A stretch of DNA of 60,000 bases from Bolinopsis microptera (Eukaryota; Ctenophora; Tentaculata; Lobata; Bolinopsidae): the NCBI RefSeq assembly GCF_026151205.1, contig NC_087076.1, positions 21,324,828-21,384,827 of the forward strand, in the 5' to 3' direction. Position numbers and translations under genes: made by a program. Numbering within the stretch: the stretch's first letter is position 1; each line of letters begins with the position of its first letter. Shown piece after piece: positions 1 through 60,000 of the stretch. Below the pieces are notes generated by a model. The model had not been told where the DNA came from. It did not search any database and saw nothing but the letters and a program-made list of their open reading frames with translations.

Positions 1-2
1 GG

Positions 3-632
3 ATGAACTATAATTATGTTAACCGTATCGATAGTGCAAACTCAGATCACTTAATGCCATTAATTGATAACGTAAGAAACTGTATTAATGGCCTTGTCTC
101 TATTCAACCCAGAACGATTGTGTTTTGTGATTACATCACGGCTGGAGATTTTGTGGAGAAATATTTCCGTCATAACTCTTCATACGAGTTTAAGACAGAA
201 GCGAAGTATAAGGACATGAATTTTGTTTTTTCTACAACTGCTATGATCGGAGACGACCCTGACACGTTTAGCATGAAGTTCGTTTTGATAGAGAATCGCC
301 AAAAGAAAAAGATGAAGTTAGAACAGCATGACACAAATCGGCACGGATATCACCACATGCCAAAATTACATTTTGCCTTGGAAGTTATCGCTGCTGATGA
401 AAATGCTGATGAGTCCACATTTCTCCCTATTTCGTGGTGTAGTAAACCAATTTGCGATAAAACGAGAACTTATTGGAAGTGGGGTTACGTTGCTTTTCAT
501 GGGAAAGAATGCGAAAAGTTAGATATGTTTTTGAGCAAAGATGGTAGTGTCGAGTTTAATGAAAATGTGGCTACTTTTAGTTTGACTGATGGATCAGAAA
601 AAGTTCGACTAGTAGCATATCTTATAGAGTAA
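3..632 (+). CDS. Unrecognised protein, possibly 5'-truncated by the window edge
   Basis: This open frame encodes 209 residues and ends at a TAA at 630-632. I do not recognise the family. The product is mixed alpha/beta in character, has no signal peptide or membrane segment, and carries a basic stretch (RQKKKMK) near residue 100 and several aromatic-rich strands towards the C-terminus (for example TYWKWGYVAFHGKE). The first ATG is only two bases from the window edge, so the true start may lie upstream and this may be the last exon of a longer gene. The frame is long for this AT-rich DNA and codon usage looks ordinary, so I take it as real coding sequence. Confidence 0.55.
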   Translation: MNYNYVNRIDSANSDHLMPLIDNVRNCINGLVSIQPRTIVFCDYITAGDFVEKYFRHNSSYEFKTEAKYKDMNFVFSTTAMIGDDPDTFSMKFVLIENRQKKKMKLEQHDTNRHGYHHMPKLHFALEVIAADENADESTFLPISWCSKPICDKTRTYWKWGYVAFHGKECEKLDMFLSKDGSVEFNENVATFSLTDGSEKVRLVAYLIE

Positions 633-1116
633 ACAGTAGTAGCATATCTTATCTTTATCTGATTAGTTTATAATGTGAGATAGTTTTAGATATAACCATA
701 ATTAGTGTCTACTTGATAATGATAAATTCTTAAATCAGGATTAGCTCATACTTTTTATCTTAACTTCGACTATAAAGATTTAAGTTGGACGATCTTGGAT
801 TAAAGCTCATTTCCTACACAAGCAATTATTATTTTTGTATTTTGACTCGATTAGCCACGCCTAGAAGGACATCATATAATGTTAAATGAATTTGACCGTT
901 TTATTTTTGTGATACTTATACAGAATTTTTTGGATTTCACATAAGTCCTCGAAACTTTAATTTTTCATTTTCTTGATGTGACATATTTTGACTGTTTTAG
1001 TAAAAATCGCAATTGAAACTGCTGTCATTTACCCACTCTGATCTGAGTAACAGCTGATGTTTTGCTTCAGATGTTTTACAGCCTCTCATTTCATCAATCT
1101 AATACTACTTTTCAAC
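633..1116. other. Intergenic spacer and UTP15 5' flank
   Basis: This is AT-rich sequence between the end of the first gene and the UTP15 start. I see no open frame, RNA gene or clear repeat in it. It ends in a pyrimidine-rich stretch leading into the AG at 1117-1118. Confidence 0.5.
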
Positions 1117-1123
1117 AGGTAGA
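1105..1123 (+). promoter_or_regulatory. Candidate 3' splice site (trans-splice acceptor) 5 nt upstream of the UTP15 start codon
   Basis: A pyrimidine-rich CTACTTTTCAACAG ends at 1118, and only GTAGA separates it from the ATG at 1124. No convincing upstream exon is seen. In an organism with a spliced-leader RNA this is what an SL acceptor looks like, but an ordinary 5'-UTR intron would look the same. Confidence 0.45.
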
Positions 1124-4100
1124 ATGGCAGATTTAAAGAAACTGATTATCAAAGAAAATACTAAAATATTGTCAAAATCAACTCCTGAGGAAAGATTCTG
1201 GAAGAAATTTAAGGTATTTATTGCCAAATCACATTTTTATTTATCATTTTGATATAATATGGGATTGACAATAGTCATTACTTTCATGCTTAAAACTTTC
1301 AGTTTCAAATAGTTTCAAAAGTTCCGTAGTCTTTCATACAGTGCTTTCAATGAATGTTAGATTGCTCCTGAACATATTTCATTGGACCCAAATCATAACA
1401 ACAATAGTGACCATGCATTATCATTTATCATGACCGATTACTGTACTACAATATCAAGTTATTAAGCTTAGTATTGTTATATATTAGTTTCCGCAACAAA
1501 CCAACTTGGGTAGCCACCGTTATTAATCATCGGTACACTTGAGTAGCCTGGAAACCTTCTCAGGGAACGTCTTTATCAGGTGTTTATCAGTGCTCTGATT
1601 AATAAATATTGCAATTTTGTTACGTTGCTCCTGTGACAAAAGTTAACTGAAAAATTCATCTCAGAATAATTCGCCACAAGTCATGTATTTAAACTCTTTT
1701 TAATTTGTGTACCTTGAGAACTCTTGTTTATTTTCAGTTCGCAGCTGCTATCAAAGAGTTTGGCTCTGTCTCACACCTGTCATTCTCCCATGAAGCTCCT
1801 TACTACTACACTGTTACTTCGGGCACCAAGGTATACTGTTACAAAGAGGACAAAGTATACTACCAATTACCATACATAGTACTAAGTATAGTACTAAGAT
1901 CTTATTTTTAACCGACTATGACAGTATGATGTCATGTTATCTGATTTCGACCAGATCTTCCCGACGGCCTTTCGATCTGTTTCGAAGTTAACCTGGTAAT
2001 GAGTTTGAAGTTGCCATTAAAATGCTGTGTTAACTGTTAACAGTGTTACAATGTGTGTTGTTGTGCTGTGTGTTAACAGTGTACTAACCAGGTGAATGTG
2101 TACAGTGTAAAGACTAACGCTGTTCAACAGAGTATCAGTAGGTTCAAGAAGACAGCTTACTCAGGCTGCATCAGACGGGACGGTAAACTGGTTGTAGCTG
2201 GGTCCGAGGACAACTCTATACAGGTTATAATACTAATTAATCAATTAATTAAATAATTAATTAGTAATATATTATACAGGTTATAATATATTACTGTACT
2301 TTAGTTATCCTTTTAACTTATTCCATATCAGATAAGCTAATAATTTGTAACATCTTATATTAGTGATATTGCTTATGATTTTGCAGTTTTAGTGTTAGCT
2401 GAGGTGATAATAGTCAAAACCAAACTCTTAATAAAAACTATAAAGTTAAAAACTTGACAATACGTAACGTTTCCTGTGCAGGTGTTTGAAGTGGGGACCA
2501 GGTCTACATTACGTCAGCTGACAGGTCACGTGCGTCCTTGTCACGTGACACAGTTCGACCAGGACAACACTCACCTGCTCAGTGGGGCTGATGATAAGAC
2601 TCTCAGGTGCTGGGACCTCCCTACAGGTAGGGTATTTAAATAGAAGGTACTCTCAGGTGCTGGGACCTCCTTACAGGTAGGGTATTCAAGTAGAAGGTAC
2701 TCTCAGGTGCTGGGACCTCCCTACAGGTAGGGTATTCAAATAGAAGGTACTCTTAGGTGCTGGGACCTCCCTACAGGTAGGGTATTCAAATAGAAGGTAC
2801 TCTCAGGTGTTGGGACCTCCCTACAGGTAGGGTATTTAAATAGAAGGTACTCTCAGGTGTTGGGACCTCCCTACAGGTAGGGTATTCAAGTAGAAGGTAC
2901 TCTCAGGTGCTGGGACCTCCCTACAGGTAGGGTATTCAAATAGAAGGTACTCTTAGGTGCTGGGACCTCCCTACAGGTAGGGTATTCAAGTAGAAGGTAC
3001 TCTCAGGTGCTGGGACCTCCCTACATGTACAGGTAGGGTATTCAAGTAGAAGGTACTCTCAGGTGCTGGGACCTCCCTACAGGTAGGGTATTCAAGTAGA
3101 AGGTACTCTCAGGTGCTGGGACCTCCCTACAGGTAGGGTATTCAAGTAGAAGGTACTCTCAGGTGCTGGGACCTCCCTACAGGTAGGGTATTCAAGTAGA
3201 AGGTACTCTCAGGTGCTGGGACCTCCCTACAGGTAGGGTATTCAAGTAGAAGGTTCATGTTATAATTCTGTTTGTCTAAATGCCCACTTGCAAATTTGAT
3301 TTATTATAGATATAGATGTAACATTTAGTTTTGATTTTGTTGATATTAAAAACTTCCCAAGTGACTCAAGAAAGAAAACGACAAAATTATTTATACAATT
3401 ATGTATCCAAAAGGAAAAAAATAAATAAGTGTCCAATAAGTTATTTGAACCAATCCGCCCGAGCCAATCAAGATAACAAGGAATCTCATTCTTGGCCTGC
3501 AAAATGATTTAGTTCAGGCCGGAATTCAAAACTCACAAACCGACACAATCATGGTAAGATCAGAATTATTTTTAGTTAAAATAGAGTTTCTTAATGAACT
3601 TAAATAATATGTGAAACTTGAACCCAAACTGTCCATCACATGTAGGCGTCGTCCACCAGAATGGCTTCCATGCGTTGCCTCCCGAATCCATGATGAGTCC
3701 AACCAGCAGTTAACCTCATGTAAGGAAAAGGAGTAATGTTATCCCGTTCCAGTGCTGATTTCAGTAAAGCGAACTGGTTGAAGTACTCAGGATCCTCCCT
3801 GTACCCCCCGAACGCCCGTATGTACAGTTTATAGTCAGGATATTCGTGGACCCACACTTCCTTGATAGTGGATGCCGGAGGGTTGCTCTGAAACTGTTGA
3901 GGAATGTAAACAAGCAGCCTAGCATTCACGACTTCGCCGTTCTGGTCGAGCCAATATCTCTCCACGACGGGTGAGAGAAAGGACATCTTCTCCCCACGAT
4001 CGTTGTTGTCTCCACTACTGTAGCGGTACAGCCGAATGTACGCCTCCCTAAAACCCTCTGGTCGGTCCAGATCCACCATTGTGGTGGTCCAGTTTGCACG

Positions 4101-7100
4101 TGCAAGCAGTCGCGTTTCATACCCGCATCCAGCAGACTCGAGTTCGTCAAACACCGGGCACTCCTTGTTGTTGCAAATCTGTGCAGCCGGCTTTGGTTTG
4201 TGACGTCTCAGCAGATGATGTTGCCCATTTGGGGCAGTACCAGTTTCGTTTGCAGCGTTTTCGTAAAGATCTTCGTTATCTGGATCTGCCAGGTACTCCT
4301 CACATTCTTTGTAGCCATCCGCCTCTTCGCGGGTGAAACTCCCTTCTGCCTCTTGTTTTATGTTGAAATGTTGCCTGTATTTTGGGGACTTGTACCGGTG
4401 AGCTTCGCCGAGGTTAAAAAGTGAAACAGCCAGTAGTCCTAGCACCACGAACAGTCGAGACATTTCAGTAAATCTGAATATAATCATATTGTTAAGTGCT
4501 GAAACAATTAAATATAGCATAAATCTTTTATTGCGAATTGATTAGATAATCGTATAGACCCTATAGAGAATTTAATTTACGGATACAGTCAAGAGTAAAG
4601 GAAAGTTATAGAAACGTAACAAAAAGTTCAGGAAAATGAATAAAATGAGGATCGTTCTTTATTGAACAGACAATTTAGGGTTTAAGAGGGGGAAAACTTA
4701 ATGTAACGGAAACTCGTATAATTAGGCTGAGAGCGATAAGCTCTTTTCCGATTATATTTCTACCCTCTTAATCAGAGGAATAAGAATTTTTCACCCGAAT
4801 TTGTCCTGATCTCTCCCCAATAACCATGACTTAATATGGATTGGGAGTATTTTAACAGTTTTTTTTGCACTTTTCCGTTCCCTGATCGAAACACCGTTTA
4901 CTTAAAAGATAACAGTTATCAGTTGCAGGTAATTATCGTACTCCCAGACGGAAAATTATTAAACAAGACAACAAGTCAGCAATAGGAAATTGACCTTCCA
5001 GCTGATCAACCTTAACTGTTCATATAATTGTTTTTAATCAATATTTTGGATGCGTTAAAAAGTATTGATCAGGGAGGGCATGTTATCATCGATGAATGAA
5101 ACTGTGCACAGTTCAAACTCACAGTTCTCAGTGGTGCTGTATGGTGAAAATTTAAACGAACTTAACTTATTAAAATCCTTTTTCTTGTCTGCAGTATCAG
5201 TAGCCGATACCGGTTCTGTTTTGTAGTACCCATAATTACTAATTAGTTAATTAATATATTAGCTAATTAATTAATTAATATAACAGTTGGTTCCTGCAGG
5301 TGACGAGGTGTTGTGTATGAAGGGACACGATGATTACATCAGATCTGCTGCTACTGTAGCTATGTGTCCTGATATCTGGTTCTCTGGTGAGTCATATCCC
5401 ACTTTGTTATTGCCATAATATAAGTAACATATCAACATATGATTAACATATAATTAACATATAATTAACATATAATTAACATATAATTAACATATAATTA
5501 GCATATGATTAGTACAACCCTCTCAAACCAAATATGGTTAATCCTTCGAAATTCATTAATCATGTCATATTGTAATGAAGTATACCACCGAATATTTAAC
5601 ACGTGGGTTTAACACGTGGGTTTAACACGTGGGTTTAACACGTGGGTTTAACACGTGGGCTTAACACGTGGGTTTAACACGTGGGTTTAACACGTGGGTT
5701 TAACACAGGGAGTTACGACCACACAGTTAAGATGTGGGATAAGAGAAGTGGAGAGTGCACACTGACCATGGATCACGGGTACCCTGTGGAAAGTATTGTG
5801 GTTTTACCAACTGGGGGCATTGCTATCAGCTCAGGTAATGATTAACAGCATATTATAAACAATAAACATTTATTATCAAGGTAATGCTTTTGGACACGAA
5901 GGGAAACACACAACGTAAGGCTTGAAATCTTCGTAAAACTACATCATTAGAGCCTGTTGTTATATAGTAGTGTTGAAAGTATTATAAAACGTATTATTAA
6001 GGTAGTTGATTGGATTTGTTGTAATACTGTTTTGATGTCAAAAAGACGGTTTATGTCCAAATTGGTGACCGGCTATATGTGGTTTAAAAAACTCTCGTTT
6101 TAGTAACACCGTAATAATATGTTGTAATCTGTGGCTAATTAGCGTTTTCAGTATACAATACCATTTAGTCTGTATTTCTCATAATAATAGCATATTATTA
6201 TGATATTTCCCATAGTATTAGCACCACGTGACACCCCCTACAAACAATTATGACGGTTTCAAACAAAGCTGAGAATGTTTTTAATAATTTATTTACCTAT
6301 CCAATTCTGTAAACAATTATGACGGTTCACGATAGTGGACCTATCATTTAATTTTAATCCTGTGTAATCCTGTGTAATCCTGTGTAATCCTGTGTAATCC
6401 TGTGTAATCCTGTGTAATCCTGTGTAATCCTGTGTAATCCTGTGTAATCCCCCTCCTCCCACAGGCAGCAACAAGATAAAGGTGTGGGATGTACACAGGT
6501 CGGGTGCGCTGCTCACCACCCTCTCTAATCACCAGAAGACTATCACGTGTCTCGCTCTCGACTACACTAACACTAGGCTGCTTTCAGCTTCACTTGATCA
6601 GTCAGTCTGAATTACAGTTAATTGTTTCTTGATTTAATGAATTTGATATGATCATTTTAAAGAAATGTGCCGTATAGGTTAGCTTATGATCATGCATTTG
6701 CGTTTTATGAAAGACGTGTTTATTGTCGTAGTAGAACTCACTATTTTTCATAACATTATACAACTCTATCTCATCTTGTATTGCATAATACCTACTATTG
6801 GATTCAATAATGTCTGAAATTAAAGTATGCTGTGCTCTACCAAACATTTCAACCAGAGGTCCGTATTAAAACATAAATTAAACATATATTATACATAATA
6901 TGTTATATATTAAACATATATTATACATAATATGTTATATATTAATCATATGTTATACATAATATTTTATATATTATAATACACATGTTATAACATATTG
7001 ACCATGTTATCCCACAGCCAAGTAAAGATGTACGACTTGAGCTCTTACAAAGTTACACACTCCATCAAGTACTCTGCTCCTGTGCTCTCTGTAGGAACCA

Positions 7101-9064
7101 CGGTAATTTATATTTCACTGTTTAACTGTTTCACTATTTCACTATTTAACTGTTTCACTATTTAACTGTTTCACTATTTTGCCATTTCACTAATTCACTG
7201 TTTCACTATTTAGTTATTTATTATTTTGTTGTGTCACGAATTGTGTAATGTTCGTAATGTTATGTAACTCATGATCACGATATTTATGATTGTATATGAG
7301 ATGAAACTGAACAATTACTTTTTATTTTTGTAGCTTCCTGGTAAGTTTTAATTAAAAGTATCAAAATTACTTCTGAGATTTTGAAGGGATGTGTATTGTA
7401 TAGTTCCATTCAACAAATTTCCATCTCAAATTCCTTTGTACTCACAACATAAGGAAACTGTACTAATTTCTTTACATTGCGTCACATCATGAAACATCGC
7501 TGTATAATCTCCAAATAGTTGAAATCTGGAATATAGCTTTCACAGCTCCAACAGTCTAAATTTTAACAATTCCCAAATCCTGCTGTAGTCATGGTTACTG
7601 TATCACTTTCACACTTCTACCCGTAATCCAACCCTAGATAATACCTACTCAATGTAACAATGTGTTATGATAATGTGAACACTGAGTATAACTGTATAAC
7701 AACTACCCTAACTACCTGCAGGCTAAGAATAGTCACCTGATAGTGGGCTGTAGTGACGGTATAGTTCACATCAGGGAGCACCCTTCTCCTGCCCCTGTCC
7801 CTACTAAACGCCCCCTCTCTGCTATCAACCCAGGATCTGGTGGTTACTTTGCTAGGGGCAAGAACATCCCTCCTGCCAAGGTAGGTCGCCTTAATTAGCT
7901 CTTCAGAATTGTTAATTGCTAAGGTTATATTGTCATAGAACATTGATTATTTGTTAGTTGTTAATCAATAATGGTAGCTTAGTTTAGCTCAGTTAAAGAT
8001 TATCGGGCGTTTCGATAACAAGAGGTTGAAAATATTGAGAAGTGCTACTAAGGTTGGTTACTAAGGTGTGTTACTAAGGGTTACATTTCAGAAAGATGCA
8101 GTGTCAGGAGAGAAGGAAACTAAGAGGACTAAACTCGCTCAGTACGACTTACATCTAAAACGATTCCAGTACACCGAGGCTTTTGATCACGTTGTTAAGG
8201 TGTGTATTAATTATAGGGTTTACTCTGCTACGTAAATGATGTTAAATTTGTACAAAATAATGTTTATAGCCTTCTCTGCCTAACATTGTACCAAATAATC
8301 TTATATTACTTCGCTAGGATTTGTCTAATATTACCTTTTTTCTGAAATGATCAGTTAGCACGGTCTAATACCTCACCACTGTTAACAGTACCATGGTTAC
8401 CACCACTGTTACCATGGCTATAACCACTCCAATCCCACAGAGTCGACACGGTCCAGATATAGTGGTATCAGTAATACAGGAGCTGTTCCGCCGTGACACG
8501 ATGAAGCGGGTACTGTCAGGACGTAATGAGGAGACATTACAGCCAATCCTGACGTTCCTTGTTGCTCACGTGACTAATCCAAGATATTGTAGTGTTCTCT
8601 GTGATGTTGCTCACATTCTTGCAGGTGAGGGGTTCTGTTGTGTTAGTTGATATTAACATTATATCTTTACTTTAATAGAAGTCTAGTTTCTCAACCTAGC
8701 CTTCTTAGGTAGCTTAACCAGGCCCAGGGTTAAAAGCTATAATTGTGAGACAAATGTTAGAGGACAGAGAGCCTAGTTTAATGCGCTATTTTCCCAATTT
8801 ATAGCTCTTTCACGAAATTTCGTCCGATTTGACAGCAAGATGTACCATATCCCAGCCAATTTAACGTACAAAAAGTTGTTACGCCCCTTATCTAACCTCC
8901 CTATTTCAGATTTATACTCACCTGTTCTTGGAATGTCACCTGCAATTGACAAATTATTTGAAAAGCTGAACAAACGACTGAAATTTGAAATAAAGGTACA
9001 AGAACGCTACATGAAACTGCAGGGAGCTATGGAATGCTTTTTTACTGCGACTGGACTTTCTTGA
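1124..9064 (+). CDS. UTP15: UTP15, U3 snoRNA-associated WD40 protein (12 exons, complete)
   Basis: UTP15 is a nucleolar component of the small-subunit processome (t-UTP/UtpA subcomplex). It acts in rDNA transcription and early 18S pre-rRNA processing. Coding exons are 1124-1213, 1738-1830, 2092-2223, 2482-2626, 5300-5386, 5709-5834, 6465-6600, 7018-7102, 7722-7880, 8092-8199, 8441-8624 and 8910-9064. All junctions are GT-AG and phases agree throughout, giving 499 residues against about 518 in human. Residues 30-310 form WD40 repeats, with recognisable blades such as SGADDKTLRCWD, SGSYDHTVKMWD and GSNKIKVWD. Residues 350-499 match the UTP15 C-terminal domain (VVSVIQELFRRDTMKRVLSG and SPVLGMSPAIDKLFEKL). 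Intron 4 hosts the antisense SOUL gene, and several introns carry minisatellites at their splice sites. A possible AATAAA lies near 9251. Identification rests on remembered similarity to vertebrate UTP15 and is strong. Confidence 0.95.
2599..3254 (+). repeat. 50-bp minisatellite made from the exon 4/intron 4 junction of UTP15
   Basis: About 13 tandem units of 50 bp begin within exon 4 itself. Every unit repeats the last ~28 nt of the exon (CTCAGGTGCTGGGACCTCC) followed by the donor CTACAG/GTAGGG and about 20 nt of intron. One unit near 3025 carries a small ATGTAC-type insertion. The first copy is the functional donor; the rest are decoys. Confidence 0.95.
3636..4463 (-). CDS. Secreted SOUL/heme-binding-protein family protein
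   Basis: This single-exon gene of 275 residues is nested antisense in UTP15 intron 4. I chose the ATG at 4463 because it starts a typical signal peptide (MSRLFVVLGLLAVSLFNLGE, about 20 residues). An upstream in-frame ATG at 4520 would bury it. Residues 20-90 are a charged, Glu-rich linker. From about residue 95 the SOUL domain follows: CPVFDELESAGCGYETRLL, then EAYIRLYRYSSGDN, MSFLSPVVERYW, LLVYIPQQFQ and YKLYIRAFGGY, all hallmarks of the SOUL/p22HBP fold. Two cysteines near residue 98 and one in the domain suggest disulfides, fitting secretion. Family members bind heme or tetrapyrroles, but the ligand of this extracellular form is not predictable from sequence. A 3' splice-like site sits 10 nt upstream of the ATG. 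Confidence 0.88.
   Translation of the reverse strand: MSRLFVVLGLLAVSLFNLGEAHRYKSPKYRQHFNIKQEAEGSFTREEADGYKECEEYLADPDNEDLYENAANETGTAPNGQHHLLRRHKPKPAAQICNNKECPVFDELESAGCGYETRLLARANWTTTMVDLDRPEGFREAYIRLYRYSSGDNNDRGEKMSFLSPVVERYWLDQNGEVVNARLLVYIPQQFQSNPPASTIKEVWVHEYPDYKLYIRAFGGYREDPEYFNQFALLKSALERDNITPFPYMRLTAGWTHHGFGRQRMEAILVDDAYM
4464..4490 (-). promoter_or_regulatory. Candidate trans-splice acceptor of the SOUL gene
   Basis: Read on the minus strand, TTATATTCAG is followed by ATTTACTGAA and then the start codon. The AG is at 4475-4474. No donor or upstream exon is evident, so this could be an SL acceptor or a 5'-UTR intron boundary. Confidence 0.4.
4491..5299. other. Remainder of UTP15 intron 4
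   Basis: This is the presumed upstream region of the nested SOUL gene and the 3' part of intron 4. It is AT-rich, with a short TTAATTAA-rich patch at 5236-5284 and the acceptor TTCCTGCAG at 5291-5299. I see no further gene. Confidence 0.6.
5432..5510 (+). repeat. 11-bp AT-rich minisatellite near the 5' end of UTP15 intron 5
   Basis: About seven tandem copies of AACATATAATT with minor variants lie about 45 nt after the donor of exon 5. Confidence 0.85.
5594..5708 (+). repeat. 13-bp E-box minisatellite ending in the exon 6 acceptor
   Basis: Eight near-identical copies of TTTAACACGTGGG are followed by a ninth, TTTAACACAGGGA, in which the mutated unit supplies the AG (5707-5708) used as the 3' splice site of exon 6. 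Each full unit contains the palindrome CACGTG, the E-box core. Confidence 0.95.
6358..6450 (+). repeat. 10-bp minisatellite upstream of the exon 7 acceptor
   Basis: Nine copies of TGTGTAATCC run up to a CCCTCCTCCCACAG polypyrimidine tract and acceptor (AG at 6463-6464). The TAAT core resembles a branch-point sequence, so each unit is branch-point-like. Confidence 0.95.
6868..6995. repeat. AT-rich tandem repeat in UTP15 intron 7
   Basis: Roughly three copies of a 37-38-bp unit (ATATTATACATAATATGTTA) lie just upstream of the exon 8 acceptor. The unit is itself palindromic. Confidence 0.75.
7110..7215 (+). repeat. 15-bp minisatellite just after the exon 8 donor
   Basis: Diverged copies of TTTCACTATTTAACTG begin within 10 nt of the splice donor at 7103. 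This is another repeat rooted at a UTP15 exon boundary. Confidence 0.8.
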
Positions 9065-10378
9065 GAGATGATATTTTAGATCATTAAATTTAAACTTTTG
9101 GGTTTTATTTTACACGATCAGGGATATGATATTTTAACTGTTGTAATTTATTCTTGACTGTTCAGTTTCTCTTTTGTAAGTTCGACTATTTATTGAAATG
9201 TCGTTCATTTTAAAATGCTACGTTCTTTCATTGCTTTCAATCAACATGTTAATAAAGGGGGTGGATAAAATTCAATATGATTCAATTCCTAGCACATTCA
9301 ATTCCTAGTTCATAGTGTACTCATGTACTGACATGTATAACCGAAGCCTAAGTCAACAGTATCGAATAACAGTTAGAATTCTCTGTAACCTTCAGTATCA
9401 TCTAGGTGAATGTCAACATTGTGATCTCTTTTACACTATCGTGAAGCATTTACAGGTACGTTGGATTAAACATAATGAATGTTAAAACCTCCCCTCACAT
9501 TTCAAATCATGATAGCTTGTTTCGTTGACTTGGCGTGGTGTGCTGGTCACTGTGAGAATCTGTATGTTGTGTAGCGCGCGGTGCAAAACAGCTATGTCAA
9601 TTTTAAGCCTCATCACCTCGACCTTAGTCGGCGCAATAAGTGCGTGCGTGCGTACAGGGTGCCGCGCAGCCACGTTATTGAGCATGGCCCTCAGGGCTAT
9701 TTGCCCTGGGCGCGGTAAGATATTCTCACGCGTGAGGCGCGTGTGCCCAATTTTCGCGTCATTTAATTCATTTCCGTCGCTCGTGCACGCGTGTCGAAAC
9801 CTATGTTCTTGCGTGGAGCCCCTAATAGTATTTACTCTACACTTTTATTGCTGATGAGAGCTCTCGTTCTAACTTAGAATCAAAGTTACCTGAGGAACAT
9901 GTCCTTTCCATATTGCTTATGGATCTCTAATCTAGATCTGCCATTCAAAATGAAGCTACGAAGGCCAAGGTGTCAAGGTGAGCTGCTCTCCATTACTTTC
10001 CTTTTCAATCACACCACAACTAAGTTAATTTCAGCATTTCCAATTCAAAACACCCGCTTCTCATTAAATTGTTCGTTCCCCTTTTCATCGTTATCCTCTG
10101 CAACGTTGTCAGTTGTACCGTCGTTAAACTGAAATAGCTGAGCGGCTAATCCTTGCTGCTACTGGTTTTTTTCACTGCTTTAAAAACCTGCAGTAAATTC
10201 TAATTGAAATACTGCGGCCATCTTCACAATTAAATTCCTACTTGCTACTAGACTGTCGTGTCGTGGCAAGCCGCGTTGCATTTCCGCCATTGCATCTTCA
10301 CGTCAAATCGTTAAAGAAGTGGATTGCGATATCCCATATCGTTAGACAATGGAATTGCTCTTAATTAATAACCATCCC
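9065..10378. other. Intergenic region between UTP15 and ANKRD16
   Basis: I see no supported gene here. The stretch 9520-9800 is noticeably richer in CpG and GCGCGC-type sequence than its surroundings. It has open frames on both strands, but these look like a consequence of base composition. A short frame starting at 9899 ends at a possible donor at 9978 and could, in phase, feed ANKRD16 as an alternative first exon. Confidence 0.5.
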
Positions 10379-10395
10379 TTCTCACAGATAAAGAA
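10379..10395 (+). promoter_or_regulatory. Candidate 3' splice site upstream of the ANKRD16 start codon
   Basis: CCTTCTCACAG (AG at 10386-10387) is followed by ATAAAGAA and then the ATG at 10396. As with UTP15, an acceptor sits a few nucleotides before the start, compatible with SL addition. The alternative is cis-splicing from an exon ending at 9977, which would be in frame. Confidence 0.45.
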
Positions 10396-13300
10396 ATGAA
10401 TTGTAAAGAAACGTGTCAGTCAGACAAACTACTGAATCTTGCCTCAAAGGGACGTGCAATGCTACTTCAGGTAAAATGTAGCTTATTTACAGTCTTTTCT
10501 CTCTAGTTTAGCGTTTTAAACGCCAAAATGAGAAAATGGCAATTTTTGCCCTCCTATCGTATTTCCACCTTGAATATTTTTCTCGCTCGAACGTGAGGGT
10601 CTCTCTTGTTTCTTCAAACATGTTTCAAAATCATAGATGCTTTTTTAAAGTAATACGACCAGAGTAAAGGGTTAGGTGATCGGCTTTCTCCCCATATGTT
10701 GCATAAATCAATTTTTAGTACGCTGATATCTTTGTATCTTTACACCCAAACTGGAACTCCCATTTTCTTATCTCACAAGATCGGTTGTATTCTATATCTA
10801 AGATAACTAAACTCACAACTGATTCAAGGCAGCAGTCGATGTTGGAGACTTGGAGAGGGAGGCCAGGGCCAGGGTGGCAGTGAAACTTTGCGGGCTTTCT
10901 AAACGTTTCTTATACTTAACACGTTTTTGCTAGTAGTTGACGTTTTTGCTAGTAGTTGACGACGTTGTATTCTAACTTTCTAAGATACGCTTTAAATAAT
11001 TAATTACAATAAACACTGAACTTTATCGAGTTCCAAAGTTCTTACCTAAGGGCCTCAACTAGATTTCACATACGATTCTATTTTAACTGCGACACCCCTA
11101 GGAAGCCCTGTGTAAAGGAGAAGGCTGCACGAGCTGCTCTAACAAGAATAAAGACACCTTGCTTATCTTAGCTGCTAAACATGGACACCTCAACGTAGTG
11201 CGGACCTTACTCGACCACTTTGGGAGTGAGTATTTTAGGGACTTAGTTGATAAATCCTGTTTTATTTCTACATAATCGGATCGGACTTTATTTGAACATA
11301 CATTAATTGGACGCTGGAGGCCCTAGCGTTCATTTTTAATGTCTGTTCAAATAAAGCCCGACAAGGTAGTTAAATTAAATACATTAAATGGATGCCTTTT
11401 AGCGTTAATTTTAATGTCCGTTCACGCAATGCCCAGTCAAATTTAAACGTCCGATAAGGTATGTCAACGAAACGTAACTAACCAATCTTTTCTGAATTCT
11501 GTCAGGTTACTCACTAATGTTTACTGTCAAGTGACTCATTAATGTTAACTGTCAGGTGACTCACTAATGTTAACTGTTAGGTGACTCACTAATGTTAACT
11601 GTCAAGTGACTCACTAATGTTAACTGTCAGGTGACTCACTAATGTTAACTGTCAAGTTACTCACTAATGTTCACTGTCAGGCGACTCACTAATGTTAACT
11701 ATCAGGTAACTCACTAATGTTAACTGTCAGGTGACGCACTAATGTTAACTGTCAGGTGACTCACTAATGTTGACTGTCAGGTGACTCACTAATGTTTACT
11801 GTCAAGTGACTCATTAATGTTCACTGTCAGGTTACTCACCAATGTTTACTATCAGGTTACTCACTATTGTTAACCCCCTATCAAGATTCTAAAAAAAGTG
11901 CGATGAGATTGGATTTTGACACTAGAAGTGCGATTTTCACGAAATGTACTCCCCACCCCCCCCCCCCCCTCCAGCCTGCAAGATTTCTTGCCCCACAAAT
12001 TATTTTCTATTTAAAAAGATTTCGCGAGTCCCTTTGTAAGCGAAAAGTATGTCACTGTTATTGGATCCATAAATAACGAAAAATTTACGTGCGTATTTTC
12101 ATGAATTGTATTATGTTACATATTGTAATTATGGTAAGCCTCACGTAGCACGATGGTTGAGGGCGCGCTCGTCAAGCAGTTGACTCTGGTTCGAGTCTCG
12201 TCGGCGGTCATTCTTTTGGCAATTATTAATTATTTTACTAAAATTATCATCAGAGCACCTTGTAATATACGTTATCCGATAGATTATACTGTTCGTACTT
12301 CATCTAGAGAACTAAGAGACTGAGAAGACCGGCATTTAAGGATTTGTCCGGGGAAGGCCTCGTTCACACTGGAACATGTCAAATTATTGTAAACGGAGTT
12401 ATCTGGTAATGTTTGTTTTGTTTATGGCTAGAATTTAGAATGGAATCAATGTGATGAGGATCCAGAGTTAATTACCTGCTAGGATTAATAAGTCAGTTCT
12501 CCAGTTGAAGAGACCCTTTCTCAAACTTTTAATGAAGAAATATTCACTATGCCTATGGCAGTATCAAGTATATTCTGAGAAAGAATATAGCCAGGAATAG
12601 TACCTCCTTTAATGGTAACCATGGTAACTATAGTAACCACTGTGAATCTTGATCTTATAACAACTAGTATCCTTTAAGACTTAGACAGTACAGTGAATAA
12701 ACACGCTGAAAAGCGATGAAAATGCAAGCGCGCGACCGAATATGTAGTGCTGAAAGAGGGTGCCGAAATCTCGCGGAGAATCTCACGATATTGTGAGCCT
12801 AGCTATGAGATTTAAACGAAACTCGCAAAAATCTGGCAAAAATCTCGCGCGCGTTACGTCGAAGTTTTCACGCTATAAACAAGTGATAAAATACACGTTA
12901 AGAGTACATATAAAATACATGTTAAGTTCCTAATTCCCTCAACTTTTAAGTTAAACTTTTTCTGTTTCCTCATTTATTTACAAATTTTGTGCGATGAGTC
13001 CGGCTCGCAATCTCGCATAAATCTTGAGCTGGGTTGTTAACTGTCAAGTTACTCACTAATGTTAACTGTCAGGTGACTCACTAATGTTAACTGTTAGGTG
13101 ACTCACTAATGTTAACTGTCAGGTGACTCACTAATGTTTACTGTCAGGTGACTCACTAATGTTAACTGTCAAGTTACTCATTAATGTTCACTGTCAGGCG
13201 ACTCACTAATGTTAACTGTCAGGTGACTCACTAATGTTAACTGTCAAGTGACGCACTAATGTTTACTGTCAGGTGACTTACTAATGTTTACTGTCAAGTG

Positions 13301-16300
13301 ACTCACTAATGTTTACTGTCAAGTGACTCACTAATGTTCACTGTCAAGTGACTCACTAATGTTTACTGTCAAGTGACTCACTAATGTTCACTGTAAAGTG
13401 ACTCACTAATGTTAACTGTCAGGTTACTCACTAATGTTTACTGTCATGTCAAGTGACTCACTAATGTTCACTGTAAAGTGACTCACTAATGTTAACTGTC
13501 AGGTGACTCACTAATGTTAACTGTTAGGTGACTCACTAATGTTAACTATCAGGTGACTCACTAATGTTAACTGTCAGGTGACTCACTAATGTTCACTGTA
13601 AAGTGACTCACTAATGTTAACTGTCAGGTGACTCACTAATGTTAACTGTTAGGTGACTCACTAATGTTAACTGTTAGGTGACTCACTAATGTTAACTATC
13701 AGGTGACTCACTAATGTTAACTGTCAGGTGACTCACTAATGTTCACTGTCAAGTTACTCACTAATGTTAACTGTCAGGTGACTCACTAATGTTAACTGTT
13801 AGGTGACTCATTAATGTTAACTGTCAGGTGACTCACTAATGTTTACTGTCAGGTGACTCACTAATGTTAACTGTCAAGTGACGCACTAATGTTTACTGTC
13901 AGGTGACTCACTAATGTTTACTGTCAAGTGACTCACTAATGTTTACTGTCAGGTGACTCACTAATGTTTACTGTCAGGTGACTCAGTAATGTTCACTATC
14001 AAGTTACTCACTAATGTTTACTGTCAGGTGACGCACTAATGTTAACTGTCAGGTGACGCACTAATGTTTACTGTCAAGTGACTCACTAATGTTTACTGTC
14101 AAGTGACTCACTAATGTTCACTGTAAAGTGACTCACTAATGTTAACTGTCAAGTTACTCACTAACGTTAACTGTCAGGTGACTCACTAATGTTAACTGTC
14201 AAGTGACGCACTAATGTTTACTGTCAAGTGACTCACAAATGTTTACTGTCAAGTGACTCACTAATGTTTACTATCAGGTGACTCACTAATGTTTATTGAC
14301 AAGTGACTCATTAATGTTTACTGTCAAGTGACTCACTAATGTTAACTGTCAAGTTACTCACTAATGTTAACTGTCAGGTGACTCACTAATGTTAACTGTT
14401 AGGTGACTCACTAATGTTAACTGTCAGGTGACTCACTAATGTTTACTGTCAGGTGACTCACTAATGTTAACTGTCAAGTGACGCACTAATGTTTACTGTC
14501 AAGTGACGCACTAATGTTTACTGTCAGGTGACTCACTAATGTTTACTGTCAGGTGACTCACTAATGTTAACTGTCAAGTTACTCACTAATGTTTACTGTC
14601 AGGTGACTCACTAATGTTTACTGTCAGGTGACTCACTAATGTTAACTATCAGGTGACTCACTAATGTTAACTGTCAGGTAACTCACTAATGTTCACTGTC
14701 AAGTGACTCACTAATGTTCACTGTAAAGTGACTCACTAATGTTAACTGTCAGGTGACTCACTAATGTTAACTGTCAGGTGACTCACTAATGTTAACTGTT
14801 AGGTGACTCACTAATGTTAACTATCAGGTGACTCACTAATGTTAACTGTCAGGTAACTCACTAATGTTCACTGTCAAGTGACTCACTAATGTTTACTGTC
14901 AAGTGACTCACTAATGTTCACTGTAAAGTGACTCACTAATGTTCACTGTAAAGTGACTCACTAATGTTAACTGTCAGGTGACTCACTAATGTTAACTGTC
15001 AGGTGACTCACTAATGTTAACTGTTAGGTGACTCACTAATGTTAACTATCAGGTGACTCACTAATGTTAACTGTCAGGTAACTCACTAATGTTCACTGTC
15101 AAGTGACTCACTAATGTTTACTGTCAAGTGACTCACTAATGTTCACTGTAAAGTGACTCACTAATGTTAACTGTCAGGTTACTCACTAATGTTTACTGTC
15201 ATGTCAAGTGACTCACTAATGTTAACTGTCAGGTGACTCACTAATGTTAACTGTTAGGTGACTCACTAATGTTAACTATCAGGTGACTCACTAATGTTAA
15301 CTGTCAGGTAACTCACTAATGTTCACTGTCAAGTGACTCACTAATGTTCACTGTAAAGTGACTCACTAATGTTAACTGTCAGGTGACTCACTAATGTTAA
15401 CTGTCAGGTGACTCACTAATGTTAACTGTTAGGTGACTCACTAATGTTAACTATCAGGTGACTCACTAATGTTAACTTTCAGGTAACTCACTAATGTTCA
15501 CTGTCAAGTGACTCACTAATGTTTACTGTCAAGTGACTCACTAATGTTCACTGTAAAGTGACTCACTAATGTTAACTGTCAAGTTACTCACTAATGTTAA
15601 CTGTCAGGTGACTCACTAATGTTAACTGTTAGGTGACTCACTAATGTTAACTGTCAGGTGACTCACTAATGTTTACTGTCAGGTGACTCACTAATGTTAA
15701 CTGTCAAGTGACTCACTAATGTTAACTGTCAAGTGACGCACTAATGTTTACTGTCAGGTGACTCACTAATTTTACTGTCAAGTGACTCACTAATGTTTAC
15801 TGTCAAGTGACTCACTAATGTTTACTGTCAGGTGACTCACTAATGTTTACTGTCAAGTGACTCACTAATGTTTACTGTCAAGTGACTCACTAATGTTTAC
15901 TGTCAAGTGACTCACTAATGTTTACTGTCAGGTGACTCACTAATGTTTACTGTCAAGTGACTCACTAATGTTTACTGTCAGGTGACTTACTAATGTTTAC
16001 TGTCAAGTGACTCACTAATGTTAACTGTCAGGTGACTCACTAATGTTTACTGTCAAGTGACTCACTAATGTTAACTGCCAGGTGACTCACTAATGTTTAC
16101 TGTCAGGTGACTCACTAATGTTAACTGTCAAGTGACGCACTAATGTTTACTGTCAGGTGACTCACTAATGTTTACTGTCAAGTGACTCACTAATGTTTAC
16201 TGTCAAGTGACTCACTAATGTTTACTGTCAAGTGACTCACTAATGTTTACTGTCAGGTGACTCACTAATGTTTACTGTCAAGTGACTCACTAATGATAAC

Positions 16301-19300
16301 TGTCAGGTGACGCACTAATGTTTACTGTTAGGTGACTCACTAATGTTAACTGTCAGGTGACTCACTAATGTTAACTGTCAGGTGACTCACTAATGTTTAC
16401 TGTCAAGTGACTCACTAATGTTTACTGTCAAGTGACTCACTAATGTTTACTGTCAGGTGACTCACTAATGTTTACTGTCAAGTGACTCACTAATGATAAC
16501 TGTCAGGTGACTCACTAATGTTTACTGTTAGGTGACTCACTAATGTTTACTGTTAGGTGACTCACTAATGTTTACTGTCAGGTGACTCACTAATGTTTAC
16601 TGTCAAGTGACTCAGTAATGTTAACTGTCAAGTGACTCACTAATGTTAACTGTCAGGTGACTCACTAATGTTTACTGTCAGGTGACTATATGGAGTGCTT
16701 TAACAAGACAGGTAAAAGAGCTCTACACGAAGCAGCACAGAACAAACGTCTTGATATCACGCAGTTTCTCATAAGCAAAGGTAGGCACTTTTTAGAAATT
16801 ACATTTACTTCGAAAATTAGGTTCATGGCGATTAGCACTTGATTGTAACAAGATTGGCTACTTTTTGGTTGTGATCACAAAACTTTAAACGTAATCAGAC
16901 CCGACTCGGAGATGGCTGTCGGGATACATTGGGAGCTTTCTATCTTTATTATTGCATCATTTATTAGAGCCCTCCTTGTGGAAGGCTTACCAAAAGATGT
17001 GAGGTCTGGTCTCCGGAGAGAACCAGTTACACATTGGAACTTAATCTTACCTCAAATTATTTGTTATATAGTAGTGTTGAAAGTATTAAAACTGCCGATT
17101 GAGTGGTGCTAGGCCTATTTGTATGTCAACCTAGCTCTTTCCTTGCGCGGATCCATGGAAATTATCAGAATCTTTCCTTGCTAGCCTCCAGAGCGGCAAG
17201 TAATGAGACACGTGAAGGTCACAAGATAGCACGGCTCAACGCCAAAGTGGTCACATGACCATCTCATGTTGCCGATAATGGCCTTTTCCATTAGCCACCT
17301 TAAAAGGGATGTAATTGGACGTGTTTGAGATGCAGCTCGATGCTGCCCATACTTCATCAGAGTGCTCTGGATATTGTCGACAGCATTTCGTTCCTTTCCT
17401 TTGAGAACAGAAAAGGGGCCTTTTTCCCCTTAAAAAAGTGTCACCCGAGTCTCAAGAATAGAAAGGATCCGTTGGTTGACAAATAATTTGCAAAAGGATA
17501 CGGCACCGGGAATTCCCAGGCGGTCACCCATCCAAGTACTAACCCGGCCTGCAGTTGCTTAACTTCCCAGATCGAACGAGATGGGGTGTATTCAACCGAG
17601 TATGGCCGTATCCGACAGTCTTGAAATTACGGCCGCTACATTTACTTCGGTCAGTCGGTTAAAGTACGCGAAAATTAGGTTCATGGCGATTAGCACTTGA
17701 TTGTAACAAGATTGGCTACTTTTTGGTTGTGATCACAAAACTTTAAACGTAATCAGACCCGACTCGGAGATGGCTGTCGGGATACATTGGGAGCTTTCTA
17801 TCTTTATTATTGCATCGTTTATTAGAGCCCTCCTTGTGGAAGGCTTACCAAAAGATGTGAGGTCTGGTCTCCGGAGAGAACCAGTTACACATTGGAACTT
17901 AATCTTACCTCAAATTATTTGTTATATAGTAGTGTTGAAAGTATTAAAACTGCCGATTGAGTGGTGCTAGGCCTATTTGTATGTCAACCTAGCTCTTTCC
18001 TTGCACGGATCCATGGAAATTCTCAGAATCTTTCCTTGCTAGCCTCCAGAGCGGCAAGTAATGAGACACGTGAAGGTCACAAGATAGCACGGCTCAACGC
18101 CAAAGTGGTCACATGACCATCTCATGTTGCCCATAATGCCTTTTCCATTAGCCACCTTAAAAGGGATGTAATTGGACGTGTTTGAGATGCAGCTCGATGC
18201 TGCCCATACTTCATCAGAGTGCTCTAGAGATTGTCGACAGCATTTCGTTCCTTTCCTTTGAGGACAGAAACGGGGCCTTTTTTCCCAAAAAAGTGTCACC
18301 CGAGTCTCAAGAATAGAAAGGATCCGTTGGTTGACAAATAATTTGAAAAAGGATACGGCACCGGGAATTCCCAGGCGGTCACCCATCCAAGTACTAACCC
18401 GGCCTGCAGTTGCTTAACTTCCCAGATCGAACGAGATGGGGTGTATTCAACCGAGTATGGCCGTATCCGACAGTCTTGAAATTACGGCCGCTACATTTAC
18501 TAGGTCAGTCGGTTAAAAAACGCTAAAATCAGGTTCATGGCGATTAGCACTTGATTGTAACAAGATTGGCTACTTTTTGCATTGGTTGTGATCACAAAAC
18601 TTTAAACGTAATCAGACCCGACTCGGACGATGGCTGTCGGGATACATTGGGAGCTTTCTATCTTTATTATTGCATCGTTTATTAGAGCCCTCCTTGTGGA
18701 AGGCTTACCAAAAGATGTGAGGTCTGGTCTCCGGAGAGAACCAGTTACACATTGGAACTTAATCTTACCTCAAATTATTTGTTATATAGTAGTGTTGAAA
18801 GTATTAAAACTGCCGATTGAGTGGTGCTAGGCCTATTTGTATGTCAACCTAGCTCTTTCCTTGCACGGATCCATGGAAATTCTCAGAATCTTTCCTTGCT
18901 AGCCTCCAGAGCGGCAAGTAATGAGACACGTGAAGGTCACAAGATAGCACGGCTCAACGCCAAAGTGGTCACATGACCATCTCATGTTGCCGATAATGCC
19001 TTTTCCATTAGCCACCTTAAAAGGGATGTAATTGGACGTGTTTGAGATGCAGCTCGATGCTGCCCATACTTCATCAGAGTGCTCTAGAGATTGTCGACAG
19101 CATTTCGTTCCTTTCCTTTGAGGACAGAAACGGGGCCTTTTTTCCCAAAAAAAGTGTCACCCGAGTCTCAAGAATAGAAAGGATCCGTTGGTTGACAAAT
19201 AATTTGCAAAAGGATACGGCACCGGGAATTCCCAGGCGGTCACCCATCCAAGTACTAACCCGGCCTGCAGTTGCTTAACTTCCCAGATCGAACGAGATGG

Positions 19301-22300
19301 GGTGTATTCAACCGAGTATGGCCGTATCCGACAGTCTTGAAATTACCGCCGCTACATTTACTTGGGTCAGTCGGTTAAAGTACGCGAAAATTAGGTTCAT
19401 GGCGATTAGCACTTGATTGTAACAAGATTGGCTACTTTTTGGTTGTGATCACAAAACTTTAAAAGTAATAAGACTCGACTCGGAGTTGGCTGTCGGGATA
19501 CATTGGGAGCTTTCTATCTTTATTATTGCATCGTTTATTAGAGCCCTCCTTGTGGAAGGCTTACCAAAAGATGTGAGGTCTGGTCTCCGGAGAGAACCAG
19601 TTACACATTGGAACTTAATCTTACCTCAAATTATTTGTTATATAGTAGTGTTGAAAGTATTAAAACTGCCGATTGAGTGGTGCTAGGCCTATTTGTATGT
19701 CAACCTAGCTCTTTCCTTGTGCGGATCCATGGAAATTATCAGAATCTTTCCTTGCTAGCCTCCAGAGCGGCAAGTAATGAGACACGTGAAGGTCACAAGA
19801 TAGCACGGCTCAACGCCAAAGTGGTCACATGACCATCTCATGTTGCCGATAATGGCTTTTCCATTAGCCACCTTAAAAGGGATGTAATTGGACGTGTTTG
19901 AGATGCAGCTCGATGCTGCCCATACTTCATCAGAGTGCTCTAGAGATTGTCGACAGCATTTCGTTCCTTTCCTTTGAGAACAGAAAAGGGGCCTTTTTCC
20001 CCTTAAAAAAGTGTCACCCGAGTCTCAAGAATAGAAAGGATCCGTTGGTTGACAAATAATTTGCAAAAGGATACGGCACCGGGAATTCCCAGGCGGTCAC
20101 CCATCCAAGTACTAACCCGGCCTGCAGTTGCTTAACTTCCCAGATCGAACGAGATGGGGTGTATTCAACCGAGTATGGCCGTATCCAACAGTCTTGAAAT
20201 TACGGCCGCTACATTTACTTGGTCAGTCGGTTAAAGTACGCTAAAATCAGGTTCGTGGCGATTAGCACTTGATTGTAACAAGATTGGCTACTTTTTGCAT
20301 TGGTTGTGATCACAAAACTTTAAACGTAATCAGACCCGACTCGGAGATGGCTGTCGGGATACATTGGGAGCTTTCTATCTTTATTATTGCATCGTTTATT
20401 AGAGCCCTCCTTGTGGAAGGCTTACCAAAAGATGTGAGGTCTGGTCTCCGGAGAGAACCAGTTACACATTGGAACTTAATCTTACCTCAAATTATTTGTT
20501 ATATAGTAGTGTTGAAAGTATTAAAACTGCCGATTGAGTGGTGCTAGGCCTATTTGTATGTCAACCTAGCTCTTTCCTTGCGCGGATCCATGGAAATTCT
20601 CAGAATCTTTCCTTGCTAGCCTCCAGAGCGGCAAGTAATGAGACACGTGAAGGTCACAAGATAGCACGGCTCAACGCCAAAGTGGTCACATGACCATCTC
20701 ATGTTGCCGATAATGGCTTTTCCATTAGCCACCTTAAAAGGGATGTAATTGGACGTGTTTGAGATGCAGCTCGATGCTGCCCATACTTCATCAGAGTGCT
20801 CTGGAGATTGTCGACAGCATTTCGTTCCTTTCCTTTGAGGACAGAAACGGGGCCTTTTTTCCCCAAAAAAAGTGTCACCCGAGTCTCAAGAATAGAAAGG
20901 ATCCGTTGGTTGACAAATAATTTGCAAAAGGATACGGCACCGGGAATTCCCAGGCGGTCACCCATCCAAGTACTAACCCGGCCTGCAGTTGCTTAACTTC
21001 CCAGATCGAACGAGATGGGGTGTATTCAACCGAGTATGGCCGTATCCGACAGTCTTGAAATTACGGCCGCTACATTTACTAGGTCAGTCGGTTAAAGTAC
21101 GCGAAAATCAGGTTCATGGCGATTAGCACTTGATTGTAACAAGATTGGCTACTTTTTGGTTGTGATCACAAAACTTTAAACGTAATCAGACCCGACTCGG
21201 AGATGGCTGTCGGGATACATTGGGAGCTTTCTATCTTTATTATTGCATCGTTTATTAGAGCCCTCCTTGTGGAAGGCTTACCAAAAGATGTGAGGTCTGG
21301 TCTCCGGAGAGAACCAGTTACACATTGGAACTTAATCTTACCTCAAATTATTTGTTATATAGTAGTGTTGAAAGTATTAAAACTGCCGATTGAGTGGTGC
21401 TAGGCCTATTTGTATGTCAACCTAGCTCTTTCCTTGCGCGGATCCATGGAAATTCTCAGAATCTTTCCTTGCTAGCCTCCAGAGCGGCAAGTAATGAGAC
21501 ACGTGAAGGTCACAAGATAGCACGGCTCAACGCCAAAGTAGTCACATGACCATCTAATGTTGCTGATAATGGCTTTTCCATTAGCCACCTTAAAAGGGAT
21601 GTTATTGGACGTGTTTGAGATGCAGCTCGATGCTGCCCTTACTTCATCAGAGTGCTCTGGATATTGTCGACAGCATTTCGTTCCTTTCCTTTGAGAACAG
21701 AAAAGGGGCCTTTTTCCCCTTAAAAAAGTGTCACCCGAGTCTCAAGAATAGAAAGGATCCGTTGGTTGACAAATAATTTGCAAAAGGATACGGCACCGGG
21801 AATTCCCAGGCGGTCACCCATCCAAGTACTAACCCGGCCTGCAGTTGCTTAACTTCCCAGATCGAACGAGATGGGGTGTATTCAACCGAGTATGGCCGTA
21901 TCCGACAGTCTTGAAATTACGGCCGCTACATTTACTTGGTCAGTCGGTTAAAATACGCTAAAATCAGGTTCATGGCGATTAGCACTTGATTGTAACAAGA
22001 TTGGGGGGGGGGGGGGGGGGGGGGGGGCCAACCATATTAAAGTATATTAAAGTATATCCCCGGGTCAAAATCGGAAAAAATCCTACATTTTAATATACTT
22101 TAATATACCAACAATTAGAAGATTTATATTCTTCGTTAAGATTTACATGATGAACTATATTTTTCACTCAGATTCGCAAGATAAGCCTGTTTTAGGACTA
22201 GTACATGAATTTCCATCCAGATTGGTCAAAAATTGGCTGAGCTATGAGCTTTAAAAAATATGCCCATATTTGGGCATACGCTTTTGCCCAAATTCGCTTT

Positions 22301-25300
22301 TGCCCAAATTCGATAAAATTTCAATATTTTTTAATGAGACTAACTCTATGTGAAAGATATAACTCAGTGTTTGTTGAATATAGTGGATACTAAGTAAAAA
22401 GACTTCCATGAACAAAATTGGGAAAATTGCACATAATATCTCTGTTCGGAATACTAGCCAAAATGACTTCATTAAAATTGAAATAACTCCATCAGTTTTC
22501 AATATTTTTTCAAGAACTTTTTGGAATCGATTAAGAATTGCATTTCAAGCTTATTTTGGGTAACAATTTTCGATGTAGGCCTCCAAGGATAGGGATATAT
22601 TAAAGTATATTGTAGGTATATTAAAGTATATTAAAGTATATCCCCGGGTCAAAATCGGGAAAAATCCTACATTTTAATATACTTTAATATGGTTGGCCCC
22701 CCCCCCCCCCCCCCCCCCAGATTGGCTACTTTTTGGTTGTGATCACAAAACTTTAAAAGTAATAAGACTCGACTCGGAGTTGGCTGTCGTGATACATTGG
22801 GAGCTTTCTATCTTTATTATTGCATCGTTTATTAGAGCCCTCCTTGTGGAAGGCTTACCAAAAGATGTGAGGTCTGGTCTCCGGAGAGAACCAGTTACAC
22901 ATTGGAACTTAATCTTACCTCAAATTATTTGTTATATAGTAGTGTTGAAAGTATTAAAACTGCCGATTGAGTGGTGCTAGGCCTATTTGTTTGTCAACCT
23001 AGCTCTTTCCTTGCACAGATCCATGGAAATTCTCAGAATCTTTCCTTGCTAGCCTCCAGAGCGGCAAGTAATGAGACACGTGAAGGTCACAAGATAGCAC
23101 GGCTCAACGCCAAAGTAGTCACATGACCATCTAATGTTGCTGATAATGGCTTTTCCATTAGCCACCTTAAAAGGGATGTTATTGGACGTGTTTGAGATGC
23201 AGCTCGATGCTGCCCTTACTTCATCAGAGTGCTCTGGATATTGTCGACAGCATTTCGTTCCTTTCCTTTGAGAACAGAAAAGGGGCCTTTTTCCCCTTAA
23301 AAAAGTGTCACCCGAGTCTCAAGAATAGAAAGGATCCGTTGGTTGACAAATAATTTGCAAAAGGATACGGCACCGGGAATTCCCAGGCGGTCACCCATCC
23401 AAGTACTAACCCGGCCTGCAGTTGCTTAACTTCCCAGATCGAACGAGATGGGGTGTATTCAACCGAGTATGGCCGTATCCGACAGTCTTGAAATTACGGC
23501 CGCTACATTTACTTCGGTCAGTCGGTTAAAGTACGCGAAAATTAGGTTCATGGCGATTAGCACTTGATTGTAACAAGATTGGCTACTTTTTGGTTGTGAT
23601 CACAAAACTTTAAAACGTAATCAGACCCGACTCGGAGATGGCTGTCGGGATACATTGGGAGCTTTCTATCTTTATTATTGCATCGTTTATTAGAGCCCTC
23701 CTTGTGGAAGGCTTACCAAAAGATGTGAGGTCTGGTCTCCGGAGAGAACCAGTTACACATTGGAACTTAATCTTACCTCAAATTATTTGTTATATAGTAG
23801 TGTTGAAAGTATTAAAACTGCCGATTGAGTGGTGCTAGGCCTATTTGTATGTCAACCTAGCTCTTTCCTTGTGCGGATCCTTTGAAATTCTCAGAATCTT
23901 TCCTTGCTAGCCTCCAGAGCGGCAAGTAATGAGACACGTGAAGGTCACAAGATAGCACGGCTCAACGCCAAAGTGGTCACATGACCATCTCATGTTGCCG
24001 ATAATGGCTTTTCCATTAGCCACCTTAAAAGGGATGTAATTGGACGTGTTTGAGATGCAGCTCGATGCTGCCCATACTTCATCTGATTGCTCTAGAGACT
24101 GTCCATCAGTTCGGTCCTTTCCTTTGAGAACAGAAAAGGGGCCTTTTTCCCCTTAAAAAAGTGTCACCCGAGTCTCAAGAATAGAAAGGATCCGTTGGTT
24201 GACAAATAATTTGCAAAAGGATACGGCACCGGGAATTCCCAGGCGGTCACCCATCCAAGTACTAACCCGGCCTGCAGTTGCTTAACTTCCCAGATCGAAC
24301 GAGATGGGGTGTATTCAACCGAGTATGGCCGTATCCGACAGTCTTGAAATTATGGCCGCTACATTTACTTCGGTCAGTCGGTTAAAGTACGCGAAAATTA
24401 GGTTCATGGCGATTAGCACTTGATTGTAACAAGATTGGCTACTTTTTGGTTGTGATCACAAAACTTTAAAAGTAATAAGACTCGACTCGGAGATGGCTGT
24501 CGGGATACATTGGGAGCTTTCTATCTTTATTATTGCATCGTTTATTAGAGCCCTCCTTGTGGAAGGCTTACCAAAAGATGTGAGGTCTGGTCTCCGGAGA
24601 GAACCAGTTACACATTGGAACTTAATCTTACCTCAAATTATTTGTTATATAGTAGTGTTGAAAGTATTAAAACTGCCGATTGAGTGGTGCTAGGCCTATT
24701 TGTATGTCAACCTAGCTCTTTCCTTGCGCGGATCCATGGAAATTATCAGAATCTTTCCTTGCTAGCCTCCAGAGCGGCAAGTAATGAGACACGTGAAGGT
24801 CACAAGATAGCACGGCTCAACGCCAAAGTGGTCACATGACCATCTCATGTTGCCGATAATGGCTTTTCCATTAGCCACCTTAAAAGGGATGTAATTGGAC
24901 GTGTTTGAGATGCAGCTCGATGCTGCCCATACTTCATCAGAGTGCTCTAGAGATTGTCGACAGCATTTCGTTCCTTTCCTTTGAGGACAGAAACGGGGCC
25001 TTTTTTCCCAAAAAAGTGTCACCCGAGTCTCAAGAATAGAAAGGATCCGTTGGTTGACAAATAATTTGCAAAAGGATACGGCACCGGGAATTCCCAGGCG
25101 GTCACCCATCCAAGTACTAACCCGGCCTGCAGTTGCTTAACTTCCCAGATCGAACGAGATGGGGTGTATTCAACCGAGTATGGCCGTATCCGACAGTCTT
25201 GAAATTACGGCCGCTACATTTACTTGGTCAGTCGGTTAAAATACGCTAAAATCAGGTTCATGGCGATTAGCACTTGATTGTAACAAGATTGGCTACTTTT

Positions 25301-28300
25301 TGGTTGTGATCACAAAACTTTAAAAGTAATAAGACTCGACTCGGAGATGGCTGTCGGGATACATTGGGAGCTTTCTATCTTTATTATTGCATCGTTTATT
25401 AGAGCCCTCCTTGTGGAAGGCTTACCAAAAGATGTGAGGTCTGGTCTCCGGAGAGAACCAGTTACACATTGGAACTTAATCTTACCTCAAATTATTTGTT
25501 ATATAGTAGTGTTGAAAGTATTAAAACTGCCGATTGAGTGGTGCTAGGCCTATTTGTATGTCAACCTAGCTCTTTCCTTGCACGGATCCATGGAAATTCT
25601 CAGAATCTTTCCTTGCTAGCCTCCAGAGCGGCAAGTAATGAGACACGTGAAGGTCACAAGATAGCACGGCTCAACGCCAAAGTAGTCACATGACCATCTC
25701 ATGTTGCCGATAATGGCTTTTCCATTAGCCACCTTAAAAGGGATGTAATTGGACGTGTTTGAGATGCAGCTCGATGCTGCCCATACTTCATCAGAGTGCT
25801 CTAGAGATTGTCGACAGCATTTCGTTCCTTTCCTTTGAGGACAGAAACGGGGCCTTTTTTCCCAAAAAAGTGTCACCCGAGTCTCAAGAATAGAAAGGAT
25901 CCGTTGGTTGACAAATAATTTGCAAAAGGATACGGCACCGGGAATTCCCAGGCGGTCACCCATCCAAGTACTAACCCGGCCTGCAGTTGCTTAACTTCCC
26001 AGATCGAACGAGATGGGGTGTATTCAACCGAGTATGGCCGTATCCGACAGTCTTGAAATTACGGCCGCTACATTTACTTGGTCAGTCGGTTAAAAAACGC
26101 TAAAATCAGGTTCATGGCGATTAGCACTTGATTGTAACAAGATTGGCTACTTTTTGGTTGTGATCACAAAACTTTAAACGTAATCAGACCCGACTCGGAG
26201 ATGGCTGTCGGGATACATTGGGAGCTTTCTATCTTTATTATTGCATCGTTTATTAGAGCCCTCCTTGTGGAAGGCTTACCAAAAGATGTGAGGTCTGGTC
26301 TCCGGAGAGAACCAGTTACACATTGGAACTTAATCTTACCTCAAATTATTTGTTATATAGTAGTGTTGAAAGTATTAAAACTGCCGATTGAGTGGTGCTA
26401 GGCCTATTTGTATGTCAACCTAGCTCTTTCCTTGCGCGGATCCATGGAAATTCTCAGAATCTTTCCTTGCTAGCCTCCAGAGCGGCAAGTAATGAGACAC
26501 GTGAAGGTCACAAGATAGCACGGCTCAACGCCAAAGTGGTCACATGACCATCTCATGTTGCCGATAATGGCTTTTCCATTAGCCACCTTAAAAGGGATGT
26601 AATTGGACGTGTTTGAGATGCAGCTCGATGCTGCCCATACTTCATCAGAGTGCTCTGGAGATTGTCGACAGCATTTCGTTCCTTTCCTTTGAGGACAGAA
26701 ACGGGGCCTTTTTTCCCAAAAAAGTGTCACCCGAGTCTCAAGAATAGAAAGGATCCGTTGGTTGACAAATAATTTGAAAAAGGATACGGCACCGGGAATT
26801 CCCAGGCGGTCACCCATCCAAGTACTAACCCGGCCTGCAGTTGCTTAACTTCCCAGATCGAACGAGATGGGGTGTATTCAACCGAGTATGGCCGTATCCA
26901 ACAGTCTTGAAATTACGGCCGCTACATTTACTAGGTCAGTCGGTTAAAAAACGCTAAAATCAGGTTCATGGCGATTAGCACTTGATTGTAACAAGATTGG
27001 CTACTTTTTGCATTGGTTGTGATCACAAAACTTTAAACGTAATCAGACCCGACTCGGACATGGCTGTCTGGATACATTGGGAGCTTTCTATCTTTATTAT
27101 TGTATCGTTTATTAGAGCCCTCCTTGTGGAAGGCTTACCAAAAGATGTGAGGTCTGGTCTCCGGAGAGAACCAGTTACACATTGGAACTTAATCTTACCT
27201 CAAATTATTTGTTATATAGTAGTGTTGAAAGTATTCAAACTGCCGATTGAGTGGTGCTAGGCCTATTTTTATGTCAACCTAGCTCTTTCCTTGCGCGGAT
27301 CCATGGAAATTCTCAGAATCTTTCCTTGCTAGCCTCCAGAGCGGCAAGTAATGAGACACGTGAAGGTCACAAGATAGCACGGATCAACGCCAAAGTGGTC
27401 ACATGACCATCTCATGTTGCCGATAATGGCTTTTCCATTAGCCACCTTAAAAGGGATGTAATTGGACGTGTTTGAGATGCAGCTTGATGCTGCCCATACT
27501 TCATCTGATTGCTCTCTAGAGATTGTCGACAGCATTTCGTTCCTTTCCTTTGAGAACAGAAAAGTGGCCTTTTTCCCTTTAAAAAAGTGTCACCCGAGTC
27601 TCAATAATAGAAAGGATCCGTTGGTTGACAAATAATTTGCAAAAGGATACTGCACCGGGAATTTCCATATTATTTTATTAGAATTGCTATGTTTTAAGGA
27701 AATTCAGCTTGATTTTATTACAGGAGCTTCAGTAGACGCATTAAAACAAGGTGACTGGACCCCCCTCATGCTTGCAGCTGAAAAACAGAACTTGGAGATT
27801 GTAAGTTTTGCTAATGAACTACCGAAATTATAATTTTAAACACTCTAAATTATCTCAATGTTTTCATGTCATTTTGTTGGTCTTGACTCGTCGGCGCATA
27901 ACGTACCCTAATTTTTGCACCGACAAATCTCCAGCAGTAGAGTCCCGGACCCGTCCGCGTCTTTTTGATCAGTCCCCTGACACTTAAAAATTAGGGGGGG
28001 GGGGGGGGGGGGGGGGGGTGGGGGCAACCATATTAAAGTATATTAAAGTATATCCCCGGGTCAAAATCGGGAAAAATCCTACATGTTAATTTACTTTAAT
28101 ATGGTTGCCCCCCCCCCCCCCCCCCCCCTCAAATTAATCTTAATTTCTAAAGAATTAGTTGGGCCTAATTGATTTGACTTTTTTTAAAAACCAAAACGTT
28201 TGTTTCCTCAATTCAGTTTATCACTTCCTAACCATCAGATAAAGCTGCTGACTGGCTTTTGCTTTTAGCTGTTGCCTAGTAACCGTTACCTAGTAACCGT

Positions 28301-29691
28301 TGCTTAGTAACCGTTGCATAGTAACTGTTTCCTAGTAACGGTTGCCTACTAACTGTTGCTTAGTAACTGTTGCCTATATACTGTTGTCAAGTAACTGTTG
28401 TCTAGTAACTGTTCCTTAGTTATTGTTGCCTAGTAACCGTTGCCTAGCAACTGTTGCCTAGTAACACTTCCTAACCTACCAGATAAAGGTGCTGGCTGAA
28501 AACGGAGCAGACGTTAAACTTACGAACAAGGACGGTTGGAACGCCTTCCACATAGCTGCTAGATCAGGCAAAGTGGAGGTGTTGAAGTACTTGCTAGAGT
28601 TAAACTCTGATCTCATAAGTAAGATTACAAGAACAACTGGCTTAAAATACTTAAACTACTTAAACTACTTACCTAATGTTACTTTATTGAGGCTTATGAC
28701 TTCTCTTTCGGACTCGTCCCACCAAATTATCATTGATTAATTACCGGATCAATCTCTTTGTTTTCTTCTTCAATACATAATTTTCTATTGTTACTCGGCG
28801 TCAATAAAAGTTGGATAAAGTAGAACGTCCTGATAAACAAAGATATTAAGTTGTTGAGATGTAAAAGGTAACTGTAGTAACTGTAGTAACTGTTGCCCAG
28901 TAACCAAACTATTTCTCCCCAGATACAGTCAGTAAGAACGGCCGGACTCCGCTCCACTCAGCTGCTCTGAATAACTGTCACGAGGCTACTGATTGGCTAC
29001 TGCTCAGAGGAATCTCTCCTAACTTGGTGAGGATCTTTAGTTGATTGTCTTCTCTCTTGTCTTACTATTGTTAGTGTTTTTTATAATATCATGGTCTCTC
29101 TCTCTCTCTGTTCTGGTCAACGGTTATCATGGTATATAATGGTATTTAATATTTGGTATAATATAATATTCATCTTGTGTCACTCTCACCGACCTCACCT
29201 GATTTTCCGTTTATCAAAGCTTTCTTTGGTTATAGAACTTTGAGTACGTACCTGAAATCTGGCATGTGGTATTTACGCTTCAATATGAAAAACAACCGTT
29301 TCTTAACTTCATTGTAGATCTTGATATTTTATTACTTTTTTCCAGTATATTTGACTAGAGTATGAAGTTTCTGAGATGTAACTGTAGTAACTGTTGCCTA
29401 GTAACTTTAGTAACTGTTCCTTATTAACTGTTCCTTATTAAATGTTGCCTAGCAACTGTTTCCTAGTAACTGTTGTCTAGTAACTGTTGCCTGCATACTG
29501 TTGTTTAGTAACTGTTACGCTTAGTAACCTCACTATCTCAGGTGGACAGTAGCGGACTAACCCCCCTAATGGACGGTGCGAGGATGGGACACGAGGCAGT
29601 TTGCGTTGTCCTGGTAACGCACGGTGCAGACCTACTCCAGCTGGACAACCTCAAGAGAACTGTACTTCACCACGTGACTCAAGCCGGCCAG
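10396..29691 (+). CDS. ANKRD16: ANKRD16, ankyrin repeat protein (7 exons seen, 3' end missing)
   Basis: ANKRD16 binds alanyl-tRNA synthetase and helps remove mischarged serine, guarding translation fidelity. Exons are 10396-10470, 11102-11225, 16682-16780, 27724-27800, 28483-28618, 28923-29026 and 29542-29691, all GT-AG with matching phases. They encode about 255 residues against about 361 in human. The match is collinear: KLLNLASKGRAMLLQEALCK at the N-terminus, then ankyrin repeats including DTLLILAAKHGHLNVV, GKRALHEAAQNKRLDITQFL, GDWTPLMLAAEKQNLEI, NKDGWNAFHIAARSGKVEVL, GRTPLHSAALNNCHEATDWL and GLTPLMDGARMGHEAVCVV. The last exon ends in a donor (GTACAT) at 29692, and the expected final two repeats and stop are not found before 60000. 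Either a very long intron spans the SVOP cluster or the gene has been broken. The intron 16781-27723 contains the antisense 5S/SL array. Confidence 0.9.
11505..11874 (+). repeat. 25-bp minisatellite, left block
   Basis: About 15 units containing TGTCAGGTGACTCACTAAT preceded by GTTAAC or GTTTAC. This is the same repeat as the large block at 13034-16681, separated from it by an inserted element. Confidence 0.95.
11875..13033. mobile_element. 1.16-kb non-autonomous element with 8-bp target duplication (hAT-like)
   Basis: This non-repetitive segment splits the 25-bp minisatellite. It is flanked by identical TTGTTAAC octamers (11867-11874 and 13034-13041) and has imperfect terminal inverted repeats: CCCCTATCAAGATT on the left against CCCAGCTCAAGATT read from the right, 11 of 14 matching. 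An 8-bp duplication is typical of hAT and P elements. No transposase frame is present. One caution is that GTTAAC is part of the minisatellite itself, so only the T variant supports a duplication. Confidence 0.5.
12138..12213 (+). mobile_element. tRNA-derived SINE head or tRNA pseudogene
   Basis: The segment has an A-box-like TAGCACGATGGTTGAGG and, about 40 nt on, a B-box GGTTCGAGTCTC, the two internal Pol III promoter elements of tRNA genes. The cloverleaf is poor (weak T stem, no clean acceptor stem), so a SINE or pseudogene fits better than a working tRNA. It lies inside the 11875-13033 element. Confidence 0.55.
13034..16681 (+). repeat. 25-bp minisatellite, main block, about 146 units
   Basis: Nearly uninterrupted 25-bp units run to the AG at 16680-16681, which is the acceptor of an ANKRD16 exon. 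Each unit reads, in order, a branch-point-like CACTAAT, GTTAACTGTCAG or GTTTACTGTCAG (acceptor-like), and GTGACTCA, which contains the AP-1 core TGACTCA. The last unit is the functional 3' splice site. Variant units recur in the same order (for example around 14660-15500), showing higher-order duplication. Confidence 0.95.
16939..16947 (-). promoter_or_regulatory. 3'-box-like element of SL RNA copy 1
   Basis: On the minus strand this reads AAAGATAGA, matching the AAARNNAGA part of the metazoan snRNA 3' box that directs 3'-end formation of Pol II snRNAs. It lies about 21 nt beyond the last hairpin of the SL RNA and is conserved in all twelve units. Confidence 0.6.
16966..17087 (-). ncRNA. Spliced-leader RNA, copy 1
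   Basis: Read 5' to 3' on the minus strand, a leader exon ends CAAATAATTTGAG at 17051. It is followed directly by a splice donor GTAAGATTAAG whose start can pair with AATACTTTC at the presumed 5' end of the exon (stem I). Next comes a hairpin, CTGGTTCTC(TCCG) closed by GAGACCAG, with a UNCG-class tetraloop (17026-17006). Then comes an Sm-like site ATCTTTTGG (16998-16990; canonical sites have U in place of the C), and a 7-bp terminal hairpin GCCTTCC(ACAA)GGAGGGC (16986-16969). This order is diagnostic of SL RNAs. The 5' end is uncertain; 17087 is set where the copies begin to vary, giving a leader of about 37 nt. I could not match the leader to a remembered species. Confidence 0.85.
17496..17613 (-). 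rRNA. 5S rRNA: 5S ribosomal RNA, copy 1
   Basis: The minus strand reads GGATACGGCCATACTCGG at the 5' end and GGTGCCGTATCC at the 3' end, whose termini pair as helix I. The internal Pol III promoter is intact: box A AAGTTAAGCAACTGC and box C GGATGGGTGACCGCC. A TTTT terminator follows immediately. The length of 118 nt is normal, and this is an unmistakable eukaryotic 5S gene. Confidence 0.98.
17824..17945 (-). ncRNA. Spliced-leader RNA, copy 2
   Basis: Identical to copy 1 over the leader, donor, hairpins and Sm-like site. Confidence 0.85.
18351..18468 (-). rRNA. 5S rRNA: 5S ribosomal RNA, copy 2
   Basis: Full-length copy. The downstream terminator has five T residues instead of four. Confidence 0.98.
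18684..18805 (-). ncRNA. Spliced-leader RNA, copy 3
   Basis: Identical core. The spacer 3' to this gene carries a small GCATT insertion also seen in units 5 and 12. Confidence 0.85.
19212..19329 (-). rRNA. 5S rRNA: 5S ribosomal RNA, copy 3
   Basis: Full-length copy with intact internal promoter and T4 terminator. Confidence 0.98.
19540..19661 (-). ncRNA. Spliced-leader RNA, copy 4
   Basis: Identical core. The distal 3' flank, beyond the 3' box, has substitutions (AGTAATAAGACTCG in place of CGTAATCAGACCCG), which mark a spacer subtype shared with copies 7, 9 and 10. Confidence 0.85.
20069..20186 (-). rRNA. 5S rRNA: 5S ribosomal RNA, copy 4
   Basis: Full-length copy. The base just 5' of the gene differs from most units (also in copy 11). 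Confidence 0.98.
20401..20522 (-). ncRNA. Spliced-leader RNA, copy 5
   Basis: Identical core. Confidence 0.85.
20930..21047 (-). rRNA. 5S rRNA: 5S ribosomal RNA, copy 5
   Basis: Full-length copy with T4 terminator. Confidence 0.98.
21257..21378 (-). ncRNA. Spliced-leader RNA, copy 6
   Basis: Identical core. The spacer between this SL and the 5S gene of its unit is of the same variant type as in unit 7. Confidence 0.85.
21786..21903 (-). rRNA. 5S rRNA: 5S ribosomal RNA, copy 6
   Basis: Full-length copy. A mobile element is inserted about 100 bp upstream of it (22003-22718). Confidence 0.98.
22003..22718. mobile_element. 716-bp transposon with poly-G/poly-C termini inserted in the 5S/SL array
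   Basis: The insert starts with a run of about 25 G and ends with about 22 C. Inside these tracts are inverted CCAACCATATTAAAGTATAT and its complement, and a further internal copy of ATATCCCCGGGTCAAAATCG at each end. The interrupted spacer sequence is known from eleven sister units: AGATTG (21998-22003) is repeated at 22719-22724, so the insertion made a 6-7-bp target duplication. No transposase frame is present. A 135-bp relative lies at 27994-28130. Confidence 0.85.
22834..22955 (-). ncRNA. Spliced-leader RNA, copy 7
   Basis: Identical core. The poly-G/C element sits about 115 bp downstream of its 3' end, beyond the 3' box, so expression is probably unaffected. Confidence 0.82.
23363..23480 (-). 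rRNA. 5S rRNA: 5S ribosomal RNA, copy 7
   Basis: Full-length copy. Confidence 0.98.
23692..23813 (-). ncRNA. Spliced-leader RNA, copy 8
   Basis: Identical core. The spacer near 24080-24115 has a small rearranged patch compared with the other units. Confidence 0.85.
24219..24336 (-). rRNA. 5S rRNA: 5S ribosomal RNA, copy 8
   Basis: Full-length copy. Confidence 0.98.
24547..24668 (-). ncRNA. Spliced-leader RNA, copy 9
   Basis: Identical core. Confidence 0.85.
25074..25191 (-). rRNA. 5S rRNA: 5S ribosomal RNA, copy 9
   Basis: Full-length copy. Confidence 0.98.
25401..25522 (-). ncRNA. Spliced-leader RNA, copy 10
   Basis: Identical core. This unit is nearly identical over its whole length to unit 9, pointing to recent unequal exchange. 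Confidence 0.85.
25928..26045 (-). rRNA. 5S rRNA: 5S ribosomal RNA, copy 10
   Basis: Full-length copy. Confidence 0.98.
26255..26376 (-). ncRNA. Spliced-leader RNA, copy 11
   Basis: Identical core. Confidence 0.85.
26782..26899 (-). rRNA. 5S rRNA: 5S ribosomal RNA, copy 11
   Basis: Full-length copy with a five-T terminator, as in copy 2. Confidence 0.98.
27114..27235 (-). ncRNA. Spliced-leader RNA, copy 12 (array edge)
   Basis: The core is identical. The base at 27236, just 5' of the presumed transcript, differs from all other copies, and spacer substitutions are more frequent, as expected for an edge unit that escapes homogenisation. Confidence 0.8.
27645..27667 (-). pseudogene. Truncated 5S rRNA (3' end only)
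   Basis: Only about 23 nt of the 5S 3' end remain, with a substitution (ACTGCACC in place of ACGGCACC), before unique intron sequence begins. This is the right-hand breakpoint of the array. Confidence 0.9.
27994..28130. mobile_element. 135-bp poly-G/poly-C-ended MITE
   Basis: A G-run with one T, then CAACCATATTAAAGTATATT, the shared ATATCCCCGGGTCAAAATCG core, and ACTTTAATATGGTTG plus about 21 C. It is flanked by AAATTA at 27988-27993 and 28131-28136, a 6-bp target duplication. It is an internally deleted relative of the 22003-22718 element. Confidence 0.8.
28262..28472 (+). repeat. X-box-like minisatellite upstream of an ANKRD16 acceptor
   Basis: About 13 copies of a 15-16-bp unit with core GTTGCCTAGTAAC or GTTGCCTAGCAAC precede the acceptor at 28481-28482. 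The core resembles the RFX-binding X-box (GTTGCC plus spacer plus GYAAC). Confidence 0.85.
28868..28906 (+). repeat. Short copy of the GTAACTGT repeat before the next exon
   Basis: Three to four copies of GTAACTGTA or GTAACTGTTGCCCA lie just upstream of the acceptor at 28921-28922. Confidence 0.75.
29376..29530 (+). repeat. X-box-like minisatellite before the last visible ANKRD16 exon
   Basis: About nine diverged units with core GTTGCCTAGCAAC end 11 nt before the acceptor at 29540-29541. It is the same family as 28262-28472, so one repeat type occupies the 3' end of three successive introns. Confidence 0.85.
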
Positions 29692-31012
29692 GTACATGTT
29701 TATCATTATTATTTACTGTAGTAGTGATGTTATTTATATAGGAAATGTATCATACTATTACTGGTTATTCTTAACATCGGAAATTGATGACACTATGCGT
29801 CATGTGTGTGTGGTAATATAACAATTCTGGAAAAATGTAAAACGAGTTCCTTTTACAACGTATCTGTAGATGGTTTTATTTGGCAGCTGGCTTGCCTTAC
29901 CCAGCAACAAGGCAGACTTAGTTAATTTGACTGTTTGAAAAGCGGATCACGTGCGCAATAGGTAACGCCTATTAGCGCTTGCAAGGCAAACATATGTCTA
30001 AGAATCTGGTATAAGCAAGTTTATCAGAAAGCTAACAATACGAAGGCAACAGTAACTAGGTAACAGATGTCAGAAAGGAACGTTATTCTAGTTCAGCTGC
30101 TGTTATTTACAGTATAGATTCTCTATAATCACAATCTATTGTGCATTTCCCTTTAAAACCCTTCTTCGCATCAGAAACAAACATTATAGGTTACTGAGTA
30201 TTATAAATGAAACATGGTGTGTATTAACGTAATAACTTTCTTACAATTTCAAACATTTTGAACGAAACACTGTATTTACTACCCCATTACTATGCAATGC
30301 GACAAAGATGTTGTATAAAATATGACTAAATAGTTTACACAATACGGTGCCCATGTCTGAGCAGCTCTCCTCAAAATACTTTCTCTCCTCGGAGCAGAAA
30401 GTTAAAAACACGGCCACGGGTCTCACATGATCGAAAAATACTAAATAATGTCAACTTAGAGATAATATCAGTTTAACTGACAAAGAAAAATGGTGAATAA
30501 AATGTAGTATACATACAATAAAATTGATTTTATTGACACACCGAAAAAAACCAACTGGTTAAACCCAAAAAAAATAAATGGATACTCAAAAATAAATTAC
30601 ACAAAAAGACCTAGCCACTAACAATACCCAACAATTAACTAATACAAAATAGATCCTTAATCTTATCAACAGTGTACTTGTATCTTTACTGTTGCTAGGC
30701 AACAGTTGCTAGGCAACAGTAGATATTCAACAGTTGCTAGACAACAGTTACTAGGCAACTAAAGCAATAGGTTTTATTAGAAATACGGGGTGTTCAGTGT
30801 TCACGAAACATTGGTAAGGTTTTAAACATCTGTAAATTGATTTATGAAAAAGCAACCATACCAGCTACATTTAGCTTTCTTTGTAAATCGGTTAAAATGT
30901 TGTCACAACAGTCCATATATAAAATATTTTACATAGTTGTATAATGTATATAGATAATGGCCCAGAGTTGAGATGGATGCAGGAACTGAAGTGAGTAGAA
31001 GTCAAACTTACC
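29692..31012. other. No gene seen; expected ANKRD16 3' exons absent
   Basis: I searched this stretch for the last two ankyrin repeats and found none. It is AT-rich with no long frame of coding character. A small cluster of GTTGCTAGGCAACAG palindromes lies at 30692-30760. Confidence 0.5.
30690..30762. repeat. GTTGCTAGGCAAC palindrome cluster
   Basis: Four copies of CAACAGTTGCTAGGCAACAG-type sequence. Each core GTTGCTAGGCAAC is close to a perfect X-box palindrome and is the reverse complement family of the ANKRD16 intron repeats. Confidence 0.8.
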
Positions 31013-33086
31013 TTACTCGATGTGAGTTCCTGCTGTTTCCTTTCCAAGAACACACAGACAAATACTGACAACAACAGCCGCGATTTGAGTAAATGCTAAC
31101 ACAATCCTTGGGTGGAGATTAAAGATAAACTGAGAGCAGGCAATACCAGCAGAGGCTCCCACCCTCCAAAAACCCAGCCCGACAGCTATTACAAACGATC
31201 TCACTTCTGTTGGGAAGTATTCCGCCCCCAGTAGGTACAGACCGAACACTATTTGTGCTGCAGCAAATTTAGATATTGTGAAAAATACGAAGGCGTATGT
31301 TTTGTTTACACATACGTACAAGGAGGCTGTAGCGATCAGTAGCAATAAAACTGAAGATTGGAAGGTGATTTTGCGGCCCAATCGCGTCTCTATCATCACA
31401 GTAGCTACTAAGACTCCCAAGGGCTCGAACAAGCTGATAATCCCCAAATCAAACAAAACAGATTTATCAAAATGGCAAGATAGCTCCACGGGCACTATTT
31501 CATCAGAACAGTAGCCTTCGTTGAGGAACCTTGGCATAGAGTAACTTATGGCATAGTAAATAAACGTAGCTGCAGCACCAAACGTAGTGATTACTATCAG
31601 GTTCTTTAAAAGCCCGTTTGATTTGATGTATGTTAAAGAACTGCAGCATCCAAGTCCGCTATTGTCATCACTCTTTTGTCCCCGTTTTAGTCTGACGGTC
31701 ATGTTTCCCGCGGTACAGTTCAACTTTGCGACAGTTAGAAGAGTTCTTTCCGCTCTGTCCCAGTTACCCTTCTTTGCGTCAAATCTTGGAGACTCTCCCG
31801 CGATGGCCAAGAAGAGTATTGATGGCGAGAACATGATGGCAGTTCCTATCATAAGGCCTCTCCAGCCGTAGGGATCAACGACGAAATACGCCAAAGCACT
31901 TGTCAGTGACGCACCTATCCCCCACGCCAGCGAACCATATGAGACTAGAAAGCCTCTAATTTTAATTGTCGATATTTCCGCTGAAAAATAATAGAATGAG
32001 ATGAAATGAAACACAGCTGACACTTTACAATTCAATAAAAATCAAATGCAATAGCATTGAATTGACATCACTATCAATGTACCATATCGTAAAAACGTGA
32101 CTAAATAAGTCAGTAGAATTTGGCAAGGGTATGTCGGTTAACTCAATACATACCTGTGAGAGCAAGTTACTAGGCAACAGTTACTAAATACTAGGCAACA
32201 GTTACTAGGCAACACAGTACAGCTACATACCTGTGAGAGCAAGACCAGGACCTATTGATACCCCAATAAACACCCCAACAAGTCCCCGCAGTACAGCTAG
32301 ATGCCAGTATTTTGTAGCAAGTCCACATAACAATCCTGCTATGGTAACTCCTATAGCTCCAGCTAGAGCTACTGGCTTCCTGCCAAATTTATCACCCGCT
32401 CCAGAAAAAAGGAGCGATGCCAGCGCCATGCCTATGAAGACGGTTATCTGAAAAGCAAAGTTTAGTTGACTAGGTGATCACGTGTTAGCTGACAAAATTA
32501 GAAAAATCGAAATACCCCGATTTACCGCTAAGTTAATAACTTTAAGAAAAATGTACTTAAAAATCGCTTTGAGTGGATAGATAATAGGCATTGTCATAAA
32601 GAAATTAGATGAATAAAGATTAAGATTAATAAAGATTATTAAGATAGATTAACGATATATTTTCAAGTATATGTTACCAGTCCTATATTTCATCATGAAA
32701 GTTTCTGGGATGACTAGATTAAACACTGCTGAGTATAAGTTTATCTTAATAGTGGGGTTCTTAAACTTCAATTTATTATTATTATTAAGACTTTAGATTA
32801 ATAGAGATTAAGATTAATAAATTACCTGAAGAGCAGTAACCCAGAAAGTAGTGAGCTCCCACTCACATCTCACCATGATTCCAACTATTGACAAAATCAT
32901 TATTTCTCCCCCTTCTAAACAGAACAACAAAAACGGTCCCAAACTGAAAAGAAATGTGCCACATCCAAATCCTGCTGTTTCCAATGCTTCATTTATATCT
33001 AGTTTTGAGTCCGGTTCTTTGGTGCTGTCATCTTCTTTATTCTGAAAGTCTTCCTTCAGCTGTGTATTCTCATCGGAAGTTTCCAT
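31013..33086 (-). CDS. SVOP-like major facilitator transporter A
   Basis: Three exons on the minus strand (33086-32826, 32447-32231, 31980-31013) join in phase to 481 residues. The protein has an acidic cytosolic N-tail, then about 12 membrane segments. The MFS loop 2-3 motif is GDKFGRKP at about residue 105, the post-TM6 motif is ESPRF at about 222, the loop 8-9 motif is LGRK, and YFPTEVRS before TM11 is typical of the SLC22/SV2/SVOP branch. A cysteine-containing loop between TM7 and TM8 also fits SVOP. Family members are organic-ion or synaptic-vesicle transporters, and the substrate cannot be told. It is the most diverged of the four tandem copies in its last exon (for example it has TRLGRKITF in place of EIIGRKKTF). 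3' splice-like AGs lie 15-40 nt upstream of the ATG. Confidence 0.88.
32153..32230. repeat. Duplicated splice-donor fragment and GTTACTAGGCAAC repeats in intron 2 of transporter A
   Basis: The 15 nt spanning the end of exon 2 and its donor (ACCTGTGAGAGCAAG on the plus strand, 32230-32244) are repeated at 32152-32166, with three GTTACTAGGCAAC-type units between. This is another junction-rooted duplication. Confidence 0.8.
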
Positions 33087-35404
33087 TTCATCGCCAATTA
33101 ACTGCTACTCTCTGCAACATAAACTGTAAAACTGAAAGAAGTGGGGTCAGACTTTTCATTTCATGTTCTAAAAGTAGTTTTAATCTTTGCGGCATCAGTT
33201 TTAGCGAATCTGAACGATTCAATGGATAAACGAGTCACAAGCAATTGATTTCACTGCACAAATGTTAGCAAATCTTTACGCGAAAATAAATTCCACAAAT
33301 GAATGGTTTTACAGAAATGTTGGGACATCGCACGATGTATTAAACAAGTTAAAGGGGGGTATAATAAACAATTAATGATAACTCCTGACGAAATAGCCTT
33401 AACAATTTTGGCTGTAACGACGAATCTATCTGATGCACTACACAGAGCTGAACCACTATTGAAATGTAATAAAATACAGATATGTGATATTATGATAATG
33501 TAGATATTATTCAACATCACCTGACACCTACACGATTGCCAGTGTCTTATGTGGTAGAATGGGGGGGGGGGTACACTACACTGTTTTACACCAAACATAG
33601 AAGAAGGCAAAAGTGTAGTGTAAAAAGGTGTAGTGTAAAAAAGTGTAAAAAGTGACATTTTCCCTCACCAATGGTATGTTTTACCTTTGGAAACGTGCTG
33701 TGTGAAGACTGATCGGAAAATAATAGGAAAAAAGCAGATTTTTAGAAGATAATTTTGTTAAGTGTAATTAATAATGTAAAATAGTGTAAAAAAGTGTACC
33801 TTTTGTTACTACACTTTTTACTACACCATACACATACACAAAAACAAGCAAAAGTTTAGTTTGTATGTATAAAGTATGGTATCAGAGATATTTAAAAGTC
33901 AGTGTACATCGCCCGGTGGCTGAATTTTAAAATTTGCTAATAGTTGTTAACAAAATTTGGCTATTCAGGGATCTTGTTTTTCAAAGCACACTATGCTATT
34001 CAAGAAGCTTATACTGCAGATCTGCACTCATTATCAGGGGGGGGGGGGGGGGGGGGCTCATGTTTTGTGTCCGTTTTGTCCGTGCGGTACCCTATATTTT
34101 CAAGACGGACAAAAAATAGGGCGTACAAAAATGGACAAAAAAGTTACGGAAATAACATTTAGATGCTTCTTTTCTACACTGATTAGACTCATGCTTATCG
34201 GTTATCAGTATTTGTAACATTCAGTCGATAAATCACTTTCATGATTGAGGTTCGTATTATATTAATTATTGGTTGAAGTACAAATAATACAATCCTTTAT
34301 TCCAACTGCAAGTCATGAAATGGAGGCAGATATGTGCAACTTTGATAAACATTGCTGACTATTAATTTACTCTCCGAAATTCTTTACTGTGATGGACCAG
34401 GGACAAAAGGATTTCGCGATTATTTTGGCCAAAAATCGCGATACCGCGAATTTTAACAGACTATACATTAAACTATAAATAAAATTTGTCGCAAATAATG
34501 GTAAAAATCGCGATTCCGTAGTCCGTACATGCCGCGATTTCCTTTGGTCCCTGTAATGGACCGTTGTCGTTTTGCTTGAGCCTTTTTGGTAATTTTAGAC
34601 CCTGTTCAGTGTTCCTCTCCTTCTGGAGCTTGGTAACAGGTAAATTTGACTTATTTATGAGCTAGACCGTTACATCAACCGATAAAATACCCCCCACCCG
34701 AACCCACCCCCCCCCCCCTCTTGTGGTTATAAGTTTGTTCCGGAGTTGATAGAGGAAGCTCGCAAACTAGTAGTATTTAATGAAGATTGGCGAAGTTTAC
34801 AGTTTGCAAAATCAGTAAAGTTGCGAACATTGTATCGACAGGTTCAACCATCAAAAGTAGCAGATGTGACTAAGGAAAAAATATATCGTGTAATAGTTGT
34901 AGAGCCTCAGTAGTTGTAGAGCCCCAATAGGAATTGCATAAATTTACATTATTATGATTATGACTGTCAAATATTCAACAATATCAATAAATATTATGAA
35001 TATAATGACGGCCACCACTAGAATACCTTCAACCTAACAAACTGTAACAACTGATTCACTAGATTGTGATTGATAGACACAAACATGATCAAATCTGTTA
35101 TTATAGCCAGGTTGATTTCTTAGCGATAACACTGATTGTATTTTAAAACAGCAACAACATTTTCTGGATAACACGATAAGAAGTTTGTTAATTACATCTA
35201 TATAACATTATAACAGTTTAAATATAATTACGTGGCACATTTTAGGATTATTATTGTTGTTAATAAGCTTATTGTAGCCATATATTTTAGATTTTAATCG
35301 GTTAACTTCTTTCTACGACGTTTCTCATGGAAACGTCATTATGACTTTATGATTATGAATATCGTCCAACATATCTCATGTATAACTATATGCACGTGAT
35401 AATT
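33087..35404. other. Upstream flank of transporter A, partly homologous to flanks of B and C
   Basis: 33087-34040 and 34720-34980 align with the right flanks of genes B and C. It contains G-tracts at 33561-33571 (11 G) and 34037-34056 (20 G), a patch of GTGTAGTGTAAAA repeats at 33600-33650 and 33770-33840, and a C-tract near 34700. A 58-codon open stretch (34731-34913, FVPELIEEARKLVVFNEDW) has a coding look but no partner exons, and it is broken in the copies beside B and C. I see no intact gene. Confidence 0.55.
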
Positions 35405-36332
35405 TTATGAAAGTTACTAATGCTACATTAATTTCATTGTTATATCCCACCCGGAATATTGGTCATGTGGCTAATAGGATATTAAGCAGTAAAACACCCT
35501 CTGTAGACACTAATGATTGAGCAGACTACACAACTCATTAAATCCGTCTGTTTCAATAACCAATCAAGTTAGAAGGGGGGGGGGGGAGGGTGACACGTCC
35601 GTCTATGTCCGCTTGTCTCATAGAATCCAAAAAGAAGAGGACAATAGCGGACAATAAAATCTGTCGAAATTCTGCCAAATTTGTTATAATTTGCTAATCT
35701 TTTAAACGACAGGGTGATAATTTTTCAAACAAAGTAACATTTTATGTCGTTCACCCTTTAGATCCTATTTAAAAGGTATTTTGAGGGCACGAACTCAGAT
35801 GTTGCGGACTGATGTACAATCTACAATGTACATGGGTACAATATCTAGACCTATCAACCGGGCATGTTAGTTAAATACTTGAAGTTAGATCTTTATACCT
35901 CTTAAAGCGTAAGTAATCAAGATACAGGGGTTAAAATACCAAGATAATTGCGTCTTGATATATATATATATATACAGATAAACTAAACAGCCTGGAAACT
36001 GGAAAATGTGCCTCTTTTTTGAAACATGAAATCCCTAGAAATAGGTATGTGGGTTTCGAGACAATACCAGTTCAAATTAAAACGGGCAGGAATTCTTTGA
36101 TCCTTCAATTATCAATGATACAAATTGTTTAAAATGGTTAAAAAGAGAAGATAAGAGAAGATAAGATAAAAAGAGCGGAATTCTACTAGTCAGAATTTCA
36201 TGGGTATCAAATATCAATATCAGAACAGACTTGACTTACTGGTCTGTGCTTTGGAGCTCGGTTTAAGGGGAGGCATGATTTCCGAGATTAAATAACAACG
36301 GAAAGACTCGATAGAAAAATCACAGATTCACA

Positions 36333-38260
36333 CAGCAATAGCAGCAAATCTGGGGAAACTTGGTGGACATTGACTTTTTTCACATAATTTGAGTATGTTG
36401 ACTTCAACATTATGTTGCAGCTCATTGTGGTTAATCTCAATGTTGGAGTGATGTTTTTCTGGTGCACAAAACACTACAGTATGGTTATGTTGAATAATTG
36501 TGGTTAATGGGTCATCTATGTGGCCACTATGGTGGTTAAAATACCAGTTTTAGGGTTAACCACCATTTTTAGATATGATATTATGAACTGAGTAGTCATT
36601 ATATTGAGATCATATCATGGTGCAACTATCACAAAAGTTTTCAAACCTCATGGGGGGCATTTTGTGGTCCTAATGGTGGTTAAATTTAAGATGAAAGGTG
36701 AGCTATAAATATTGCTCCGATTATAGATGTATAGTGGTGGTTGTTCATTTGTGCATGGATGATAATTTTTTATCACAAATGTGCAATTTAATAGTATGGT
36801 TGATTAGAGGTGGTTAATATTCGTAAAAAGTGCTAAAAAGATGGTTAAAATGTCAAAATTTGTTGTTAACCACCAATCAAAACATTATTAATGATTTTAG
36901 TCAACATTTTCTGGTCAACAAAGGACATTTGAAGGGTCTTGATAAAATTTTTCAAGAAATGTTGTCATAAAAGTGGTTAAAAGGGCTATATTACTTGCTA
37001 GGCTGTTGAACAAGGCATCTATTAAAGTGAAAATTAACCACAATATGAACTTCAGATAATGGTTTGCTATCCAAATGAGTGTATATTTGTTTGCAAATCC
37101 ATAATTGACCCCAAGTTCATGCATTATGATCAATGTGCAGCTATGGTGGTTAAAATGTCTCGAAAATACCCTATATTTGCACTAATTAACCATTTTTAGA
37201 GCACATATTAGCTTTGTAAAGCTATAGCTGGCCATGCTACATTATCTAGATATAACTACCTGCTCATTTATATGACCAGAAACATTGCTGAGTCCTATGT
37301 TGTGTCCATCATGGTTAATAAAGGTCTAAAATTGACCAAAATCAGTGTTTTTGGTCGTTTTAACCACCATACGGCCACACATTTTGTTGCATTATCTTTA
37401 AAATCACTTATTATCCTCCAGCTATCTCTCATAATCAAATATCAAAACAAAATAAGGCACAAAAAGTTCGGAGGTTGCTGAATAATGGTTAATTTGTGAT
37501 GGCTTCTGTTGACCGAAAGTCCAAAATAAACATGTTTTAACCACATTGAGGCCACATCTAAGGTTTTATGGTATTGGGACCATAGTCAAAAGTTTTGGGC
37601 ACCTGAATGGTGACCTCTGCTTTTGAAATTATGGTGATATTTCAATGCTGTGCCATACCAGGTGGTTAAGTACGCGCTAGCGCGCGCACGCGTACAAACA
37701 TGGTTTTTTTGATATACCACAGTTGGTGGTTAACTGTTCTACATCAAACCTTCACTAAAAGTATTGGGCACCATAGTGGTGACATAATATATAAAGAATT
37801 TAAGCCTAGACTAAATATGTTGGCCTACAGATGGTTAAGTACGCGCTAGCGCGCGCGCACGCGTACACTATAACATAAACAAATAAACCACTCCACAGAC
37901 CACATTTATTAATTTTTTTAATTTCCTTCTTCAACTATGTGTCAATGAACCATTTTTGTTCAATAATGACCATCAATATTAACTGTAGTACTTATATCTT
38001 CACTGTAGTAAGGGTTTGGGTGTTAGAGGTATAAAAAATGTCCACTAACAAATCAGTCATTTTTCGACTACTTAACCACCTAACTCAGCACCATAATGTT
38101 CTGAGATTTTTTTCGTTGCACTATCATGAAGCTATGACATTTTTGGACCTATGTAAATAATCAGATTACTAAAATTCATAATCTTAGATTTTTAAGGGGG
38201 GGGGTTAAATGCTTCAAATTGGTGTATTTCAAAGTTTCCCCAGATTTGCTGCTATTGCTG
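36333..38260. mobile_element. 1.93-kb transposon with 29-bp inverted termini and CACA target duplication
   Basis: The ends are CAGCAATAGCAGCAAATCTG (first 20 of 29 bases) and its exact complement. Units C and D have the uninterrupted site (CACAGATTCACAGAG), so the insertion duplicated CACA (36329-36332 and 38261-38264). The interior has no transposase frame but contains some 20 or more GGTGGTTAA or TTAACCACC motifs in both orientations, and two copies of a GCGC-rich palindromic block (37671-37696 and 37848-37875). A 4-bp duplication is seen in Sola, Chapaev and a few other superfamilies; I cannot assign it. Confidence 0.9.
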
Positions 38261-38470
38261 CACAGAGTTTAAATTTTACGAGACACTCATTCGACAATGA
38301 TCACGCAATTGAAAGGTCCTTTTTATATTAGTGAAATTGACCAAAAAATCTTCACCATTTCCAGCTTTCCAGATAACAAAGAAATAGAACAATAATCATT
38401 CCTTACAACTAACAACTTGTACTACAAAATTTAAAGATAACACCAAAAGAGTGGATAAGTCCACCTTGCC

Positions 38471-40703
38471 CTACTCGATGTGAGTTCCTGCTGTTTCCTT
38501 TCCAAGAACACACAGACAAATACTGACAACAACAGCCGCGATTTGAGCAAATGCTAGCACAATTCTTGGGTGGAGATTAAAGATAAACTGAGAGCATGCA
38601 ATACCAGCACAGGCCCCTATTCTGTTAAAAACTAACCCAAATGAAACTACAAAAGATCTCACTTCAGTTGGAAAATACTCAGCCCCCAGTATAAATGGGC
38701 TTAGTCCAATCTGGGCCGCACTGAATTTCGATATTGTGAAAAACACAAATGAGTACTTGTCGTTTACACAGAAGTATAACGCTGTAAGAGCAATCAGTTG
38801 CAATAACGCTGATGATTGGAATGTCTTTTTCCGGCCAATGATCTCCATCAGTATAACTGCTACTAGGACTCCCAGGGGTTCGAATAAACTGATGACACCC
38901 AGATCAAACAGAACCGATTTATTGAAGATACAAGATTCATCTTGTGTCACTTTTATACCAGTACAGTATCCTTCATTAAGAAATCTTGGCATGGAGTAAC
39001 TGATGGTGTAGTAGATGAATATTGCTGTAAATCCCAGCGCATAGACAACTGCCAGATCCGTCATTCGTCCAGTTGCCTTGATAAAGTTCAAGGCACCGAA
39101 AAGTCCGGTTTCCTTATTATAAGTGTCATCGTCATCTTCTACCCTTTTCAATTTGATGATACCGCTTCCGCTGTTGCAGTTGAGCTTAGCGATGGTTTGG
39201 ACTGTATTTTCCGCTCTGTCCCAGTTTCTATTTTTAGCTTCAAATCTCGGAGACTCTGGCATGATGGCAAAGAAGAAGATTGATGGAGAGAACATGATTG
39301 CAGTTCCCAACATAAACCCTCTCCAGCCGTAAGGATCAACGACGTAGTACGCCAAAGCACTTGTCAGTGATGCACCAATCCCCCACGCCAGGGAAACATA
39401 AGAGATCAGAAATCCTCTCCATTTGACTGTTGCTATTTCCGCTGAAATTTATTTAAATTGAGTGTGGGACAGAAAAGTAAATCTATTTATATTGTTCTCC
39501 AATCTCCGCCATATCCCCGAAAATGCGTGAACAGTGATCGCTGATAATTATTGAATCGCCTATTGTATCGCCTTGATGAACAGTGGGTAACATACATTTT
39601 TTCATTAAGAAACCCTCGTACATTACAATACATATTACATAATACTTAGACTTTATTTCGTGCAGAGCACTCGCGCACGTGCGGGGATGCTAAGAGCACT
39701 CGATAGCCGAGATATTATGGTATCGACGTATCGTAATTCGTAACATTTTGGTGCTAACAGATACTGATCAAGCATTGTCATGAGCAATATTAAAGAATAA
39801 AAGTAGCAGAAATTATCTTGATCAGCGCTTACCTGTAAGAGTGATAGAAGGCCCCATCCCTATTCCCATAAACACCCCAACAAGTCCACGCAGTACAGCT
39901 AGATGCCAGTATTTTGTAGCAAGTCCACATAACAATCCTGCTATGGTAACTCCTATAGCTCCAGCTAGAGCTACTGGCTTCCTGCCAAATTTATCACCCG
40001 CTCCAGAAAAAAGGAGCGATGCCAGCGCCATCCCTATGAAGACGGTTATCTGAAGAGCAAAGTTTAGTTGACTATGTCATCACGTATTGGGTGTTGGCTG
40101 GCAAAATTAGAAAAGTCGAAGTACAGTTATACCCCGATTTACCGCTGAGTTAATAATATCAGGAGCTGCAGAATATCAAATCGCTTTGAGTGGATAGATA
40201 ATCGGTATTGTGATAAAGAAATTAGATGAATAAAGATTAAGATTAATAAAGATTATTAAGATAGATTAACGATATATTTTCTAGTATATGTTACCAGTCC
40301 TATATTTCATCATGAAAGTTTCTGGGATGACTAGATTAAACACTGCTGAGTATAAGTTTATCTTAATAGTGGGGTTTTTAAACTTCAATTTATTATTATT
40401 ATTAAGACTTTAGATTAATAGAGATTAAGATAAATAAATTACCTGAAGAGCAGTAACCCAGAAAGTAGTGAGCTCCCACTCACATCTTACCATGATTCCA
40501 ACTATTGACAAAATCATTATTTCTCCCCCTTCTAAACAGAACAACAAAAACGGTCCCAAACTGAAAAGAAGTGTGCCACATCCAAATCCTGCTGTTTCCA
40601 ATGCTTCATTTAAATCTAGTTTTGAGTCCGGTTCTTTGGTGCTGTCATCTTCTTTATTCTGAAAGTCTTCCTTCAGCTGTGTATTTTCATCGGAAGTTTC
40701 CAT
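38471..40703 (-). CDS. SVOP-like major facilitator transporter B
   Basis: Exons 40703-40443, 40049-39833 and 39441-38471 give 482 residues with the same architecture as copy A. The first two exons are almost identical to A, while the third is much closer to D, which suggests gene conversion of the 5' part between A and B. The motifs GDKFGRKP, PESPRFE, IIGRKKTF and YFPTEVRS are all present, as is the TM7-8 loop with its two cysteines. The reading frame is intact. The stop codon is TAG, as in C and D, where A has TAA. Confidence 0.9.
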
Positions 40704-40923
40704 TTTATCGCCAATTAACTGCTACTCTCTGCAACATAAACTGTAAAACTGAAAGAAGTGGGGTCAGACTTTTCATTTCATCTTCTAAAAGTAGTTTTAA
40801 TCTTTGCGGCATCATTTTTAGCGAATCTTAACGATTTAATGGATAAACGGGTGACGTCATACGTTTAAACTTGGGTTATCAGTTTCAATATTACATAGCG
40901 TGATAGAAAACATAACTAGGCAC

Positions 40924-41187
40924 CAGTGCTGCACGCTGCCGTTTTTTTCAAAACGGCGGCGGCATGGTTAAAATCGGTGTCGGCGTGTGGTCATTTGATT
41001 TCGCAGATTAAATTTTCCTCTAGAATAATGCCATCTGGAGAGCAATTTTTAACAGTTTTGAATTTTGACATGAGGCTCGTAATATTTAGTATATATATAT
41101 ATAGTATAAACAGGTTCACGCCATGTACGCCGTTTGAAAACGACGGCGGCGTGGCCGCAAAATTATCGGCGGCGGTGTGCAGCACTG
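40924..41187. mobile_element. 264-bp hAT-type MITE upstream of transporter B
   Basis: The termini CAGTGCTGCAC and GTGCAGCACTG are inverted repeats with the CAGTG start usual for hAT elements. Both flanks carry the 8-bp duplication CTAGGCAC (40916-40923, 41188-41195). Unit D shows the empty site (CTAAGCAC). The interior is rich in CCGCCGTTTT and its complement. Confidence 0.9.
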
Positions 41188-41664
41188 CTAGGCACAACTA
41201 TCCAAACCTAAAAATAGAAAGAAAAATATATAATCACGGATAATTCCTGAAAATAAAACTGTCCCAATTTCTTAAAGTAACTATCTTCAAAAAGTAGTTA
41301 ATCTTCACGGCATCAGTTTTAGCGAATCTAAACGAGTCAATGGATAAACAAGTCACAAGCAATTGATTTCACTGCACAAATGTTCGCAAATCTTTACGCG
41401 AAAAATAAATGAAACATTAGATATAAAAAAAATAAATTCCACAAATGAATGGTTTCATAGAAATATTACGACATCGCACGATGTATTAAACAAGTTAAAG
41501 GGGGTGTAAACAATTAATGATAACCCATGCCGAAATAACAATTTTGGCTATAACGACGAAGCTATCTGACGCACTACATAGAGCTGAACCTCATATTTAA
41601 TTGTAATAAAATAGATATTATTCAACATCACCTACACGATTGCCAGTGTCTTATGTGGTAGAAT

Positions 41665-41982
41665 GGGGGGGGGGGGGGGGGGGGGGGGGGGTACACTACA
41701 CTTTTTTAGAAGATAATTTTGTTAAGTGTAATTAATAATGTAAAATAGTGTAAAATAGTGTAAAAAGGTGTACCTTTTTTACTACACCATACACAAAAAC
41801 AAGCAAAAGTTTAGTTTGTATGTATAAAGTATGGTATCAGAGATATTTAAAAGTCAGTGTACTGAATTTCAAAATTTGCTAATAGTAATTGTTAACCAAA
41901 TTTGGCTATTCAGGGATCTTGTTTTTCAAAGCACACTATGCTATTCAAGAAGCTTATACTGCAGATCTGCACTCATTATTAA

Positions 41983-42013
<31 letters not shown>
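41665..42013 (+). repeat. Two long G-tracts in the flank of transporter B
   Basis: Runs of 27 G (41665-41691) and 31 G (41983-42013) occupy the positions that hold 11 and 20 G beside gene A, and 33 and 7 beside gene C. They precede GTACACTACAC and CTCATGTTTTG respectively. Confidence 0.85.
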
Positions 42014-44483
42014 CTCATGTTTTGTGTCCTACCCTATTTTCTGAAGACGGACAAAATCGCACGGACAAAATCTTGATAAGAATACAGTGTAAACATGCCT
42101 TTGTGGTTATAAGTTTGTTCCGGAGTTGGTAGAGCTGTAGAGGAAGCGAACTAGTATTATTTAATGAAGAATGGCAAGGTTTACACTTTGCAAAATCAGT
42201 AAAGATACGAAAATTGTCTCGACAGGTTCAACCATCCAAAGTAGCAGATGTGACTAAGAAAAAAAGAAACCCATACCACTGCACCGCATCATATAGCGTG
42301 TAATAGTTGTAGAGCCTCAATAGTCGTAGAGCCTCAATAGGAATTACATACATTTACATTATCATGATTATGACTATCATATAGTTTATCGTCAGTCTTC
42401 CTCCTCCTCAGTCCTCTTTCTCCTCCTACACCTAAGTTCTCCTCCTACTCCTAAGTCCTCCTCCTCTTTTTCCTCCTTTTCCTCCTCCTTCTCCTCCTAC
42501 TCCTAAGTCCTCATCCTCAGTCCTCCTCCTCATGAGTCCTCCCCCAGTCCTCCTTCTCCTCCCCCTCATCCTCAGTCCTCCTCCTCATCATCCTCCTCAT
42601 TCCTCCTCCTCCTCAGTCCTCCCCAAGTCCTCCTCTTCCTCAGTCCTCCCCCAGTCCTCCTTCTCCTCCTCATCCTCAGTCCTCCTCCTCAGTCCTCGTC
42701 CTTCTCCTTCTTATCAGTCCTCCTCCTCAGTCTTCCTCCTCGCTCTCGTCCTCCTCATCCTTAGTCCTCCCCGTCCTCAGTCCTCCTCCTTCTCCTCCTT
42801 CTCGTCTTCCTCATTTTCCTCCTCCTCACCAATCCTGCTCCTCTTCCTCAGTCCTCCCTCTCCTCTTCAGTCCTCCTCTTCAGTCCTCCTAAGTCCTCCC
42901 CAGTCCTCTTCTTTCTCCTCAGTCTTCCTCCTTCTCCTCCTCCTACTCAGTCCTCCTCTTCTTCCTCCTCCTTCTCCTCTTCCTCCTCCTAATCAGTCCT
43001 CCTCCTCAGTCGTCCTCGTCCTTAGTCCTCGTCCTCATCCTCATCGTCTTTAGTCCTCATCCGCCTAGTCCTCGTCCATAGTCCTCGTCCATAGTCCTCG
43101 TCCTCATCCTCCTAGTCCTCGTCCTGGTCCTCCTCAGTCTTCCTCCTCTGTCCTCCTCAGTCCTCCTTCTCCTCAGTCCTCCTCCTCAGTCCTCCTTCTC
43201 CTCCTCAGTCCTCCCCCAGGGGGGGGGGGGGGGGGGGGGGGCGGGGGGCTCATGTTTTGTGTCCTACCCTATTTTCTGAAGACGGACAAAATCGCACGGA
43301 CAAAATCTTGATAAGAATACAGTGTAAACATGCCTTTGTGGTTATAAGTTTGTTCCGGAGTTGGTAGAGCTGTAGAGGAAGCGAACTAGTATTATTTAAT
43401 GAAGAATGGCAAGGTTTACACTTTGCAAAATCAGTAAAGATACGAAAATTGTCTCGACAGGTTCAACCATCCAAAGTAGCAGATGTGACTAAGAAAAAAA
43501 GAAACCCATACCACTGCACCGCATCATATAGCGTGTAATAGTTGTAGAGCCTCAATAGTCGTAGAGCCTCAATAGGAATTACATACATTTACATTATCAT
43601 GATTATGACTATCATATAGTTTATCGTCAGTCTTCCTCCTCCTCAGTCCTCTTTCTCCTCCTACACCTAAGTTCTCCTCCTACTCCTAAGTCCTCCTCCT
43701 CTTTTTCCTCCTTTTCCTCCTCCTTCTCCTCCTACTCCTAAGTCCTCATCCTCAGTCCTCCTCCTCATGAGTCCTCCCCCAGTCCTCCTTCTCCTCCCCC
43801 CTCATCCTCAGTCCTCCTCCTCATCATCCTCCTCATTCCTCCTCCTCCTCAGTCCTCCCCAAGTCCTCCTCTTCCTCAGTCCTCCCCCAGTCCTCCTTCT
43901 CCTCCTCATCCTCAGTCCTCCTCCTCAGTCCTCGTCCTTCTCCTTCTTATCAGTCCTCCTCCTCAGTCTTCCTCCTCGCTCTCGTCCTCCTCATCCTTAG
44001 TCCTCCCCGTCCTCAGTCCTCCTCCTTCTCCTCCTTCTCGTCTTCCTCGTTTTCCTCCTCCTCACCAATCCTGCTCCTCTTCCTCAGTCCTCCCTCTCCT
44101 CTTCAGTCCTCCTCTTCAGTCCTCCTAAGTCCTCCCCCAGTCCTCTTCTTTCTCCTCAGTCTTCCTCCTTCTCCTCCTCCTACTCAGTCCTCCTCATCTT
44201 CCTCCTCCTTCTCCTCTTCCTCCTCCTAATCAGTCCTCCTCCTCAGTCGTCCTCGTCCTTAGTCCTCGTCCTCATCCTCATCGTCTTTAGTCCTCATCCG
44301 CCTAGTCCTCGTCCATAGTCCTCGTCCTCATCCTCCTAGTCCTCGTCCTGGTCCTCCTCAGTCTTCCTCCTCTGTCCTCCTCAGTCCTCCTTCTCCTCCT
44401 CAGTCCTCCTTCTCCTCCTCAGTCCTCCCCCAGTCTTCCTTCTCCTCCTCATCATCCTCAGTCCTCTTCCTCCTCCTCCTTCT
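42014..44483 (+). repeat. 1,235-bp local tandem duplication beginning at a G-tract
   Basis: The segment starting CTCATGTTTTGTGTCC at 42014 is repeated at 43249 with only a handful of differences. The junction is CCTCCCCCAG run directly into a new G-tract (43219-43248), so the breakpoint lies at the homopolymer. It is present only in unit B. Confidence 0.9.
42397..43218 (+). repeat. CT-rich minisatellite (TCCTCCTCAG family), first copy
   Basis: Irregular tandem units of TCCTCCTCAG, TCCTCGTCC and TCCTTCTCC make one strand almost pure pyrimidine. Open frames through it (Ser/Pro/Leu-rich) are compositional. Confidence 0.9.
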
Positions 44484-44692
44484 CCTTCTTATCAGTCCTC
44501 CTCCTCAGTCCTCGTCCTCGCTCCTCTTCCGCAGTTCTCCCTCTCCTCTGCCGTCCTCCTCATCCCCAGTCCTCCTCCTCCTCGTCAGTCCTCCTCGGTC
44601 CTTCTCCTCCTCGTCAGTCCTCCCGGCCCCAGTCCTCCTCCTCCTCCTCAGTCCTCTTCTTCTTCAGTCCTCCTCCTCGCTCCTCCTCATCA
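43629..44692 (+). repeat. CT-rich minisatellite, second copy
   Basis: The same array as 42397-43218, carried along by the 1,235-bp duplication and extending about 290 bp further. Confidence 0.9.
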
Positions 44693-44699
44693 ATTTACA

Positions 44700-45395
44700 C
44701 AATTTATTGTTAATAAATGTTTTTAAACGCATTTGAGTCTGTAACATATTGACATGTTACTGTTACTGACTCAAAATGTGCTCGAGAATTTTTTGTTTAA
44801 CAAAGTTTTACTCTCCAGTACTATGGAAAAGTTGTTACATGATAAATAAAGATTTTGATAAATAAAGTGATTTTTATCCCTAATGTTCATCCCTAATGTT
44901 ATTAAAAATTGTGTAGACTATTCTTTGTATCTAACTGAGGATTGGAAGTTTGAGAAAGGACCATGTTCATTAACCGTGTTACCCATTTCTGCAGATAGCC
45001 CTACAAATTGTGGAGACTATTTAAATCAAAAGTTACTAAAGCGTTCGCTATTTGTTACGATTGTTATTACCAACCGTACCTCTTTCAATTGTGGACCGGG
45101 GTGGATGTTTCTGTCAAACAAGAGTTGATGCGACAGTGTGTTGTCTTTCGGAAGAAACGATAATTGTTTGGAACAAGAAACCATTTTGGGTTTCTGGGAC
45201 AACCACCAATCGATTTCTTGTCATATTTAAGTTCAGAAATAGCTGCCTATATCGCCTAGAAACCTCAGAGGGAAGATTTAAATTTTCCCGATTTTTCCGA
45301 TATGAGGGTTGATGAGGCCAAAATCGGAATCGGAATGATCGGAAAAATCGGGTTGGACAACTTTTTCTAAGGTCCCCTCATCCTTTAGTTTTATG
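44700..45395. other. Unit-B tail with small open frames of unknown meaning
   Basis: This segment recurs at 54428-55119. It holds two overlapping frames of about 81 and 86 codons (starting 44883 and 45052) that are kept, with one frameshift-like difference, in the other copy. The peptides show no family I know. They may be a decayed transposon or chance. Confidence 0.4.
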
Positions 45396-46178
45396 AAAGT
45401 TTATAATGCTACATTAATTTTATTGTTCTATCCCTCCCGGAATATTGCTCATGTGGCTAATAGGATATTATTACAATGTACATGGGTACAATATCTAGAC
45501 CCTATCAACCGGGCATGTTAGTTAAATACTTGAAGTGAGATCTTTATACCTCTTAAAGCGTAAGTAATCAAGATACAGGGGTTAAAATACCAAGATAATT
45601 GCGTCTTGATATATATAATATATATATACAGATAAACTAAACAGCCTGGAAACTGAAAAATGTGCCTCTTTTTTGAAATAGGTACGTGGGTTTCGAGACA
45701 ACACCAGTTGAAATTAAAACGGGCATGAATTCTTTGATCCTTCAATTATCAATCATACAAATTGTTTAAAATGGTTAAAAAGAGAAGATAAGAGAAGATA
45801 AGATAAAAAGAGCGGAATACTACTAGTCAGAATTTCATGGGTATCAAATATCAATATCAGAACAGACTTGACTTACTGGTCTGTGCTTTGGAGCTCGGTT
45901 TAAGGGGAGGCATGATTTCCGAGATTAAATCACAACGGAAAGCCTCGATAGAAAAATCACAGATTCACAGAGTTTAAATTTTACAAGACACTCATTCGAT
46001 AATGATCACGCAATTGAAAGGTCCTTTTTATATTAGTGAAATTTACCAAAAAATCTTCACCATTTCCAGCTTTCCAGATAACAAAGAAATTGAACAATAA
46101 TCATTCCTTACAACTAACAACTTGTACTACAAAATTTGAAGATTATAACACCAAAAGAGTGGATAAGTCCACCTTGCC

Positions 46179-48400
46179 CTACTCGATGTGAGTTCCTGCT
46201 GTTTCCTTTCCAAGAACACACAGACAAATACTGACAACAACAGCCGCGATTTGAGCAAATGCTAGCACAATTCTTGGGTGGAGATTAAAGATAAACTGAG
46301 AGCATGCAATACCAGCACAGGCCCCTATTCTGTTAAAAACTAACCCAAATGAAACTACAAAGATCTCACTTCAGTTGGAAAATACTCAGCCCCCAGTATA
46401 AATGGGCTTAGTCCAATCTGGGCCGCACTGAATTTCGATATTGTGAAAAACACAAATGAATACTTGTCGTTTACACAGAAGTATAACGCTGTAAGAGCAA
46501 TCAGTTGCAATAACGCTGATGATTGGATGTCTTTTTCCGGCCAATGATCTCCATCAGTATAACTGCTACTAGGACTCCCAGGGGTTCGAATAAACTGATG
46601 ACACCCAGATCAAACAGAACCGATTTATTGAAGATACAAGATTCATCTTGTGTCACTTTTATACCAGTACAGTATCCTTCATTAAGAAATCTTGGCATGG
46701 AGTAACTGATGGTGTAGTAGATGAATATTGCTGTAAATCCCAGCGCATAGACAACAGCCAGATCCGTCATTCGTCCAGTTGCCTTGATAAAGTTCAAGGC
46801 ACCGAAAAGTCCGGTTTCCTTATTATTAGTGTCATCGTCATCTTCTACCCTTTTCAATTTGATGATACCGCTTCCGCTGTTGCAGTTGAGCTTAGCGATG
46901 GTTTGGACTGTATTTTCCGCTCTGTCCCAGTTTCTATTTTTAGCTTCAAATCTCGGAGACTCTGGCATGATGGCAAAGAAGAAGATTGATGGAGAGAACA
47001 TGATTGCAGTTCCCAACATAAACCCTCTCCAGCCGTAAGGATCAACGACGTAGTACGCCAAAGCACTTGTCAGTGATGCACCAATCCCCCACGCCAGGGA
47101 AACATAAGAGATCAGAAATCCTCTCCATTTGACTGTTGCTATTTCCGCTGAAATTTATTTAAATTGAGTGTGGGACAGAAAAGTAAATCTATTTATATTG
47201 TTCTCCAATCTCCGCCATATCCCCGAAAATGCGTGAACAGTGATCGCTGATAATTATTGAATCGCCTATTGTATCGCCTTGATGAACAGTGGGTAACATA
47301 CATTTTTTCATTAAGAAACCCTCGTACATTACAATACATATTACATAATACTTAGACTTTATTTCGTGCAGAGCACTCGCCCACGTGCGGGGATGCTAAG
47401 AGCACTCGATAGCCAAGATATTATGGTATCGACGTATCGTAATTCGTAACATTTTGGTGTTAACAGATACTGATCAAGCAGTGTCCTGAGCAATATCAGG
47501 GAATAAAAGTAGCAGAAATTATCTTGATCCGTGCTTACCTGTAAGAGCGATAGAAGGCCCCATCCCAATTCCCATAGACACCCCAACAAGTCCCCGCAGT
47601 ACAGCTAGATGCCAGTATTTTGTAGCAAGTCCACATAACAATCCTGCTATGGTAACTCCTATAGCTCCAGCTAGAGCTACTGGCTTCCTGCCAAATTTAT
47701 CACCCGCTCCAGAAAAAAGGAGCGATGCCAGCGCCATCCCTATGAAGACGGTTATCTGAAAAGCAAAGTTTAGTTGACTAGGTGATCACGTGTTGGGCGC
47801 TGGCTGGCAAAATTAGATAAGTCGAAGTACAGTAAAACCCCGATTTACCGCTGAGTTAATAATATCAGGAGCTGCAGAATATCAAATCGCTTTAGATAAT
47901 CGGTATTGTGATAAAGAAATTATATGAATAAAGATTAAGATTAATAAAGATTATTAAGATAGATTAACGATATATTGTCAAGTATATGTTACCAGTCCTA
48001 TATTTCATCATGAAAGTTTCTGGGATGACTAGATTAAACACTGCTGAGTATAAGTTTATCTTAATAGTGGGGTTCTTAAACTTCAATTTATTATTATTAT
48101 TAAGACTTTAGATTAATAGAGATTAAGATTAATAAATTACCTGAAGAGCAGTAACCCAGAAAGTAGTGAGCTCCCACTCACATCTCACCATGATTCCAAC
48201 TATTGACAAAATCATTATTTCTCCCCTTCTAAACAGAACAACAAAAACGGTCCCAAACTGAAAAGAAATGTGCCACATCCAAATCCTGCTGTTTCCAATG
48301 CTTCATTTATATCTAGTTTTGAGTCCGGTTCTTTGGTGCTGTCATCTTCTTTATTCTGAAAGTCTTCCTTCAGCTGTGTATTCTCATCGGAAGTTTCCAT
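46179..48400 (-). pseudogene. SVOP-like transporter C, frameshifted
   Basis: Exon equivalents are 48400-48141, 47755-47539 and 47147-46179. The sequence is nearly identical to B but has three single-base deletions. One is in a C-run at 48223-48226 (exon 1), one in an A pair at about 46527 and one in an A-run at 46359-46361 (exon 3). The first breaks translation after about 60 residues. Splice sites are intact. All three lesions are homopolymer shortenings, the usual error of long-read assemblies, so this may be an intact gene misread rather than a true pseudogene. Confidence 0.75.
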
Positions 48401-48620
48401 TTCATCGCCAATTAACTGCTACTCTCTGCAACATAAACTGTAAAACTGAAAGAAGTGGGGTCAAACTTTTTATTTCATCTTCTAAAAGTAGTTTTAATCT
48501 TTGCGGCATCATTGTTAGCGAATCTTAACGATTTAATGGATAACCGGGTGACGTCATACGTTTAAACTTGGGTTATCAGTTTCAATATTACATAGCGTGA
48601 TAGAAAACATAACTAGGCAC

Positions 48621-48889
48621 CAGTGCTGCACGCTGCCGTTTTTTTTTCAAAACGGCGGCGGCATGGTTAAAATAGGTGTGGGCGTGTGGTCATGTGATTT
48701 CGCAGATTAAATTTTCCTCTAGAATAATAATGCCATCTGGAGAGCAAGTTTTAACAGTTTTGAATTTTGACATGAGGCTCGTAATATTTAGTATATATAT
48801 ATATAGTATAAGGTTCACGCCGTGTACGCCGTTTGAAAACGACGGCGGCGTGGCCGCAAAATTATCGGCAGCGGCGGCGTGCAGCACTG
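48621..48889. mobile_element. 269-bp hAT-type MITE upstream of transporter C
   Basis: It is at the same position and has the same CTAGGCAC duplication as the copy at 40924-41187, so it was inserted before units B and C separated. Confidence 0.9.
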
Positions 48890-49362
48890 CTAGGCACAAC
48901 TATCCAAACCTAGAAATAGAAAGAAAAATTATATAATCACGGATAATTCCTGAAAATCAAACTGTCCCAATTTCTTTAAGTAACTATCTTCAAAAAGTAG
49001 TTAATCTTCACGGCATCAGTTTTAGCGAATCTAAACGAGTCAATGGATAAACAAGTCCCAAGCAATTGATTTCACTGCACAAATGTTTGCAAATCTTTAC
49101 GCGAAAAATAAATGAAACATTAAATATAAAAAAATAAATTCCACAAATGGTTTCATAGAAATATTACGACATCGCACGATGTATTAAACAAGTTAAAGGG
49201 GGTGTAAACAATTAATGATAACCCATGCCGAAATAACAATTTTGGCTATAACGACGAAGCTATCTGACGCACTACATAGAGCTGAACCTCATATTTAATT
49301 GTAATAAAATAGATATTATTCAACATCACCTACACGATTGCCAGTGTCTGATGTGGTAGAAT

Positions 49363-49395
<33 letters not shown>
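49363..49395 (+). repeat. 33-base G-tract
   Basis: This is the longest G homopolymer in the window, orthologous to the 11-G and 27-G tracts of the sister units. Confidence 0.9.
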
Positions 49396-49396
<1 letters not shown>

Positions 49397-49592
49397 ACAC
49401 TACACGTTTTTAGAAGATAATTTTGTTAAGTGTAATCAATAGTGTAAAATAGTGTAAAAAGGTGTACCTTTTTTACTACACCATACACAAAAACAAGCAA
49501 AGTTTAGTTTGTATGTATAAAGTATGGGATCAGAGATATTTAAAAGTCAGTGTACTGAATTTCAAAATTTGCTAATAGTAATTGTTAACCAA

Positions 49593-52500
49593 TAGTAAGG
49601 GGAAAAGTGGTATTCCGTTGGATTTAAATGTTCACAAGGATTTAGCAACGGAATATGGTAGTTAGAACCCCTACGAACATAATTAGACTTGTCACCAATT
49701 TTGTATCTCGACAGAAACACCACTTTTTACCACTTTTTACCACCTTTGTACCACCTTTCTGGTTTGCCAAATATCTTTAGTTGTGAACGTCGTAGAAGGC
49801 TGAAAATTAACCTAGAATGTTTATCTTATCAAGGAGTAAAACGTTTGTACTACAAATTTTTGCATTGGACAATCAGCTAATTGGATAATTACCAATTAGT
49901 TAATTACCAAAAAAAGTGACAAATTTTTATTGGCTCAAAATGATTAAAATCGTTTGAAACACGGAGAAATGTAGTTTTTAGAAAAACTTCAAAACTTTTT
50001 CACTTACAAATTTTTTTTCGAGACTTGAAAAAATTTCGAAATTTGAAAAAAAATTTTCCGCCAAAAGTAATCGAATTGCATGAAACGTGGATAAAAATGC
50101 TTTGCAGAAAAACTTCGAACATTTTTAGATTGGGGAATACTAAAATCATAAATATTTGAAGTTGGAAGTTCAGTAAATCTCGGCATATTTTAGTAATTAG
50201 GAATAGCTTAGCGGAAAGGGCTGAACCTGAAAAAGGTTAACCACACAATATTAGAGTTTCATAAACTAATTACCAATACAGCTTTACCAAATTCCACATA
50301 AAGAAACAGCACAAAAGGACCGTTTAAGATCGAACCGATTTTACTGCTGTATATATCATTTTTATTGATTTCAATGATCAAAACCTCTCTGTACCGTCAA
50401 TCTTGCCAATCTATACCGGGTATTGAATGTACCCGGACCTCTTCTTTGCTCTATATTAATTAGACCCAGTTGTGCAAGAAATGCGATTTCTCACAGGGGC
50501 TTCTTTTAACTGTGCACTTTTTGTCACTCTCGCAAAGAGGCCCGCTATTATAGGGGGGTATAGGAAGCAAGTGTAAATATACCTTCCATTATCCACTGTG
50601 GGTTTTTTGTGTTGTGAATGCGCATGCCGCTTCCGTTTGCTATGCAAGATACCTCGAATAACCCCCATATGTCATTGCCAGGGTCGGGATAGAGCTGGAG
50701 ATAGCATTGAGAGGTTGCTAGAAATAGCTAGACTTAGAATAAAGTCTAGCTATCAGATTATGATGAAATGCTGTTAAGCTTAGTGGTGGGCGACAATTGA
50801 CCCCCCGACAATTGACCCCCGACAATTGACCTCCGACAATTGGACCCCCCGACAATATAATTTAATACAATTAATCCTGACCCCTGACCCTGACCCTGAC
50901 CCTGACCCTGACCCTGACCCTGACCCTGACCCTGACCCTGACCCTGACCCTGACCCTGACCCTAACCCTAACCCTGACCCAGGACCCTAACCCTAACCCT
51001 AGGCCTAACCCTAACCTTAAACCTAACCCTAACCCTAACCGTGACCCAGGACCCTGACCCTAACCCGATCAATTGACTCCAGTGTAATTACATGGGGGTC
51101 AATTGTCGTACTAAGCCCTAGATTTTGCGACAATTGACGCCAGTTTAATTACTTAGGGGGTCAATTGTCGGGGGGTCAATTGTAAGGGGGGCAATTGTCG
51201 CGGTACAAAGCTCAGGACGGTGATCTTGATAGGTGGATAGCTGTACCTGATTGGTTCCAGCCCCACCGTGTCGCTTGGAAGTAAGTTCTTACCCCACCTC
51301 TTCCAAAAATGCGGTTACCAGAGCAGGAACTCTTCTTCCTCCTCTTCTTTCAACCAAAAAAACAATCAGGTTCCTGCTCCTCTCCTCCTCTGCGGCCACA
51401 ATCTTATCTCCTTCTTCGGCGTTTTACTGTTGCAGACTGTATCACTTGCACTGTTCTTTTGCAGTACTCCTGCACTGTTACACTGTAGCCTCTGTGCTCC
51501 CTGACTCCACCGTGGTTTGCACTGCCCCTAAATGCAATCTTAAGTAACTTTAGTTCCGGCACTCTTCGGCCATTTAAAATAACCAACTCCAATGAAACCC
51601 CGTGTAGCTCGTTCTGCTACCTCATGCTAGCACCCACCCAGCTACCACCACCAGTTTATTCTAAGTCTAGCTATTTCTAGCAACTCTCAATGCTATCTCC
51701 AGCTCTATCCCGACCCTGGCAATGACATATGGGGGTATTCGAGGTATCTTGCCATAGCAAACGAAGCGGCATGCGCATTCACAACACAAAAAACCCACAG
51801 TGGATAATGGAAGGTATATTTACAGCTTGCTTCTATACCCCCCCTATAATAGCGGGCTCTTGCGAGATTGACAAAAAGTGCACAGTTAAAAGAAGCCCCT
51901 TGTGAGAAATCGCATTTCTTGCCACAACTGGGTCTAATTATTATAGAGGCAAAGAAGAGGTCCGGTACATTCAGATACCCGGTATAGATTGGCAAGATTG
52001 ACGGTACAGAGAGGTTTTGATCATTGAAATCAATAAAATGATAGTATACAGCAGGTAAAATCGGTTCGATCTTAAACGGTCCTTTTGTGCTGTTTCTTTA
52101 TGTGGAATTTGGTAAAGCTGTATTGTAATTAGTTATGAAACTCTAATATTGTGTGGTTAACCTTTTTCAGGTTCAGCCCTTTCCGCTAAGCTATTCCTAA
52201 TTACTAAAATATGCCGAGATTTACTGAACTCCAACTTCAAATATTTATGATTTTAGTATTCCCCAATCTAAAAATGTTCGAAGTTTTTCTGCAAATCATT
52301 TTTATCCACGTTTCATGCAATTCGATTACTTTTGGCGGAAAATTTTTTTTTTCAAATTTTCGAAATTTTTTCAAGTCTCGAAAAAATTTGTAAGTGAAAA
52401 AGTTTTGAAGTTTTTCTAAAAAACTACATTTCTCCGTGTTTGAAACGATTTTAATCATTTTGAGCCAATAAAAATGTTTCACTTTTTTTTGGTAATTAAC

Positions 52501-52815
52501 TAATTGGTAATTATCCAATTAGCTGATTGTCCAATGTAAAAATTTGTCGTACAAAAGTTTTACTCCTTGATAAGATAAACATTCTAGGTTAATTTTCAGC
52601 CTTCTACGACGTTCACAACTAAAGATATTTGGCAAACCAGAAAGGTGGTACAAAGGTGGTAAAAAGTGTAAAAAGTGGTGTTTCTGTCGAGATACAAAAT
52701 TGGTGACAAGTCTAATTATGTTCGTAGGGGTTCCAAACTACCATATTCCGTTGCTAAATCCTTGTGACATTTAAATCCAACGGAACCCTTAAATCGACCA
52801 CTTTTCCCCTTACTA
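49593..52815. mobile_element. 3.2-kb foldback element with about 1.15-kb inverted termini
   Basis: Left arm 49593-50743 and right arm 51655-52815 are inverted copies of each other, beginning TAGTAAGGGGAAAAGTGG and ending with its complement. Unit B has the uninterrupted sequence (TTAACCAAATTTGGC), so the insertion point is exact and the duplication is only AA. The arms have no intact coding region, though each has a few short frames. The 910-bp core holds telomere-like repeats and a CAATTG-repeat palindrome. It is a foldback-type or very-long-TIR non-autonomous element of unknown superfamily. Confidence 0.9.
50787..51205. repeat. Interstitial telomere-like block between inverted CAATTG repeats
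   Basis: Copies of CGACAATTGACCCC (50789-50857) face inverted copies GGGGTCAATTGTCG (51066-51205). Between them lies (CCCTGA)n grading into (CCCTAA)n at 50877-51065, the complement of TCAGGG and TTAGGG. The symmetry suggests a small element nested in the foldback core. Confidence 0.9.
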
Positions 52816-53287
52816 AAATTTGGCTATTCAGGGATCTTGTTTTTCAAGGCACACTATGGTATTCAAGAAGCTTATACTGCAGATCTGCACTCATTATTAG
52901 GGGGGGAGGGGGCTCATGTTTTGTGTTCTACCCTATTTTCTGAAGACGGACAAAATCGCACGGACAAAATCTTGATAAGAATACAGTGTAAACATGCCTT
53001 TGTGGTTATAAGTTTGTTCCGGAGTTGGTTAGAGCAGTAGAGGAAGCGAACTAGTATTATTTAATGAAGAATGGCAAGGTTTACACTTTGCAAAATCAGT
53101 AAAGATACGAAAATTGTCTCGACAGGTTCAACCATCAAAAGTAGCAGATGAGACTAAGAAAAGAAGAAACCCATACCACTGCACCGCATCATATAGCGTG
53201 TAATAGTTGTAGAGCCTCAATAGTCGTAGAGCCTCAATAGGAATTACATACTTTACATTATCATGATTATGACTATCATATAGTTAA

Positions 53288-54419
53288 TCGTCACTCTTCC
53301 TCCTCCTCAGTCCTCCTTCTCCTCCTACTCCTAAGTTCTCCTACTCCTAAATCCTCCTCCTCCTCCTCCTTCTCCTCCTTTTCCTCCTCCTTCTCCTCCC
53401 TACTCCCTAAGTCCTCCCTCTCCCTCTCAGTCCTCCCCCGTCCTCCTTATCCTCCCCCCCATCCTCAGTCCTCCTCCTCATCATCCTCCTCATTCCTCCT
53501 CTTCTCAGTCTCCCCAAGTCTCCTCTTCCTCAGTCCTCCCCCAGTCCTCCTTCTCTTCCTCATCCTCAGTCCTCGTCCTTCTCCTTCTTATCAGTCCTCC
53601 TCCCTCAGTCTTCCTCCTCTTCCTCGTGTCGTCCTCCTCCTCAGTCCCTCCTCGTCCTTAGTCCTCCCCGTCTCAGTCCTCCTCCTTCTCGTCTTCTCAT
53701 TTTCCTCCTCTCACCAATCCTGCTCCTCTTCTCAGTCCTCCCTTCCTCTTCAGTCATCCTGAGTCCTCCCCAGTCCTCTTCTTTACCTCAGTCTTCCTCC
53801 TTCTCTCTCCTACTCAATTCTCCTCCTCATCTTCCTCCCTCCTTCTCCTCTTCCTCCTCCCTAATCAGTCCTCCTCCTCAGTCGTCCTCGTCCTTAGTCC
53901 TCGTCCTCATCCTCATCGTCTTTAGTCCTCATCCGCCCAGTCCTCGTCCTTAGTCCTCGGACCATCCTCCTAGTTCTCGTCCTGGTCCTCCTCAGTCTTC
54001 CTCCTCTGTCCTCCTCAGTCCTCCTTCTCCTCAGTCCTCCGTCCTCCTCCTCAGTCCTCCTTCTCCTCCTCTTCCTCCTCCTCCTTCTCCCTCTTATCAG
54101 TCCTCCTCCTCAGTCCTCGTCCTCGCTCTCGTCCTCGTCCTCAGTCCTCCTCGTCCTTAGCGCTCGTGTCCTCTTAGTCCTCCTCCTCCCGTCCTCAGGC
54201 CTCCTCTTCCTCCTCCTCCTCTCATCAATCCTGTCCTCTTCCGCAGTCCTCCCTCTCCTCTTCAGTCCTCCTCATCCCCAGTCCTCCTCCTCCTCGTCAG
54301 CCCTCCTCGGTCCTTCTCCTCCTCGTCAGTCCTCCCGGCCCCAGTCCTCCCCTCCTCCTCAGTCTTCCTCCTTCTTCTCCTCAGTCCTCTTCTTCTTCAG
54401 TCCTCCTCCTCCTCCTCAT
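53288..54419 (+). repeat. CT-rich minisatellite, unit C copy
   Basis: This is a diverged version of the array at 42397-44692, with many 1-nt differences and no internal duplication. Confidence 0.9.
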
Positions 54420-55891
54420 CAATTTACACAATTTATTGTTAATTAATGTTTTTAAACGCATTTGAGTCTGTAACATATTGACATGTTACTGTTACTGACT
54501 CAAAATGTGCTCGAGATTTTTTTGTTGAACAGAGTTTTACTCTCCAGTACTATGAAAAGTTGTTACATGATAAATAAAGATTTTGATAATAAAGTGATTT
54601 TTTATCCCTAATGTTCATCCTTAATGTTATTAAAAATTGTGTAGACTATTCTTTGTCTCTAACTGAGGATTGGAAGTTTGAGAAAGGACCATGTTCATTA
54701 ACGTGTTACCCCATTTCTGCAGATAGCCCTACAAATTGTGGAGACTATTTAAATCAAAAGTTACTAAAGCGTTCGCTATTTGTTACGATTGTTATTACCA
54801 ACCGTACCTCTTTCAATTGTGGACCGGGGTGGATGTTTCTGTCAAACAAGAGTTGATGCGACAGTGTGTTGTTTTTCGGACGAAACGATAATTGTTTGGA
54901 ACAAGAAACCATTTTGGGTTTCTGGGACAACCACCAATCGATTTCTTGTCATATTTAAGTTCAGAAATAGCTACCTATATCGCCTAGAAACCTCAGAGGG
55001 AAGATTTAAATTTTCCCGATTTTTCTGATATGAGGGTTGATGAGGCCAAAATCGTAATCGGAATGATCGGAAAAATCGGGTTGGACAACTTTTTCTTAGG
55101 TCCCCTCATCCTTTAATTTTATGAAAGTTTATAATGCTACATTAATTTTATTGTTATATCCCTCCCGGAATATTGCTCATGTGGCTAATAGGATATTATT
55201 ACAATGTACATGGGTACAATATCTAGACCTATCAACCGGGCATGTTAGTTAAATACTTGAAGTTAGATCTTTATACCTCTTAAAGCGTAAGTAATCAAGA
55301 TACAGGGGTTAAAATACCAAGATAATTGCGTCTTGATATATATATAAACAGATAAACTAAACAGCCTGAAACTGGAAAATGTGCCTCTTTTTTGAAATAG
55401 GTACGTGAGTTTCGAGACAACACCAGTTGAAATTAAAACGGGCAGGAATTCTTTGATCCTTCAATTATCAATCATACAAATTGTTTAAAATGGTTAAAAA
55501 GATAAGATAAGATAAGATAAAAAGAGCGGAATACTACTAGTAAGAATTTCATGGGTATCAAATATCAATATCAGAACAGACTTGACTTACTGGTCTGTGC
55601 TTTGGAGCTCGGTTTAAGGGGAGGCATGATTTCCGAGATTAAATCACAACGGAAAGCCTCGATAGGAAAATCACAGATTCACAGATTTTAAATTTTACAA
55701 GACACTCTTCGACAATGATCACGGAATTGAAAGGTCCTTTTTATATTAGTGAAATTGACCAAAAAATCTTCACCATTTCCAGCTTTCCAGATAACAAAGA
55801 AATAGAACAATAATCATTCCTTACAACTAACAACTTGTACTACAAAATTTGAAGATTATAACACCAAAAGAGTGGATAAGTCCACCTTACC

Positions 55892-58002
55892 CTACTCGAT
55901 GTGAGTTCCTGCTGTTTCCTTTCCAAGAACACACAGACAAATACTGACAACAACTGCCGCGATTTGAGCAAATGCTAACACAATTCTTGGGTGGAGATTA
56001 AAGATAAACTGAGAGCATGCAATACCAGCACAGGCCCCTATTCTGTTAAAAACTAACCCAAATGAAACTACAAAAGATCTCACTTCAGTTGGAAAATACT
56101 CAGCCCCCAGTATAAATTGGCTTAGTCCAATCTGGGCCGCACTGAATTTCGATATTGTGAAAAACACAAATGAGTACTTGTCGTTTACACAGAAGTATAA
56201 CGCTGTAAGAGCAATCAGTTGCAATAACACTGATGATTGGAATGTCTTTTTCCGGCCAATGATCTCCATCAGTATAACTGCTACTAGGACTCCCAGGGGT
56301 TCGAATAAACTGATGACACCCAGATCAAACAGAACCGATTTATTGAAGATACAAGATTCATCTTGTGTCACTTTTATACCAGTACAGTATCCTTCATTTA
56401 GAAATCTTGGCATGGAGTAACTGATGGTGTAGTAGATGAATATTGCTGTAAATCCCAGCGCATAGACGACTACCAGATCCGTCATACGTCCAGTTGCCTT
56501 AATAAAGTTCAAGGCACCGAAAAGTCCGGTTTCCTTATTATAAGTGTCATCGTCATCTTCTACCCTTTTCAATTTGATGATACCGCTTCCGCTGTTGCAG
56601 TTGAGCTTAGCGATGGTTTGGACTGTATTTTCCGCTCTGTCCCAGTTTCTATTTTTAGCTTCAAATCTCGGAGACTCTGGCATGATGGCCAAGAAGAAGA
56701 TTGATGGAGAAAACATGATTGCAGTTCCTAACATAAACCCTCTCCAGCCGTAAGGATCAATGACGTAGTACGCCAAAGCACTTGCCAGTGATGCACCAAT
56801 CCCCCACGCCAGGGAAACATAAGAGATCAGAAATCCTCTCCATTTGACTGTTGCTATTTCCGCTGAAATTTATTTAAATTGAGTGTGTGCCGGGAAAAAA
56901 TATATTTATATTGTTCTCCAACATATCCACGAAAATGCGTGAACAGTGATCGCTGATAATTATTGAATCGCCTTGATGAACAGTGCGTAACATAAATTTT
57001 TTCATTAAGAAACCCTCGTACATTACAATACATATTACATAATACTTAGACTTTATTTCGTGCAGAGCACTCGCGCACGTGCGGGGATGCTAAGAGCACT
57101 CGATAGCCGAGATATTATGGTATCGACGTATCGTAATTCGTAACATTTTGGTGCTAACGGATACTGATCAAAGCAGTGTCCTGAGCAATATCAGGGAATA
57201 AAAGTAGCAGAAATTATCTTGATCCGTGCTTACCTGTAAGAGCGATAGAAGGCCCCATCCCAATTCCCATAAACACCCCAACAAGTCCCCGCAGTACAGC
57301 TAGATGCCAGTATTTTGTAGCAAGTCCACATAGCAATCCTGCTATGGTAACTCCTATAGCTCCAGCTAGAGCTACTGGCTTCCTGCCAAATTTATCACCC
57401 GCTCCAGAAAAAAGGAGCGATGCCAGCGCTAATCCTATGAACACATTTATCTGCGAAAAGTAAAGAGTGCAAATGATACTAAACGTTATATTATCTGGCC
57501 AATCCTTCAAAAATAATGTTATCAAGAACAAACTTGGAAGAAATCAATTTATTAATGATCAGGTATGAAGATTAATAAACATATTTTCAAGTATTATATG
57601 TTACCAGTCCTATATTTTATCATGAAAGTTTCTGGGATGGCTGCTGAGTATAAGTTTATCTTAATAGCGGTGTTCTTCAATTTATTATTATTATTAAGAC
57701 TTTAGATAATAAAGATTAAGATGAATAAAGATTATTAATAGAGATTAAGATTAATAAATTACCTGAAGAGCAGTAACCCAGAAAGTAGTGAGCTCCCACT
57801 CACATCTCACCATGATTCCAACTACCGACAGGACTATTATTTCTCCCCCTTCTAAGCAGCAGAAAAAGAATGGACCCAGACTAAAAAGAATGTTTCCACA
57901 TCCGAATCCTGCTGTTTCCATTGCTTCATTTATATCTACTTCTGCATCCGGTTCTTTGTCAAAGTCATCCTTCAGTTTCTTACTCTCATCAGAATTGCTC
58001 AT
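55892..58002 (-). CDS. SVOP-like major facilitator transporter D
   Basis: Exons 58002-57763, 57450-57234 and 56862-55892 give 475 residues. The N-terminal tail is seven residues shorter than in A-C and clearly diverged (MSNSDESKKLKDDF), and exon 2 begins INVFIGLALAS. Exon 3 is about 98% like B. All MFS motifs (GDKFGRKP, PESPRFE, IIGRKKTF, YFPTEVRS) are intact. The upstream flank lacks the hAT MITE and both G-tracts found in B and C, so D keeps the ancestral flank. Confidence 0.9.
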
Positions 58003-59348
58003 TTCATTACCAATTAACTGCTTCCCTGTGCACTTGCAACATACACTATAAAATTGAAAGAAGTGGGGTTAGACTATTTATTTCATCGCAATCTTCTAAA
58101 AGTAGGTAATCTTTGTGGCATCATTTTGAGCGAATCTTAACGATTTTATGGATAAACGGGTCACAAGCGATCAATTTCGCGGCGAAACTTGGTTATGTCA
58201 TCTCATACGTTTAAACTTGGGTTATCAGTTATATTACATAGTGTGATAGAAAACATAACTAAGCACAACTATCCAATCCTAGAAATGGAAGGAAAAACAT
58301 AATCACGGATAAGACGATTTATAAACATTAAACTGTCCCGATGTCTTTGACACAGACTTTTAAAGCCAGATTAAAACCAGTTAAAAACCAGTTCAACATC
58401 CTGACCATGATTAAAAACTAGCTGCTATATTATTATTGGAAACTAGCTCATTTATGTTAAACTGGTTTATCCACATTGCACGTCATGTACGTTGTAACTA
58501 GGGTATCCACTCCGATAATCGTAACCGATAATTATCTCCGATAATTCGTTAAAAGTTATCTGTTTATCTAAATGAAACATTTTTATCGGCATAAAAATTT
58601 ACTAGAAATTACCGAAATTACTGCTACAATACCAATGTAAGTTGTAACCAAATATATGTGAATCTCACGACAAAAGATTAATAACAATTGGCGGTATCAA
58701 AACCCACGTACCAGGGTGCTTATTTTCCAATACGAGATTGGGGAGGAGGGGGGAGGGTAAGATTGTGGACGGGTTCTGTTTATAAACAAACAACAAACAG
58801 ACCAACAGAGAGCAGATGGGTGTAGAGGCTCATGTGTCCTTCAGTTAAATACTGGTTAGACAGAAACAATTTGCAGGGCTAGTCCGAAGAAGCAGTAGAA
58901 CAAGTAATGAACAAAACCTTGACAGTTAGCATTATTTTACCCTCCATCAAAAGGCAGAAAGGGTTGGTGGAGTTTACCATCGACCTAAAGTATCCATGTG
59001 CTCTTTAGAGCGAATGTGTCCTTCAGTTCTGCACTGTTCTTAACTTATTATGAGTCGTTACATACAAGGCGTTAAGGAAGCAGTTCCAGGGGCAGTACAC
59101 GGTTATCAAATTAGTATGAGTTGTAGAAGCACAAGAGAGTATTATAACTATATAATAAAGCAGGTGTCGAGGTCACAGTGCACGTGGCCTGGTGGTAAGA
59201 TCTGTTGTACATTTGTACAAACCTATTGTGTTTATAAAACCTATTGTGTTTAGTAACACTACCATAATATATTGTAGTGTTACTATGCTAACACTGCCAT
59301 ATAAGGCAATTCTCCCCATATTTCTATGGTAACCAAGTTTAATTTCAG
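58003..59348. other. Upstream flank of transporter D and featureless DNA
   Basis: 58003-58330 matches the flanks of B and C. Beyond that I see no gene, only AT-rich sequence with a CCGATAAT-type patch (58520-58560) and a G-rich stretch at 58740-58760. A 38-codon frame from 59050 ends at a possible donor (59164) in phase with the exon below. Confidence 0.45.
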
Positions 59349-59484
59349 TTGAATATGATAACGTGGTGCGTTAACAAGGCAGAACAAACAACAAAAAGGG
59401 CATCCACTGGAGATATTGACAAGCGAAAAGATTCCAAACGACTTGGCAAAAAGTCTCCCTTCAGGAAATCGTGTGACGAAAGTG
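59349..59484 (+). CDS. Candidate coding exon of an unidentified gene
   Basis: The stretch is bounded by an acceptor (AATTTCAG at 59341-59348) and a donor (GTACGT at 59485) and is open throughout. With the ATG at 59355 it encodes a Lys/Arg-rich segment including STGDIDKRKDSKRLGKK and SPFRKSCDES. The bias towards charged residues and the acceptor 6 nt before an ATG resemble the other gene starts here. No family is recognised, and the following exon would lie outside the window or is not recognisable. Confidence 0.35.
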
Positions 59485-60000
59485 GTACGTTTCATGAATT
59501 AATCAAGTTATAAGTACTAGTTTGCTAAACAGTGCAGTCAACCGGGGCTGACCGCTCGTTAGCTATGTACCTCAAGTGTGAACTAAGTTAACCGACTGAA
59601 ACACTGTCCACATCTCAATTTCCACATTAAGGACGTGTAGACTAGCCGGTATATGGTGTGACGTTTGCTTTTGAGGGCTACGGGCGATAATTCCAAACAG
59701 CTTGCTGGAGGGAAGGCCCGGCCCGAAAAGAAGCCAAGAATAAGAGTAATGAGAATCAAGGACAAAAGAAAATTGCGATTATTTTGGCCAAAAATCGCGG
59801 CGCCGCGACAAGCGGTCTATTGTTCAATAACAAGCAAAACACAAATCAATAACTATAGATCCGACGACGTTTGTGACAAGTATCCGACAGCTGACAATCA
59901 ATAACAGCACTGATTTCACCTACTGCACGATTTCATAATCCATTGTATGTCTAGTGGTCAAGTTAATGTCTAGTGGTCAAGTTAATGTTTAGTGGTCAAT
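59485..60000. other. Window end, no gene seen; 19-bp repeat at the edge
   Basis: 59740-59815 contains an ATTTTGGCCAAAAATCGCG palindromic fragment also present at 34410-34450, a dispersed repeat. From 59949 to the edge, a 19-bp unit GTCTAGTGGTCAAGTTAAT is repeated at least 2.7 times and probably continues beyond. Confidence 0.6.

Follow-up and report, generated by a model that had tools for sequence, protein, structure and literature searches.

What RNA is encoded between the genes of a 5S rRNA array in the ctenophore Bolinopsis microptera, a member of a lineage possibly sister to all other animals? The original prediction was that a spliced-leader (SL) RNA gene is embedded in every unit of this array. 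Three lines of evidence support this claim: the alternation of the two genes, the homology of the leader to one already known, and the occurrence of leaders lacking the splice donor on retroelements. With a probability of roughly 0.96, we read the array as one of 5S rRNA genes together with genes for a ~127-nt trans-spliced SL RNA, whose 43-nt leader would be joined to other RNAs.

The 5S rRNA array in the window

Within the window (the whole stretch of 60,000 nucleotides that was analysed), 12 copies of the SL RNA gene, here called SL1, alternate with 11 5S rRNA genes, all on the minus strand. The 5S genes match Rfam family RF00001 on the same strand as SL at 109.7 bits each (cut-off 38), and their sequences are mutually identical. 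Successive 5S genes are spaced 854-861 bp apart, which agrees closely with the predicted 855-860-bp unit except for a single step of 1577 bp. This long unit carries an insert of ~720 bp with poly-G/poly-C ends, beginning at ~22003. Each of the 11 5S genes starts 517-520 nt from the start of the SL gene that follows, and each tandem unit holds both a 5S gene and an SL gene. The features are as follows.

16967..17093, minus strand, SL1 RNA gene copy 1, delimited at 127 nt (from leader exon through donor, UCCG hairpin and AUCUUUUGG to terminal hairpin)
17051..17093, minus strand, leader exon AGTTTTAATACTTTCAACACTACTATATAACAAATAATTTGAG of copy 1, 43 nt
from 17050, minus strand, donor GUAAG of copy 1
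16990-16998, minus strand, Sm-like AUCUUUUGG of copy 1
17138..17143, minus strand, AGGAAA promoter core of copy 1, at -50 when the leader A is numbered +1
16940..16950, minus strand, AATAAAGATAG, element resembling a 3' box, downstream of copy 1 (putative function)
17825..17951, minus strand, SL1 RNA gene copy 2
18685..18811, minus strand, SL1 RNA gene copy 3
19541..19667, minus strand, SL1 RNA gene copy 4
20402..20528, minus strand, SL1 RNA gene copy 5
21258..21384, minus strand, SL1 RNA gene copy 6
22835..22961, minus strand, SL1 RNA gene copy 7
23693..23819, minus strand, SL1 RNA gene copy 8
24548..24674, minus strand, SL1 RNA gene copy 9
25402..25528, minus strand, SL1 RNA gene copy 10
26256..26382, minus strand, SL1 RNA gene copy 11
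27115..27241, minus strand, SL1 RNA gene copy 12, single-base difference at leader position 6
17495..17613, minus strand, 5S rRNA gene 1 (Rfam RF00001, 109.7 bits)
18350..18468, minus strand, 5S rRNA gene 2 (Rfam)
19211..19329, minus strand, 5S rRNA gene 3 (Rfam)
20068..20186, minus strand, 5S rRNA gene 4 (Rfam)
20929..21047, minus strand, 5S rRNA gene 5 (Rfam)
21785..21903, minus strand, 5S rRNA gene 6 (Rfam)
23362..23480, minus strand, 5S rRNA gene 7 (Rfam)
24218..24336, minus strand, 5S rRNA gene 8 (Rfam)
25073..25191, minus strand, 5S rRNA gene 9 (Rfam)
25927..26045, minus strand, 5S rRNA gene 10 (Rfam)
26781..26899, minus strand, 5S rRNA gene 11 (Rfam)

Structure and promoter of the SL1 RNA gene

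All 12 copies in the window carry, on the minus strand, the exon tail followed directly by a GU donor, a UCCG-capped hairpin and the Sm-like AUCUUUUGG, the arrangement of 5′ exon and donor in a short RNA gene that is expected of an animal SL RNA. Eleven copies share one 127-nt RNA sequence, from which copy 12 differs by one base in the 5′ part of the leader. The core that had been called identical in all 12 copies is indeed so, since this substitution falls outside it. The proposed dimensions are revised: the RNA is ~127 nt (16967..17093 in copy 1) rather than 122 nt, and the leader is 43 nt (AGTTTT...TTTGAG) rather than ~37 nt, with its start at 17093, ~6 nt further upstream than ~17087.

The 5′ end of the leader is delimited by 24 dispersed copies, whose homology to the SL1 gene extends to -12 (before CAACAC) in 21 and to -13 in 12, and is at background upstream of -13. 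The alignment with the leader of Hormiphora californensis starts at the same A (17093). None of 2000 shuffles aligns equally well, and the two leaders share the AATTTGAG end. Thus, the leader belongs with a known ctenophore leader. A chaetognath origin is rejected, as three Spadella-type leaders from that group (PMC2481426 Table 3) do not match. A search for COX1, which could have placed the animal, found no such gene, and a text search for the leader strings found none in paper texts.

Downstream of the donor, the sequence and its predicted fold show an Sm-type site flanked by hairpins, with one hairpin at the 3′ end. The site reads ATCTTTTGG, which is not an exact match to AT{4,6}G, given as the default of the SLIDR program (PMC7986045). 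Folding of the SL1 RNA, a check that had been proposed, yields z -2.45, and 3 of 200 shuffles fold equally well. No stem pair carries a double change within the SL1 genes. Comparison with a second SL type, SL2, reveals one compensatory U-A to A-U change and the loss of another pair, and one such compensatory pair is reached also by 209 of 500 shuffles. An Rfam search at the SL gene gives no family above cut-off.

The candidate promoter core AGGAAA lies at -50 in 44 of 44 SL1 genes compared and at -51 in 13 SL2 genes (of 15 copies, two damaged ones in a single locus being dropped). The core of the U1/U2 element, taken from 17 of 20 U1/U2 matches after exclusion of two weak U2 and one U1, falls within 3 nt of the SL1 AGGAAA position. 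In position, then, the cores of the SL and U1/U2 genes lie close together. Scored with a 22-nt matrix built from the U1/U2 element, the SL1 promoters do not exceed shuffles.

Additional SL RNA loci

The same SL/5S order recurs at two further loci on C13 (L005 and L006), where the distance from the 5S start to the next SL is 508-531 nt in eight of nine places and 3008 nt in the ninth. L005 has eight SL genes with only four 5S genes. On C3, a diverged SL1 array with a 591-bp unit conserves the RNA and several upstream blocks, including the -50 block, and retains the 3′-box-like AATAAAGATAG as AATAAAGATA. The UCCG cap predicted for the hairpin holds for all 12 copies in the window, but the loop is UCAG in the C3 array and in a single copy on C2, and UUUC in the second SL type. 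SL2 forms a tandem array on C1; it has the donor region and terminal stem of SL1, and its leader is different.

No 5S gene is present in the part of the C3 array that was read (L009, 13 SL1 genes), and none of the 47 genome-wide matches listed falls at the C3 or C1 arrays; that search scored 47 of 7194 candidates, and its counts are lower bounds. 5S-SL linkage is not universal across the SL genes of this genome. Genes for 5S rRNA also occur inside foldback elements.

Donor-bearing loci are greatly outnumbered by copies of the leader. The SL1 leader end occurs at 1749 places genome-wide and with a splice donor at 73, and because these values come from two separate pattern searches, the donor-less share is known by difference. 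The SL2 leader end occurs at 1129 places. The donor pattern gave 237 matches at ≤2 mismatches versus 485 for a reversed control, and for this reason only the exact matches listed were used; 81 of the 100 matches listed are SL2 places on C1, a number therefore to be read as at least 81.

Leader copies on mobile elements

We sampled 60 dispersed places (40 SL1, 20 SL2), all on C1 and drawn from perfect matches, which biases mismatch counts towards clean leaders. The copies head retroelements and other bodies, and all bodies that could be identified are mobile elements; no host-gene target of the leader was traced among the copies sampled. At non-array loci, GTAAG follows the leader in 0 of 80 instances and the intron half is attached in none. 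The leader joined to other sequences without its intron half, as expected for an animal SL RNA, is seen here in genomic copies rather than in RNA.

The bodies form 36 BLAST clusters, which include fragments and probably related bodies, and four of these clusters hold both leaders. All 17 genomic matches examined in a LINE family comprise 15 with SL1, one with SL2, and one without the leader and body start. The corresponding values for all 14 in a PHD/RT family are seven, six and one. Within each of these two families, SL1 and SL2 are attached at the same junction. Six copies have bodies listed as 100% identical over 207 nt: two carry SL1 and four carry SL2, at one junction. Two leaders swapped at the same junction on the same bodies constitute genome-only evidence for trans-splicing of the leaders onto other RNAs.

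Leader stacking is rare, with one relic among 90 instances, and no unspliced outron copy is found among the 17 LINE-family and 14 PHD/RT-family places. A simple search finds convincing target-site duplications in two of 24 leader instances. Short units of the leader plus ~107 nt (L016, L023) have such duplications, and none is found at two longer elements, including a LINE copy traced into its 3′ portion. One short element contains hammerhead-like letters, and for its copies L017 and L034 no ribozyme family is listed at E up to 1.

Interpretation and alternative explanations

In the preferred reading, one strand would yield two products, 5S rRNA, presumably made by Pol III, and the SL RNA, presumably made by Pol II from an snRNA-type promoter. 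We infer these polymerases, together with a cap and Sm binding for the SL RNA, and likewise the use of the leader on ordinary host mRNAs. The spliceosome would cut the ~127-nt RNA after AATTTGAG at GU, and the 43-nt leader would then be joined to 3′ splice sites of other RNAs.

Might the gene instead encode a SmY-like RNA or other Sm-class snRNA, one that donates no leader and sits in the 5S spacer by chance? The Sm-like site and terminal hairpin are those of many snRNAs, and the intron half has a weak likeness to SmY (RF01844; 23.1 and 26.0 bits, under the gathering cut-off of 39). However, the 5′ exon occurs at many places joined to other sequences, ending precisely where the GU donor would begin, and is homologous to a ctenophore leader proven in transcripts, so that the leader-body junctions already contradict this idea and render it extremely improbable. 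SINEs with snRNA-derived heads exist, and the dispersed leaders could similarly be SINE-like families whose heads derive from SL genes and are inherited as DNA, in which case they would say nothing about trans-splicing. The short units with target-site duplications and the lack of unspliced copies in the two element families are compatible with such an origin. Yet four clusters hold both leaders, and the identical bodies are divided between SL1 and SL2 at the same junction. Moreover, the bodies are many and unrelated, some with reverse transcriptase, and none of 80 instances retains the SL RNA intron half. We consider a SINE-like origin very unlikely.

A further proposal, compatible with the SL RNA reading, is that the 5S-SL linkage is a functionless accident of array history, for example through 5S genes moving in mobile elements. 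The foldback elements provide a precedent, and the unequal gene numbers at L005 and the lack of 5S in L009 fit it as well; against it stand the recurrence of the order and near-constant spacing on C13 and a similar linkage in a nematode and copepods, as described in the cited parts of PMC7986045 and PMC4664967. An accident seems possible, at somewhat less than even odds.

Returning to the trans-spliced leader, we consider it an even bet that the 5′ ends of LINEs and short retroelements are not permanently theirs, and that these elements would receive a fresh SL1 or SL2 in each round through the AG that ends the old leader. If this AG serves as the acceptor for the new leader, then the leader would be replaced at a fixed junction without stacking.

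Implications

Trans-splicing in ctenophores and 5S-SL linkage in other organisms are already known. The expectation that the array reveals an animal that trans-splices is supported, but the array is not the first sign of this because reports of SLs in ctenophores go back to 2010, as cited in PMC8527503. In the literature searched, we found neither a ctenophore example of 5S-SL linkage nor a description of leaders exchanged on mobile elements. The present data provide the anatomy of SL RNA genes for a ctenophore, with two leader types and a linkage to 5S like that of a nematode and of copepods. They also offer a test that needs no RNA: when two leaders alternate on one retroelement body, genomic DNA becomes an argument for trans-splicing, and it reveals the exact 3′ end of the leader and, nearly, its 5′ end. 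A warning follows from the 73 donor-bearing places versus 1749 leader ends, in that counts of leader copies overstate the number of SL genes. If the renewal of leaders proves true, then many unrelated mobile elements would have in common a 5′ end, the leader, that can be renewed, and the genomic leader copies reported in ctenophores would mostly represent such insertions and not SL genes.

Comparison with known systems

Among the closest known systems is that of H. californensis, in which the leader is reported on 56% of Iso-Seq reads, with 718 genomic copies there and 491 in Mnemiopsis (PMC8527503, in part). The B. microptera leader resembles it in homology, AG start, AATTTGAG end and abundance of genomic copies. 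The Hormiphora copies are called spliced-leader loci in the portion of that account used here, which mentions neither linkage to 5S nor a second leader, and does not describe the anatomy of SL RNA genes. SL RNA genes are linked to 5S in Caenorhabditis briggsae and calanoid copepods, according to the parts cited of PMC7986045 and PMC4664967; the linkage is alike, but the animals and leaders are different, and here the genome has, beside its 5S-linked arrays, an SL1 array where the search for 5S found none. In dinoflagellates, as far as the cited part of PMC6050394 describes, DinoSL-tagged retrogenes likewise record RNAs that were reverse-transcribed into the genome with a leader at their 5′ end, and multiple leaders occur in ~20% of full-length transcripts. 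Unlike that system, there is one relic in 90 here, two leaders interchange, and the identified bodies are mobile elements. Finally, leaders are present on 30.9% and 29.7% of transposable-element Iso-Seq reads from two Hydra strains (PMC12220107, in part). Transposon RNAs are shown there to receive leaders in RNA, whereas in B. microptera the leader stands in the genomic copies themselves.

The SL RNA and 5S rRNA array

As the original prediction held, a spliced-leader (SL) RNA gene sits in every unit of the 5S rRNA array, on the same strand as the 5S gene. The array and the other repeats of the window lie as follows:

16967-27241, minus strand: 12 SL RNA genes alternating with 11 5S rRNA genes
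13035-16687: 25-bp tandem repeat, ~146 copies, directly adjoining the SL/5S array
~16694-16782: ankyrin-repeat-like stretch, judged by eye, adjoining the 25-bp tandem repeat
22003 to about 22730: insert of ~720 bp in one 5S/SL unit, bounded by poly-G and poly-C, with inner inverted repeats CCAACCATATTAAAG and AGATTGG on its flanks
27994, 41665, 41983, 43219 and 49363: further G-runs
42392-44688 and 53294-54418: long, imperfect TCC-rich arrays
42302, 43537 and 53202: 17-bp repeat AATAGTCGTAGAGCCTC, just ahead of the TCC-rich arrays

The 11 5S genes of the array have the same sequence and score 109.7 bits each (Rfam). The SL start lies 517-520 nt from the preceding 5S start in 11 of 11 cases, and the 5S-to-5S step is 854-861 bp, with a single exception of 1577 bp in the unit that carries the insert. 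The RNA of this type, SL1, consists of a 43-nt leader, a GUAAG donor, a UCCG-capped hairpin, AUCUUUUGG and a terminal hairpin, downstream of which sits AATAAAGATAG. Eleven window copies are identical, and copy 12 has one substitution, in the leader. Folding of the RNA, suggested alongside the original prediction, gives a structure that beats most dinucleotide shuffles (z -2.45; 3/200 equally good).

The leader had been put at ~37 nt, which is too short. We place its extent at about 43 nt, from 17093 to 17051 in copy 1, because of two lines of sequence comparison. Specifically, homology to the SL gene among 24 dispersed copies is retained in 21/24 at position -12 before CAACAC and in 12/24 at -13, and falls to background farther out. 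In addition, the SL1 leader is homologous to that of the ctenophore Hormiphora californensis, which is present on 56% of Iso-Seq reads in that species (PMC8527503); the alignment begins at the same A and reaches the end of the leader, and 0/2000 shuffles are as good. Three chaetognath leaders were also compared, and none matches the SL1 leader.

SL1 genes elsewhere in the genome

Genome-wide counts refer to a 264.65-Mb assembly with 232 contigs. With up to 3 mismatches allowed, the 29-nt end of the SL1 leader has 1749 matches, against 0 for the reversed control. The leader end plus donor region occurs at 75 places (control 0), and removal of two non-donors leaves 73. Of these, contig C3 has 37, the window array 12 and C13 22; C1 and C2 have one apiece. 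The C13 loci keep a looser 5S linkage, with 4 5S and 8 SL genes in one fetched stretch (L005) and 6 and 7 in another (L006). The C3 array is built of 591-bp units, and the part of it examined (L009) holds 13 SL1 genes with no 5S found. None of the 47 5S matches from the genome search, a lower bound, falls at the C3 SL1 array or at the C1 array of a second type, SL2.

Other 5S and snRNA genes were observed along the way. L010 (153-5232), L012 and L013, from C3, C11 and C130, contain foldback-type elements whose arms, long terminal inverted repeats, each carry a 5S gene. The inverted repeats of L010 are 2.4 kb at 91%, and both arm copies in L012 match the window 5S at 100% across 122-123 nt; the foldback element is a mobile element with intact-looking 5S genes. 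Another inverted 5S pair lies at a C3 locus (L011). At C1:19147400-19150300 (L042), a U2 gene lies ~2 kb from a solitary, diverged SL1 gene on the opposite strand.

A second SL type and the upstream elements

The donor-region pattern revealed SL2 on C1, with at least 76 exact places between 14.49 and 14.55 Mb, mostly spaced by 434 bp; the matches listed also include four exact places at 17.14 Mb and a single one at 6.08 Mb. Only exact matches were counted, because a tolerance of up to 2 mismatches yielded 237 matches but 485 for the reversed control. The usual SL2 leader, from 15 copies read, is 46 nt, AGTTTTAAACTAATTACAACACTACAAATCTATTACATTTATTGAG, and its 30-nt end occurs at 1129 places genome-wide (control 0). 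Downstream of the leader follow the same donor region as in SL1, a hairpin, CUCUUUUGG and the same terminal stem. Relative to SL1, one pair of the hairpin is lost, and another has changed in a compensatory way from U-A to A-U.

U1 and U2 genes (17 used of 20 matches) have TTCAAACACAAGGAAATATTTT-like elements beginning at -63 to -59, and GTCAAACGCAAGGAAAGATCTT lies upstream of SL2 genes. The core AGGAAA is at -51 in 13 SL2 copies, two damaged copies being left out, and is kept at -50 in 44/44 SL1 genes. With the full U1/U2-element matrix, SL1 promoters score no higher than shuffles. The likeliest reading is that the SL genes have snRNA-type promoters, an assignment firmer for SL2 than for SL1.

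Swapped leaders on retroelements

The sample comprised 60 dispersed places on C1, 40 with an SL1 and 20 with an SL2 leader, together with the other copies of two element families. GTAAG follows the leader in 0/80 instances. The sequences joined downstream ("bodies") form 36 BLAST clusters, some probably related, and both leaders occur in four. Two short elements (leader plus ~107 nt) have target-site duplications; none was convincing in the other 22 instances tested. In two stretches (L022, L029), short leader-bearing elements stand head-to-head as inverted pairs.

Two families have retrotransposon bodies. The first, a LINE family, encodes both an endonuclease and a reverse transcriptase in ORF2, and its ORF1 is PHD-like (under the Pfam cut-off); its 17 genomic matches comprise 15 with SL1, one with SL2 and one without leader and first part of the body. 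In the second, PHD fingers accompany a reverse transcriptase that narrowly exceeds the cut-off; its 14 matches comprise seven with SL1, six with SL2 and one that lacks both the leader and the start of the body. Across the whole 207 nt, 11 of the 14 match at 99-100%, and the first six listed at 100% include two SL1 and four SL2 copies.

Trans-splicing followed by retrotransposition predicts such a pattern, in which the same body carries either of two leaders at a single junction, and each leader ends exactly where its donor begins. Neither family's matches include a copy that retains an unspliced outron. In the LINE copy L064, an additional AG separates the leader from the body, which the simple trans-splicing model leaves unexplained; it possibly marks an alternative acceptor.

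LINE copies whose 5′ body sequences diverge by as much as 16% still have near-perfect leaders. The simplest account, to which we would give even odds, is renewal: the AG with which the old leader ends would act as the next acceptor, and therefore the new leader would take the old one's place. A second leader relic within 50 nt was seen in 1/90 genomic instances, a rearranged copy, in a sample biased to perfect leaders, whereas in dinoflagellates ~20% of full-length transcripts carry multiple leaders (PMC6050394).

Comparison with known systems

The original observation is correct and its spliced-leader interpretation is supported, with amendments to leader length and to the novelty of trans-splicing in ctenophores. 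SL trans-splicing is already known in that group, spliced leaders of ctenophores having been reported since 2010 (cited in PMC8527503). Linkage of 5S and SL genes is known from a nematode and copepods (PMC7986045, PMC4664967). Among titles and abstract openings of the best-ranked papers in a literature search, we found no report of this linkage in ctenophores, or of swapped leaders on ctenophore retroelements. The SL gene of the window is a known kind of gene; the elements that swap leaders are less expected. Leader copies number 718 in the Hormiphora genome and 491 in that of Mnemiopsis (PMC8527503), and the Bolinopsis result predicts that most of these are insertions rather than SL genes.
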